A stretch of 64,000 bases of DNA, taken from Scleroderma bovista (lineage: Eukaryota; Basidiomycota; Agaricomycetes; Boletales; Sclerodermataceae). Position numbers and translations under genes: made by a program. The notes under the pieces were generated by a model. It worked only from the letters and a program-made list of their open reading frames with translations. It did no database searches and was not told where the DNA came from. The stretch covers positions 57,975-121,974 of the forward strand of contig JAYMGJ010000044.1 in the NCBI GenBank assembly GCA_037178675.1, in the 5' to 3' direction. Within the stretch, counting starts at the first letter, position 1. Each line of letters opens with the position of its first letter. Shown here in pieces: positions 1-64,000 of this stretch.

Positions 1-201
1 TCCAAATGACGGCGTTGACACCAGAATATCTCATAACGTACGTTCAAACCCCTTGGTCGGAAGAGTTATAAAACAGTTTGCAGAATTTTCGGCTCTGGAC
101 CGACGGTGGAAGACATCTTCTTGAACCTGTACAAGTATAGGGAGTGTCAGAAGTGTCAGACGATCTGGTGTCGTCACAACAGCCCCGAACCTCTTGTCTA
201 G
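1..201 (+). CDS. 3' end of an unidentified gene entering from the left edge
   Basis: A frame running into a TAG at 199-201 reads as plausible protein (FGSGPTVEDIFLNLYKYREC, then a second Cys pair and IWCRHN). It is preceded by an AG acceptor-like site near 75-80 (aaaacag). The upstream exon is cut by the window edge and I could not fix the splice phase. Two closely spaced CxxC-type cysteine pairs are visible but no family is recognised. The call rests only on coding-like composition and the acceptor. Confidence 0.3.
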
Positions 202-1216
202 TTGTTTATTCGTATTTGACTTAACATTTATTTATTGTTATGTATTACCTTACCACATATTTTCGGTCTGGGTCTCCGAGCCCCTTGCCCTGGATATTTA
301 CTCAAAGCCAATTTATCTTCTGTAAACCTTTTCACCCGGTGAGATGAGCACGAGCAACTTGTCATAAACAAGCAAAACTGTCACTCCAAATCACCCATAC
401 TGTCACCGACATCTGCCTTTATGTTCCTTGAAGTTGCTTTTCCGCCGGCCCCGACGTGCCTTAGAGTCAGTACTTGGGGATCATGAAAGATGGCGCTGCT
501 TCTATCTCTTTCAAGACATCCAGCGTCTGGATGGACATATATAGCAACATCCGTTTCGAGAACGATGGACTATTGTCAGATCCTCTCTAGCTACCAAGTT
601 CGACCAATTTGAAAACACACGATTGGCATTATCCTCAGAAATCAGACACTTGTACATATCTGAATTTCTCTCTATGTCGCCAGCTTCCTCATTCCTCGTA
701 ATAATAGTACATAATTTGTGTATGCAAAATACAAGTCGTCACAGTAGAGTAGTAGGCAGATGGATATCCGAACGAAGGGAAATAACGACGACGACGACGA
801 CCAAAAACAAACAAACAACAGGACGACTGATACCATTTCCACATACATAGGTATACTGATCGTGTAACAACCAGGGCTGATCCTCAAAAGAAACATCCAA
901 GACACAACAAAGAGCGATAGGAGGAAGGCAGTCGGCCATGAGTATGGAGAATGACGATGAGCTTTTAGAACACGGGCCGAGAGGATATGTCGGAAGAGGG
1001 TATGAGTGGACAGGAAAGCATGTCGTGGAACGCACACGATCGGAGTCGACGATTAAACATGACAATAGTAGCACAGTGCAACACGGATGACGGCGACGAC
1101 AAAGACGAACACGAAGACGACTGGACAACAGGCGCGATGGTAGCACAGAGATGTACACAGGTCCATCGACATGGCCGCAGGGACTAAGACGCCCCAGATG
1201 CATGGGGCATGAGGGA
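202..1216. other. Intergenic stretch, no gene recognised
   Basis: The ORFs here are short, overlap on both strands and show no family signature. The only notable composition is a small acg/aac simple-sequence patch near 784-820. It is probably the 3' flank of the gene at the left edge plus the 3' UTR of the minus-strand DUF6534 gene. Confidence 0.5.
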
Positions 1217-3338
1217 TCATGCCATCTCAAACTGCATTCTGTGCTGCGTTGACATCTGCATCCTTACCTCCGACGACGGCCGTTCCGCGACGCCATCCAT
1301 ACTGGTTTCATACTCCACAATCTTCTCGATGCTGACCTCGACCTTGATTTGAGCCGAGATCAATCATGCACCCGCAGGCGCGGAAGAGGTAGGCTTACGA
1401 ACCTGTGTCTCCAAGGCATCCAAGCGGGGCTGGTCGGCCAGCGGCTTCGTCAGCGAGTTGGGAGACGCGGGAGACGTACGAGGGTCCCTTACAGTGAACT
1501 TGCTTGCGCTGCGGTTGGCGAAACCGGGGAACGCGACCGGAAGATCACCGGAGGGACCTCGTTTGTGCGTCTCGTGTTCTTGTTGTATTATGCGTCTCGT
1601 GTTGAGGCTGTAGAATAACGCGATCTGGATAAGAAGGGAATGACTGAAGAATCAAGGGACGCACGTAGCAAGGAGTGAGTTGGCATATACTGGGGGGTAC
1701 GAATGTGTTAGAAAGTAACTAGGCAGCGAAAAAAAAAAACGCTTACGCTTGCTGATGACAAAGTGCAATCCCATGAAGATAAGATTGTACGACATCACCA
1801 ACCACTGCAGGAAAAATAGGTCAGCCCGCGATCCCTGGGTCAGAATAGACAGGTTGCTAACGAATATCATTGATATGACCGTAGCGGCTCTAAAACGTCA
1901 GGGGAATCAGTTTGGGGGAACGCCAATTGGGCGGTGTTCACGTACCCTGTCAATGATCCGGTCTCAAGGGTGTACAGGATGACCGAGTTAATGACGTGAT
2001 CCAGACTAAACACAAACAGGTTAAATTACTATTCAACACACGAGGTAACATGCATACCTGGTGGACGCTTTTCGGTTACTTCTGAGAGCGTAGGTCAAGA
2101 ATACTGATATCAGGATGTCTACCAGACACGATAGCGCAAGACCCAGGGTAAACAACCACTATGACGGTCATCAAACATTCTGATGCAAAAATCGGTATTG
2201 ATGGTGCCTACCCGGAAATTCGCCCGAAATGAGCTGAATGTCTTCGTGTGAATCCTAAGCAAAGATCAGATGTTTACGAAACCGGCCCGTAGTAGCAGCT
2301 CCCACTCACATCTCGGCAGTGCAGACTATCGAGAACGAAACGAATTGAGTTCAACGGGGTAATAGAATATGCATCATGAAACACTTACGAGTTGCAGAAC
2401 CTGAGACGGACTCAAAAACCAAACATGAGGCATGTGAAGGAGACACTCACATAGGCGCAGGAATGCGAAAACCATCTATGAGTGAGGGTAAGATATGTTG
2501 GTTATAGTTGGAGTGGAATGCTTACGATGGGGATGGTTATACGCCAATCCCGACGGCTTACTGCGAAGGATTCCTGTTAGCAAGGGCGCCTTTGGGCAAG
2601 CGAATGGAACGCACCTTTATGTATTCGACGAGCATAGAAACTGCGACGATAAGAAAATTGATACAGGGATAACAAAACAAAACAGCATACCAATGAACGA
2701 TGAATGTAAGGATGGCCTAGGTAGTCGTGATATGAAGTAATTTGAACCAGATGCACTGACACGACTCACTGTAAGCTGTATTGTGATCTATGGATGGACT
2801 GTTCAGATGATCACAGCCGGTATTCGAAGGCAAATACGTACGGCAAGGGTTCTAGAAGCCAAATGGGTGATGCTGAGCATACATCCGTAGAGAAGTACTT
2901 ACTCTGGGATTTCATCTATTTTTGAGCTCTCTCCGTAGAACTGAATGAGGTATATCCATATTGATGCTAGCACCAGACAAGTGTGTGCAGTGTCGAGTAT
3001 CCTGTGGGCAAGAAGAGATTAGATGGCAGAAGACCTTATGTAATTACAAGAGCGTGACAGACCATACCGCGGCGACCTGTGGAATGAATCTCGGTCGGTA
3101 AGACGGGCCACAAGCAGACCGACAAGGACTTACGATTGCTTTTGTGGATACTGCATCGATGGGGAAGAGCTTCATATAAAGGAGGACTTGGGTGGTGACG
3201 ACACCGGATAGGCTGTGGGGATTGTGAAGGCATGAATGAGGGGGAACTTGGGGGGGCAAGGGTAGAGGGGAACACTCACGCGGTTGCGATAAAAGCGCCT
3301 ATGAGAAGGGCCCCGAATGTTGCGGGTACGTCGACCAT
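1217..3338 (-). CDS. DUF6534-family seven-helix membrane protein (19 exons, 373 aa)
   Basis: Splicing by GT..AG and reading frame gives exons at 3338-3280, 3212-3134, 3076-3063, 3001-2903, 2851-2842, 2787-2770, 2716-2691, 2640-2615, 2560-2526, 2475-2451, 2400-2389, 2325-2310, 2254-2212, 2158-2058, 2005-1946, 1889-1747, 1689-1665, 1607-1403 and 1342-1217; the sum is 1122 nt. The protein shows the family hallmarks in order: start MVDVPATFGALLIGAF, VVTTQVLLYMKLFP, VWILDTAHT, FIVHCFYARRIH, WLFTLGLALSCLVDILIS, and SKLYANSLLATLNTRR before a polar tail ending QFEMA. DUF6534 proteins are multipass membrane proteins expanded in Agaricomycetes, with no established function. All exon phases agree, so the gene looks intact. 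The striking feature is five exons of 10-18 nt. Confidence 0.85.
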
Positions 3339-5910
3339 TCTGGCACGCGATGATCGAGAGGTCGATGCACGGGGATGTTCGATGTGAAACTCCGGACAAG
3401 GGAAGAGGGAGAGATGGGTAGAAAAGCTCGAAGGGGTGATGGGGAGGAGGGATTTATTTGGGTGCCTAAAAGGTAAAGCAGCCGGCTCTGGGTCACCTGG
3501 TCCGGTACACGTTGTTCGGATGACACACTGCCCTGTGCACACCACATACGGGTATGTCGGTGACACTTCTTTGATTGGGCGGTGGAGGAATAAACAGCCA
3601 ATCATTGGCTCTCCGTCACAGCCACCTCCAACGGACCAGCGAGAAAACGCAGAATTTGCCTTCGAGAAACCATAATTCTCAACGGGCCATGCCATACTGT
3701 CGGGACGAAAACACTTCACTAACGCTCCTCGGCGTATTCCATAGTGCTGAACATTATCGAGAGACTTCACGTTGGTGTCAAAGTAAAACAATCATGCTTC
3801 GAGCGCCCATGATCCTGTTACCCTCACGTAACCCCGCGGGTCTACATGAGCCTTTCGGGGAAATCACCATCGGTCAGATGGGCCCATGAATGCTTCGATT
3901 GAGCAACACATATCTCGAGTCCGTTAAAACATCAAAGATCTGGGATTGGCATAGAATGTCGGCTGATTCGTTATGAAGGAAATTCTTCGCGCGCGCTCAC
4001 AGGCTAGCACAATGGTAGTACCAGGGACCAATGGGAAAGCAAGCTCGTTATTGCGCCGGAAACTTACCCCAAGGCTCATCTGCAAATTTACCTGAAGGAA
4101 TGGGCATGAATTGTCAACCTCCGTTTGGAAGGACATGCTGTAAGACAACTTTTCCGCTCGGTTAGACGCTCGTAGGCCAATAAGAGGGCTCCGTCAAGTA
4201 CAAGAGACTGTCAAACAGCCGTCCCGCTTGTTGTGTTGTGCAGATGCTGAATGTAAATCCACAAACTACCTTCTTATGTAACGTACGCCGTATTGTATAT
4301 TGTAACTTGCTATTTACCCGAACGTTATCTTAGCGCACAACCTTACCTTCTTTCCAGAGACCCATACTAATAGGGTCCCATCCAAGTTGCTCCAGAAGTG
4401 CTAAGTGTATGACTGGGGATGGCCGCACCCATGGCGTTGAAGATTGCGCCAGGATGCGTATGGGCCACACATTGTAAAGTTGTGCCTGAATGTTCACGAT
4501 TTGGACGATAGAAACAAAAGCAGGCATCGCCTTCATTGGGTGGCGTCAGCAGCAACACATGTATCCGGACGCCACCTGTACCTTGAAAATAACCACAACG
4601 CCACTCGTAGGGGTGATGTATGGAGCCTTGAAGACGTTCGCACACTCACCGAGACCTCCGTTATCCCGAGACTCTTCCACGGAATCAGACCACACAGCCT
4701 GGCGTTCAATTGATTCGCATAGTTACCAAGATCAGTGCCAGCGTGAGGCTCATCGTGGAACCAGAATTATCCTGCAGCCAACCACAACTTGCCGTTTCGA
4801 TGAAAGACTTATAAGGGCTCAGTCATACCACGACGATATCATCGATTATCGATATGGTAGTCGAATATCATGGTTTCAACGAGCGCCCGAGGTCCGCGTG
4901 TTTCCTGGCTTCTCCGCGTAGCACCATTGTCTGATTGGAGGCTATGTGTTCCGTCGCCGAGTTGTGTATATGTTTCACATAGGGTGGGACAGAGAGTTGA
5001 GATAAAACCCCCCATGTTATGTAACATATATGGCAGTTTCGCACGCATGCGCTCCTTCAACAAAGGGGTCTTGACACTATTATCCGGGTTTGTTCACTGG
5101 CAACGTTAAAGTACTACCGCCAGCACGTTCTAGTTTCTGACATGTGTCCCGTTAGGCAGTGCTGCTGATTTGATTCCTCCGTAGTGCTCGAGGGGATGGC
5201 CGTAATCTCGTTTCATGGCCAAAGAATTGTTGACCTCCGTAACCGATTCCAGTTCGTGACAAGCGAAGGCTCATCCACCTTCGGCGTCCCTTACGGTACG
5301 TACCTGTGAAAATCATTCCAGCGCACCCGTGAAATTTTATAACGCATTCTTTTCTAAGGAACACTTTAGCGTGCATTCTATGCTAAGATGAAGGTCCCAA
5401 TACGACCAGATACGGACATTCCATTATGCATTGCGTAGCAATGTTGCTTAAATTGGCACACCGACGCAGGCATAATGCATGTTTACGGGACGCAGGTGAG
5501 TGAACAGGTTATCCTTAGCCTCAAATCTTGATCCACACCAGCATCACGTATGACATTTCATTCCAAAATGCATTATTCAGCCTCATGGGTTTCAGGGACA
5601 AGACTTGGCAACAACTACCCAAGCGAAAATGGAACGCACACTCCTCACAATCGAGGAGACAGGAACAGAGACATGCGAACCCCTTGATCATGGCTATGCA
5701 CATAGTACGCATCACACCACGTTTGACAGCCGGTACCATGCATTTTTCCATGTTATCGTCAAGTGAGCCAGAGTCTATATTCGTAGATTAGGATCCACAC
5801 GAAGGCATTTTACATACCACCTTCGTTGGAGTATAAACGGACTGTTGACGCATATTTACTTTCTTACATAAGCGCTAGAGCGCACTACAGTAGAGTTCGT
5901 GTTACCTAGT

Positions 5911-6046
5911 CCCTCAGTAGCTTGATAGACTACTGAGGGTGAGTACCTTTGGTACACTTCCATTACTACTTACTGATGCCCCGTAGTTATCCTACAGGTA
6001 AATACTAATACGAGTAGCTTGATAGACTACTGAGGTTATCCTACAG
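5911..6046. repeat. Hairpin with a nearby direct copy
   Basis: Positions 5911-5939 form a perfect 10-bp stem (CCCTCAGTAG / CTACTGAGGG) around a 9-nt loop. A 23-nt part of it (5916-5938) is repeated exactly at 6013-6035. A second word, gttatcctacag, occurs at 5986-5997 and again at 6035-6046, directly after the second hairpin copy. This looks like a duplicated small structured unit. No target-site duplication was identified. Confidence 0.6.
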
Positions 6047-6309
6047 TTCCCTGCACAAGCCATCTAACAACAACCTTATCCTGAAAAGCTGCGAAAAAAG
6101 TACTCTTCAGTGTGCCGTTCTCATTGCAATTTGTTTTCTGCAAGGGTCCAGGCAGTGCACTCCACACTCTGCTCTGCATAAATGGGCGCTATTGAAGTTA
6201 ATTGGTGTTGCCCAGGTCGCATCGATTAATAATGTCAGTGGCGGTCAGTATGCCAATGCCTTTATTCGTGTCCAGGACGCCTTCAACCCTGAATATTGAT
6301 CGACACAAT

Positions 6310-6388
6310 ACAGCAGGCCTGCTGTGATGGTCAGTTTGCAATGCACAATAACTCCAAATCATAATCGTGATTATGGCCTTGCATTGCA
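6310..6388. repeat. Perfect 16-bp palindrome followed by a nested inverted repeat
   Basis: ACAGCAGGCCTGCTGT at 6310-6325 is a perfect palindrome. It is followed by an imperfect nested inverted repeat (tgcaatgca ... cataatc ... gattatg ... tgcattgca) to about 6388. No gene overlaps it. It could be a recombination relic or a protein-binding site; no function can be assigned. Confidence 0.5.
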
Positions 6389-8691
6389 GGGTCGGTGGTA
6401 CCCCATCATACTTTCAAGGGTGTGTGTACATAAGAGGTATGTACGCTGCGGTCATCAAAGGTGACAGTGGAGTGCACACTGATGTGGGACTCAAATGTGA
6501 TACCCCTGAAGTTACCTCTCATGACCAATATAATGGGATTTGATTGACTCAGCGAGGCGTTGGTGTCGCAGCTCTCCCCACAGATATGGTCCAGGGTGTG
6601 CATTCATGTCTCCCCCTCTACATATACTACCCACTCCATGAATCCCTTTCCTCACCCTGTGATATTTGGGAAATACGAAAGAAATATTGTTTCCCCAAAT
6701 CAAAAGGTGACAAAATGTGGATTGCTTCTATCATATGTTGGCGTCTTCGGTCTCTCGGGTAGTCCCCGCAGGGGAAGACAGATTACTAAACTGAAGCCAG
6801 GCTTCTATCAACTTGTCCGACAGGACCCACACATGTAGAAGCATGCGCTTCCGAAGAACCGCGTCAGAACGGCGATCATGCAAACACTACACCGAGACCT
6901 GAGTCACTGAACAAAGAACAAACAAAATACGGAAGGATGCCTTTGTAACTTGGGCAATTCTCTGTATTCTTGCGATTCTTCATGTGATGGTTCTGTTGAT
7001 GGTGAAGCATCGTGATATCCAGTGAATTAATCAGGATACATTGAGGATGGTTGGAGTCGAATGGTCCTGGGGACATTCCCTCCACTAGTGTCATTCATGA
7101 GCCGCCGGACTTTCCATAAGTAACATGTAGTTTGGAGCTGGAAACGTTTGAAGTTTGACCGTGAATATTAGGTGTCATTTCTATGCCCTCTCCGCGATGG
7201 TACTGATGACTTGGTGAAGTCGTATTAAGCGACTTGTGCGTGATGCAGACAAGGAATTGTTACATCCAAGGAGACACCACTACCACATAGCGTCGCCCAT
7301 TGTCATCAATCGGATCATGAAAAACGGAGATACTCCTATCTTACTGCACCCGTGATCTTCCTTTCCGACCCATTCATATCATACGCTGAAACATGCGCCT
7401 TCGCCTGATATAGACGGTCAGATATCACCGCATCGAAGGACCCACAGCCGGCACCAAAGGAGCGCCGTGAAGAGCCAGTAGGATCAGAATCAGATGACCA
7501 ATACCGAGATAGTGGAGTAGCCCCACACAGTTTCAGGGCTTTCAATGCCGAGAATTCGAAGCTGCAATGTTATGGTCATCACATTCCGTAGGCCCGACGG
7601 AGGTAGTGCAGTACCCACCATGACCGCAAGTGCCCGGTAGTACGTGGCCGGTTACCTATACATCGCCGGGCCAACACACCACTAAAGTTGATTTGGACTA
7701 TGTAAAGGACGGATAGGGGCAAGTGCACTCATCAGCGAGTAGTACTTACGTTCTTCCATTCGACCCCTGACTGAAATCAGGACATCGTGGCAAGCTTGGG
7801 TTAGAGATAAAAAGATAGGTATTCCAGTCACGCCCGATATCACACACTTTGATAGTTAATAGAATACGCAGGAGACCAATATAAATTAACCCCTTTCTGG
7901 TATATATATGCTGGATCCCTCAGGACGGTGCGGACAAATTCGCCGAGCACGAGGAGCAGCTCCGGTGGGGGACCCTCACCATGAAAGAGACGCTTGCGGG
8001 GCTGCACTCTGTGCACTGCACAAGCGGATCGTGCTGGGTAAGCCCGTGGATAGGTCAGGTGCCCTTGTCGTGTCGGTGGACAAGATTGCGTCTTCGAGGA
8101 AATGCCGTAGCTACGGCAAGATGATTAGATTGTGATGTGCTACTGCTAGTAGGGACACCGTGCTGAAGCTACGCGGCTCGGTCACAGGTTTGATGGTCAC
8201 CTTGGGAGTACGAAATGGGTCAAGCAATGAATTGTCTGTATTAGAATTGACAAGACCTAGATAGGACTAAAGAGATGACGTTCAGCGAACGAAACCCAAG
8301 ATCTCGACAACACGCGATCGTCCTGTGTCTGCCCTATAATTTGCCTTGGTCTTCGCATCTAGTGCCGCCAGTCGTTGGAATGAAAGTGTCCTACATGTGT
8401 ATTGACGCTGTTCCTTGATTCGTAGTGAGCGGACAACTCGACTGCACCATGTCCTCCCCGCAGTGCTCAGCGCTCAGACCCAGGGCCCGAGTCGTCGCCG
8501 CATGAAGTGTATCAGCGTGTTTCGCTCGCGATATCACACTTTGCCATGTATGCCTCACCCACCTCGTGATTATCTGCCCCCGTTGTCCCAGGCATGACCT
8601 CACTCTTGTATAGATAACTCACTGCGCAACCCTCTCGCTTCCCATTCCGCCCCAGCACCACCCCCTAATTATCTATTCCATCCCTTCAGCC

Positions 8692-10095
8692 ATGGCCACT
8701 ACTCCCGCGAAAAAGTCGACCTTTCGCTCACGCGTTGGGACGGTGATGCAACGCTCCTCGACTGCATTCAGTATCCCCAGTTCTACCTGGCCGCGCAGGC
8801 TCAGCAACTTCCCCGCCCCCCGACTCCGATACCACGTCCACCACAGGCTCTTTTATCCACCCACACCCGAGCGCAAGGACTCTAGTTCATCCCTCATCAA
8901 ACTATAGATCCCAGCTCAACCCGCTGTATCGACGTCCAGCCCTATTCCTGAATCGCCCATTTGCGAGGCTGCAGCCTTATCTCCTGAACCCGCACCTGCT
9001 CTCCCGAAAGGGCCGTCCTCCCTGCTTTCCGGAGAGGTCATCTCTGCTGAATGTACAGAGTCAGCTCGCAGTCCTACTCCAGCACCGTCTGTACCTGAAG
9101 AAGTCCCCGCACCCCCCCCTGCCCAGCCCATTCCAACTCTCGTCATCAACGATCCTACAGACAGTGCTCCGTCAGTCTTCACCGACGAGCCAGAGGAACT
9201 GTCAGTACCAGTTTCATACACGCGCATGGTCACGCGAATCCTATTACGAGTCGGTATGTTTTGTTTTTGCATCGACTGCATGGAATGACTATCTTATCTT
9301 GTACACTACGCGCAGCACATTGGCACCAGGTGCACCTCAGGCCGCACAGACCTCTACCCCGTGACATCAGCCATATGCACACTGCAAAGTACATGCCGAT
9401 CTTGCACACAGTGCTGGAAATCGTCGTCAGCATACTATGACCTAGGGATCCCGTTCCTCTTTGTCGACAGAGCGAGATACAGTAGTCATTTTGACGTGGA
9501 GAACAACACAGCTACGCCGAGCAGCGCTCCACTATTCGTCATTGGCGCATGTGCATGTCTCGTGGTGAGGGCCGCATCCATGTTTTTGAAAGTTGTACTC
9601 ATCTCCTAACCACAGTCGGCCATCATCCTCAGTGCTTCGGTGACGCTCATGACCCTGCCAGAATTGGACAGTATAACCCAGATTGGAGGTTTGGTCGCCA
9701 TCTTATGCTCTGTGCTGAGCATGATCACATCTTTCGTATCTATTTTCCGGTATAAATCAGAAAAGGCACAAGGTGCCGCACAAACCGCTGGAGAGGGCTT
9801 TGTTCTGCTTCCTGTAAGCGTTATTACCCTTTCGCCAGTAACTGATACGGATACTGATGGGGTCTTTCAGCGCCAGAGCATCATGCCTTCGCTTCCGCTC
9901 GTGTTTCTTGCGTATCCTGTCGCTGGATTCATCACGGGCGTCGTCATATACTCGCTTAGGAGTGGTACCATTAACTTTGCTCATGCAGGAATGCCTGTCG
10001 CTACCAAGTTTGATGAGTATGCGCGGTGAATGATGATTGGTGTTCTTGGAGCTCTGACGGGGGTGTTGATCGCTTCTGTAATGGTCTCGAGGTAA
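8692..10095 (+). CDS. Putative membrane protein, late in-frame stop (possible pseudogene)
   Basis: The N-terminal exon starts MATTPAKKSTFRSRVGTVMQ. It is followed by a Pro/Ser/Glu-rich cytoplasmic region (for example SPIPESPICEAAALSPEP and PTLVINDPTDSAPSVFTDEP, 8914-9205). The C-terminal part has hydrophobic helices: VENNTATPSSAPLFVIGACACLV, an intron at 9565-9615, then SAIILSASVTLMTLPELD and ITQIGGLVAILCSVLSMITS. A further intron lies at 9814-9870 and then RQSIMPSLPLVFLAYPVAG. The frame meets TGA at 10027-10029, but the same frame continues as MMIGVLGALTGVLIASVMVS to a TAA at 10093-10095. This suggests TGG (Trp) to TGA loss of the last helix. Exact splicing between 8800 and 9320 is unresolved. 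I do not know the function. Confidence 0.5.
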
Positions 10096-10639
10096 TTAAG
10101 CGATCTGTGTATCAGTAGGTTCGTGATATATCCTTTCGTCCTCATGACAACTTTATCATAGTCCGAATCGTCATTGTCACCAACTGCCATAGATGCTCTT
10201 TGTTTGGAGGCCTCGTACACTTATTTCAGGCTTGCTGCCAAAGGCAATAGGGGATTTGAATTTCTATGTATGTATGCGACCGGGTTCCTCAGCGGAACTG
10301 GTTGAAAACTTTGTGATGGCTGGAGCTATTTACAAGTTCACGTTCTGTCGAACGACCTCTGAACGAAATGCGTCCGAATTCCTGAACGACTGTAACCACC
10401 TTGCGAATAAAAGCAAACTCTCCTTATAGAGGAACGTCTATTTTCCTCTACGAAGAGAGTCTGGCTTAGGGAGACTTGAGAAATGCCACAGGTCCAGAAG
10501 CTGAACATTATCATACATGGCGAAGGTAGTGGCGCGCGCGCGTTGTCGCACCACCTGGCACCATCACGTGGTCGTGACATGAGCATACCTTGAGGCCTAC
10601 ATAAAGTCGGCGCGTGAATTCATTCGTCCGTGCCACAAC
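10096..10639. other. Intergenic region upstream of the Crinkler gene
   Basis: No gene is recognised. A TATA-like tacataaa lies about 40 nt before the Crinkler ATG at 10640, within a compact 5' flank. A short alternating gc run (ggcgcgcgcgcg) occurs near 10532. Confidence 0.4.
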
Positions 10640-12875
10640 ATGGAAGCACTCACACTCAACTGTTGGGTCCGTGATCGGGATGCTACAGAGATCTTCGAGA
10701 TCAACATTTCAAGATCAATGACTGTCGGAGCCCTGAAAAAAGCCATTAAGAACGAGCAGTCAGCAACTTTTCGCGACGTGAACGCGAGCTGCCTTTCTCT
10801 TTACAAGCCCAGTGAACCCGTGGCCAAACCCTACGAAGAAAATCTCAGCAATATCGTTCTCTCTGAGCTGGGGGGACCCTTGCAACCATTGGATAAACTA
10901 TCGGATCTGTTCACAGCAGCACAACCCGAAACGCATATCCACATCATTGTCGGTATGTACATGGCCGTCACAATCCTAGCTTGCTCTTATCATTGATTAC
11001 TGGTTATTCAGATACACCATACCCGACAATCTTTTACTGGTTTCGAGGTGGAGAGACTGAGCAAGAAAGTGCATTGGAAATTCAATCAAAGGAAACAATC
11101 TGGAAAGTCAAAGAGCAGCTCACAAAGCGTCACGCTAAGCTTCGTGATGTACCCGATGCTTGCATAAGACTGTACAGGATTTTGGAGGATAACATCGAGG
11201 AGTATCTCGACAAGATGAATGAGGGCAAGTGCCTCAACGGCAGACAAAAAATATCCGATTGTTTTGCGGATGTCCCTGTTCTCCAAACGTATTGTGTCGT
11301 TATCGAAATTGTTCAAACCGACTGTAAGTGATCGTCTGACCTCATTGAGTCATACTGAATCCCGGACCGCAGCGATAGTGAAATCAAGACTTCCTCCGCC
11401 GACTTCCGGCCAAGTGATCGCAGGAGAGGATCTGACCGACGAAGGGGATCCGATTAAAGTGGCGCGGAACGAGTTCCTCAAAGGTTGTCCCTCAAAGGCT
11501 CCTTCTGATTCATCGCATCCTTCGTCATTCCGTGGGTCGCAACGAAATCCGACGACGCAGATACGCTGTGGCCGTCCTCGCGATCCCGAAGAGACTATTC
11601 CGGCGACGCTTTTACATCCAGCGTTTGGGCAGTTCCTGGACGACTGCAAGACTCACTCGATAACAGAAGAAGATAATGTTTTCATCGGAAAGTTTGCAAA
11701 TGCCATGTCGGAGGTGTATGATAACGAAAAAGAGCGAGTGGACAAGGTCAACGCGGTGCTTGCAAGCTACGAAATTGGACTTCGCGTTACTGAGAAGAAA
11801 GGAACCCAGGATTACCAGGTGGACGGTGACTTGTCCGTCGGCGAATATCGCTACGTGATTGCAGAGTTCAAAAACGAGGCAGCAGCCTCTGTCTCAGAGC
11901 CATACATGCAAGCTGCGGCGTACTACCTTGAGCGGACGAGAACGCAAGTGCTTGAAAGCACGGGGTCTCCCCTGCCATGTTTTCTCTTGGTTCTTTTCGG
12001 TTAGTTTTCCAATTTCTTTACGATTCACTGACAAGCAGACCGCTCTCTCTCCAGGACCATACATTGTCTTTGCTGGTGCTGTGTGGAACCTGCGTCCTGC
12101 AGTTCAAATTCTTTCGACACCGCTGGCCTTCAATTATCATTCTACTGATACCGACAATCAGATCGCCGCAGCACGCCACATGTCTGCTTTCCGGAAAGCT
12201 GTCCGGTCGCTGAAGCAATATTACGAAGTCTTGGCTGTCAATGGACTTTCCAACATGCTGTCTCACCCGTCGCTTTTCCCATATCCCACAAGTTACGTGT
12301 CTCTCGCCGATGGCAGCAAGAAAACATTCTGTTATAGAGAACGGGTCAAGGACGATCACAAGCTTCTTTTCTTCGGAACGCTGGTTGAAGACTCGGGCAC
12401 TGAAGTTCCCATCTGCATCAAATTTGTCCGACGATATTCACGGGAGGCTCATTGGCGCTGTGCACAGTTAGGTTTCGCACCCGCGTTGCGGGGGTTTGAA
12501 CAGACCGCGGGTGGTTGGTTCATGGTGGTCATGGATGAGCTCGTTGGCTACAAACCATTGAATGACTTGACGGACCGCCTCCCCAAGTCAGCCTTTGAGG
12601 AAATCCGCAAGCAGTTGGTCCAATTACATGGCGATGGTTTTGTTCATGGTGATGTCCGCGATGTAAACTTCATGGTGAGAAAGGGAGCTGGGATGATGAT
12701 TCAATTCATGATCATCGACTTTGACTGGGCTGGCAAAATAAAGGTGGTATGTTATCCTCCATATGTGAACAGAAGAGATATAGATAGGCCAGATGGTGCG
12801 AGAGATGGGGAGCCTATTTTGGCAGCTCACGACCATTGGATGCTGGACGATATAGTCAGGAAGAAGGGCAAGTAG
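10640..12875 (+). CDS. Crinkler-type protein: two ubiquitin-like heads, nuclease-like middle, kinase C-terminus (690 aa)
   Basis: Exons 10640-10952, 11012-11323, 11373-11999 and 12055-12875 join in frame (2073 nt). Residues 1-104 (MEALTLNCWVRD..., ending in an LSDLF block) match the Crinkler ubiquitin-like header. Residues 105-208 (TIFYWFRGGETEQ, IWKVKEQLTKRHAKLRDV, ISDCF) look like a second copy of the same fold, one exon each. Residues about 355-375 (DGDLSVGEYRYVIAEFKNE) resemble the D...ExK core of PD-(D/E)XK nucleases. The C-terminal part has kinase motifs: ICIKFV (likely VAIK lysine), catalytic loop HGDVRDVN near 614-621 and DFDWAG near 639. Crinklers in basidiomycetes are thought to combine such modules for nucleic-acid attack or immunity-like conflict. 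It carries no signal peptide. All splice phases are consistent, so it looks intact. Confidence 0.8.
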
Positions 12876-12962
12876 GAATAGATGCCTGGAACACAGAAGC
12901 TATGTAGATGTGAAATGTGCTAATAATCTTACAAGACAATTGTCTTGCACCACTCAGTCGGT

Positions 12963-12967
12963 CATAA
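12963..12967. repeat. Target-site duplication (cataa) left of element 1
   Basis: cataa immediately precedes the TG of the 5' LTR and is repeated at 20327-20331 after the CA of the 3' LTR. Confidence 0.9.
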
Positions 12968-13273
12968 TGTAAGAGTATTGTGAGCGTTGTCTGTTGTCTC
13001 GCGTTTTGATCTGTGTCTTTCCGATGATCTCTGTTGACCCACTGGCTCGTGCACCCTTCCTGGATTGTTAATGGCTTACGCGTCGCCCCGCGATCAAGCC
13101 AACAAGTAATCAGTTTGATTTGTACTTATATCTCGTCTCTGTGTACAGTAGTTTTCCTCGTGCTTCTTTTTGAATCCCACTGTTGTGCTCTGTCACATTT
13201 GGCTCGAATCGAAGTTCCCTCATCTCTCGTGTAACGGCGTCTCTAGATTGGCCATCTTTGACTCGCCGTTTCA
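12968..13273 (+). repeat. 5' LTR of element 1
   Basis: 306 bp, beginning TGTAAGAG and ending GTTTCA. It matches 20021-20326 except for one transition at 13014. Confidence 0.95.
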
Positions 13274-13419
13274 TATTTTTTTTGACAGATCTACAACTCT
13301 ACTCTCTTATCTTGCCGACTCAGCTCATCCTCTCATCTCTCTTCTCATAACTTCTCGTGGCGTTGCAGCCTGATCAACTGTCGACCAACTCGAGTAAGTT
13401 CTTCCTTTCGCCGTTCAGA

Positions 13420-16400
13420 ATGACTCAATCTCGTTATAACCTTCGTCGCACGACCAATGGTGTGCGAGCGACTACTCCCCCAGTGACCCCAGTGACTGAG
13501 AAGTCCAGGACGACGTCACCACTGACGTCGCCGACGCCTGAAGCTCTGAAAAGCAGTGCCTCGGTGTCGTCAAGGGCCGAAAAGCTCCTCTATAGTGAGG
13601 TAGTTAGTGGGCAGGTGAGTCGCGTATCTTCCCCGCCTACTGGGCGGTGCCCCGGCGGCTGTCCGTCGGAGAATCCCGCTGAGGCTGCTAAGCCAGCGGA
13701 GGCCTTGGCGAAAACGCCTGAGGTTAACGCGAGTACCTGTGAAAAGGACTTGCAGACTCACTCGTTGGACATGTGCGCGAGTGGAGAAGGACGTCTGGCA
13801 GATGCCAACAGATACAATATATATTGTGCTACAGAAAACATGACTAGCGCTAGTGATAATGACAGTGGTACTTGGATCACTGTAAAACGGAAGAAAAGCC
13901 GTCGCGACCGAAAGAATAAAACGCCTGCAGCGCGAACTGATGTGAATGAAAAATTTGGTACCAAGACGAACAATAATATGCCTCTCGAGGCTAGTACATC
14001 GAAAGGCAAGGGGCCTGACCCAAAGAATTGGGGAAATGTAAGGTTAACTCGTGAAGAAATGGATCCAGATTCGCAGCGGGTCTTGTTTGACTCGTACAAA
14101 TCTGCGCAAAAGAAGAATAAGAAAAGGCATTCGAATCGAAAGAAAAGACATTCGGCTGTAAAGCACGAACATTCCGATAGAATTTTGAATTTGACTGATT
14201 TGAATCGTGAAAATGATAGCGGTCGGGCGATGCGTCCAATCGAGCAAGTAGAACCAAATAGTTATATTGGATTAGCTTTGAACCGTTTGAAAGGAGGAAA
14301 TGAACTTACCAATGATGGGGGTAACGACTCCTCCGAAGGTGATAAACAACTTGAATGTTCGGATTCAGATGGATATGAGTCGTCTGATGAAACAGAGACT
14401 TCCAATGGATCGACAGTGACTGATTCTTCAAGTGATTCTTCGTCAACAGACTCGGATGAGTCATCCACTTCATCTTCGAGTACTTTGAGTTCTTCTTGTA
14501 AACGAAGGAGTCGAAAGCACTCTGGAAAGGGCGCAAAATCTTCTCGTAAGAAAGATCGGACTAAACGAAAGTCCAAGAAGAAACATCAAAAGAAAATGAC
14601 CTTAAAACCGATTCCACCTACCGAATATGATGGTGTGGTGGACCCGCAGAAATTCCACAGGTTCATCACGGAAGGGACTATGTACGTTCGTGATGGTTGC
14701 GTTCCCGCGAAGAAGCGTGTGTTTATTTTGTCCCATTACTTGACAGGACGAGCACATGAGTTTTATACGCGTGAAGTTGCTGGAGACCCTTACCAGTGGC
14801 GTCTCCCGAAGTTCTTCAAAGAGCTGTTTAATTACTGTTTTCCTATTGATTTCCGCACAAAACAGCGACGAAAGCTTTTGAAATGTTACCAGAATGATCG
14901 AGGTGTCCGAGACTTTCTGTATGACTTGAATGAGCTCTGGAATACGATTGGAGAAACAGAAGAACGTACCAAGGTTAACAAATTTTGGTTTGGTCTTCGA
15001 AAGACGATCCAACAAGACTTGTGGTTGGAAAAACTTAATCCTGAAGTGTCAAGACTGAAAGAAGTCGTGTCTGCAGCTGAAATTATCGAGATCCCTCGTG
15101 TAGTTCCCCCGAAGCATCATATTTCAGCATTACAACGAAATGCGGCGATTACTAAGGATTTCACTCGATTAATCCCTAAGCCTATTATTGTTGTAGTACA
15201 TATTGAGGGGCAACCAGCCCGAGCTTTGATTGATACTGGTTCACTCGCAGACTTTATGTCTTTAAATTTAGCAGAACAGCTAAAAGTCCCAAAGAAGCAA
15301 CTTAAGAAACCCCTAACAATTCAGTTAGCGGTACAGGGTTCACGATCAAAGGTAAACTATGGCGTGAATGCTCAGATTCAATATCAAGGCACTGATTACA
15401 AACGGTACTTTGATGTAATTAATTTACAACACTATGATTTGATCCTAGGAACTCCCTTTTTGTTCCAGCACAAAATTATGATTGGTTTTAACTCTCCTCG
15501 AGTAGTATTAGGAAGTATAGATCCTCTACCTATTGAAGGAACTCAGGTATCTACTTTGGAATCTCGAGCAACTGAGATTTATAGTGAACAAATTGATAAG
15601 GCTCGAGAATACTTACTAAAAATGGCTAAACCATTATGTACTCCAGCAGGGGCAACAAAATTGCCACCACTGCGTGAGATCAATCATACTATTCCTTTAG
15701 TGGATGAAAATAAAGTTTATACTTGGCGTCCTTCTCGATGCCCTGAGGCATTGAGACCAGCGTGGATTGAGAAGAAAAATGTATATCTACGCTCGGGACG
15801 ATGGAAAATGACTACTGCAAGAAATACATGTCCTATGTTATTAATTCCAAAAGTCGGAAGTCCAACTCGCCTTCGAGTAGTAGTTGATTTGCGAGAACGA
15901 AATCAAAACACTAAGAAATTATCTTCCCCAATGCCTGACATTGAGGGAATTCTACGAAGAGTAGCTAAAAGGCCTTACAGATCAATTATTGATGGGCAAG
16001 ATGCCTATGAACAGATCCGAATAGTTCCGGAACATGTGCCACGAACGGCAGTAACTACTCCAGACGGAAATATGGTAAGCGAGGTAATACAACAAGGTGA
16101 CTGTAATGCACCTGCTACTTATCAGGCAGTGATGAATCACATCTTTGGTGAATATATTGGTGTCTTTCTCGATGTATATCTGGATGATATTATTATTTAC
16201 TCTGATACATTGGAGGACCATATAAAACACGTGGGTATCATACTTTCTATCCTACGAAAGCACCAATTTTATCTGAGTGAGAAAAAGATAAAGTTTCTGT
16301 GCGAAAAGCTGAAAATCCTGGGACGAATTGTAAGTAATAAAGGAATCCAGATGGATCCTGAAAAAGTGGACCGTATTTTACACTGGAAACCTCCGACAAA

Positions 16401-19041
16401 CCGTACTTTATGTCGTGGATTTATTGGTACAGTTGGGTACCTTGCAGACGACATTTATAAAATTCATATTCCTTTAGGAATTTTGTCTGAAGCTTGTGCG
16501 GAGACAAGACCCTTTAAATGGGACTTTACCGAGCAGCGTGCCTTTGCTACAATCAAGCAATATGTTGCGACATGTGCGCCGCACTCGCGAGTACCACTGG
16601 ACTATAATCCCAATCACGATCCCATTTGGATGATGACCGACGCCTGTATAAATGGCGTCGGTGGTGTAATAGCTCAAGGCCCCGACTGGAAGGGTGCCAA
16701 AATAGCTGCATTTTATTCTGCAAAGCTTTCTTCAACACAACGAAATTACCCAGTTCATGAACAAGAATTACTTGCTGGCGTTGAAACGATGCTTAGGCAT
16801 CGTGACATCCTACAGGGTGTACATTTTATTTGGGTAACAGATCATGAAAGCCTAAAGTACTTACTTACCCAGAAGTCCTTGTCTGGACGACAAGCACGAT
16901 GGCTTGAAAAACTCTCTGAATTTGACTTCGAGATTCGACACATTCCAGGTACTGACAATTTATTACCTGATGCTTTGTCACGAATATATGAATTTGACTC
17001 ACCTGGAACCGTGCGTGCATTGTCTGAATATGTGCAGCACGATCCCACTGTCAACCCAATTGGCACATCGTTATGTGAGCTTTTAACAGCGCCCTTACTT
17101 GTAGGGCCTGAGGCACTGGCTTGTACGCCAGATATACCTTACCCTACAATGGAGGATGACTGGGAGCTCATCCAACATGAAGAAATATTACCTCCTCCGA
17201 AAACACGTTCTAAACGACCCCCTCCCCCTCCTGCGGAAACAGGCCGACCTGAAACTGGTTCAGAATTCGCACGCCGCATGCGCGATCATTTTGTTCTCCT
17301 TGGACCAGGACAACGAAAGAAGGGGGGGAAGGGAGCCCCAAAACCTGAAACTTTAGAAACTGTGTGTGAATCTGTAAAAGAAAGCACTTGTCAGACGAAT
17401 AAAGACAAACCTTTGCCAAGCTTGCCTGAAGATGTTGTACGAACAATTCCTGTTACCTATCCACATGACGAAGGATTGTTATTTGAATCGAAAGGACGTT
17501 ACATTGAAGATCCGATGTTTCAAAGAATATTGGACTCACCTCGAGCTTATAAGAACTTTATTGTTTCTGAAGACGGAATGATACGACTTAGGTTGTACAA
17601 CCGCATCGTAATCTGCGTGCCAAATATTAAAGTTGGCAACCGACGGCTGCAAGAGATGATTGTTGATCAAGCGCATTCAATGTTAGCACATTTAGGTGCT
17701 TACAAAACATTGTCGTACTTACGAGAATTTGTCTGGTGGAGATTTATGGCGAAGGATGTTGAAGCATTCTGTGCGTCCTGTAAAACATGTCAGCAAAGTA
17801 AGCCTTCGACGCAGAAGCCTTACGGACTTCTCAATCCACTGTCCATACCTGCTAATCCATGGGAAGCTGTAGGAATTGACTTCGTTGGGCCATTACCTAG
17901 CACAAAGGATCGGAACAGTGAATACGATTCTATTACAGTAATAATTGATCTACTTACTGCTATGGTTCACTTGGTTCCGAGCCGCGATGACTACACCGCT
18001 AAGGATGTAGCTGAATTAATGTTCGTTGAGGTGTATCGACACCACGGACTTCCAAGAGCAATTATTAGTGATCGTGATGTTTTGTTTACGAGTACCTTTT
18101 GGACTCACTTGAACCAATTAATTGGTGTAAAAATGAAGATGTCAAGTGCGTATCACCCGGAGACTGATGGGTCTACCGAGCGCGCGAACCGAACGGTTGG
18201 GCAAATGCTCCGTTCGTGCATTGGCCCTACTCAACACGATTGGGTGTTAAAATTACCTGCGATCGAGTTTGCGATCAATTCAGCACACTCGGAATCAACT
18301 GGTTACGCACCATTTTTCCTGAATACCGGACGGATGCCACGATCCATGATCTGGAATGCACCTGAAGGAAACGAGTATCCAAGTGTTAGAGTTTATGCTC
18401 AAAAGATGAAAAATGCACTTATGGCTGCTCATGATGCATTGTTGACTGCACGGGTAAAACAGACTGAGCAAGCAAACAAGAAAAGAAGGATGTGCCCCTT
18501 CGTCAAGGGGGATTTGGTCTATGTGTCGACGAAGAACGTACGACTTGAGCGTGGGACTTCTAGGAAACTGTTTCCGAAGTTCATCGGTCCTTATTTGATT
18601 ACCGAAGATTTTGGTAATAGTTCCTACCGTGTGAACTTACCAGACTCACTCAAGCAGCGTGGTGTACACAATGTATTCCATGCTTCTCTACTACGAATTC
18701 ACATCCCAAACGATGACCGCCTTTTCCCTGGTCGTCGAAACGAACAAATCCCAGAATTGGGAGGTTCCAATGGTGAGTGGATGATTAATCGCATCCTTAC
18801 TCATCGAGGGAGCAATACAGATCTTGAATTCAAAGTCGAATGGTCTTCAGGCGACCAGACTTGGGTTCCACACCTCGATCTCGAGGGATCAACGGCATTA
18901 GGCGAGTATTTAAAATTTCTGGGCGTGAAAGATGTTTCAGATTTACAAGCGCCCCGAGAGGATCTACAGAATCGACAGTCAGGCAAGGAAACGATGGAAC
19001 GCCCGGGGGTACCAGTTGCGTCAGCAAACACTTTTATATAG
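13420..19041 (+). CDS. Gag-Pol polyprotein of element 1 (single frame, about 1873 aa)
   Basis: The first ATG of the frame is at 13420 (MTQSRYNLRRTTN); a GTG at 13357 would only add untypical residues. Residues about 300-390 are a Ser/Asp-rich acidic tract followed by a Lys/Arg-rich tract. The capsid-like gag then follows (YDGVVDPQKFHRFI). No CCHC zinc knuckle is visible. Protease: LIDTGSLAD near residue 604. Reverse transcriptase: LRVVVDLRERN to YLDDIIIYS near 920. RNase H: TDACINGVGGVI near 1073. Integrase: a zinc-binding H-H-C-C region (HSMLAHLG ... CASCKTC) near 1420, then GIDFVGPLP, SDRD and STER as the D,D,E triad. The C-terminus has a chromodomain-like segment (FKVEWSSGDQTWVPH). The frame has no breaks, so the element could be autonomous. 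Confidence 0.93.
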   Translation: MTQSRYNLRRTTNGVRATTPPVTPVTEKSRTTSPLTSPTPEALKSSASVSSRAEKLLYSEVVSGQVSRVSSPPTGRCPGGCPSENPAEAAKPAEALAKTPEVNASTCEKDLQTHSLDMCASGEGRLADANRYNIYCATENMTSASDNDSGTWITVKRKKSRRDRKNKTPAARTDVNEKFGTKTNNNMPLEASTSKGKGPDPKNWGNVRLTREEMDPDSQRVLFDSYKSAQKKNKKRHSNRKKRHSAVKHEHSDRILNLTDLNRENDSGRAMRPIEQVEPNSYIGLALNRLKGGNELTNDGGNDSSEGDKQLECSDSDGYESSDETETSNGSTVTDSSSDSSSTDSDESSTSSSSTLSSSCKRRSRKHSGKGAKSSRKKDRTKRKSKKKHQKKMTLKPIPPTEYDGVVDPQKFHRFITEGTMYVRDGCVPAKKRVFILSHYLTGRAHEFYTREVAGDPYQWRLPKFFKELFNYCFPIDFRTKQRRKLLKCYQNDRGVRDFLYDLNELWNTIGETEERTKVNKFWFGLRKTIQQDLWLEKLNPEVSRLKEVVSAAEIIEIPRVVPPKHHISALQRNAAITKDFTRLIPKPIIVVVHIEGQPARALIDTGSLADFMSLNLAEQLKVPKKQLKKPLTIQLAVQGSRSKVNYGVNAQIQYQGTDYKRYFDVINLQHYDLILGTPFLFQHKIMIGFNSPRVVLGSIDPLPIEGTQVSTLESRATEIYSEQIDKAREYLLKMAKPLCTPAGATKLPPLREINHTIPLVDENKVYTWRPSRCPEALRPAWIEKKNVYLRSGRWKMTTARNTCPMLLIPKVGSPTRLRVVVDLRERNQNTKKLSSPMPDIEGILRRVAKRPYRSIIDGQDAYEQIRIVPEHVPRTAVTTPDGNMVSEVIQQGDCNAPATYQAVMNHIFGEYIGVFLDVYLDDIIIYSDTLEDHIKHVGIILSILRKHQFYLSEKKIKFLCEKLKILGRIVSNKGIQMDPEKVDRILHWKPPTNRTLCRGFIGTVGYLADDIYKIHIPLGILSEACAETRPFKWDFTEQRAFATIKQYVATCAPHSRVPLDYNPNHDPIWMMTDACINGVGGVIAQGPDWKGAKIAAFYSAKLSSTQRNYPVHEQELLAGVETMLRHRDILQGVHFIWVTDHESLKYLLTQKSLSGRQARWLEKLSEFDFEIRHIPGTDNLLPDALSRIYEFDSPGTVRALSEYVQHDPTVNPIGTSLCELLTAPLLVGPEALACTPDIPYPTMEDDWELIQHEEILPPPKTRSKRPPPPPAETGRPETGSEFARRMRDHFVLLGPGQRKKGGKGAPKPETLETVCESVKESTCQTNKDKPLPSLPEDVVRTIPVTYPHDEGLLFESKGRYIEDPMFQRILDSPRAYKNFIVSEDGMIRLRLYNRIVICVPNIKVGNRRLQEMIVDQAHSMLAHLGAYKTLSYLREFVWWRFMAKDVEAFCASCKTCQQSKPSTQKPYGLLNPLSIPANPWEAVGIDFVGPLPSTKDRNSEYDSITVIIDLLTAMVHLVPSRDDYTAKDVAELMFVEVYRHHGLPRAIISDRDVLFTSTFWTHLNQLIGVKMKMSSAYHPETDGSTERANRTVGQMLRSCIGPTQHDWVLKLPAIEFAINSAHSESTGYAPFFLNTGRMPRSMIWNAPEGNEYPSVRVYAQKMKNALMAAHDALLTARVKQTEQANKKRRMCPFVKGDLVYVSTKNVRLERGTSRKLFPKFIGPYLITEDFGNSSYRVNLPDSLKQRGVHNVFHASLLRIHIPNDDRLFPGRRNEQIPELGGSNGEWMINRILTHRGSNTDLEFKVEWSSGDQTWVPHLDLEGSTALGEYLKFLGVKDVSDLQAPREDLQNRQSGKETMERPGVPVASANTFI

Positions 19042-19164
19042 TGCCCCTGCCCTTCTTGTCATTTTCTTTCTTCCCTCAATCCCTCAACACGTCGCAAATC
19101 CAACTGTCGCACTCGCCCGTCCTCGCCTATCAATCTCTCTTCGTCTAATATCTCATTATTCGCC
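19042..19164 (+). promoter_or_regulatory. CT-rich leader between gag-pol and the extra ORF
   Basis: The 123 bp between the two ORFs is strongly pyrimidine-rich (cccttcttgtcattttcttt and similar runs) with a good start context, ttcgccATG. It resembles the CT-rich leader before the gag ATG (13280-13355). This suggests that the second ORF has its own transcript start or a spliced/subgenomic mRNA. That is inference; no TATA box is obvious. Confidence 0.35.
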
Positions 19165-19989
19165 ATGAACCCACTTCCGGACCCTTGTATTCGCCCTTCC
19201 GGGCCATTATGGTTCATTGTCCACGTATCACGTCTGAATGGCGTCGAAATCTACGGTATGCACTGGGAACAGGTCCGGTCTTTCTTCGAATACGACGATT
19301 CTCTTCGTCGGCACCTTCATACTCTCATGCCCCATGGTTACTTGGAGTTCCGCCGTGCTTATGAATTAGACCACCCGAACTCCACCGCACGGTTTGCAGA
19401 CCCAGGTGTCCCCGCACTTAATGAAATCACGACGCCCCCAGATGCCAGAGAATATTTGGGCACTCGTCGCCCTGTCTCGGAGGAACAACCAACCGGTTTT
19501 GGCGGTCCGGGAGAAGGACGACTTACGGAGAATCAACAAGCCATACTAACCGGTTTGTTATGGGAGTCGGGTGCTCGTGTCACCAGGCAACACGCGTCCA
19601 TGACCAGAGGGTTCGAGACTCGAAGGGCGAAACGCGCCGCTCGTAATCTGGCGCGAGGACCCGTCACTGACAGGACCCACCGTCTTCCAACCCTCTTCGA
19701 AACTCAAACCCCTGCTAGAGGGACGTTAACAGGACCCAGTCAATCTTCCTCCACCCCTACTCCAGTAGTGGGTCCCAGTCGCGCTCCTTTTCTATCCGCC
19801 TTACCCCCTATGATCCCCCAATCCTCCGTCCTCGATCAGCCCATTCTAACCGACGAAGATCTCGAGATGTTGAATGAACCAATGAGTGCGAGTGCCGAAG
19901 AAGATGCGGAAGGAGAAGTTGATACGGAAACGGAGCCGTCAGTTGAAGCGGATAAAGGAAAGGATACGGAAAAAGAGCCGAAGAAGTGA
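19165..19989 (+). CDS. Extra ORF of element 1, 274 aa, unknown function
   Basis: A clean ORF lies between pol and the polypurine tract, in the place where errantiviruses carry env. The N-terminal third looks folded (WFIVHVSRLNGVEIYGMHWE, VRSFFEYDDSLRRHLHTLMP, YLEFRRAYELDHPNSTARF). The middle is basic (GFETRRAKRAARNLARGP), and the C-terminus is Pro/Ser-rich and ends in an acidic Glu/Asp/Lys tail. There is no signal peptide and no transmembrane helix, so it is not an envelope protein. With LTRs only 1/306 different, an open 825-nt frame is expected either way. The coding-like leader and start context still favour a real gene. I recognise no family. Confidence 0.7.
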   Translation: MNPLPDPCIRPSGPLWFIVHVSRLNGVEIYGMHWEQVRSFFEYDDSLRRHLHTLMPHGYLEFRRAYELDHPNSTARFADPGVPALNEITTPPDAREYLGTRRPVSEEQPTGFGGPGEGRLTENQQAILTGLLWESGARVTRQHASMTRGFETRRAKRAARNLARGPVTDRTHRLPTLFETQTPARGTLTGPSQSSSTPTPVVGPSRAPFLSALPPMIPQSSVLDQPILTDEDLEMLNEPMSASAEEDAEGEVDTETEPSVEADKGKDTEKEPKK

Positions 19990-20009
19990 AAGTTATGACG
20001 ACGAACTTT

Positions 20010-20020
20010 GAAGGGGGGAA
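20010..20020 (+). other. Polypurine tract of element 1
   Basis: gaaggggggaa directly abuts the 3' LTR at 20021, as expected for the plus-strand primer of an LTR element. Confidence 0.8.
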
Positions 20021-20326
20021 TGTAAGAGTATTGTGAGCGTTGTCTGTTGTCTCGCGTTTTGATCTGCGTCTTTCCGATGATCTCTGTTGACCCACTGGCT
20101 CGTGCACCCTTCCTGGATTGTTAATGGCTTACGCGTCGCCCCGCGATCAAGCCAACAAGTAATCAGTTTGATTTGTACTTATATCTCGTCTCTGTGTACA
20201 GTAGTTTTCCTCGTGCTTCTTTTTGAATCCCACTGTTGTGCTCTGTCACATTTGGCTCGAATCGAAGTTCCCTCATCTCTCGTGTAACGGCGTCTCTAGA
20301 TTGGCCATCTTTGACTCGCCGTTTCA
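20021..20326 (+). repeat. 3' LTR of element 1
   Basis: 306 bp, identical to 12968-13273 except C at 20067. It is followed by the TSD cataa. Confidence 0.95.
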
Positions 20327-20331
20327 CATAA
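20327..20331. repeat. Target-site duplication (cataa) right of element 1
   Basis: Second copy of the 5-bp duplication that flanks element 1. Confidence 0.9.
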
Positions 20332-20569
20332 CCATTTAGGCTTGAATGTGAGCACTGGAACTTTGATCTCCGCCCCGTCTTTGCAGCTTGCACTCTAACC
20401 AAATTGTTATTCTGTCCCCCTTTCTAGATTCTCTTCATCCTAAATCCTACTATGGCTGACGAGTGCACTAATACTATGCCACCTGTAGCTGCTCCTACAC
20501 CCTTGTGCATCGCACCAGACACCGTACTCCGTTCGCGCCATGCTACACTTGACCATGTCTGAGACTGTT

Positions 20570-21204
<635 letters not shown>

Positions 21205-21649
21205 AATGAATTAGCAAGGCGTTCCAACGCTGGGAGGAGATGCCTACGTAGTGGTTGGAGTGTTTGGGTTTAGGGCTCTGTGAAAAACTCCAGGTGAGTT
21301 ATTGACATGTTATTAACCTAGGAAGGTTTGGGAGGGTTATCGCCACGAGTTAAAAGGTAGAACAAGGCCGGCGGCGCCGGAACGCACCTTGTTTACGCGG
21401 ATGCCACCTCCATCAATGAACACCAGTGATGACGTACAAAGGAACCACGAATCTCCGCCTTGGAACTGTTACTATCTTCATTCGTATGTCCTTGCCGGCT
21501 GCCGCTGAATCTGGGTATGTAGGAAAGGTAGAAGCTAAGAAACAATGAGGCCTTTCACATGGTGAGCGTTATAGTTGCACTTACAAATTGTCACGGACTG
21601 TTTTGACACGAGGATGAAGAAACACCACCTGGGCGTCGCACTGTCCCCT
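21205..21649. other. Intergenic, no gene recognised
   Basis: No coding frame, repeat or RNA signature is visible. It separates the ubiquitin relic from the helicase relic and is probably transposon debris. Confidence 0.4.
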
Positions 21650-21985
21650 ATGTCCAGTGCACATCCATCACTCCAAAGCGCCGAAATGTGTCCATGCCAC
21701 ATACACCTACCCTAGGTGCTGTCCCGAAGTCAACCCACGGGCAGCAACGGACCCTGAATGGGTGGATCTCCTGAAACAGGTTCGGAATGGCAGTTACAAG
21801 GAAGTGCACTTATCCATGCTCCAAGGGCTCGTGCTCACAGAGGGCGGTTGTGCTGCTACCGACTTGCCTTGTGCGCAATGGAAGGGTGCAGTGTTGGTTA
21901 CTCCCCGTCAGGAAAAAGGCTCAGGCAGGTGTCATAGCTGCCTGCTAAATTGGCACTGCGGAGGAGTTCACTGAAGGGCATCTGA
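21650..21985 (+). pseudogene. Fragment of a Helitron/Pif1-type helicase
   Basis: The frame 21657-21974 contains ATDPEWVDLLKQVRNGSYKE, a spacer, MLQGLVLTEGG, TDLPCAQWKGAVLVTPR and finally a frame-shifted remnant of the NEAALR.HC region. This order (D..W..LL...R.G, L..LVLT, DF...PWN.A.LVTPR) is that of the C-terminal helicase part of fungal Helitron and Pif1-like proteins. Only about 100 codons remain, with no Walker motifs, so it is a relic. Helitrons capture host gene pieces, which may be relevant to the neighbouring ubiquitin/UTP20 chimera. Confidence 0.5.
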
Positions 21986-22263
21986 ACGAGGTGTGTCGTT
22001 CTGGAACTCACGACCCGCACAGATGGACTGTATGTATTCACATCTTTTTTCAGATCTGGCCACACCTTGCGCTTGTGCGTCTCACCCGGTCGTGGACGCT
22101 CCTCTACTCTCTTGGCCTTCATGGCATCTCACTGAATATGTTGTACACGCGGTGCGCGCCGTGCATACCGAATGCATCGGAGCCGAGCCCGCCTAAAGGT
22201 GCATTGTAGTAGTCAGCCTGATGAGTCACGACACGAATGGCCAACGTCCATTACCATCTAGCC
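21986..22263. other. No feature recognised
   Basis: Short overlapping ORFs only. Probably the decayed continuation of the helicase-bearing element. Confidence 0.4.
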
Positions 22264-22560
22264 AGTGAAAGATGATGATGACCGCGATTACCACCGCGCC
22301 TCATCTGTGCAGCCAGCGCGACGACAGCGACAGCGGCCACTACCATCAGCACTGTGCAGCTAGCACTACGATGGCGACTGTCACCAGCCAGCACAACGAT
22401 GACGACAACTGCACCATTCTGCCAATTCGTTGACGTTGACGATGGCCAACATCATCACTGCAACCAGTGGCACATCAACTATGATGACAATTACCACGAT
22501 CCCCCACCTTGGCTCCCTCGTGCAGCTAAAACGTTGATGACGGCCACCACCATACTCCTC
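22264..22560. repeat. Low-complexity, imperfect short tandem repeats
   Basis: The sequence is built from degenerate repeats of words such as gatgacgac, cagcac, accatca and gcagctagcactacgatgg, rich in CA/GAT trinucleotides. The plus frame at 22354 simply translates this. No protein is supported. Confidence 0.5.
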
Positions 22561-23289
22561 TGACTGCCTCCACTACCGCCCCCACTTCCTCAGTGCGGCC
22601 TTCCGTCCCTGCGCTTCCGTTGCATGGCCCCCAGGCAGTCTGGGAGGGTGCATACTCGACGCGTGCACCCACAATGACGACAACGATCCATTCCCATCTT
22701 GTTTGAGCTGTCTGAATACGTATCTGGGGATCCATTAGCGATGTGGAAGTCGATGGAAAGTGGAGATCACGAAGAACATGACAACAAAAACAGAGACGTT
22801 CGTGTATCTTAGCTGGGAAAAGTATACAGTCAGCAGGTGAATGTTGTGTCTGAGTGTACAAAACATCAATGTGCAGATCTTTATCTAGCCATCCTTCCTC
22901 CGGGACAGGAATATTTCCCAGTACAAAGTCACCATTGTATTGGCTCGACGCCCTAAGTATGTACGATATGCATAAGCTTGCTACAAGCCTGTTTTGTAGG
23001 GTCATCGCAAAACCCTATCTTGTGTGACGCAAATGATGAATTATCTGGGGAAATGTGTATTCCACGTCCAGAGTATATCGAAGGTACTTGGTCTTGCCTA
23101 TGCATGGTTTATGGCAATGGACCACTTCAATTGAAGCCTAGTATTAGCGACAGTTTCAGTCTTGCTACGAATTAAAACATGAAACACACAGTTTGATAGC
23201 ATCATGGAATGACAAGCTGACACAAAAGTGTCGTCACTCACGGTAGTTGTTTAGCTCCCGCTTTTCACCTTTGCGTTGATCTTCCAACT
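22561..23289. other. No gene recognised
   Basis: A minus-strand ORF (22526-23005) overlaps the repeat and has no family signature. The remaining frames are short. Confidence 0.4.
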
Positions 23290-23990
23290 AGAGGGCCCTC
23301 AGCAAAACACCAACAAGTGATGGAGTAAAGCACCCACCACACCCACCCAAGAATGATCACAACCATGTTGTATACGATGGAACGCAACGTCCGTTGGCTC
23401 ATTCGGCTTCTGGGAATCTGCACGCGCTTGCGCAAGGTGACAAGGCCACCGGATAAGTACGGCGGAAAATGTCAAGAGATTCTTACATCCCTTGTGTTGT
23501 ACAGGTATGTGGCGAGGGACGACACAGCGTCCACAATGATCCGAGGAGATGATCAATTAGTGCACAAACGCATACAAGACAGACATGGGGCGAAGGGAAA
23601 ATAATGGACCCAAGGGTCACTTATAATAATGGCCCCTGCGGCGGTCATTGCGACCACCCAGCTTCCTACAATGAAGCTTAACTTGCGTCGAGCTGCCCGG
23701 TGGAGCTTAGCTTCATGACCTGTCAGAGTGGTGAAGTCACTTGACCAGAAAAACGGAGTTGATGATGATGGGCGGGTATCAGGAGGTAGGAAGCACCGAT
23801 CCCTCCTGTGTGTATGAAATGCGAGACGTTCTTCTGTATTGATTGTCGGTGCTCCGTAGTCCGCCCCAGTTAGACAAGCGGATTCCGGATAACGCCGCGT
23901 TGATAAGAGTTCCAACGAGCCGGACGTTGGTCCCAGTCCGTATCTTTCCCGACAATCACATCGTTTCCCGTTGAGCTGGAGGTTCACGAC
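23290..23990 (-). CDS. Possible small membrane protein or remnant (minus strand)
   Basis: Frames on the minus strand contain membrane-like stretches: LSFIVGSWVVAMTAAGAII near 23630-23690 and SIVYNMVVIILGWVWWVLYS near 23320-23380. A plausible donor (gtgaccctt) lies between them. I could not build a single open spliced reading frame and recognise no family. It may be a real short gene with unresolved exons or a decayed one. Confidence 0.25.
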
Positions 23991-24441
23991 ATTACGATAT
24001 TATGGGTAATTAAACGAGCGAATGACGTTGGTCACAATGCACGCAGATCCCTGTCAAAGTCAATATTGAAGATTTCGATACCGGTGTCAATGTCTTCGAG
24101 TGTACTTCAAATCGGTGTGCGCTAGATCTTGAGTATGCCTGGCACAGACCAGCGAGGTGTCGTGTCGATGCGGCTGCAAGTATCTGGGGAGCCTAAGTGT
24201 GGTCTCAAGAAGAGCCCTATCACGATCACCTTCGGCATTCCCAATCAATGCCGCGATTGCTGTCAGCCTGGCTGAGTAGAACCAACATCTCCCCGTAGAT
24301 TAACAAGAAAGAGCTTGGAGGCAAAAGTACTCTGATTAAAAGATAATGTGTAGGGCGAAAACGGCTATGAGTGGGAGAGCGGGGATATATACGCGCATTT
24401 TGGGTTGTGTTCGTCCACTGGCTTATATATGGCAAGGTATA

Positions 24442-24826
24442 TCACAGTGGAATCCCTGCTGGTGGGGGCTTGCGTAAGGGGTTGTCTTGTCGAGCGTGGT
24501 CGAGGAGTTCATCTAATCCCCGGTCTTTCAACGCTTTCTGCGAAGACGTCGCATAAATTTACAAGTCAGAGAAGACCTCTCATCACTCGGGAATGACGGA
24601 GCAGTGGGATACGCACCTGCACACACCCCCTGTATTGTCGCCACGCAGCTCCGCAGTTCCGCTCAAACTCCTCTGCCTTCTGTTTCGTGTACTCATTCCG
24701 CTGACTTTCCGAAAGAATTTTGGAGTGTGAAACGGCAGGCTCGAGATATCCCTCGAACCAACTGTTAAAACATGAATCATACGCATACTTGAGGGGTGTG
24801 CATTCAGGAGAAATGGATTGTGCCAT
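24442..24826 (-). CDS. mdm35: Mdm35/TRIAP1-like twin CX9C protein of the mitochondrial intermembrane space (101 aa)
   Basis: Exons 24826-24617 and 24537-24442 join in phase 0 to 306 nt. The protein begins MAQSISPECTPLKYAYDSC and contains two CX9C pairs, C-TPLKYAYDS-C and C-GAAWRQYRG-C. It ends KALKDRGLDELLDHARQ... GIPL. This pattern and the ECT.LK..YDSCFN.W signature identify the Mdm35/TRIAP1 family. These proteins bind Ups/PRELI proteins in the intermembrane space to carry phosphatidic acid and phosphatidylserine, and are imported by the Mia40 disulfide relay. The ATG at 24826 is chosen because family members start just before the first CX9C; an in-frame ATG at 24880 lies in likely 5' UTR. 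It is divergent from the ISWI gene. Confidence 0.9.
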
Positions 24827-25220
24827 GGCAAGTGGAGAGTGATGCAGACTTTGAGGTAGAAGCTGCTTTGCACAAGTCACGAGGATGGTGTACTTGTCCT
24901 CGAAGGGTCGGTTGCACGTTTGGAGTCACCTTCAGAGTGCACTTACGATTCCGCAGTCGGTGCAATGCAAAGACACTGCAAGGTTGTGTAGAATCTAGAT
25001 GCAATGAAAATCGTGATGCCCTTGCCTGCATTCAAAAATATGACGGACCTTTGGCGAGGAACGAGGACAAGTAGATCCAATGTCCTCGTGACAAGAATCG
25101 GAGCTGTGGCACGCGTCTGTCACAGTCACGTCACACGGACTCGTTCCTCTCTCACAGCGAGTCTCGAGCCAGCTGTGTCTGTTCTCGTTCTCCTTTTCTT
25201 CAAAGTCCACAATTTTTGTT
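24827..25220. promoter_or_regulatory. Shared divergent promoter region (mdm35 / ISWI)
   Basis: The 394 bp between the two start codons must hold both 5' UTRs and promoters. A CT-rich stretch with a tttttgtt run lies just before the ISWI ATG (25195-25220). No TATA box stands out. Confidence 0.4.
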
Positions 25221-29852
<4,632 letters not shown>

Positions 29853-30420
29853 AGTTGGGAGTGAGGTGTCGACTTGTGGCGACTTGGAGGGTGATGATGA
29901 TGGCCTATCTCTACGCTGTGAATGTATGTTTTTGACAATTAGATGGACTATACGTTATAGCAGTTATTTTTCGGAGTTTCTGGCTGAGACCAGCCTTCTA
30001 TCATCGTGCGCTTTCTCATTATTTACCCATGATGGACTGTCCATTCCCGGATCTAGTTGGCGGGTAAAAACGCACCGCTGAACCGTTGATATCATCACCA
30101 AGTACACAAAAACATTCCAGCATCAAAAGAATTTTTGTGGGGCCCTGTTTTATCCAGTGCTGGTAATCCAAGTTTGGATGCATGACGGAGGGTCTCAAAA
30201 TGCGAGTCGCACCTACTACACTCACGGGCTCTCTGACCTTGCTGTTCTGTTGGGCCGAGGGTCCAAATATGTTAAAATGAATACTTAAGAGATTGGTCGA
30301 CGACTACATTTCAACACTATACGAAAGCGCTCATTCGAGCATGGTGAACTCCGGATTCCAGATACAATTAATTGCACCACGGCCGAAGCTCGAAATTGAT
30401 ACACTTGAAGTGAACATTGA
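29853..30420. other. Convergent 3' flanks, no gene
   Basis: The ISWI gene and the minus-strand membrane gene converge here. Only short ORFs occur, and no RNA or repeat is recognised. Confidence 0.5.
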
Positions 30421-31823
30421 TTACAGGGCTTTCTTGCTGTCTCTCGACGGAATAGTCCCGCTTCCTCGTGAACTCCGCAGGGAGCCGAAATAGTGTTGAC
30501 GTTTCTCCAGATCTAGGACAAATGATTAATATACATGTAAAATTAGAGCCCTTGGGGCCAAGCATAAAATGGGAGACGAGGACTAAACATCGTATCTTAC
30601 CATGTGCCCACATCGCAGCACCTATTCTGTTCGAAATCGTAAATATAAGCCCAATGATGGGCAAGCCTTCAAGAAGCGCTGCCGCGAATCCAAATACTGT
30701 CAGTGGCAATGATGAATGCATGGTCAGTCGGAGAAGAAAATACCCCGCACGTCTATAACCCCATTTTCGTTCCTCGGTAAATATAGCAATCTGATGAGGA
30801 GTCATCTTTTTCGCTTTGAAGTACTGTAGGGAAGTGGGTGGGTGGAACGAACAATATCGTTGAGCAAGCAATGTAATACACATACTGGTTGATGCAGATA
30901 GTGGGCGGTGTCCATGGCCTTCAGTGCAGCAACTGCGACGTTGCCCACAAAGGGGTACAGAGACAACGGGATGATGATCACTAGAAAAACAAAACCCGAC
31001 CCCACTGCCTTCAGCAACCTGGGACAAGGCCACGTCGGACCCACATATACAAACCCCACCCACCTTTCTTCACGATCACACTCACGAAGAACAGTCCGAA
31101 CTTATTCATGACGCGAAAACTAAAGTCCTCTTTGACAACAGGAGGGACATCCCACTCTTCGACGTACGGCTGCCAGAATTCGGGGCCTTTTCCTCGAGAA
31201 GCGACCGTCTGGTCCCAGGCGCGTTGTCTGGCGACGCGGATGTTGCGCGACAGGAAGAACGTGAGCATCGCAGTAATCTGCGCTCCAATAACGAGAACAG
31301 TCACATCTGAGCTCAAAAGAGAACAGCTTTGTTAGAGGATCCGAACGGCCAACAGGGGGCAAGCATACATGTGGAGATAGTGAAGGGAAGCCTAATCCCC
31401 AGGAATGTCTCCTCCGACAGGTCATTGGCAGTCTTGGAGAGGCGGATAAGGTACTTGACGGAGAATATGGAAGAAGGATTATTCAACAACGCGCGCACAA
31501 TGCGCTTTTGGACCCTGTAGGTTAGACAAGCCTATTGATGTATGTATGAAGGGTATAAGTTAATTGATTGTTAACCTCCGCCCTTTGCGAGCCTAGAACC
31601 GTTTGAGACGCACCCATACAGATCCCACAATAGCACCACGTTGTACGCCATGTCTGCACTTGTCCCATGCAGGCTTGGACAACGACTTGTCTGTGAAGAG
31701 CCTGTAGACGCCTACCACGACATAAGAGGGCGGAAAGTTGAGGCGGAGTGTCGCGCGTTGCAGGTGTTCTGGGACGTCAGTATCTGGAGGCGGTGGAACA
31801 GGCTGCAGTGACGACCGAGACAT
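30421..31823 (-). CDS. Conserved fungal multipass membrane protein, function unknown
   Basis: Starts MSRSSLQPVPPPPDTDVPEH. Successive exons then encode LRLNFPPSYVVVGVYRLFTD, KYLIRLSKTANDLSEET, a membrane segment (VTVLVIGAQITAMLTFFLSR), AWDQTVASRGKGPEFWQPYV, LSLYPFVGNVAVAALKAM, YFKAKKMTPHQIAIFTEERK, FGFAAALLEGLPIIGLIFTI, SNRIGAAMWAH and the last exon DLEKRQHYFGSLRSSRG, ending at a TAA at 30421-30423. The FGFAAALLEG.P..G..F..SNR..AAMWAHDLEKRQ end is characteristic of a widespread fungal family with EI24/Lds1-like topology. Membership of the outer-spore-wall Lds1/Rrt8 group is a guess. At least six introns of about 50-80 bp are needed. No disabling change was seen. Confidence 0.7.
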
Positions 31824-32002
31824 GAAGTTGGAGCGCAGGCTTAGCGCTTAGGATTGAATCTGGATCAGACCAAGTGTGGAGGTGTACAGCCAACAATTCG
31901 ATAGGTACGCAGCGGTGAACGAGTGACACAGATGTCGTTTCTCCCTTTGCCTTCTCCTCCTCATTGTAAACCAAACCATCCCCTCAACGAATAACACCAG
32001 CG

Positions 32003-34554
32003 ATGCCAAAGAAAAATCGCAAGACTACAGATAGCCAATCCAGCAGGGTATGCGGATCCCACTGCCACACCACACGAGGGGGGACTCTGATGTCGTTTCA
32101 GTATTCTCCTTACCCGACTCCCTCTGCCTCTGGGGGGCCGAGTGTCTTGATCAGGTCTCAGCACAGACGCCAGCCGGAGGCTGAGGGACCACCACGTCCT
32201 CATGAGTCATTTGTCTCTAACTCCACTTCAGTGGGGCACGAAGGGCCATCTGCTGTGTTCAAAGAGGTATGATGTTGTCTACGCATCCGCGAGCTGGATC
32301 TGAAGTGTCTACATACGGCGAACCACATAGCCCATGGCGATTGACCTTGAAAACGTCAGGGCCGTCGTACTCAAACCTTCCACTTTCACCGGTCCCGGAG
32401 AAACCACGGGGGAAGGACATGCTGCTGTTACTCACGAGGTCCGTGCACATGCAGTCATGCATTGCTGACGCTTATCGATCCCACCAGGTGTCAGGCGATA
32501 TCCAACCTGTTCCGACAGTACTCAGCCACACACAGGATGCACATATGGACCCCATTCCTGACCCAGCGGAGATTGCTGTTAATGCGCCCTGTCTCGTAGA
32601 CACTGGATATCGCCAAACCCTTAGCACTTTCAGTACAGTCATCAATGGCATTACGAGTGTTTGTCATCCCAATGGCAGACAGTCGAGCTTGACTGATAAT
32701 CACGCATAGATCCATCCAGACGCTCAGATCGCCTTGAGTGCATTGAATAGGGCCTCCAAGGTATGCATTGATCACGCCCGATGTCTTCGATTAACGGGAA
32801 TCTGGACAGCTGCTGCTATCCCATGCGAGTATCGACGCATCTATCGGGGGGCTCGTTACTACAATCGAACGAACTTACGAGCTCATCCTGGAAAACAGGT
32901 CTTCATCGAAGATCAATGCCACGAAAGACGTCCTAGTGGAATCGCCCAAGTCATACAGGAATGCGCGCAGTTCATCACAAAGTACTCGGAAACGCAAACT
33001 TTCTGTACGCCACCTATTCCTGTAGTCTTCATGAAACTCATCTTTTTCATAGGGTCGTGGCTCGGGAAGAGTGTTCCCTCGGAGACAACGACCAAGGTCG
33101 TCAACTATACCTTGAAGTTAGAGAAGCTGATGCAAGAGCTTCGAGATCGACCAATTCCAGACATCCAATATGGCATCAAACAGATCTACGCAGATCTTAG
33201 CTCGAACTGCTTGACCTGTGCGGACAGAGTCGGACTCAACGAGGCGAAGAAATGCCTCGATGGCACGAGAATCGAGATCTTGAATGAAATTATTGACTGG
33301 ATCAACAACACAGACGCCGCTATACCGCGCATCTTCTGGCTCTACGGACAAGCTGGAAAGGGGAAATCGGCCATAGCGCATACAGTTGCTCGGCAGGCCC
33401 AGAATCTTAATCTTGGCGTGCTTCTGTTTCAGTCGCGTTAGACAGCACGAACAGCTCCATACGAAGCTCTTCCCGACCATCGCGCATGACTTGGCTCATC
33501 GCGACCTCCGTTTGCGACCGCTTTTGGTTGAAGTGACGACCAACAACTATTCATTGAGGGATTCGACAGACATCGCTGCACAGTGGAACAAACTCATTCT
33601 CGAACCCCTTTCCCAATTGAAGAGTTCCCCTACTGGAAATGTCGTGGTGGTCATTGATGCTTTGGATGAGAGTGGTACAGAGGGAACCAGGGCGACTGTC
33701 CTTGACGTCCTTGCTGTATACGGTGCAGAACTTCCGGCCAACTTCCGGATTCTCCTGACTTCTCGGCCACTGGTGGACATTGGGGATACATTAAACGCTA
33801 GTTCACACGTCTATGCCAGGTCGCTCGATGCCATTGATGCGGAGTTGACTATGCGCGACATTCACCTCTATGTTTCTACCCGTCTGAAGACTCTCCGTGG
33901 CACTTTCACCGATGAAAATTTCCAACAGCTCGCCGCGAAATCTGGTGGGGTATTCGAATGGGCACGTCTGGCATGTGACTTCATGTCCCCCAGAAGTGGA
34001 GTAGTCCCGAAGGACCGTTTCTATCAAATCATGTCTCATGCTCCTGGCGATGGAAGGACCCTTCTCGATGAAATGTATACCACGTTTTTGACGGATCTTT
34101 TCAGAAGGTCCGACCAGCGCCAGGAATTTCGTTCCGTCATGCGGCAGATCCTGTGGTTGAAGGAACCGCTCTCTATCAATGCATTGGACTTTATGCGTGA
34201 CAGGTTTCCCCGGGAGGATGACCGCTTTCCTGTAGGGTATATCCTCAACTTCATGGCACCACTGCTTTCTGGTGCCAATGAGCGATCTACTCCTGTCCGC
34301 CCCCTACATGCTTCGTTCTATGACTTTTTGCTCGATGAAAAGCGAAGTGGAGAGTTCTTTATTCAGCCGGATGGTGCACATCGTAATCTTGCTATTGCCT
34401 CGCTTTCTGTCATGCAAGCTGGCCTTCATTTCAACATCTGTAAACTGGAAACATCATACATATCCAACTTGGAGGTGGCAGACTTGGAAAAGAGGGTCGA
34501 AGAAAACATTCCACCACATCTGTTGTATTCGTGTCGATTCTGGGCAACCCACCT
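32003..34554 (+). pseudogene. NACHT (STAND NTPase) half of an interrupted NACHT-WD40 gene
   Basis: Exons encode MPKKNRKTTDSQSSR... at the start, a helical region (IAQVIQECAQFITKYSETQT, an intron, then FWSWLGKSVPSETTTKVVNY) and the NACHT domain. Within NACHT, IFWLYGQAGKGKSAIAHT is the Walker A motif and VVVVIDALDESG the Walker B motif, followed by ILLTSRPL. A winged-helix-like part follows, with RPLHASFYDFL and SCRFWATH. Such proteins are fungal NLR-like signal-transducing NTPases linked to non-self recognition. At 33411-33420 the frame changes: family members read LGACFCFSR, but here two bases are missing after Walker A. The gene is then cut at 34554 by element 2. Continuation is at 40891. 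Start and early introns (32270-32960) are uncertain. Confidence 0.8.
34550..34554. repeat. Target-site duplication (cacct) left of element 2
   Basis: cacct precedes the TG of the LTR and recurs at 40891-40895. Removing the element restores the reading ATHLQGAAF. Confidence 0.92.
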
Positions 34555-34925
34555 TGTTACGGTCCAACTTTTTATCTTATCTAATCTGCGATTAGATAGC
34601 GTTTATCTTATCTTAGTGTACAGCCTCTATCTTATCTACCTAGTCTAGACCTGTACCTCGTGCTGTACACGCTGCCACCCTTGACATCATTACGCATAGC
34701 CTTAGCTCCACAGTGATGTCATTACATAGCCTTTTACCTGCACGTAGCCTCATGGATAGCCTCGCGTAGCCCTCGTGTATAGTAGTATATATACCATGCA
34801 ATCCAGCACCCAGAGGCTCCCCATTCGAGCTCATCTTGGGTTATTGCTCTAGATCCTCGCGTCCTATTTCCTCTCAGAGTCTCGCGTGTAGTTGGGTCTT
34901 AGGTGTTCTGCCTAGGGTCATCTCA
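34555..34925 (+). repeat. 5' LTR of element 2
   Basis: 371 bp, TGTTACGG...GTCATCTCA. It matches 40520-40890 except for one base. Confidence 0.95.
34786..34833 (+). promoter_or_regulatory. LTR TATA box and predicted transcript start / self-primer
   Basis: TATATATA (34786-34793) lies 30-37 nt upstream of ATTCGAGCTCA (34823-34833). That 11-mer is the exact reverse complement of the primer-binding site at 34928-34938. This is the arrangement expected if transcription starts at 34823 and the RNA 5' end folds back as primer, as established for Tf1. The same sequences recur in the 3' LTR. Confidence 0.65.
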
Positions 34926-34927
34926 CC

Positions 34928-34938
34928 TGAGCTCGAAT
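34928..34938 (+). other. Primer-binding site of element 2 (self-priming type)
   Basis: TGAGCTCGAAT begins two bases after the LTR end and pairs over 11 of 11 bases with LTR positions 34823-34833. No tRNA-type TGG start is present. Confidence 0.65.
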
Positions 34939-35454
34939 CTATACATCTTACTCGCTCTACTACGCGCTCTCCTAGCCTTATAAGGAAACTATACCCGGAC
35001 TCCAGGGTTAAGGAGCTTCACCTTCATACCTTCTGTTTCGTTCACGGCCAGCCTTTAGTGCCGTTCCCGTAGTGCTTCGGCATTGGGAAGTTTTAGCACC
35101 GCTACCTTTACGTACTGTACACCAGCCCAGGGTCGTGCCTGGTGTCTGAAGGTCGGCACCCGTTCAAGAGAGGTTCGCAGCCTCAAGGCGATTGAGACAT
35201 ACATACTCCGTAGTTCCTGCGTCCGTGCAGAGGTAGACCCTGTGATCTGCAGCCGCTAGCCGTTTGTTCTCTGCATAGCTGTGCCACTGCCCTGATCCGG
35301 CGAGCGCGACAGGCGAACAGAGTCTTACGCTTAGTTTAGCGGAACAACTGTGGGGATCTAGTCCCGAAAGTAACTTTACTCCTACGTCACCCCTTACGCT
35401 ACCACCATACCTTACCAGTTCCCTCGTCACCTCGTCGAAGCGCAACAGGAGCGC

Positions 35455-35730
35455 TTGACGATCATCTACGGTCCTCGTCCTGACACCCTTGTCAAAGTAC
35501 AAGAAAGGGAGTCAGCAATCGAAGAGGAGTTCCAGTTCACCAACGCCGTTGCCGCCTACAGTCGCCTTGTCAGCGACTTCGAAATCCAAGTCCTACTCGG
35601 CTTCCACCGTTCCCTTCCTGTCGCGCCCCTGCCAGACCTCCCGCTCGCTCGCCGCCGCACGTTCCGGTCTTCCCGTCTCCGACCAGTTAAACAAAGACCT
35701 ACCCCCTATTCCCGCCTCCACCCCTATTAG
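35455..35730 (+). CDS. Leader ORF in frame with gag, closed by one TAG
   Basis: An ATG-initiated 91-codon frame (MTIIYGPRPDTLVKVQERES...) ends at TAG 35728-35730, six bases before the gag ATG and in the same frame. An overlapping +1 frame from 35489 (SDQLNKDLPPIPASTPIR and Ser-rich sequence) looks equally protein-like and runs past the gag start. Which is translated, if either, cannot be decided by eye. It could be an upstream ORF, a stop-readthrough extension of Gag, or chance. Confidence 0.35.
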   Translation: MTIIYGPRPDTLVKVQERESAIEEEFQFTNAVAAYSRLVSDFEIQVLLGFHRSLPVAPLPDLPLARRRTFRSSRLRPVKQRPTPYSRLHPY

Positions 35731-35736
35731 GTCCTC

Positions 35737-36735
35737 ATGGCAGACCTTAACCAGCTCCTCGGACAGCTTGTCCAGGGGCAAATTGACCTCCAAGCACATA
35801 TCGCGGCCCTTGCGGCTGCACAGCCTCACCCTGCACCGCCGCCGCGCAAGAAGGTGGTCGCGGATCCCGGGAGTTACGATGGCTCCCCTCAGAAGTTCCA
35901 CGAGTGGTGGTCTAAGATCAAGATTTGGTTACAGATCGCGATGGAGGGGACAAACGACGCCCAGGTTACCGCCGCAGTTCTCTCCCGACTCACTGGCCCG
36001 AAAGCTGGTCGGTGGGCTCAGGTCCGTCTGGATAGCTGCATGGCAGCAGCCCAGGCCCAGGCCAACGCCCCGCCCGTCCCAGCTGGACAGCTCCCGCCCC
36101 CCCCGGCCTGGCCCGCCTGGGATGACTTCGCAGAGGAGATAGAGAGGTTCTTTCTCCCTGGAAACAACGCCGAGTGGGCACGTGCCCAACTTCTCCGCCT
36201 TAGGCAAGGCCCGAGGCAGAGAATTGACGACTTCTTAGCGCAATTCGAAGCGCTCAAGAACCAAGGGGGCTGTGGAGATGAATACGCCCGTGATCTGCTC
36301 GAACGCGCGCTCCAGAGGAAACTCTTGGAGCAAATCTACATACAAGGAATGCGACGAGACACCTACGAGCGACTCGCAAACTCTGCTCGTGCGATGGGAA
36401 GAGCCCAGGAACTCTTCCTCATCAACCTCCAAGGGCAAGGCTCTGCCCGGTATTACCAGAGCCAATCATATTCGTCTTCAACCGCATCGGGGAGTGGTGT
36501 CCCGATGGACATAGGTGCCGTTGAAGTGAACCAGCAAAGGGGTAAAGGGCCCCAATGCTACAATTGCCAATTATTTGGCCACATTGCACGTGAGTGCACA
36601 AAGCCGCGCCGCCCTCGTCGTGGGCAACCACAAGCACGGGCAACGCAAGCCCAGCCGGAGGATGACCGGCTAAATGCGGTAAGAGGAATGACATTTGCAG
36701 AAATGCAGGCATTCTTCAGGGATTTAAAAGACTAA
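35737..36735 (+). CDS. Gag of element 2 (332 aa)
   Basis: MADLNQLLGQLVQGQIDLQ is followed by a capsid region (YDGSPQKFHEWWSKIKIWLQ, FFLPGNNAEWARAQLLRL, RIDDFLAQFEALKNQ) and one CCHC knuckle, CYNCQLFGHIAREC, near residue 273. It ends DLKD at TAA 36733-36735. The last codons contain the slippery site used to enter pol. Gag packages the RNA and forms the particle. Confidence 0.9.
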   Translation: MADLNQLLGQLVQGQIDLQAHIAALAAAQPHPAPPPRKKVVADPGSYDGSPQKFHEWWSKIKIWLQIAMEGTNDAQVTAAVLSRLTGPKAGRWAQVRLDSCMAAAQAQANAPPVPAGQLPPPPAWPAWDDFAEEIERFFLPGNNAEWARAQLLRLRQGPRQRIDDFLAQFEALKNQGGCGDEYARDLLERALQRKLLEQIYIQGMRRDTYERLANSARAMGRAQELFLINLQGQGSARYYQSQSYSSSTASGSGVPMDIGAVEVNQQRGKGPQCYNCQLFGHIARECTKPRRPRRGQPQARATQAQPEDDRLNAVRGMTFAEMQAFFRDLKD

Positions 36736-36766
36736 AGAGTGAGGATAAAACGGGCATCCTCGCTCT
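36723..36766 (+). promoter_or_regulatory. -1 programmed frameshift signal (slippery heptamer plus hairpin)
   Basis: In the gag frame 36723-36729 reads T TTA AAA, a canonical X XXY YYZ heptamer, two codons before the gag stop. After a 7-nt spacer (GACTAAA), GAGTGAGGAT (36737-36746) pairs with ATCCTCGCTC (36756-36765): 10 bp with one G-U pair around a 9-nt loop. One more A-T pair (36736/36766) is possible. Slipping -1 enters exactly the pol frame, which is open from there. Pol has no ATG near its start. Confidence 0.8.
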
Positions 36767-39700
36767 CGAGTCTTCATTGGACTTAGCTGTACGTATTCTG
36801 GACTATAGACTCTCTCGTGCTACTACTCCTGCAGTGCAGGAAATATTTAAATACCGCATTGCTTTGTTACGTACAAAAATAGCGAAAACCCACAAGAAAG
36901 TGTCTTCGGTAGTTTCTCCTGTTTCTGTTTCTCCTTCCCGCTACTCTGTGTTGTCTATTGATACTATGGACTGTGACTCGGACTATACTGTACCTTCTAA
37001 GGGGGTCCCTGCAAAGGGCTCGGCGCCGGAAGTAAAATCGAGCGTGCTTAATTCCCGATCGAATAAAAATATTTCTTCTCCTTCTTTGGCATCTAAGGAA
37101 CCGGAAAGTCCCGCCGGCAACTTGGAAGTTCACGTGGACTTACGAAGGTCCTTCACAATGGAACGTGAAGTGACGGTACCGGTCTGCATCCGCGGACCGC
37201 TTAACACTATTAAAGTAGACGCTCTGCTAGACAGCGGCGCTACTGGTTGTTTTGTTGACAAGAGCTGGGCTCTTGATCGACGACTTCAGTTATCTAAGCT
37301 AGTGAAACCCGTTCCTGTGCTTAACGTAGATGGCACTAGGAATCAGGAGGGTGACATCACGCATTATGTATTGTTAACAGTCGGTATTGGAAAACATGCT
37401 GAAAAGCTGTGGTGTGCCGTCACGTGCCTTGGAAAAGTGCCGCTTATCCTTGGCCACACCTGGCTTCAGAAGCACAACCCCGATATAGATTGGGTAACAG
37501 GCAAAGTTAATTTAACAAGGTGTCCGCCAGAGTGCAAGTCACTTTTGGAAACACGCTTTGCTAAGTTATTACGAGAAAACGAATCTCAGGAAACTTGGGT
37601 ACAAGCTTTGAAAGCTCATGAATCAAAGGTCGCTATCGATGAGTCGACCCTAGAGGAAGCTCAGAAGCAGGTTCCTAAAGAGTACTGGGAGTTCTTAGAC
37701 GTATTTAGTAAAAAGTTGTCGGAGCGCATGCCGCTAAGAAAACCTTGGGATCATGGAATTGATCTGAAAGAAGACTTCCCACCCAAAAAGGGAAGACTCA
37801 TTCCGCTCTCTGTTGATGAACAAAAAGAGGTCGAATCGTTCCTTGATGATCAACTCGCTAAAGGATACATTCGACCTTCTATTAGTCAGCAGACGTCACC
37901 GGTCTTCTTTATCCCAAAAAAGGACGGCAAGAAGCGCATGGTACAGGATTACCGTTACGTCAACGACTGGACAATTAAGAATAACTATCCGCTGCCGCTT
38001 ATATCTCAGCTTGTTGACAAGCTTAAGGGTTGTAAACTCTTCACGAAAATGGACCTTCGGTGGGGTTATAACAATGTGAGGATTCGCGAAGGCGATGAGT
38101 GGAAAGCTGCGTTTGTAACGCACAAAGGAGCTTTCGAGCCGTTAGTTATGTATTTCGGTCTCTGTAATTCACCCGCAACATTCCAGAAAATGATGAACGA
38201 GATTTTCCACGATATGTCGGATGTCTGCGTGGTGTATATCGATGACCTTATGATATTTACGGATACGGACGATCAGGAAAAGCATGATAGAATTGTGCTG
38301 GAAGTTTTGAAACGTTTACGTGATAACGACTTGTTTGTCAAACCAGAGAAGTGTCGCTTCAGAGTCACCGAAGTCGACTTCCTCGGTATGATCGTGTCAC
38401 GGGATGGTATCAAAATGGACCCTGAAAAAGTTAATGCTATTTTGAAATGGCCTGAGCCAACGAACGTAAAACAAGTTCGCGCGTTCTTAGGTCTCGGCAA
38501 TTTCTATAGACGTTTCATTAAAGATTATGCGGTCATGGCTAGACCCATGACGGACCTTACGTGTAAAGATACGGTATTTAACTTTGGAGAAAAGGAACGC
38601 GCTGCGTTCGAAGCTTTGAAAGCCGCCTTTACTCGTGCTCCGGTACTTCAGTACCCTGACCAGGACCGCGAATTCCGCCTCGAAACCGATGCGTCTGAGT
38701 TCGCCGTCGGGGGAGTGATATCCGTGAAGTGCGAAGACGGCGAATTCAGACCCGTAGCGTACATGTCGCATTCCATGACGCCTCCAGAACGAAATTATCC
38801 TATTCACGATAAAGAGATGCTGGCCATCATAAAAGCAACTGAGGCCTGGCGCCATTATCTCGAGGCCACTCCTTATGCCTTTGAGATCTACACGGACCAT
38901 CATAATTTAACGTACTTCACCAAGTCGCAGAATTTGTCTAAGCGCCAAGCGCGCTGGCAGATGTGGATGACGCGGTTTAACTATTCGCTTATCTATAAAA
39001 AGGGAACCCAGATGCACGTTGCAGATCCGCTTAGCAGACGATCGGACCATTACGTATCTAGTTCCGATGACAACAAGGACCAGGTCCTGTTGAACCCGGT
39101 ATCTATTAAACTGATCGACGTCACTGATCAGTCTTACGAAGAGCGACAGTCGCTCATTACGAACTTTCACGATACTCCTGTTGCCGGTCATAAAGGAGTA
39201 AAAGCTACGTATAACGCGCTCAGGAAGCATTATTCTTGGAAAGGGATGAAAGAGCAGATTCAAACCTACGTAAGGCACTGTCAAAAGTGCCAACAGTCCA
39301 AGGTGTCGAATCAAAAGACTTCTGGAAGTCTTATCCCTCTCCCTACCCCTAGCGGCCCGTGGCTTGATGTCACTATGGACTTTACCGAGATGCCGGAATC
39401 CCTCGGTTACAATTATATATTAGTCGTGGTTGATCGGTTCTCCAAGGAGGTCGTGTTTGTGCCTTGCACTAAGGAGGAAACCGCTTTGTCAACCGCCGAG
39501 TTATTTAGAGATCATGTCTGGTGTCAGCATGGACTCCCATCTTCCGTCGTGTCAGACCGCGGATCGGTCTTTGCAAGCAACTTCCTGGGGGAGTTGTATA
39601 GACTCTTAGGCATTAAAAGGAAAATGTCTACGGCGTTTCACCCTCAAACTGATGGTCAAACGGAGCGGTTGAACCGCGAAATTAATCAGTATCTCCGAAC

Positions 39701-40508
39701 CTACGTCAATGATCGACAAAGCGAATGGGCCAAATGGATCAAGATTGCCCAGTTCGTTTGGAACAACACGGTTTCGGAGGTAACCACTGATTCACCGTTT
39801 GGAATTACCCGGAGTTATTCCCCTCGTATGGGTGTCGAGCCGATCGACACAGTAGCCCCAGCGGCTAAGGACTTTGCCGCCGTATTTAATAAAGTCGTTG
39901 AGTCTTCTGAGAAGGCAAAACGTAATATGAAGCTTCAGGCGGATAAGCACAGGAATCCCGCCCCGGACTATGTTATAGGCCAACAAGTTTGGCTTTCTAC
40001 AGACAACCTTCGCATGCTAAATCGTGCTTCTAAAAAGCTTACGGAGAAGTGGATTGGTCCCTATGAGGTCACTCGTGTAACCCCGAATGCGGTCGAGCTT
40101 AAGCTCCCGAAAACTCTTCGGATTCACCCGGTTGTGAATGTTTCTCGAGTTAAACCTTATTTAGGTCCTCTTCCCGGTCAACCCGTGTCTCGGCCTGGTC
40201 CGATACATGTCTCTGAAGAACGCGATGAAGAGTACGAAGTGGACTATATTGTAGCCTCTCGTATTTATAAAAGACAGCTCCAGTATTTGGTACACTGGAA
40301 AGGGTACGAAGAACATGAGAGAACATGGGAGCCCTCATCGAACTTGAAGAATTCTCCTCTGGTAGTCGAGCGCTTTTACCGAGAGAACCCCTCTGCTCCT
40401 CGGAAGCTTCGTATGGCCCGAACGGACTTTGACTCGTTATTTAGTCGTATCCCCGAAAACCTCACGGTTTGCGACGCTCAGTTCTGCAGTCTGGAATCCT
40501 GCACCTGA
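36723..40508 (+). CDS. Pol of element 2 (expressed as Gag-Pol by -1 frameshift)
   Basis: The open frame continues from the slip site (FKRLKSEDKTGILALES) to TGA at 40506-40508. Domains in order: protease ALLDSGATGCFVD (about 37229), reverse transcriptase (VFFIPKKDGKKRMVQDYR to YIDDLMIFTD, about 38238), RNase H (LETDASEFAVGGVI), integrase zinc finger (HKGVKATYNALRKHY, CQKCQQSK), catalytic core (VTMDFTEMP, SDRGSVFAS, GQTERLNRE) and a C-terminal chromodomain (DYIVASRIYKRQLQYLVHWK, GYEEHERTWEPSSNL). All catalytic Asp/Glu residues are present. It appears fully functional. Confidence 0.93.
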   Translation, partial: FKRLKSEDKTGILALESSLDLAVRILDYRLSRATTPAVQEIFKYRIALLRTKIAKTHKKVSSVVSPVSVSPSRYSVLSIDTMDCDSDYTVPSKGVPAKGSAPEVKSSVLNSRSNKNISSPSLASKEPESPAGNLEVHVDLRRSFTMEREVTVPVCIRGPLNTIKVDALLDSGATGCFVDKSWALDRRLQLSKLVKPVPVLNVDGTRNQEGDITHYVLLTVGIGKHAEKLWCAVTCLGKVPLILGHTWLQKHNPDIDWVTGKVNLTRCPPECKSLLETRFAKLLRENESQETWVQALKAHESKVAIDESTLEEAQKQVPKEYWEFLDVFSKKLSERMPLRKPWDHGIDLKEDFPPKKGRLIPLSVDEQKEVESFLDDQLAKGYIRPSISQQTSPVFFIPKKDGKKRMVQDYRYVNDWTIKNNYPLPLISQLVDKLKGCKLFTKMDLRWGYNNVRIREGDEWKAAFVTHKGAFEPLVMYFGLCNSPATFQKMMNEIFHDMSDVCVVYIDDLMIFTDTDDQEKHDRIVLEVLKRLRDNDLFVKPEKCRFRVTEVDFLGMIVSRDGIKMDPEKVNAILKWPEPTNVKQVRAFLGLGNFYRRFIKDYAVMARPMTDLTCKDTVFNFGEKERAAFEALKAAFTRAPVLQYPDQDREFRLETDASEFAVGGVISVKCEDGEFRPVAYMSHSMTPPERNYPIHDKEMLAIIKATEAWRHYLEATPYAFEIYTDHHNLTYFTKSQNLSKRQARWQMWMTRFNYSLIYKKGTQMHVADPLSRRSDHYVSSSDDNKDQVLLNPVSIKLIDVTDQSYEERQSLITNFHDTPVAGHKGVKATYNALRKHYSWKGMKEQIQTYVRHCQKCQQSKVSNQKTSGSLIPLPTPSGPWLDVTMDFTEMPESLGYNYILVVVDRFSKEVVFVPCTKEETALSTAELFRDHVWCQHGLPSSVVSDRGSVFASNFLGELYRLLGIKRKMSTAFHPQTDGQTERLNREINQYLRTYVNDRQSEWAKWIKIAQFVWNNTVSEVTTDSPFGITRSYSPRMGVEPIDTVAPAAKDFAAVFNKVVESSEKAKRNMKLQADKHRNPAPDYVIGQQVWLSTDNLRMLNRASKKLTEKWIGPYEVTRVTPNAVELKLPKTLRIHPVVNVSRVKPYLGPLPGQPVSRPGPIHVSEERDEEYEVDYIVASRIYKRQLQYLVHWKGYEEHERTWEPSSNLKNSPLVVERFYRENPSAPRKLRMARTDFDSLFSRIPENLTVCDAQFCSLESCT

Positions 40509-40516
40509 GGGGGGAG
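40507..40516 (+). other. Polypurine tract of element 2
   Basis: gaggggggag lies three bases before the 3' LTR at 40520 and overlaps the end of the pol stop codon. Confidence 0.75.
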
Positions 40517-40519
40517 TAG

Positions 40520-40890
40520 TGTTACGGTCCAACTTTTTATCTTATCTAATCTGCGATTAGATAGCGTTTATCTTATCTTAGTGTACAGCCTCTATCTTAT
40601 CTACCTAGTCTAGACCTGTACCTCGTGCTGTACACGCTGCCACCCTTGACATCATTACGCATAGCCTTAGCTCCACAGTGATGTCATTACATAGCCTTTT
40701 ACCTGCACGTAGCCTCATGGATAGCCTTGCGTAGCCCTCGTGTATAGTAGTATATATACCATGCAATCCAGCACCCAGAGGCTCCCCATTCGAGCTCATC
40801 TTGGGTTATTGCTCTAGATCCTCGCGTCCTATTTCCTCTCAGAGTCTCGCGTGTAGTTGGGTCTTAGGTGTTCTGCCTAGGGTCATCTCA
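40520..40890 (+). repeat. 3' LTR of element 2
   Basis: 371 bp, differing from the 5' LTR only at 40728. It ends CA and is followed by TSD cacct (40891-40895). Confidence 0.95.
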
Positions 40891-42578
40891 CACCTCCAAG
40901 GTGCAGCATTTGATCAAGACATGGCACAATTAGTGAGGGAGATTGTCACTGGAGAACAGATGTTATTTTGGTTGGAGGCCCTTGGTGTATCAAAGTTGAT
41001 TAGGGAGGCCTGTGGGGCACTGATCTCTGCTGAGGGATGGTTGCAGGTAAGTTTATTCATGCCTAATCATGGGATGTCATCTCTCTAACATTGAATCAGC
41101 ACAAAAGAATAGAGTATGAAGAATCTTTGATGTTCATCAAGGATGGGATCAAATTTGTGCAGAACTTTGCTGGGATCATTGACAAGAGCACACCACACCT
41201 ATACTTATCAGCATTGCCATTTTCACCATCAAAGTCAATATTGGCAAGATCTCAGATTGAAAGATTTGCAGGAATTGCACAAGTTACTGTAGGACAACAG
41301 GATGACTGGCCCAGGAATCAACAGGTTCTTCAAGGGCACACAGACTTGGTCTGGTCAGTTGTATTCTCACCAGATGGAAGGCACATTGTGTCAGGTTCAG
41401 AGGATATGACAATCCAACTTTGGGATGCACAGACAGGTGGCCAGGTGGGAAACCCCCTCCTAGGGCACACACACTCAATCTTGTCAGTTGCATTCTCACC
41501 AGATGGAAGGTACATTGTGTCAGGTTCTTGGGATATGACAATCCGACTTTGGGATGCACAGACTGGTGACCAGGTGGGCAACCCCCTCCAAGGGCACACA
41601 CACTCAGTTGAGTCAGTTGCATTTTCATCAGATGGAAGACACATTGTGTCAGGTTCAAGGGATAAGACAATCCAACTTTGGGATGCACAGACAGGTGACC
41701 AGGTTGGTAACCCCCTCCAAGGGCACACACACTCAGTTTTTTCAGTTGCATTCTCACCAGATGGAAGGTACATTGTGTCAGGTTCAGAGGATAAGATAAT
41801 CTGGCTTTGGGATGTACAGACAGGTGACCAGATGGGTAACCCCCTCCAAGGGCACACAGACTCAGTTTTGTCAGTTGCATTTTCACCAGATGGAAGGCAC
41901 ATTGTGTCAGGTTCTTCAGATAAGACAATCCGACTTTGGGATGCACAGACAGGTGGCCAGGTGGGCAATCCCCTCCAAGGGCACACAAGCACAGTCTGGT
42001 CAGTTGCATTCTCACCAGATGGAAGGCATATTGTGTCAGGTTCAGAGGATATGACAATCCAACTTTGGAATGCACAGACAGGTGGCCAGGTGGGCAACCC
42101 CCTCCAAGGGCACACACAATCAGTTGAGTCAGTTGCATTCTCACCAGATGGAAGGTACATTGTGTCAGGTTCTTGGGACAACACAATCTGACTTTGGGAT
42201 GCACAGACAGTGGACCATGTGGGCAATGCCCTTACTAACAAGCAAAGTACAGATTTCCTCTCCAGTACACCCCCACCAATCCACTTCTCATCTTTAGCTA
42301 CACATGCACTGGATGATGCTCAGAGTCTTTTTGTTGACATGACCAATGTCAATGGGAACTGCTGAGACCTGATTCATTTGCAGAATGATGGCTGGATTGT
42401 GGGTCCCAATGGGCAACTGTTGCTGTGGGTGCCTCCCTCATACCATAAATTGTTTCACTATACTCCTTGGACACATCTAGTAATCCCAAGAGGTAGTCCT
42501 GAGCTTGATTTGAGCAAGATGGCTCATGGTCCTGCTTGGCACAGATGTTACACACCTCTTCCTGAGCATACTAATTAG
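40891..42578 (+). pseudogene. WD40 half of the interrupted NACHT-WD40 gene
   Basis: Reading resumes at the TSD: HLQGAAFDQDMAQLVREI. An intron follows GWLQ (41047-41099), then HKRIEYEESLMFIKDGIKFV. From about 41336 there are seven 43-residue WD40 repeats (GHT..V.SVAFSPDGR.IVSGS.D.TI.LWDAQTG.QVGNPLQ). At 42189 a TGA replaces the Arg of the seventh IRLWD. The same frame continues through LWDAQTVDHVGNAL, another TGA near 42363, and the family C-terminus DGWIVGPNGQLLLWVPP to a TAG near 42578. The propeller would be the ligand-sensing part of the receptor. With frameshift, insertion and stops the locus is dead as one gene. This half is nearly devoid of CpG. Confidence 0.85.
41336..42240 (+). repeat. 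129-bp tandem repeats encoding WD40 blades
   Basis: Seven near-identical 129-bp units, one WD40 blade each. The codon before LWD is CAA, CGA, CAA, TGG, CGA, CAA and TGA in successive units, which is the set expected from an ancestral CGA/CGG decaying at CpG. High similarity between blades is typical of fungal non-self recognition repeats that evolve by unequal exchange. Confidence 0.9.
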
Positions 42579-42759
42579 GTATTTAAGACAGTCATTAAGT
42601 TGGTTGCTTCACCTTTTGATACCTACTATTGTTTGAGCTTTATCAGTGCAATAACCTTTCTGCTTCTTTTTATTTTTTGTGTGATACATTGGCAACATGC
42701 ACAGGGAAGCTCTAGCCTAAAGAAGTTGAATTAAGATTGTGTGAAGGTATACAAGTGGT

Positions 42760-42767
42760 TATGGTAC
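42760..42767. repeat. 8-bp target-site duplication (tatggtac), left
   Basis: tatggtac precedes the left terminus CACCTTAGG and is repeated at 45043-45050 after the right terminus CCTAAGGTG. Confidence 0.75.
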
Positions 42768-45042
42768 CACCTTAGGCACCAGTTCTCGGTGGCAATAGAG
42801 GTCTCTCAGACGGGGTTTTTATATCGTGAGAAACCCATCTGAGAGACCAACCATCTGCACCGGGATCTGCCGCTCCTATTCGGCTAGTCCCGAATAGTGT
42901 TCATTTTGTCGGCTTCATGCTGGCATAGCCTCTATGACCACTCTAGACCCTCCGCCGAGGCTCATCTGAGCCTCCTTGGCTTCTTGATTTTTATTAATAG
43001 TTGTTGACCGCTCTAGGTAAGATTACATAAGTGCTAAAAGCGCTACTACTCCCAAAACATGGCCGCATTTGGTCAATACCAGAACTGCAATATTCCCACC
43101 CTCCTTGTGAGCCTCCTCTGCCTTCCTGTACCCCATCTCTGGTCCCCATGTACTGTACATAGTATCAGATATGTTATATAAGTATATAGGTCCATAAATG
43201 GAGCCTCAAATGAGTGTGCCAGAGGCTCTGGATGGTTGGAGAAATAGTTAGGGGTAAAAGTAAAAAAGGCTTCGCATTTTTGATACATTGGACATATACA
43301 CTTCTGAATTACATCCCCTTCAAGGAGCCATATGTACCTACAACATATACCAAGCGCATTTGATGGGGTGGAGCCTCTGAAGTGCTGTGTCACATTCTCC
43401 TCCTCCTGGTATAACACCCTGGGAAGCTCTTACTGCGAGTGTTGGTACTTTTGGGATGGTTTGTAAGTGTATTAGTTTACTATTACCACTTGTCTATCAC
43501 ATAAACTTGGATACAGAGTGCTCTAAAGGTGAGCAGGAGGGCAAACACTACTTTTATGAAAATAGGGGCTTTATCAGTCCCCAGTGCAACCATCCATATT
43601 CTGACTATCTAGGAGGCTCTGTAATACTATATAGTAGTTGCCATATCATCACCAAGTTAATAGCTTGATGTGGAAGCACAGGAGAAGTGAAATGATATGA
43701 TGGACAGCGTGGGAAAATGTCCGAAAAAATGCGGAGACTTTGAAAACATATCAAAAAAGTGACATAACACACCACACACAGCATTTGGTGGTCTATGAAT
43801 TGTGCTACTGACTCTCTAGTGTCATTACAGACTCTTTACATGTGTCACAGTATTTGTATAAACCATAATCTCTTCAGAAAGCGAAATTTTGGCACAAGAG
43901 AGCACCTTGTGCAATGGCTACATTTCAGTGCTGCAGGTTGCACAATCTGTACACTAAGTTTGGAGTCCAGAGGTTCTGTCAGGCTAACTAATGCAATATC
44001 CTGTATGGTAAGATCCTATCATAGGTCAGATCCTCAGTACCACCAGTAGAGCACCAAATGCTGTGTGTGGTGTGTTATGTCACTTTTTGATATGTTTTCA
44101 AAGTCTCCGCATTTTTTTGGACATTTTCCCACGCTGTCCATCATATCATTTCACTTCTCCTGTGCTTCCACATCAAGCTATTAACTTGGTGATGATATGG
44201 CAACTACTATATAGTATTACAGAGCCTCCTAGATAGTCAGAATATGGATGGTTGCACTGGGGACTGATAAAGCCCCTATTTTCATAAAAGTAGTGTTTGC
44301 CCTCCTGCTCACCTTTAGAGCACTCTGTATCCCAGTTTATGTGATAGACAAGTGGTAATAGTAAACTAATACACTTACAAACCATCCCAAAAGTACCAAC
44401 ACTCGCAGTAAGAGCCTCCCAGGGTGTTATACCAGGAGGAGGAGAATGTGACACAGCACTTCAGAGGCTCCACCCCATCAAATGCACTTGGTATATGTTG
44501 TAGGTACATATGGCCCCTTGAAGGGGATGTAATTCAGAAGTGTATATGTCCAATGTATCAAAAATGTGAAGCCTTTTTTACTTTTACCCCTAACTATTTC
44601 TCCAACCATCCAGAGCCTCTGGCACACTCATTTGAGGCTCCATTTATGGACCTATATACTTATATAACATATCTGATACTATGTACAGTACATGGGGACC
44701 AGGGATGGGGCACAGGAAGGCAGAGGAGACTCACAAGGAGGGTGGGAATATTGCAGTTCTGGTATTGATCAAATGCGGTCGTGTTTTGGGAGTAGCAACA
44801 CTTTTTGTGATTATGTAATCCTACAGGAAGCGCAGAAATAAAAACAAATCAAGTGGGGATTAAGCGGAGAATGCTGGGAGGCTCATGGGAGGCTCACCAG
44901 AAAGGGATGGGAACCACTCTGTCTATTTCGGGATTTGAGTGGGAGTAGTGCCGAGGGTGGGTATCTCTTAGATGGGTTTTGCCCTACAAAGAAACCCCAT
45001 CTGAAAGACCATGGGAACATCCTTAAACTGGTGCCTAAGGTG
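42768..45042. mobile_element. Foldback DNA element with about 1 kb terminal inverted repeats
   Basis: The left arm (42768-43790) and right arm (44052-45042) are inverted copies around a 261-bp unique centre. The termini are CACCTTAGGCACCAGTT and its complement, flanked by the 8-bp TSD. The inner 700 bp of the arms are almost identical (translated products differ at three of about 207 residues). The outer 300 bp are more diverged but retain a subterminal hairpin on each side (left: gtctctcaga...tctgagagac, 42801-42847). ORFs in the arms have no family match and occur symmetrically on both strands, so they are probably not genes. An 8-bp TSD fits hAT-like or KDZ-type transposases acting in trans. 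Confidence 0.8.
43791..44051. other. Unique centre of the foldback element
   Basis: 261 bp between the arms. An 84-codon ORF (43795-44049) fills it but has no recognisable domain. Confidence 0.5.
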
Positions 45043-45050
45043 TATGGTAC
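45043..45050. repeat. 8-bp target-site duplication (tatggtac), right
   Basis: Second copy of the duplication flanking the foldback element. Confidence 0.75.
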
Positions 45051-45149
45051 CACATAAACTAATAAGATGACATCAGCAAACCAGCCCTTTGCTATACAGT
45101 GCCACACAGACTTGTACAGAGTCATGGAGCCCATGGCAGAAAAGTACAT

Positions 45150-45415
45150 ACCTCATCTTCACCAATAATGATTTTTTCAATCAGATCACATCCACCAAGC
45201 TTAACTAGGTCAGGGCGATCGAACGTGCTCGCGATCTTATGACGGGCAACAGTCGTTTTCCATCTTCGAACGAGTCGGAGTTCGGGGTAGTAATTGTAGA
45301 TGAATGAAGCATTTGACACCGTATGCGGCGACGGCTTCTACCTTGGCTTTCATCTTTTCTCGTTCTGCGAGTTTTCCTGTGAAATCCGCTTTTTAACTGT
45401 ACTCTTTATTTTGAC
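45150..45415 (-). pseudogene. Fragment of the TCP-1 beta (CCT2) chaperonin gene
   Basis: The minus strand reads [20 protein letters not shown], a broken middle (FIYNYYPEL in another frame), then [20 protein letters not shown] and KIIIGEDE, followed by a GT donor. This is the conserved block of CCT2 around CFINRQLIYNYPE and [21 protein letters not shown]. About 40 codons between the two parts are deleted, frames are shifted, and the rest of the about 530-residue chaperonin is absent. The retained donor shows that it came from genomic DNA, not from a processed transcript. Confidence 0.75.
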
Positions 45416-47392
45416 AGTATAAAGGCATAGTATCGAGGGGACCTGTTCGTACATATATTGGCTATCAGTATTTTGGTGTTCTCCGAGCATTTTGAGGAGT
45501 TGACCGCGATCGTTTTGTCATGGATGAACCCCAAAATGGGTTTGGGCTCGAACAAACACTCCTTCATCAAATAAGAATCAGTTAGCTTTCCGCCGACTCC
45601 TTGGTGATTTGTTTACGCTCGAGACTGGCAATCCCTGTGTGAGAGGGTTGGAACACGGAAAAAAATAGCACATGCGAAGCACGGTATCCACTGCCAGGTA
45701 ATCCTTATCTTGTGAGAGCACCTCCGTGTACTATTACTTTCGACAGTGAGGCTGTGCCAGCGGTTGAGCTGGGACGAGTGTTCGCAATTTCGTGTCCGCG
45801 CCACGGACGATGTTCCAGCGTTCGATTGTAACGTCAACCGGACATTCACGACTCCTCGCTATGCGACCAAACGGGCGAGACAAAATGGACCGGATCTAGA
45901 TATGGTGAACTCGCCTACAACGTATTTGTAATGTCAACTGACTACGCATCGGTCGTCATGCGAACTACTCACGGAGACTGTGGCTAGTTGACGCGCAGGG
46001 TTTGAATTGTCAGATTACTCCTCGGTGTAATATCAAGGGGCCGATCCAAGTGTGTTAGCTTTTTCATGATCCTAAGGTACACGGAATTTGAAATGACTTC
46101 TTTGAGAAGACCGAAATTTCTTTAAGTCGTGGTCAGTGTATTGGGTGGGGAGTACGGGGATCACTAGTAGGGAGAACTCAACCAGCTTCCTATGACTCCT
46201 TTCTCGACAACAGAACATCCATCGCAAGTACATCACTTGGTTGAAAACACGATAATATTCCAAATAAATGGCACATCAAGGCAAAGTCTTTATTGTAGAG
46301 GTAATTTATCCTGTCGAGAGTACCATAAGCTTTACCAGCGAACCTATCCGAAACATTTAACTTACGGCTGTGCAAGGTGCGTTCACGAACCTCCCTGGCA
46401 TAGTGCATATCATGCCAAAAAGATCAATCATCCACACTCGGGATAAATGTTGTGAAAGACCCATTTCCAGGAAAGTCAACTTACCTGTCGAATGAAGAGC
46501 TCTTCGCAATGGCTGGGGAAGTCGCTGAGTTTCGTCTTATTCCAATGTTCGAGCAACATAAATAAGCTAGGGGGCATCAATCAAGCACATAACCTTAGTG
46601 CGTTTGGCTCGAAGTAGAGAGCAGAGAGCCGCGGGATATCTGACAGACGTCCAGGTTGGATTATTGCATAGCTGAGAACCTCCGTTAGCGCCTCTGGAGG
46701 GATCAAACAGAGGTTAAATGTCTGGTTACCACATGGCCACGTACCAGCTGGTTTCTGAGCAATGGTATCACCGCTCGGCTGAAAATAAACACCTCTCTAG
46801 TGCGGAGGCTTTCTTCCGCTGCGATACCAAGGAAGTCCACCACGTATCGGCCAGCTCAGAGACATGATATCAAATTTCAGGTTGGCTAGTCGCACGGGCA
46901 TGGAGTTATTGAACTTCATACACCGACATACGTTTCCGTCTTTTGTCCGGTCTGTTACTAGGAACCACGATAAGTGATTGTCCACTCGGAGAAAGTAGCT
47001 GTGACAGAGCAATGGCACTCGTTGCCACACTTGACTCTGGGAGTATTGCCTAGTTTAGGGAGGATAGAATCAGGCCTGTCTACGCACTATAGAATGAATC
47101 AGTATCCATACAAAGCCTTCCTCGGACCTTCGCGGTAAAAACGCATGAACCCACAATAATAAGCGCCTCTGTAGTTCCACCTGATGAACAGGCAATGGGA
47201 ATGGAAAACCTTTGTCTCCACGGTCCAGTGTTTGTACCTACGAGAAACCCTGGCAGGGTTGGTCTCGAGGAAATGAACAGCAAGTACTTGGCAAGTACAT
47301 CGAGCACAATATTTTGCCCCCACGTGACCGCTATGTCAGCCAGTGAATAAAAAGAGCAACTGTGGGGTGCTTCGACTAATACCACGGTAAGT
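45416..47392. other. 2 kb without a recognised gene
   Basis: Short ORFs on both strands, none with a family signature or a consistent exon chain. CpG frequency is again normal here. Confidence 0.45.
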
Positions 47393-48036
47393 ATGATATC
47401 AGCTGCCCGCTTTACGATCACTCGATTATATAAGACGCTTCCTTCATCTCTACCGAACAGCAGAACGTCTTCCTGTCTCTTCGCATTGCCTGCTGCCCCA
47501 CCAACTATCCACCGCCGCCCCATTCAAACCATGAGTAATGTCCAGGACTTCGTAGAGGTTTGTCTGATAGCGATATAAATGTGGATACGCATAGTTAACC
47601 ATCCTATGCAACAAACAATCCAGTCTACTATCAGAGATAACAAGATAGTTGTTTTCTCAAAAACCTGGTGCGGATACTCTAGAGCGGCCAAGGCATACTT
47701 TGCAGACGAGTTCCCCGGCGAGAAAGTCGAAGCAGTCGAGTATGCCTGTCTGGATTGGTTCTACGATCACGCATTCTGATCATTTGATGATTGTCGTGTA
47801 ATCCAGGCTCGATCAAAGGCCAGATGGGAGCGAGATTCAAAGCTATCTCCGGGACCAGAGGACGAAGCTGCGTACCGTCCCACAAGTATTCATCAGTACG
47901 TGCTCTGACGTTATTTACTCGTCATGCAAATACATAACTCTTACTCGCAGATGGCCACTTCATTGGGGGAAACAGCGACTTGCAGGCCAAGCCAAAGGAT
48001 GAGGTCCGGGGTTTGATTGATGGTCCACATGTGTAA
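47393..48036 (+). CDS. Class I-like glutaredoxin with CGYS active site, possible dual targeting (151 aa)
   Basis: Exons 47393-47557, 47624-47739, 47807-47895 and 47951-48036 give 456 nt in frame. The core reads DNKIVVFSKTWCGYSRAAKA, VELDQRPDGSEIQSYL, LRTVPQVFINGHFIGGNSDL and ends LIDGPHV. It has the glutaredoxin fold with the TVP cis-proline and GG glutathione-binding motifs. The active site is CGYS, so the second Cys of the usual CPYC is Ser. That is as in yeast Grx6/7 and implies a monothiol mechanism. From the first ATG the protein has a 46-residue basic, Arg/Ser-rich, acid-poor extension (MISAARFTITRLYKTLP... RRPIQT) that looks like a mitochondrial presequence. A second in-frame ATG at 47531 would give a cytosolic form, as known for yeast GRX2. 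The gene looks intact. Confidence 0.85.
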
Positions 48037-49957
48037 CTAGTGGGTTATCAGTTTTGCAGTCGATTTCATTTCCACTGAATGGACACAATTATTTAGACTT
48101 CGAAGAAAGCAGTGGATGGCTGAGTGAGCCATAGCTGGATTAGGTGTTTGAACATTAACTGTACTTGTATCTACTGGCTGTAGATGGAGGTTCGTGGCTT
48201 TTGCTGCAATCTGTGTCTATTGTCACCGCTTGTGGCCAATTGACAAAGGAGACGGAAAGAGAACTCGAATTTCGCGTTCCTTCTTACAAATGATACTGAA
48301 TGCACATGGACCAGTAAGTCTGATTTCGAGATGAACATTCTTAACAGAGATTCTAGACAGTCGGTTTGCACACCTTAAGAAAGACAGCATATTGCTTCCA
48401 CGGTGACAATACTGGGCCAATGACGTGGAATTTGAAAGTGCCAAGGATCCCAGCTCAGTAATTTTCTGTCGTCAGTGTCCCCAGAGGCACTCTTCGAATG
48501 GAGACTCGCATCGGTGAGAGATATCCAATAGAAATAAAATACCAAGGAAGCAGTCACCTATTTTCGTATTCCCACGTTCGAACGGCGCCAATGCTTGTAA
48601 GAATTTAGTCCCCTTCACGCATATTGTGGTTGTTATATATGATCTTGACATATTTGGTTGATGGAGGCTGCGAAGCAAGGTGGGACCAGAGTCTGGATCA
48701 GGCTGACACGTAACAGATTGAATTACTGAATGCTTGAGAGCGTTCTGAGTGAGTTGGAAGGATCGATCACCAGCCGGCTTCTGAGAAGTGAGTGGAACTG
48801 AATGTACATACCTCTGGTAAAATAATTTCCGTCAGCAGTAGTGCGGAAAGTCTACCACGTGGCACTGGGCAGGACAGATTGCCCATATCAAATTCTTCCC
48901 CTTGGCTGTCGTATGACTCCCATTGGCATGGAGAGTTGAAGGAATGGAGATTAGTGTGAGTCACTCACGTTTTTGGCACGTACATACCTGTCTTGCTTCC
49001 GGTTCGGAACTAGCATGAATCAACATGCGTGAACAGACCGAAACAAGTGACTGCAAGAGTGAATGTGTGGCTATCACAAATTGCTATGGAGATGGGAGGG
49101 ATGTCTTAGTGAGTGTGACGTAGTACAAACACCTTCATTCCGTGGTGAAAGAGGACGTTAGGCAGGCAGGAACATCTAACCAACACAGTATTCATACCCT
49201 CAAAACCGGTGTCAATTCCATATTTTATTTTGATTTATCGAACGTTAGCAGAGTCTAAGAGTGGGTTGCATTTCTTTGGCATCTGTGAAGATTGGTGCAG
49301 TTAGTGAGAGTACCAACCGGAGAAGTTGAACAGCACTCACCAGAGCCGTTCTCGAAATTGGTTAACGAAGCCGACATTCTTTTACAATACATGTCTATTT
49401 CTTTCACGGGCAGCCAAACAGTTCTCAAGTGACTCCTGGACTGCTTCGTCTAGAGTGTCAATCGGTGAGTATAAGTTGGAGGAGACCTATGACTGGCCAA
49501 TGTCAGTTCAATAATTCCGAGCCAAGTCCTAACTGGCTTGCTTGCGGCCAGGTAGGGTGCGCTTATATTTCTTCGGCACTATTTGCACAGTAATATACCT
49601 AGGATTCCTGGTATTGTGCACAGAAATCTCTTCATCAGATGACAAGGCAGCTAGCATTCTAATCTTGCAATACTTCTTGGAAGAACGACTGTCTTCCATC
49701 GAGTTTTTGATCTGCCTAGGGAAAACTAACAAGCGATGCTAGGTGAGTACATGAATGTACACAGACAGAAGTCTGATTCCAACAAGAGCATCCTCAATAG
49801 CGAGTACCGACAATCGTTCTGTAGCCTCCCTCGTCTGCTTCCAGGAAAAAAAGACCATATGTTGCCTTCATGGGTTAGAGGCACTGAATTGTCAAGTGCG
49901 GACGCCAGCCGACTACTCGAATGGCGTTCAGTGTTATTTGAGGGATCAGCAGAATAT
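48037..49957. other. 1.9 kb without a recognised gene
   Basis: Several short minus-strand ORFs (for example 48171-48680) could be exons of an F-box-like or lineage-specific protein. I could not link them by splice sites or recognise a family. Confidence 0.4.
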
Positions 49958-50791
49958 CTACGAAGGTAAACCCAGGGATGTTCGCTGCGGAAGGAGCAGG
50001 ATCAGAGAGGGAAGCTGGAAGAGAAATAGTCGGGCTTACCAATTGAATTACACCTGCCCGTTCTGCTGGAGGTAGCATATTAATCTGCTCAGGCGTCATG
50101 GAAATCACGCGCATAATCATAGCCTAACGAAATTTGTGTTAAAATGTGGACATTTACATCATAGTTCGAAATGCCAGGTAGGTACCATAGTAGGGAAACA
50201 ACTCACTTTTTGTTCCTCTGGTAACGAGGCAAGTGCATCCGGAAGAACCGTAGAACTCCCACTCATTCCCTGCGGTGCCAATGGAGGGGTTGGGTAGCTG
50301 CTGGAGGAACTATATTGTTCCTGGCCCGTGTATCCTTGGTTTGATGGCTGGGGTGTGTGTCCATGACCGTTATAATGCGGAGGGGTACGCGCCTGCGGAG
50401 TTGGCGTGCGGTATTGCGAAAGATGCGGAGGAACTGCGGAGGCAGGCTGCATAGCCTGTGCTTGAGGGGGAGGTTGGGCCGTTGGTGGAGGTATAGTTGC
50501 CGAGTACGTTGTGAGCGTTTTCTGTGTTATAGCCAATATGATTGGAGGTTCAGTGGAATAAAATGACGTACGGAATACTCACCTGCAGCACCTGTACGTC
50601 TACGGCGTTCATTTTGACCATAAGGGTGATGAGAGCATAGGCAATCTGTGGCGTTGATGCAAGAATGGCACGGGATTGGTCTGGAGTTGTTTTCTGTACA
50701 TTATCAATTTCTTTCAAGTCAGAGACAGATGAAAGTACCAGACCTTAAGAGTGAGGAGTAGTTCGATGAGCTGCTCTTCTTGCGCGGACAT
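49958..50791 (-). CDS. CstF-64/Rna15-like protein with hinge and C-terminal domains but no RRM (194 aa)
   Basis: Exons 50791-50744, 50693-50583, 50521-50207, 50123-50040 and 49984-49958 all join in phase 0 (585 nt). Residues 1-53 (MSAQEEQLIELLLTLK, QSRAILASTPQIAYALITLM, MNAVDVQVLQ) match the CstF hinge domain, which binds CstF-77/Rna14. A Pro/Gln/Tyr-rich linker follows. The C-terminus MRVISMTPEQINMLPPAERA, GVIQLRTSLGLPS matches the three-helix domain of CstF-64/Rna15, which contacts Pcf11. The N-terminal RRM of the family is absent, and the conserved start sequence shows this is not a truncation by the window. It would act in mRNA 3'-end processing, perhaps beside a separate RRM subunit. It is divergent from the next gene. 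Confidence 0.85.
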
Positions 50792-51148
50792 GGTAGCTTT
50801 CGAGTCCGAGTTGGCCACGCGATGACTAAGCAGTGCTAACCCCGGAGCTTGTAAACATGTTTAGCTACCTCCTGACCCGGCTTACCAGTTGCCCGTCCCA
50901 TGAATTTGGTAGGCGATGGCATAATGTATTCGCCGTTGGCGTGAATGACTAGTGTGCATTTTGTTCGTGTCAGGTTGGTTTCAGATGTCCATTTTGCGTG
51001 ACTGAACTAGCCACTAGGAAGTTCACTCGGAGCTGGTCTAGTATTCAATGAGCGCTGCGGTGCAGGGCCAGCAGCTCATGCTGTTCCTCTACTTTTCCTA
51101 TCCAGTAACCTCAAAAATTTCAGCAGTTTTCTTGGAGGCAACTTGACG
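50792..51148. promoter_or_regulatory. Shared divergent promoter region
   Basis: The 357 bp between the starts of the CstF-64-like gene (minus) and the WW/TM gene (plus). No specific motif was recognised. Confidence 0.3.
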
Positions 51149-54041
51149 ATGACCCTCATCCCCGCTGTGCGCAAGTTTCTAAGGTGGTTGCTCCGCTTAT
51201 TGTCAAGGAAAGCCGTCCGGGTGTTCGTCCTTTTCATAAAATTTCTTCACCAGCTTCATGATGGGTGTCGGTCCCATCATGTTACCGAATGGTCGCATCG
51301 GCGCAGCTCCAGTGTTCAACGACGTGCCATCATACCGAGCATGGACCCTTCGAACCGAAACAATCAAGTCGGACACACCGGAGATATTTCTCATAAGGAC
51401 CTAGATGATGTCTTGATGCCTCAAGAACCTAGGCTCACTCCGGATTTGGGTTACGGTGCCAATCCAATTCCAAACGAAACCAGAGCAAGTCGTGACCTTC
51501 GCATCTCCGTGGGCGGTGTCGCTGTACCGCCTGCTATAGGGAATGTCAATGGCCCCCATCAAGCGATCACCGTCACATACACCGAGTCGTCGATACCGAT
51601 GGAAATAATGTCCCCAGTAGAAGCACCTCTTGGGAAAGACTCCAATATGGAATTCACGCCATTTGGGGCGACAGAGATTGATAGATATCATCGGAAAGTG
51701 TTGATGTACGTGCTTTGGCATGTTGTTAGGACATACGGTTGATGTTTTCCGGAAGAAAAGCGACCACAGAGTTTCCATCTATACGGGCTGCACAGAGGGA
51801 GTACAAGGAGTATGTTTGGTTTTTCATGACTTATGGCTTCGAGTTCTTAACATGATATGCAGTCCAAGAGACCTTGCTAGGAACTGGAGGTCTTGCACAC
51901 ATCCCGAGGGTGCTCTCTATTTCTGCGATACACGTCGCGTAGGTACACGAGCTGTACTACCTCTCGGGACATCCGCGTTCACACAGCTTTATTCACAGCG
52001 AGTATACACAGACATTGACCTTCGCCGCCAGAAAAACTTCGACGCGGTCGAAAAATGTATCTTGGAACTCACCGACGGCGCAAAGAGATATGGTATCTCC
52101 TTCCCTGACCGTAATTGCGAACTTGTCCTCGATATCCAGAAGACAAGGCAGAAAAGGTTCTGTCGCTATTATTTCGTCGATTCTGAGAGGAAGCTATTGT
52201 TTTGGGTGCACGATTGGACTCCACGTGAGGTGTATGATAACCTGAAGGGCGTGAAAGAGCAGACGCATATTAGTACGTTCGAGAGGTTTCTGTTGACAAT
52301 GTTGCCTGTCTAACTGGTGCATGCCACGATACACAGAGAAGGCCTTAGAAATGCAATACTGGTGTGTGACTTGGAGGTTGGTGCACTCCGTGGTACAATG
52401 GACATAAAATTGACCCCAATTCAGATATGGTATCAGACCCTGTTAAATCGGAACATCGGGGTTGAATCTCAAGGACGCATTGTGAACTGTATCCCCACAC
52501 CAGGAAATTCGACACAGTGGTTATGAATGAACTTCGTGGTTTCATCATCCATGCTAATGCTGGTATGATCTATCCCAGTTTTCACTCGACAATCATGTTC
52601 ATTACCTGTCCTCAGAGTCGGTCACGTCCGACACATCCCTCGTACCCTTTGACACTGCCGAGGTGTCCAGGATGATGGATATCATGACCGCACTCGAAAG
52701 TTCGTGAACGATGTTTTCGAATTCTCTGAAGCACCAATAGATTCCGTAACAGAAACGACAGATACAGGAAATGATCCCATCACATGTGTTATAGGTGAGG
52801 AGGGTAAGGATTGACCTTGTGTGATATGACTATAATAGAATTTCTAGCACGGTTTATGGGGATATTCAGTACGTCTACCTATATTCTATCAACATGCCTG
52901 CTATGCTGATTGCACACTTACTTTCAAGCTCGCGTACACTACCACAACTTCCATGGACAGCCGGGTGCCCGGCTGGATGTAGATCAGTCTGTCTACGAGT
53001 CTTCAAGGCAACGAGCCCGAAAATCTGTCACGTTGCGTATTGCTGACCTGTTCCTCTTCGGTGGACCTTCGAAATATCTAAAAACACTCCGAAGTGTTTG
53101 GGTCGACCATACTGTGATTCAGCCACGCTGGCGAGCGTTCATTAATGCCTTGAATGCAGAGTGGGCAGGGTTTACGATTTATGTGAGTCTGTCGCGTGGT
53201 GCCAAACGAGCCTCGTTACTGACGTGTACGAACTGTATGAACGGGTGGATGTATCCCTATGTACAGTCTACAGTCATGTTAGCGGTTGACGTGGGCTTGT
53301 TGAGTGCTCCGGGCGTTGATCGAGGAAAGGAGGATTACCAATCAGTGGCCGTTATCGCAATTTACGTGTCGACGTTGTGCACAGTCGGTTCGCTCGTCGC
53401 TTCCGTCATCTTGACTGGAGAAAGTAGGCGGTCCGCGGGTAATACATCGGATGAGATGGTGAGTTGTGTACCCTTATCAGCTGCGCAATGTTGATGACTC
53501 CCTGGAACATGGAGGCACGATACATGACGGAAATGACGTCCTCGTTAATTGGAATCGACCACATGGCAATAATGTACAGTGTTCCGTTTGGACTGTTGGG
53601 CTGGGGGTACGTAACTGCACCACAACATTCTAAGTTCCATTTGGCTACTCCTGCATTCATGCTCCTTTTCTTATACATAATGACACTCTACTCACATACC
53701 TCTTCTTCCCTCCTTGACATTCTAGGATGATGTTCTTCCTCATAGCATTTACATCCGTCATCTTCAGTTCGAAATACACACCAACCCTCGTAATCAATGG
53801 TTCTGCTATTGTCCTCGTATCTGTCTTCGTCGCATGGCCGATCTGGGTTGGTATCGAGAGGTCCATATCGGAGCACGTCCTCGGGATGAGAGTAGCAGGG
53901 AAGGACACAGTTACCGCTACTGGGACCAGGTGGATATGGGAAATACTGACGGGTAGTCGGAAGCGACGGGGAACCAAGTTGTCAGAGGTTGACAGTGAGA
54001 GGCGTGGTGAATCTTCTCGTTCGTCCAGCCTCACTGTCTGA
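51149..54041 (+). CDS. Agaricomycete WW-domain membrane protein, function unknown
   Basis: The start MTLIPAVRKFLRWLLRLLSR is a basic hydrophobic N-terminus. A polar region follows, then a WW-like motif (NWRSCTHPEGALYF, near 51880). Next come CELVLDIQKTRQKRFCRYYF with VDSERKLLFWVHDW, KALEMQYWCVTWR and VTSDTSLVPFDTAEVSRMMD. The C-terminal block has FHGQPGARLDVDQSVY, VWVDHTVIQPRWRAFINALN and several membrane helices (VAVIAIYVSTLCTVGSLVAS, HMAIMYSVPFGLLGWG, MMFFLIAFTSVIFSSKY region). It ends with a Ser/Arg-rich tail, TAG/TGA at about 54039. This order defines an unnamed family common in mushroom genomes. Some junctions (51700-51860 and 52700-52900) could not be resolved, so small defects cannot be excluded. 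Confidence 0.65.
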
Positions 54042-54916
54042 AGATATCAGTCCTGGTATGCTGAGAGATAATGTGTTGGTAGCAATCCTACGATATAAGT
54101 TTCAGGAGGTTTTCATGGTCTTAAGATGGGGTTTCGATATAAAAAGTAAACTTCCAAGTGGTTTGCACCATACTATGCCACGAACCGGATGCACCAAGCT
54201 CACACTCGATGCTATTCTTGCAGCCACTGTTACGTCGCATATAATTGTCGTCGTCTTTACATTTCTGACCACAAGCAAGTCAGCGTTATCACCGAGAAAC
54301 CGTGGACCCACATCTATTATGTACGGTACTAATTATTAGGGCTTGATTTACGACAGGTACTGGGAAACGTGACCCCGCAGCATCCCTGGGTCCCGCGGAT
54401 TTTTCATAAAAGTTCCTAACAAACGGCCTGGTAGAGCTGAATTATTAGGTACTGGAGAATGACCAGACTCGTGGCAAGTGAGGAAATGTTCTGATTTAAC
54501 CTCCCTCGTGGCTTGCTTCGGACCGGGGGGCCGGAGCTTGCTGGCATTCATGTATCTTCCTCGATGCTCAATACAGATCCTATGATAACCGTTGGGGAAA
54601 TGGAAATTCATCCCGAGATCCCTAGCCAGATAGGGTTATATTACAGTTCTTGTATGTACAGATAAAACGAGTCCTTTCCATGCATACTTTGTGACCTATG
54701 GGTGCTTAAGAATGACATAGACACAAGCAATACAAGAATCTATGAATGTTGTACAACAGGGCTGAGTACCACGGGTATGATGAAAGAGAAACAAATGGTC
54801 GAATGTCCACAAGAGGCTGCTGCTGAGCGGGGATAGTTACCACTCGCAAAGCAGGAAGGCAAGAAGTTTTGTCGAGTGTGTAAGATGTTAATGTCAAGTC
54901 GCTTAGAGATCACCTC
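54042..54916. other. No gene recognised
   Basis: 3' flank of the WW/TM gene and downstream region of the convergent FHA gene. Only short ORFs occur. Confidence 0.45.
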
Positions 54917-55462
54917 TCAGACACCGACAATAGTGATGGCAGCTTCGATAGGCTTCAAATGAACCTCCGATGCATGCCTTTGGCCGGATGACCGGGATAG
55001 CTGTGCACCCAATGTCTATGTGATAAGAAAACGTCGGGGATTGAACAAAACGGTGGAACACGATGTAGAAATATCAATACATACAATGATATCACCATCT
55101 TGCAACAAAGTTTGGTTGTCAATGATAATACCGTTGACTCGTGTACCATATGATGAGCCGCGGTCCCGAATGATAACCTAGTAATAAGCAATGCCAGATA
55201 GGCTCCACTGTTAATAAATGGTACACAGCCCAACGAATAGAAATAGACCAACGTGTTTACCCTGTATCCAAACCTCGGCATGTGGCGCACTGAGTGATGC
55301 TGACCCTGCCGGAAAGATCCCATTGTCGGATGAGGCTTGCCTCGAGGTTTGTGCCTCCAATGAAACTTTGATACTCTGAGAGAGAAAGAGTCGTTTTGGA
55401 GAAAATGGGAAGCTTCCTGCAGTTGGGGTGAGCGTAATAGTGGGCAAAATGTTGCAGTTCAT
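54917..55462 (-). CDS. Small FHA-domain protein (133 aa)
   Basis: Exons 55462-55253, 55177-55085 and 55015-54917 join in phase 0 (402 nt). The protein reads MNCNILPTITLTPTAGSFPF and SQSIKVSLEAQTSRQ, then the FHA core: SLSAPHAEVWIQGKH, VIIRDRGSSYGTRVNGIIID and LLQDGDIITLGAQLSRSSG, ending AITIVGV. The Ser-x-x-His (SAPHAEV) and SSYGT.VNG motifs are the phosphothreonine-binding FHA signature. In place of the usual GR at the first loop there is QTSR. It consists of little more than one FHA domain, and family members are often longer. It may be a short paralogue acting as a phospho-peptide adaptor. No disabling mutation was seen. Confidence 0.75.
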
Positions 55463-58137
55463 GGCGTTGGATTATGGGATGGTCACTAGTATGTGCTGAT
55501 GAGACAAGACCTTGAAGGGGGGCGATACTTCCAATTGATCTCTTGGTGGAGACTTTATACTGATCGTGGGTCATTGAGTGTATGTCGCCAAATCACGTAT
55601 GAATGAAAATATCGCTTTCCAGGGGAAGAAGGGCGAGGTGTGCAAGAGCTTCTGGAACGGCGCCCATGTGCGTGCAGGGACTTGATCCGACCAGCGGCTA
55701 CACGGCAGACAGGGAAGAACCCTGAAAATTAAATCTCGGTGCGCGATTATGTTTTGAGAACCAGCGGAGTATCACACGTATGGCTGTTCAAGTCTTTCCG
55801 AAGCTCTCAGGCTGCCTTGCGCTGAGGTTGAAAAAGAAATAAAAAGGGTGGCATTCTGTTCGAAGAAATTTCGAGGGCACAGACATGATGGCGATCGGTA
55901 GGGACCTGGATCATAATACAACAGTGATCAAACAGCGACGCAGTGCTGCGATAAGGGGAAGAGAAGTTAATAGCGGGCAATTGTACGCTTAGACCTACTG
56001 CATGCCTCGTGTAATTTGCCTTGTCCGCCTTCAGCTTGGCGAGTGGTCACGGACCAGACCAAGTGTGTGGCAGCATTCCCGGCGGTATGAAGAAAATGCA
56101 CGAGCAGCATCATGTGACTGAATACTATGTCTCACACTAGACTCATCTCGAACTGCGAAGCAGCCTCAAGCCTTGGGCTGTTCGACATGCTGCCATCCTT
56201 TTGCATAGTTGCCGTGAATTGACCCTATGATACTCATTAGTCATGGGGAATAATGCCACCCGTTTGCTTGAGTGGGCACGGTAAAGCTATTCTATGATTG
56301 CCGATACTCGAACAAAGTCAAAGTTTCCTAGTGAGTTCGAAATTTCCTGCTTCCATACTCGTGCCAGCTGTGTGCCTCTAATTTCCCAGTACTTCAAGGT
56401 TAGCGTCACGGAGTACCCCGTTAATATGACCACACAAGTTTCCGTGAGTGGTTCTCATTCCCATGGGCCCACGAATATCAGTGTCACCTGTGCGAAATTC
56501 TTCAGTCGGTGAGTCCTCGGCGACTAGATAGACGCGACATCAATTTATCATCATCCAGGCGATTCTCTCTATCCCACATGGTGTTGAGTGTGTGCTATAT
56601 CCCACGGGAAGCACTATCAGCACATTGCCTGGCTATCGTTTTAGAATCGTCAACGCCGGATTCTCACGCTTGCCCCTGAGGCCTGAGGGGCCGGTGAGGG
56701 CAAATATTGCAGGGTGATCTTGCTATGGGTAAAGTATGACTTTGCGCCCAATGAATGCACATCTTCTATGCTCCACTTTCATAAGAACGATTGTCTTTTT
56801 TTCTTGATAAGAAGCCTGTACATACCACGCTCCGTACCCGTGAGTTCTATCTTGATTCTTTAATTAAACGATGACTCACCACCGTGCCTACATATCAGTT
56901 CGTCCGGCGTTTCAGGTGATCTCTCCTATCAGTAATATTTTCGAATTCTGATGTTATGGATGTTGAATACCGGCGGCATGAACTTCAGGGGACCAGTGCT
57001 CCCGTTCTTCAGAAAAAAGTGATTGATATCAAGAAGTAGTACAAAGTGTTGTTGTACCTTGCGTTCCACGACGGTATGATATATCCACACATCCGTAAAT
57101 TTGGAATCTGATGGAGCAGCGACCCACATTTACTGCGACAAAGAAGGAGAAGAAGACAGCGTAGGTGCCTATCACGTGGATGCTACTGACACGAGGCCGT
57201 GGACGGACGCGAATTCGGTTTTCCGTGGTATTGGTACGTTCGCTAATGGCGACCCTCTTTTTTGATCAAATATACGGGCATAATAATCGCCTTCTCTGCT
57301 CAATTCACATCGGACCTTTGCGATACCTAGTACAATCGACACATCAAGGGCGTCAAGGACCTTGATATCCAGGCCATTGATCGCCGTGGTACACAAGGCT
57401 ACACTGTGGCACAGGTCTACTGTACATAGCTGGACCGTTCGCGATCGAGTGTCCTCGGCTAGTCTGTGGCAATGCAGCAGTGTGGGGGAACTTCATAATG
57501 GTCGGCTCCGCCATCTAAACGTTTGATGTCCTCACGGCACATTGTAAGTATGTAGTACGTGGGCCATTCCAGTCCAGTGGCCAATGTCACTGGCCTTCGC
57601 TATGCGTTATGTGTCTATATATTCACTCCACAGGCGTCAGAAGCTATCTCTTCCATTGTACACAACACAAGCATGAAACGCGGCATAAATGGAGCTTAAT
57701 ACTTGGTCTCGAACCTTATTGGTGAGTGAATTTAATCATCGTACAATGAAGCTATGTTGGTGAGTACCCACTCCATCGGCAGCTACTTATGTAGGTATGC
57801 ATGATGTTCCAGGAGAATATGGTCCGGTCCCTGAAGACCTGCCTTGTGGAGTCCATTCCTACATGTGTACACCGTGTTCACGGACCCACAAAGAACTGCA
57901 TTGACGGAGTTCTATGCAACCGTAAAACCTCTTTTCTGTATGTAACAGGAATGAGTAACTCCAGAGTTGGTATGTACACGCCGCGACAATGATCGAGGCG
58001 ACGGCAGCATGTCAATCAGTCAATACACTGAAAAGGCTGGATTCGAATCATTTGCAGTGCGGCCGAGGCTGAACAGGACGGCCATCTGGGTTTGAATACG
58101 TCCTTTGATCAGATTATCCTGACAGGGTACTGGTAGG
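55463..58137. other. 2.7 kb without a confidently recognised gene
   Basis: Plus-strand frames at 57100-57420 (for example RHIKGVKDLDIQAIDRRGTQ after a good acceptor at about 57330) look exon-like but could not be linked into a gene. Other ORFs are short. There may be an unrecognised or decayed plus-strand gene between 57100 and 58000. Confidence 0.35.
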
Positions 58138-59002
58138 TCATGGTAGACACGTTCCACAACCACCAATCCAAACCGGGACGCGCGGTTTTCCGTCTCCACT
58201 CCCATCAGTAGTAGTGACCTCCTCTATCCGAGTTAAAACTTCCCATCCCACCTTCAACTCCCCAAACACGACATATTTCCCTTTCATCTTAGCAAGCTGT
58301 TTCTCCTCGTCAGTGAGTACCACAAAGAATTGGGATGTGTTAGTGTTTTTTCCCGAGTTGGCCATGGCGAGTGAGCCACGATGGGGCTTGATGGCTAGCC
58401 CTTGTTTCTCGTCGTTGAATTTGCTGCCGTAAATGGACTGTGGGTATGAACATACGTTATAAGGTAAATCAGGCATCCATACCTCGCCCCCGCTTCCATC
58501 GTGCCTCGTAATATCCCCACCCTGCGCGATAAATCCCTTCACGATCCGATGCATAGGACACCCAAGGTAATGGAGCCTCTTATTCGGGGCATTCTTACAT
58601 GCACCTTTTTCGCCCGTACATAGCGCTGCAAAGTTGGTGGATGCTTTGGGTACTGCAGGGTCGAGCGCAAAGACAAGTCTGCCAGCGAGAAGCGGGGAAG
58701 GAGGAGCGAAGCGGAGTTGTGGCGCGTCGGGTTTCTGGAAAGAAAAGGCGATATGATTACATGTAGGTCTAGTGGGAAGGAGTACGAGGGGTGAGGATGG
58801 GAGGACATATCATATGTACATCAAGTTCTCGCAGGATCTGTTGTTGTTCCTCGGAGAGATCCTCTGGGTTCAGCGGTAGACCGTATATCATGGCATTCTT
58901 GGACAAGATCGTCTGTGTGCGTGTGTAGGCTTGTTCATCTCGAGCGTGTTGCTCTGCATCGCCAATGTAGATGTCGAGGTATGCTGTTGTTGGGGTTGGC
59001 AT
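58138..59002 (-). CDS. Cyclophilin-type peptidyl-prolyl cis-trans isomerase (244 aa)
   Basis: Exons 59002-58820, 58734-58483 and 58437-58138 join in phase 0 (735 nt). The N-terminus MPTPTTAYLDIYIGDAEQHA, with YTRTQTILSKNAMIYGLPLN and DLSEEQQQILRELD, is an insertion-rich version of the first strand. The core then reads LRFAPPSPLLAGRLVFALDP, NFAALCTGEKG, HRIVKGFIAQGGDITRHDGS, GGESIYGSKFNDEKQ, RGSLAMANSGKNTNTSQFFV and VFGELKVGWEVLTRIEEV. Catalytic Arg (HRIVKGF... equivalent), FIAQGGD and SQFF are present. The usual C-terminal end is replaced by VPVWIGGCGTCLP. It catalyses X-Pro isomerisation. The start at 59002 is chosen because family members begin shortly before YLDI. It is divergent from TFIIA-gamma (129 bp). 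Confidence 0.88.
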
Positions 59003-59131
59003 TTCGGGGAGGTCAGTGCCTCCCTGTTGCGGGGTGTATGTAACACGTGATGCCCCAGCCAACAGCCTTCGTGGCTTTTGCTCGTCGACCACGAACACCT
59101 GAATCCTTCGTCACTTACGAAAGAACAAGGC

Positions 59132-59711
59132 ATGGCATCTGCGTACTATGAATTTTATCGGGGATCATCGTATGTCATTTTGTTCTTCACAAGAATCCAT
59201 TGACGCCGTCCCTCTATACAGCATCGGGATGGCCCTTACGGACTCGCTGGACGAGTTAATCACAAGTGGAGCAATCACGCCCCAATTGGCTATGAAGGTC
59301 TTGCAACAGGTTCTGCGTGTTTCTTTTTTGTCGCCGTGGGCGCTTGCAGTGTACAGGTTCTAAACGAGATTTTTGGTTTCCGGTCTTTCTGTCTTTGTGT
59401 ACCATTGCATAGTTTGACAAGTCTCTTGCGGACACGATGGTCAAGCAAGTGAAGACGAAGACAACGCTAAAGGTATATCTCCTTATCCCTCATTCTCTTT
59501 CTAACCTGCAATGTGCATGCGGTTGGTGGCGTGGCGGCTCATACACCTTTGTCAGGGCCACCTGCATACCTATCGTCTTTGCGACGATGTGTGGACGTTC
59601 ATTGTAAAGAATCCTAATTTCAAGATGGAATCAAACGAGATGGTATCTGCACAGCGAATAAAGATCATTGCGTGCAAGAATGGGGATGCTGTCGAGGCAG
59701 GCAAAAAGTAG
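59132..59711 (+). CDS. toa2: Transcription initiation factor IIA small (gamma) subunit (113 aa)
   Basis: Exons 59132-59169, 59222-59309, 59413-59472 and 59556-59711 join to 342 nt. The protein [75 protein letters not shown] and [10 protein letters not shown] is an almost textbook TFIIA-gamma: an N-terminal helical bundle and a C-terminal beta-barrel strand set. TFIIA-gamma pairs with TFIIA-alpha/beta and stabilises TBP on the TATA box. Length and order match the yeast Toa2 family. No defects were seen. Confidence 0.97.
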
Positions 59712-60914
59712 ATGCCTGCTGTCATCCCCCATGTGGCATTACTGTGGTTGTCCGAGGATTGTTGGTGTACGTTCTCTCCCTATTCCCTGTGTTGTACGGG
59801 ACGTGATTGGTGCAGTCTGTTGTTTCTATTTCGTGCTGCTGTGTACTGTACTTATGTATCATAGATGTCAATGAGTCATAGAGTGACAGGTTCATTGCTG
59901 TGGTTTCTGTGATACACCTCGTAAACCGCAGTGTCTAGTGGGATTCCGCATTCTACTCATCATCAAATCTGTATGAGAGTTGTGGGTATGCTGTGATGTC
60001 ACTGACGACCCCTGATTACCATGTCCACGGCATGAGAATGCATAGTCGTTGGAGCGCAACTGCAAATGCTAACTTCAAAGCTTGTGGTTTAGGAATAGTG
60101 CGGTGTGCGACAGTATGGTGCTGCTATTATGGCACCAGGTCATCCTGGCATTAAATCCGGTGCATGTACTGAAAACCATCTTGCTGAGTCCTTCAAATCA
60201 CTGTCACAACCACGGCACCGAGAAGATGTGTCCAACAGACCAATGCCATGGACACTGATTTTCGTATGTTTACTTCCCGCAGTGATGCAACATGCTCGGC
60301 ACACAACGCAAGGCGTAGAAACAGTAGTTCACGAGAGCCCAACGTATACCAGTGCACTCAGAACAATACAGCCGCAGTCTTCTGCCCAGAAGATAGTCGG
60401 GAGTATTTCGGGTACCTCCGTCTGCTCTGGAGGAGGAATTCTCTGAGTTACTGTAATAATTTATTGCAGTGTACCGAGGCAGAAGTGGTTTGAGTCTGGA
60501 ATATCGGGAAAAAAGGGATAAGTTGAAGGTGAGATCCTCACAGTGACAATATCCATTTCCTCGGGTTCCCAGACCTTGGTTCTCTTTGTTACCTTCCAGA
60601 AGGCATAGAAACCGAAAAAAAAAAAAAAGATAGGAATGTTGATGAGTCTGAGTGGCTGAATATAGGGTTGATAGTCAAATGCGTATGATGGTGCACGTCA
60701 TATAGTCATACACACATTCACCACTGCTTTCGACAGTGATCAGTTTGGTCGACCACACACAGTGGTGCAAGATTCAGCCAGAGTGGCTAAACGGTGCATG
60801 CAGGTAACTGGGGTCGAGCGACTACATCAAAGGAATATTTACATTTGTTTGTGCTTGTGCTATTTTAGGATAGCGTTTGGTCTGGGTGTCCTCCACGTCG
60901 AACACCCAGCACGA
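59712..60914. other. 1.2 kb without a recognised gene
   Basis: A plus-strand ORF at 60105-60446 has no family signature. A poly-A run of about 14 lies near 60614. Otherwise nothing is visible. Confidence 0.4.
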
Positions 60915-63900
60915 ATGTCTTTTCCAGACTGGCACATACGCGAAGTACTCCTTCCGTATGCTCGCACGCACCTCACTGTTGATCATGTGGCGTACACTGA
61001 ATGGGCGATAGAACAAGTATCCTTGCGTCCTTTGGCTTCATCATCCCTCTGACACCATATAACAATGCTCTAGCTCCTCCTCGAGGCGCTTACATTTGTA
61101 CCGATAGCAGACGCGACCTCTTTCCTTCTCCCTACCGACCCATTCGATGCCCTCATTCGGCATTTGGACTCGCTAAATCTGAAACCTTACGACGAACGGC
61201 TGACTATATCCGAATGCGCTGTCCAGTTCATCAGAACTGTTTTTAGTCCTCTACCACACTTGTCTGAGCTTAGGGCACAGAAATGCTGGCTTGAGGAAGG
61301 CTGCAGATGTGAGTAGGGGTGCATATATTCATCCTCAATGCCATTGATACGTCTACGGAGACAAAATGATTTCCAGCATCTATAGACCAATGACGCCTAT
61401 TCTTACCCAGCGTGCGAGGCATGGGACACCCAAACTTGGAGGGACAGGGGCTCTATCGTCCATTCCGCGATCTAGATTGTCGCTAAAGACCCATTGGATC
61501 CTCGACTTTGTTGCTGATGAAGTTATTGGGGACCCTCCAACACCTGATTTCAATGATGTTTTGTTTGTGCCATATTTAAGCCACCACTTTGACTACGCGT
61601 TTATCGGTATTTTCTAGGGACGTTCGCTACAAGTTGGATATGGCTTCTCGAGTCAAGATCCGCTCCCTTGTCCAAGAAGTCCTCGAGCCTGCCCGAAACA
61701 ATTCCGGCACGGATGATGCACCAAGGGTCGTGGATTTTTTTAGGTCCATTTCACCTACACGTTATCCTGCTCGGCTTGAGTCACCTCCGTTATTTCCGCG
61801 GGTGGGAAGAACGGTGCACAAGGCAGAACATAGCAAGGATATCAGTCTGAATGGTCCTGCCATGAACCGTATAGCCGACATAGCACCGATGGTCAAGTCC
61901 GCTTCAGCAGAAGTCATAGAGGAAGAGGAGGGTGATATGCTTGGACACCACATGCAAGTCGTAAACGGATGGTGTGCGTTGGCAGTTTGTTTCTCTCACT
62001 GTGATATTGACAACCGTTTTGCGTTCACAGCTACTCACACCATTTCCTCGCCACCGTCCCATCACCGGAATTCATCGTCGAGCAGCGACGTGAATGAGCT
62101 ATGGGATATATCGCCACCTGGGTCACCTCCCACTTCATTAATCGTTGCTAAGATGGGTATGTTGCTGTGACACGTAGCTATGGGGTGTTCGTCTCATGGT
62201 GTATACCACGCTAAGAGGAAATCGAAATCCCTCGGACACGCAAGTTCGGACACGGCGTTGGGCCAAAGGATGAACTCACCAACGGTGGTGTAGGTATTTT
62301 ATCTAATGCAAAAAAGTAGGTCCATCGCTAGAACCAAAGGTCGTGTTGATCGTCCGGTTTAGAAGTCCAGTATTTCCTTATACTTATCCGTTTGAATAGC
62401 CCAGGACCTTTTATTACCTCCGTCATCACCCAAACCTCCGTCTCAGTGATTCACAACACATCGGTCACAGCTTCTCAGGATGCCATCCCAAGGTTGAGAC
62501 CACCAGCCAACCTTTGTTCGCCGTCCTGCAGTGCTGCAAACTCGTTAGGACAACCCCCGTCGACAAGTGAAGAACGTGATAAAAATACACAGCTACCCAC
62601 AGTTGACGAGGGCGAAATGGGTATGGAAGTAGACCTTGACACTGCCATTTCCAATATTTACGCATCTTCTTGTGACCCCGTGTCATATATTCTGGAGGAA
62701 AAGCTGGATGAAAAGGAGATACTATTGATGGATGGTGAGTCTACGGGCTCCGATCTTGTATCCGTCTTGATTTACTCAAGATGTTAATGTGGCCTGCAGT
62801 ACCGAATCTCCCTCCACCTACTGCTTATCCAAGGTTACACATAGAGCGGATGTCAAGCTTGGTATCCGCGAAGGGAGCTAACCTCATCAGAACAGATGAC
62901 ATTGGCAAGGCTAGTGGTACTGGAATAGGTTTTTTGTCTCCCGTCAAAGGACTTAAACCATTGGCCCTTGGTTTGTCTTGGATGTTCGTCACTTTTTCCA
63001 TACAATATTCTCTTCCTATCACACCCACTCTCGTTCGTCGCCGAGCATTTCCATGCTGAAAGCTGCCACTTCTTACAGACCATTCAAATTCGGTCGTTCG
63101 ATCCCTACAAACGAAGACGTCGTACGCGTGGCCGACAAGTTTTATCCAGAAGATGATACTACGGGCTACATCGATCCAAAGATAGAGGCGAACATTCGTC
63201 AGCTGTGCGCTTCTCCAGAAGCGGTTCATGTGGATGGCCAGAACACCGAGGGCATCGTACGCAGATTTGAAAACTTGGGTGCAAGCCCTATTCCAAAGCA
63301 AGATGAGAACTGGGATGAAGTTGAGTATGTCCTCACACGACGAGAAAGGAACAAACTTGCTGTCAACGCGCACATCCTTGAGGGCGACGACAACATCCGA
63401 CAGTCTCTAGATACCCGAAGCGAAGGCATTGGGCAGTCCGAATGTGACGCGGAATGTGGTCGATACCGAGACCTAGAAAACCGAGGCAAATGTGACTTCA
63501 ACTCAAGACCCGAAAGCCGTGGTTTCTGTTTTCCCATATTACCCGCGAATGAAGAGAATGGAGGCCTTGATGATATACAAGGTCTTGAGGATCCGCCTGC
63601 TTACGATCGCGCCAGCCCCCTCGATCATGGGTATCATTCACAGGAAGTGGACGAACTCGAGGCCAACAAGGAGAATATCAATAATATTGTCAACGTCGTT
63701 GGATCCGAAAATGTCCCTGATCCAGGTGTCCTGGAGGACAGGAACCTCAGCCTCACCTCGCTAGGTTCAAGGCATGTGTTGCTTGCGTCTGTACCATCCC
63801 GGAACGAAGAGCTGTCGATTACTCATAACTCCCATCTGACGAAGGATTTCGCAGGCGATAGTGTTCGAAAGTCATCTGCGTCGCGTGCGGTTACTCATGC

Positions 63901-64000
63901 AGAACATCAGGCTGTCGACCATCCTATTGAAGCATCACCAGAAGAAAACGCCTGGTTACATGCATCAAAGCGTCGAAAACTTGATCACCTCTTGCCTGCT
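60915..64000 (+). CDS. Long multi-exon gene of unknown function, cut by the right edge
   Basis: The start MSFPDWHIREVLLPYARTHL is in frame with HVAYTEWAIEQ. An intron (gtatcc...ctag, about 61015-61071) leads to LLLEALTFVPIADATSFLLP and LPHLSELRAQKCWLEEGCR. Later exons encode polar, Ser/Pro/Glu-rich sequence (VDFFRSISPTRYPARLESPP near 61730, ELWDISPPGSPPTS near 62100) and, from 63050, VRVADKFYPEDDTTGYIDPK, NENWDE-like acidic stretches and a basic ASKRRKLDHLL near 63966 that looks like a nuclear localisation signal. The coding-like sequence continues to the last base. Several splice junctions (61310-61620) are unresolved. I do not recognise the family. Confidence 0.5.

What the first reader, a model, noticed from the sequence alone, without database searches (positions are those of the whole stretch)
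36723..36766. Complete -1 frameshift cassette joining gag and pol of a fungal chromovirus
The sequence shows a slippery heptamer T TTA AAA in the gag frame, two codons before the gag TAA. A 7-nt spacer and a 10-bp hairpin (one G-U, 9-nt loop) follow. Slipping -1 at this site enters the open pol frame, which has no suitable ATG. All three parts at ideal spacing are unlikely by chance. Many fungal Ty3/gypsy elements use one fused frame or other recoding, so an explicit signal in an agaric element merits attention.
Basis: partly seen in the sequence, partly recalled or inferred. Interest (0 to 1): 0.8.

Follow-up and report, generated by a model that had tools for sequence, protein, structure and literature searches.

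The report
Conserved gag-pol frameshift signal, fungal retrotransposon
A mobile element in a fungal genome carries a short, strongly conserved RNA signal that should make some ribosomes slip back one base and so make a fused Gag-Pol protein; the signal looks real, but it is a textbook device already reported as common in this group of elements.

Summary
At 36723-36729 the gag frame reads GAT TTA AAA GAC TAA, a canonical T TTA AAA heptamer. A hairpin follows: 11 bp after a 6-nt spacer, or 10 bp after 7 nt if A36736-U36766 is not counted. Pol is open in the -1 frame and encodes RT, RNase H, integrase and a chromodomain.

Copies in the same genome show that the signal is under selection. A pattern for the Gag end allowing any Leu/Lys codon found 104 sites; the TTTAAAA-only version also found 104. 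With the heptamer left free, 102 sites were found; the 100 shown are TTTAAAA. The 8-bp core stem pairs in 98 of 100 copies. A second lineage (RT about 52% identical) has A AAA AAA or A AAA AAT, again a 6-nt spacer and a 9-11-bp hairpin; 38 of 40 copies keep the -1 offset and one stem pair is G-C, A-U or G-U by subgroup.

Best reading: programmed -1 ribosomal frameshifting, inferred, not assayed. Reinitiation at ATG 36966 or splicing is less likely. It is not unusual: PMC10085805 says Tf1/sushi elements outside fission yeasts predominantly use -1 frameshifting.

The parts
34555..34925 (+). 5' LTR, 371 bp (TGTTAC...ATCTCA); one mismatch to the 3' LTR (at 34763); flanked by the 5-bp repeat CACCT at 34550-34554
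34823..34833 (+). 11 nt in the 5' LTR exactly complementary to 34928-34938 next to the LTR end: candidate self-primer (Tf1-like)
34928..34938 (+). candidate primer binding site, complement of 34823-34833
35737..36735 (+). gag ORF, 332 aa, CCHC zinc knuckle, ends ...FFRDLKD*
36723..36729 (+). slippery heptamer T TTA AAA in the gag frame
36730..36735 (+). 6-nt spacer GACTAA that holds the gag stop (7 nt if A36736 is counted as unpaired)
36736..36746 (+). 5' arm of the hairpin; core 36737-36744
36747..36755 (+). 9-nt loop, variable at 36747-36752
36756..36766 (+). 3' arm of the hairpin; core 36758-36765
36723..40508 (+). pol as entered by a -1 slip: protease motif DSGATG at 37230, RT, RNase H, integrase, chromodomain; stop codon ends at 40508
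36966..36968 (+). first ATG after the gag stop, in the pol frame (site of the reinitiation rival)
40520..40890 (+). 3' LTR, 371 bp, followed by CACCT at 40891-40895; purine-rich tract just upstream

Best explanation
It is a programmed -1 ribosomal frameshift signal. Ribosomes translating gag pause at the hairpin 36736-36766 with T TTA AAA in the P and A sites; a minority of tandem tRNAs re-pair one base back on TTT AAA, miss the gag stop at 36733 and run on into pol, giving Gag-Pol at a low ratio to Gag, which an LTR element needs to build particles and package its enzymes. Shown here: the sequence parts, their geometry, their conservation in copies and a second lineage, and frame-specific constraint on pol directly after the site. 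Inferred: the slip itself, its efficiency and the Gag to Gag-Pol ratio.
For: Heptamer, spacer, stem and -1 open frame are present and unexpected by chance. Codon-level constraint: any-Leu/Lys pattern 104 hits, TTTAAAA pattern 104 hits; heptamer-free pattern 102 hits, 100 rows shown, each TTTAAAA; 41 of 41 copies taken by DNA similarity or RT, while neighbouring synonymous sites vary (36714, 36732, 36735). Of RT-defined copies without the pattern, 17 stretches were read; 14 contain the junction and the 14 have TTTAAAA. Stem: 8 sites of the 5' arm carry 1 inferred change in total, 0 of 100,000 matched draws as low; core pairs complete in 98 of 100 copies; 23 of 24 inferred core changes keep pairing. 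Pol frame before the first ATG (36771-36965): third-position excess in the -1 frame only, 0 of 10,000 permutations. Second lineage.
Against: No protein, ribosome-profiling or reporter evidence. The stem-core changes are concentrated at the CpG 36761-36762 (21 of 24), so most of the 'pairing kept' evidence in this lineage is one-sided. The set of 100 copies was picked by a pattern that demands TTTAAAA, so its zero changes at the heptamer are by construction; the unselected sets above carry that claim. L182 has a stem change that breaks the 36740-36762 pair, L122 breaks another and L131 lacks the 3' arm. In the second lineage 2 of 40 copies are fused in frame (L155, L176).
Confidence: 0.93

Rival explanations
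1. Termination-reinitiation: ribosomes stop at 36733 and restart at ATG 36966, making a separate Pol without Gag.
For: ATG 36966 is the first ATG after the gag stop in any frame, is in the pol frame and upstream of protease.
Against: ATG is kept in 82 of 100 copies, GTG in 12 and other letters in the rest. The pol frame is constrained over 36771-36965, upstream of that ATG. It explains neither the frozen heptamer nor the stem.
Confidence: 0.03
2. Splicing: an intron removes the gag stop and joins gag to pol in frame, for example 36679-36839 (GTAAGA donor, TGCAG acceptor, 161 nt).
For: The donor and acceptor letters exist and would join the frames in the window copy. NCBI gene models such as P0063 and P0067 skip from ...NAV to LES, leaving out the Gag tail and slip site.
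Against: GTAAGA itself is present in 56 of 100 copies and GTCAGA in 27; GT is kept in 98, but it is part of a Val codon; acceptor AG is kept in 86 of 100. The stretch inside the would-be intron, 36771-36836, shows pol-frame third-position excess (permutation P 0.015). PMC10085805 describes such an intron in a Tcn1 gene model as a wrong annotation caused by the frameshift (passage). A spliced RNA could also not serve as the genomic RNA (general knowledge).
Confidence: 0.03
3. The conserved bases are kept for another RNA role (packaging, dimer or primer contact), and the heptamer is only a Gag tail LKD.
For: The Gag tail is conserved as protein: 104 of 111 relatives with the tail motif in the last 30 residues end in LKD. 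The loop bases 36753-36755 are invariant without a pairing partner in the predicted fold.
Against: Protein constraint would allow other Leu and Lys codons; none was seen in 104 sites. TTA is 4 of 29 Leu codons in this gag. The second lineage ends KKE, KK or KN yet keeps a heptamer, the spacer and a hairpin.
Confidence: 0.01

Closest known systems
Programmed -1 ribosomal frameshifting, X_XXY_YYZ plus 3' structure (retroviral and retrotransposon gag-pol type)
   Same: Canonical tandem-slip heptamer in the 0 frame, 6-7-nt spacer, stable 3' hairpin, overlapping -1 pol frame.
   Different: No measured efficiency; the stimulator looks like a simple hairpin, and no pseudoknot was tested for beyond reading the flanking sequence.
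Tf1/sushi chromoviruses of fungi and vertebrates (marY1, MAGGY, Cgret, skippy, Tcn1, sushi-ichi as listed in PMC10085805)
   Same: Chromodomain integrase, CCHC Gag, self-priming signature, -1 pol. PMC10085805 (passages) says the group outside fission yeasts predominantly uses -1 frameshifting; the strategy given there for marY1, an element of Tricholoma matsutake, is in a figure that was not seen.
   Different: No tree was built here to place the element among them; the exact slip sites of those elements were not compared.
VdLTRE2/3/4 of Verticillium dahliae (PMC3441728, passages)
   Different: An ascomycete host; the passages seen give no slippery site or hairpin.
Stop-codon readthrough elements Tj1, Tosmo1-3, Tcry1, and single-ORF Tf1/Tf2 (PMC10085805, PMC4600332, passages)
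   Same: Same wider group and same need for less Pol than Gag.
   Different: Those have gag and pol in one frame, with or without a stop; here the frames differ by -1.

Membership tests
Programmed -1 ribosomal frameshift site | Heptamer X_XXY_YYZ in the 0 frame at or before the upstream stop | tested here: met
   T TTA AAA at 36723-36729
Programmed -1 ribosomal frameshift site | Stable RNA structure about 5-9 nt downstream | tested here: met
   11-bp hairpin after 6 nt, z -5.15
Programmed -1 ribosomal frameshift site | Overlapping downstream frame at -1 | tested here: met
   pol frame open 36666-40508
Programmed -1 ribosomal frameshift site | Signal conserved at the nucleotide level beyond coding need | tested here: met
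Programmed -1 ribosomal frameshift site | Covariation in the stimulatory stem | tested here: inconclusive
   Own lineage: only one-sided changes. Second lineage: pair 4 is G-C in 26, A-U in 7, G-U in 6 of 39 copies, but these are three subgroups, so few independent events
Programmed -1 ribosomal frameshift site | Measured slippage or junction peptide | not testable with these tools
   needs a reporter or mass spectrometry
Chromovirus (Ty3/gypsy) | RT, RNase H, integrase order with a C-terminal chromodomain | tested here: met
   Pfam hits in that order, chromodomain at residues 1171-1220
Chromovirus (Ty3/gypsy) | LTRs and target-site duplication | tested here: met
   371-bp LTRs, CACCT on both sides
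Tf1/sushi group | Self-priming: LTR stretch complementary to the primer binding site | tested here: met
   11-nt exact complement; transcript start not known
Tf1/sushi group | Placement in an RT-IN tree with Tf1, sushi-ichi and relatives | not tested
   no reference elements were fetched

The most novel reading that the evidence does not exclude
The cassette is one ancient module: its geometry (slip heptamer, 6-nt spacer with or next to the gag stop, 9-11-bp simple hairpin) was already fixed before two chromovirus lineages with about 52% identical RT split, and has been kept while the heptamer switched between T TTA AAA and A AAA AA(A/T) and the stem sequence was replaced. The alternative, convergence on one optimum, was not tested.
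Probability: 0.4. Interest if true: 0.45.

Novelty: new member of a known kind. Interest (0 to 1): 0.33.

Why it matters
It gives a well-replicated natural experiment on a -1 frameshift signal in a fungal genome: more than a hundred copies of one lineage and 40 sampled copies of another, with different heptamers and stems but the same spacing. That can be used to ask which features are needed in basidiomycete ribosomes. It also warns annotators: gene finders place introns over this junction.

Tried and rejected
Viral contigs held no encoded relative of the Gag. Rfam gave 0 matches up to E = 1 over 34500-41000. Gao et al. 2003 is not held; what is said of it comes from PMC5009743 and PMC10085805. 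Intron and reinitiation rivals were weighed and kept as unlikely. In the second lineage transcriptional slippage on the A run is possible and was not tested; it does not apply to TTTAAAA in the same way (inference). Read alone, looked bad for the finding: only 63 of 104 RT-defined copies had the FF..LKD pattern upstream. One more (C770) is a row. Of the 40 left, 20 were asked for: 3 lay beyond contig ends and 17 were read. Of these 17, 14 hold the junction (13 of a DYF/NF-type or clipped tail that the pattern cannot match, and L182, which the pattern does match and must be among its unlisted rows), each with TTTAAAA; L189, L191 and L197 show no junction there. 20 remain unexamined.

Full report
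What is there. The window holds an LTR retrotransposon at 34555-40890 with 371-bp LTRs that differ at one position and the 5-bp duplication CACCT on both sides. Gag (35737-36735, 332 aa) has a CCHC knuckle; pol has RT, RNase H, integrase and a chromodomain by Pfam, and the protease motif DSGATG at 37230. An 11-nt stretch of the 5' LTR (34823-34833) is the exact complement of 34928-34938 next to the LTR end, the self-priming signature of Tf1-like elements.

The junction. The gag frame ends GAT TTA AAA GAC TAA, so T TTA AAA (36723-36729) stands in the register of a tandem -1 slip. The RNA after it folds into an 11-bp hairpin with a 9-nt loop after a 6-nt spacer, -22.2 kcal/mol, z -5.15, 0 of 200 shuffles as good; two control stretches of 50 nt gave z 0.40 and -1.42. 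Of 222 canonical heptamers on both strands of the window this is the only one with such a stem; 0.01 sites with at least 10 bp are expected per simulated 64-kb strand. Pol lies in the -1 frame and is open from 36666 to 40508.

Conservation in the same lineage. The 301-nt junction query hit 40 places in the genome (132 candidates, 40 scored). In 41 copies (the window, 39 others of that list and one more from the RT search) TTTAAAA is intact in 41 of 41. A genome-wide pattern for the Gag end FFxxLKD-stop with any Leu and Lys codon gave 104 hits; with TTTAAAA required it gave 104. With the heptamer left free and the stop and 5' arm required instead, 102 hits; 100 rows are shown, each with TTTAAAA. 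100 copies (all rows listed; 4 of the 104 were not listed) were aligned. L042 was left out because its codon after the heptamer differs; its heptamer is intact. On a tree made without the signal, gag third positions over 36625-36720 carry 6.8 changes on average, 6 of 32 carry none, and four at random are all unchanged with P 0.00037. The heptamer carries none, though in this set that is by selection of the pattern; the free sets above are the fair test.

The stem. The 8 core sites of the 5' arm carry 1 change in all; 0 of 100,000 draws of pol-frame sites matched for codon position were as low. The 8 core pairs are complete in 98 of 100 copies. L122 breaks one pair and L131 lacks the 3' arm. 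Of 24 inferred core changes, 23 keep pairing, but 21 of these fall at the CpG 36761-36762, whose decay keeps pairing either way because 36762 faces a U. So there is conservation and tolerance, not true two-sided covariation, in this lineage. L182, seen later, breaks the 36740-36762 pair.

Translation after the slip. Between 36771 and 36965, before the first ATG, third positions of the -1 frame change more than the others (0 of 10,000 permutations as strong); the other two frames show no such excess (P 0.89 and 0.9999). 12 of 100 copies have a stop in the -1 frame there, against 99 and 100 in the other two. This is what translation from gag into pol predicts and what starting at ATG 36966 does not.

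Copies defined by RT. Of 104 places found by the RT (816 candidates, 104 scored), 63 have the listed pattern 600-1000 nt upstream and one more (C770) is a row. Of the other 40, 20 were asked for: 3 lie beyond contig ends, 17 were read, 14 of these contain the junction and the 14 have TTTAAAA; 3 show no junction there. No copy with the offset and another heptamer was seen in this lineage.

A second lineage. 40 copies were taken from the RVT_1 list (150 scored of 750 candidates), chosen mainly for long open frames, so not a random sample. Representative RT stretches are 51-52% identical to the window's and 85-88% to each other. 38 of 40 have gag and pol offset by -1 with A AAA AAA or A AAA AAT in the gag frame at the gag end; L155 and L176 are fused in frame by a changed A-run length. 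The structure starts after 6 nt in the three subgroups. For folded examples z was -3.22 and -2.18 (B), -2.64 (C) and -1.58 (D, 16 of 200 shuffles as good), so D's hairpin is not exceptional by energy alone. 39 of 40 match one of the three junction forms (L155 among them, L176 not), and the 39 keep 7 outer pairs; pair 4 is G-C in 26, A-U in 7 and G-U in 6, split by subgroup.

Relatives elsewhere. 

What is known. PMC5009743 (passages) reports from a 2003 survey that fungal elements use both +1 and -1. PMC10085805 (passages and part 1 of section 28) says Tf1/sushi elements outside fission yeasts predominantly use -1 frameshifting, and that a Tcn1 gene model carries a wrong intron for that reason. 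PMC3441728 (passages) describes -1 pol in Verticillium gypsy elements. Eight answered or attempted topic searches showed no listing of this exact cassette; most subscription papers are not held. So the kind is known and this is a new, well-supported member.

Judgement. Confidence 0.93 that it is a -1 frameshift signal. The slip, its rate and the protein ratio are inferred.

Noticed in passing
window 34823-34833 and 34928-34938: 11-nt exact complementarity between the 5' LTR and the stretch next to its end, with TATATA at 34786: Tf1-like self-priming rather than tRNA priming.
   Followed up: partly
window 33386-34648 and 41091-42191: The element sits between an ORF with an NPHP3_N (NACHT-like) domain and a WD40-repeat ORF on the same strand, so it probably interrupts an NLR-like gene; the flanks were not joined.
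   Followed up: partly
window 41199-42272: Seven copies of a 129-nt repeat, 80-89% alike apart from one end copy at 62%, encoding the WD40 units.
   Followed up: no
L155 and L176: Second-lineage copies in which a longer or shorter A run puts gag and pol in one frame; could be natural indels or sequencing errors.
   Followed up: no
window 36761-36762: The CpG of the 3' arm faces G and U, so loss of the CpG by either transition keeps the stem paired; 21 of 24 inferred core changes are there.
   Followed up: partly
window 36753-36755: Three loop bases, one a pol-frame third position, carry no change in 100 copies and have no pairing partner in the fold.
   Followed up: no
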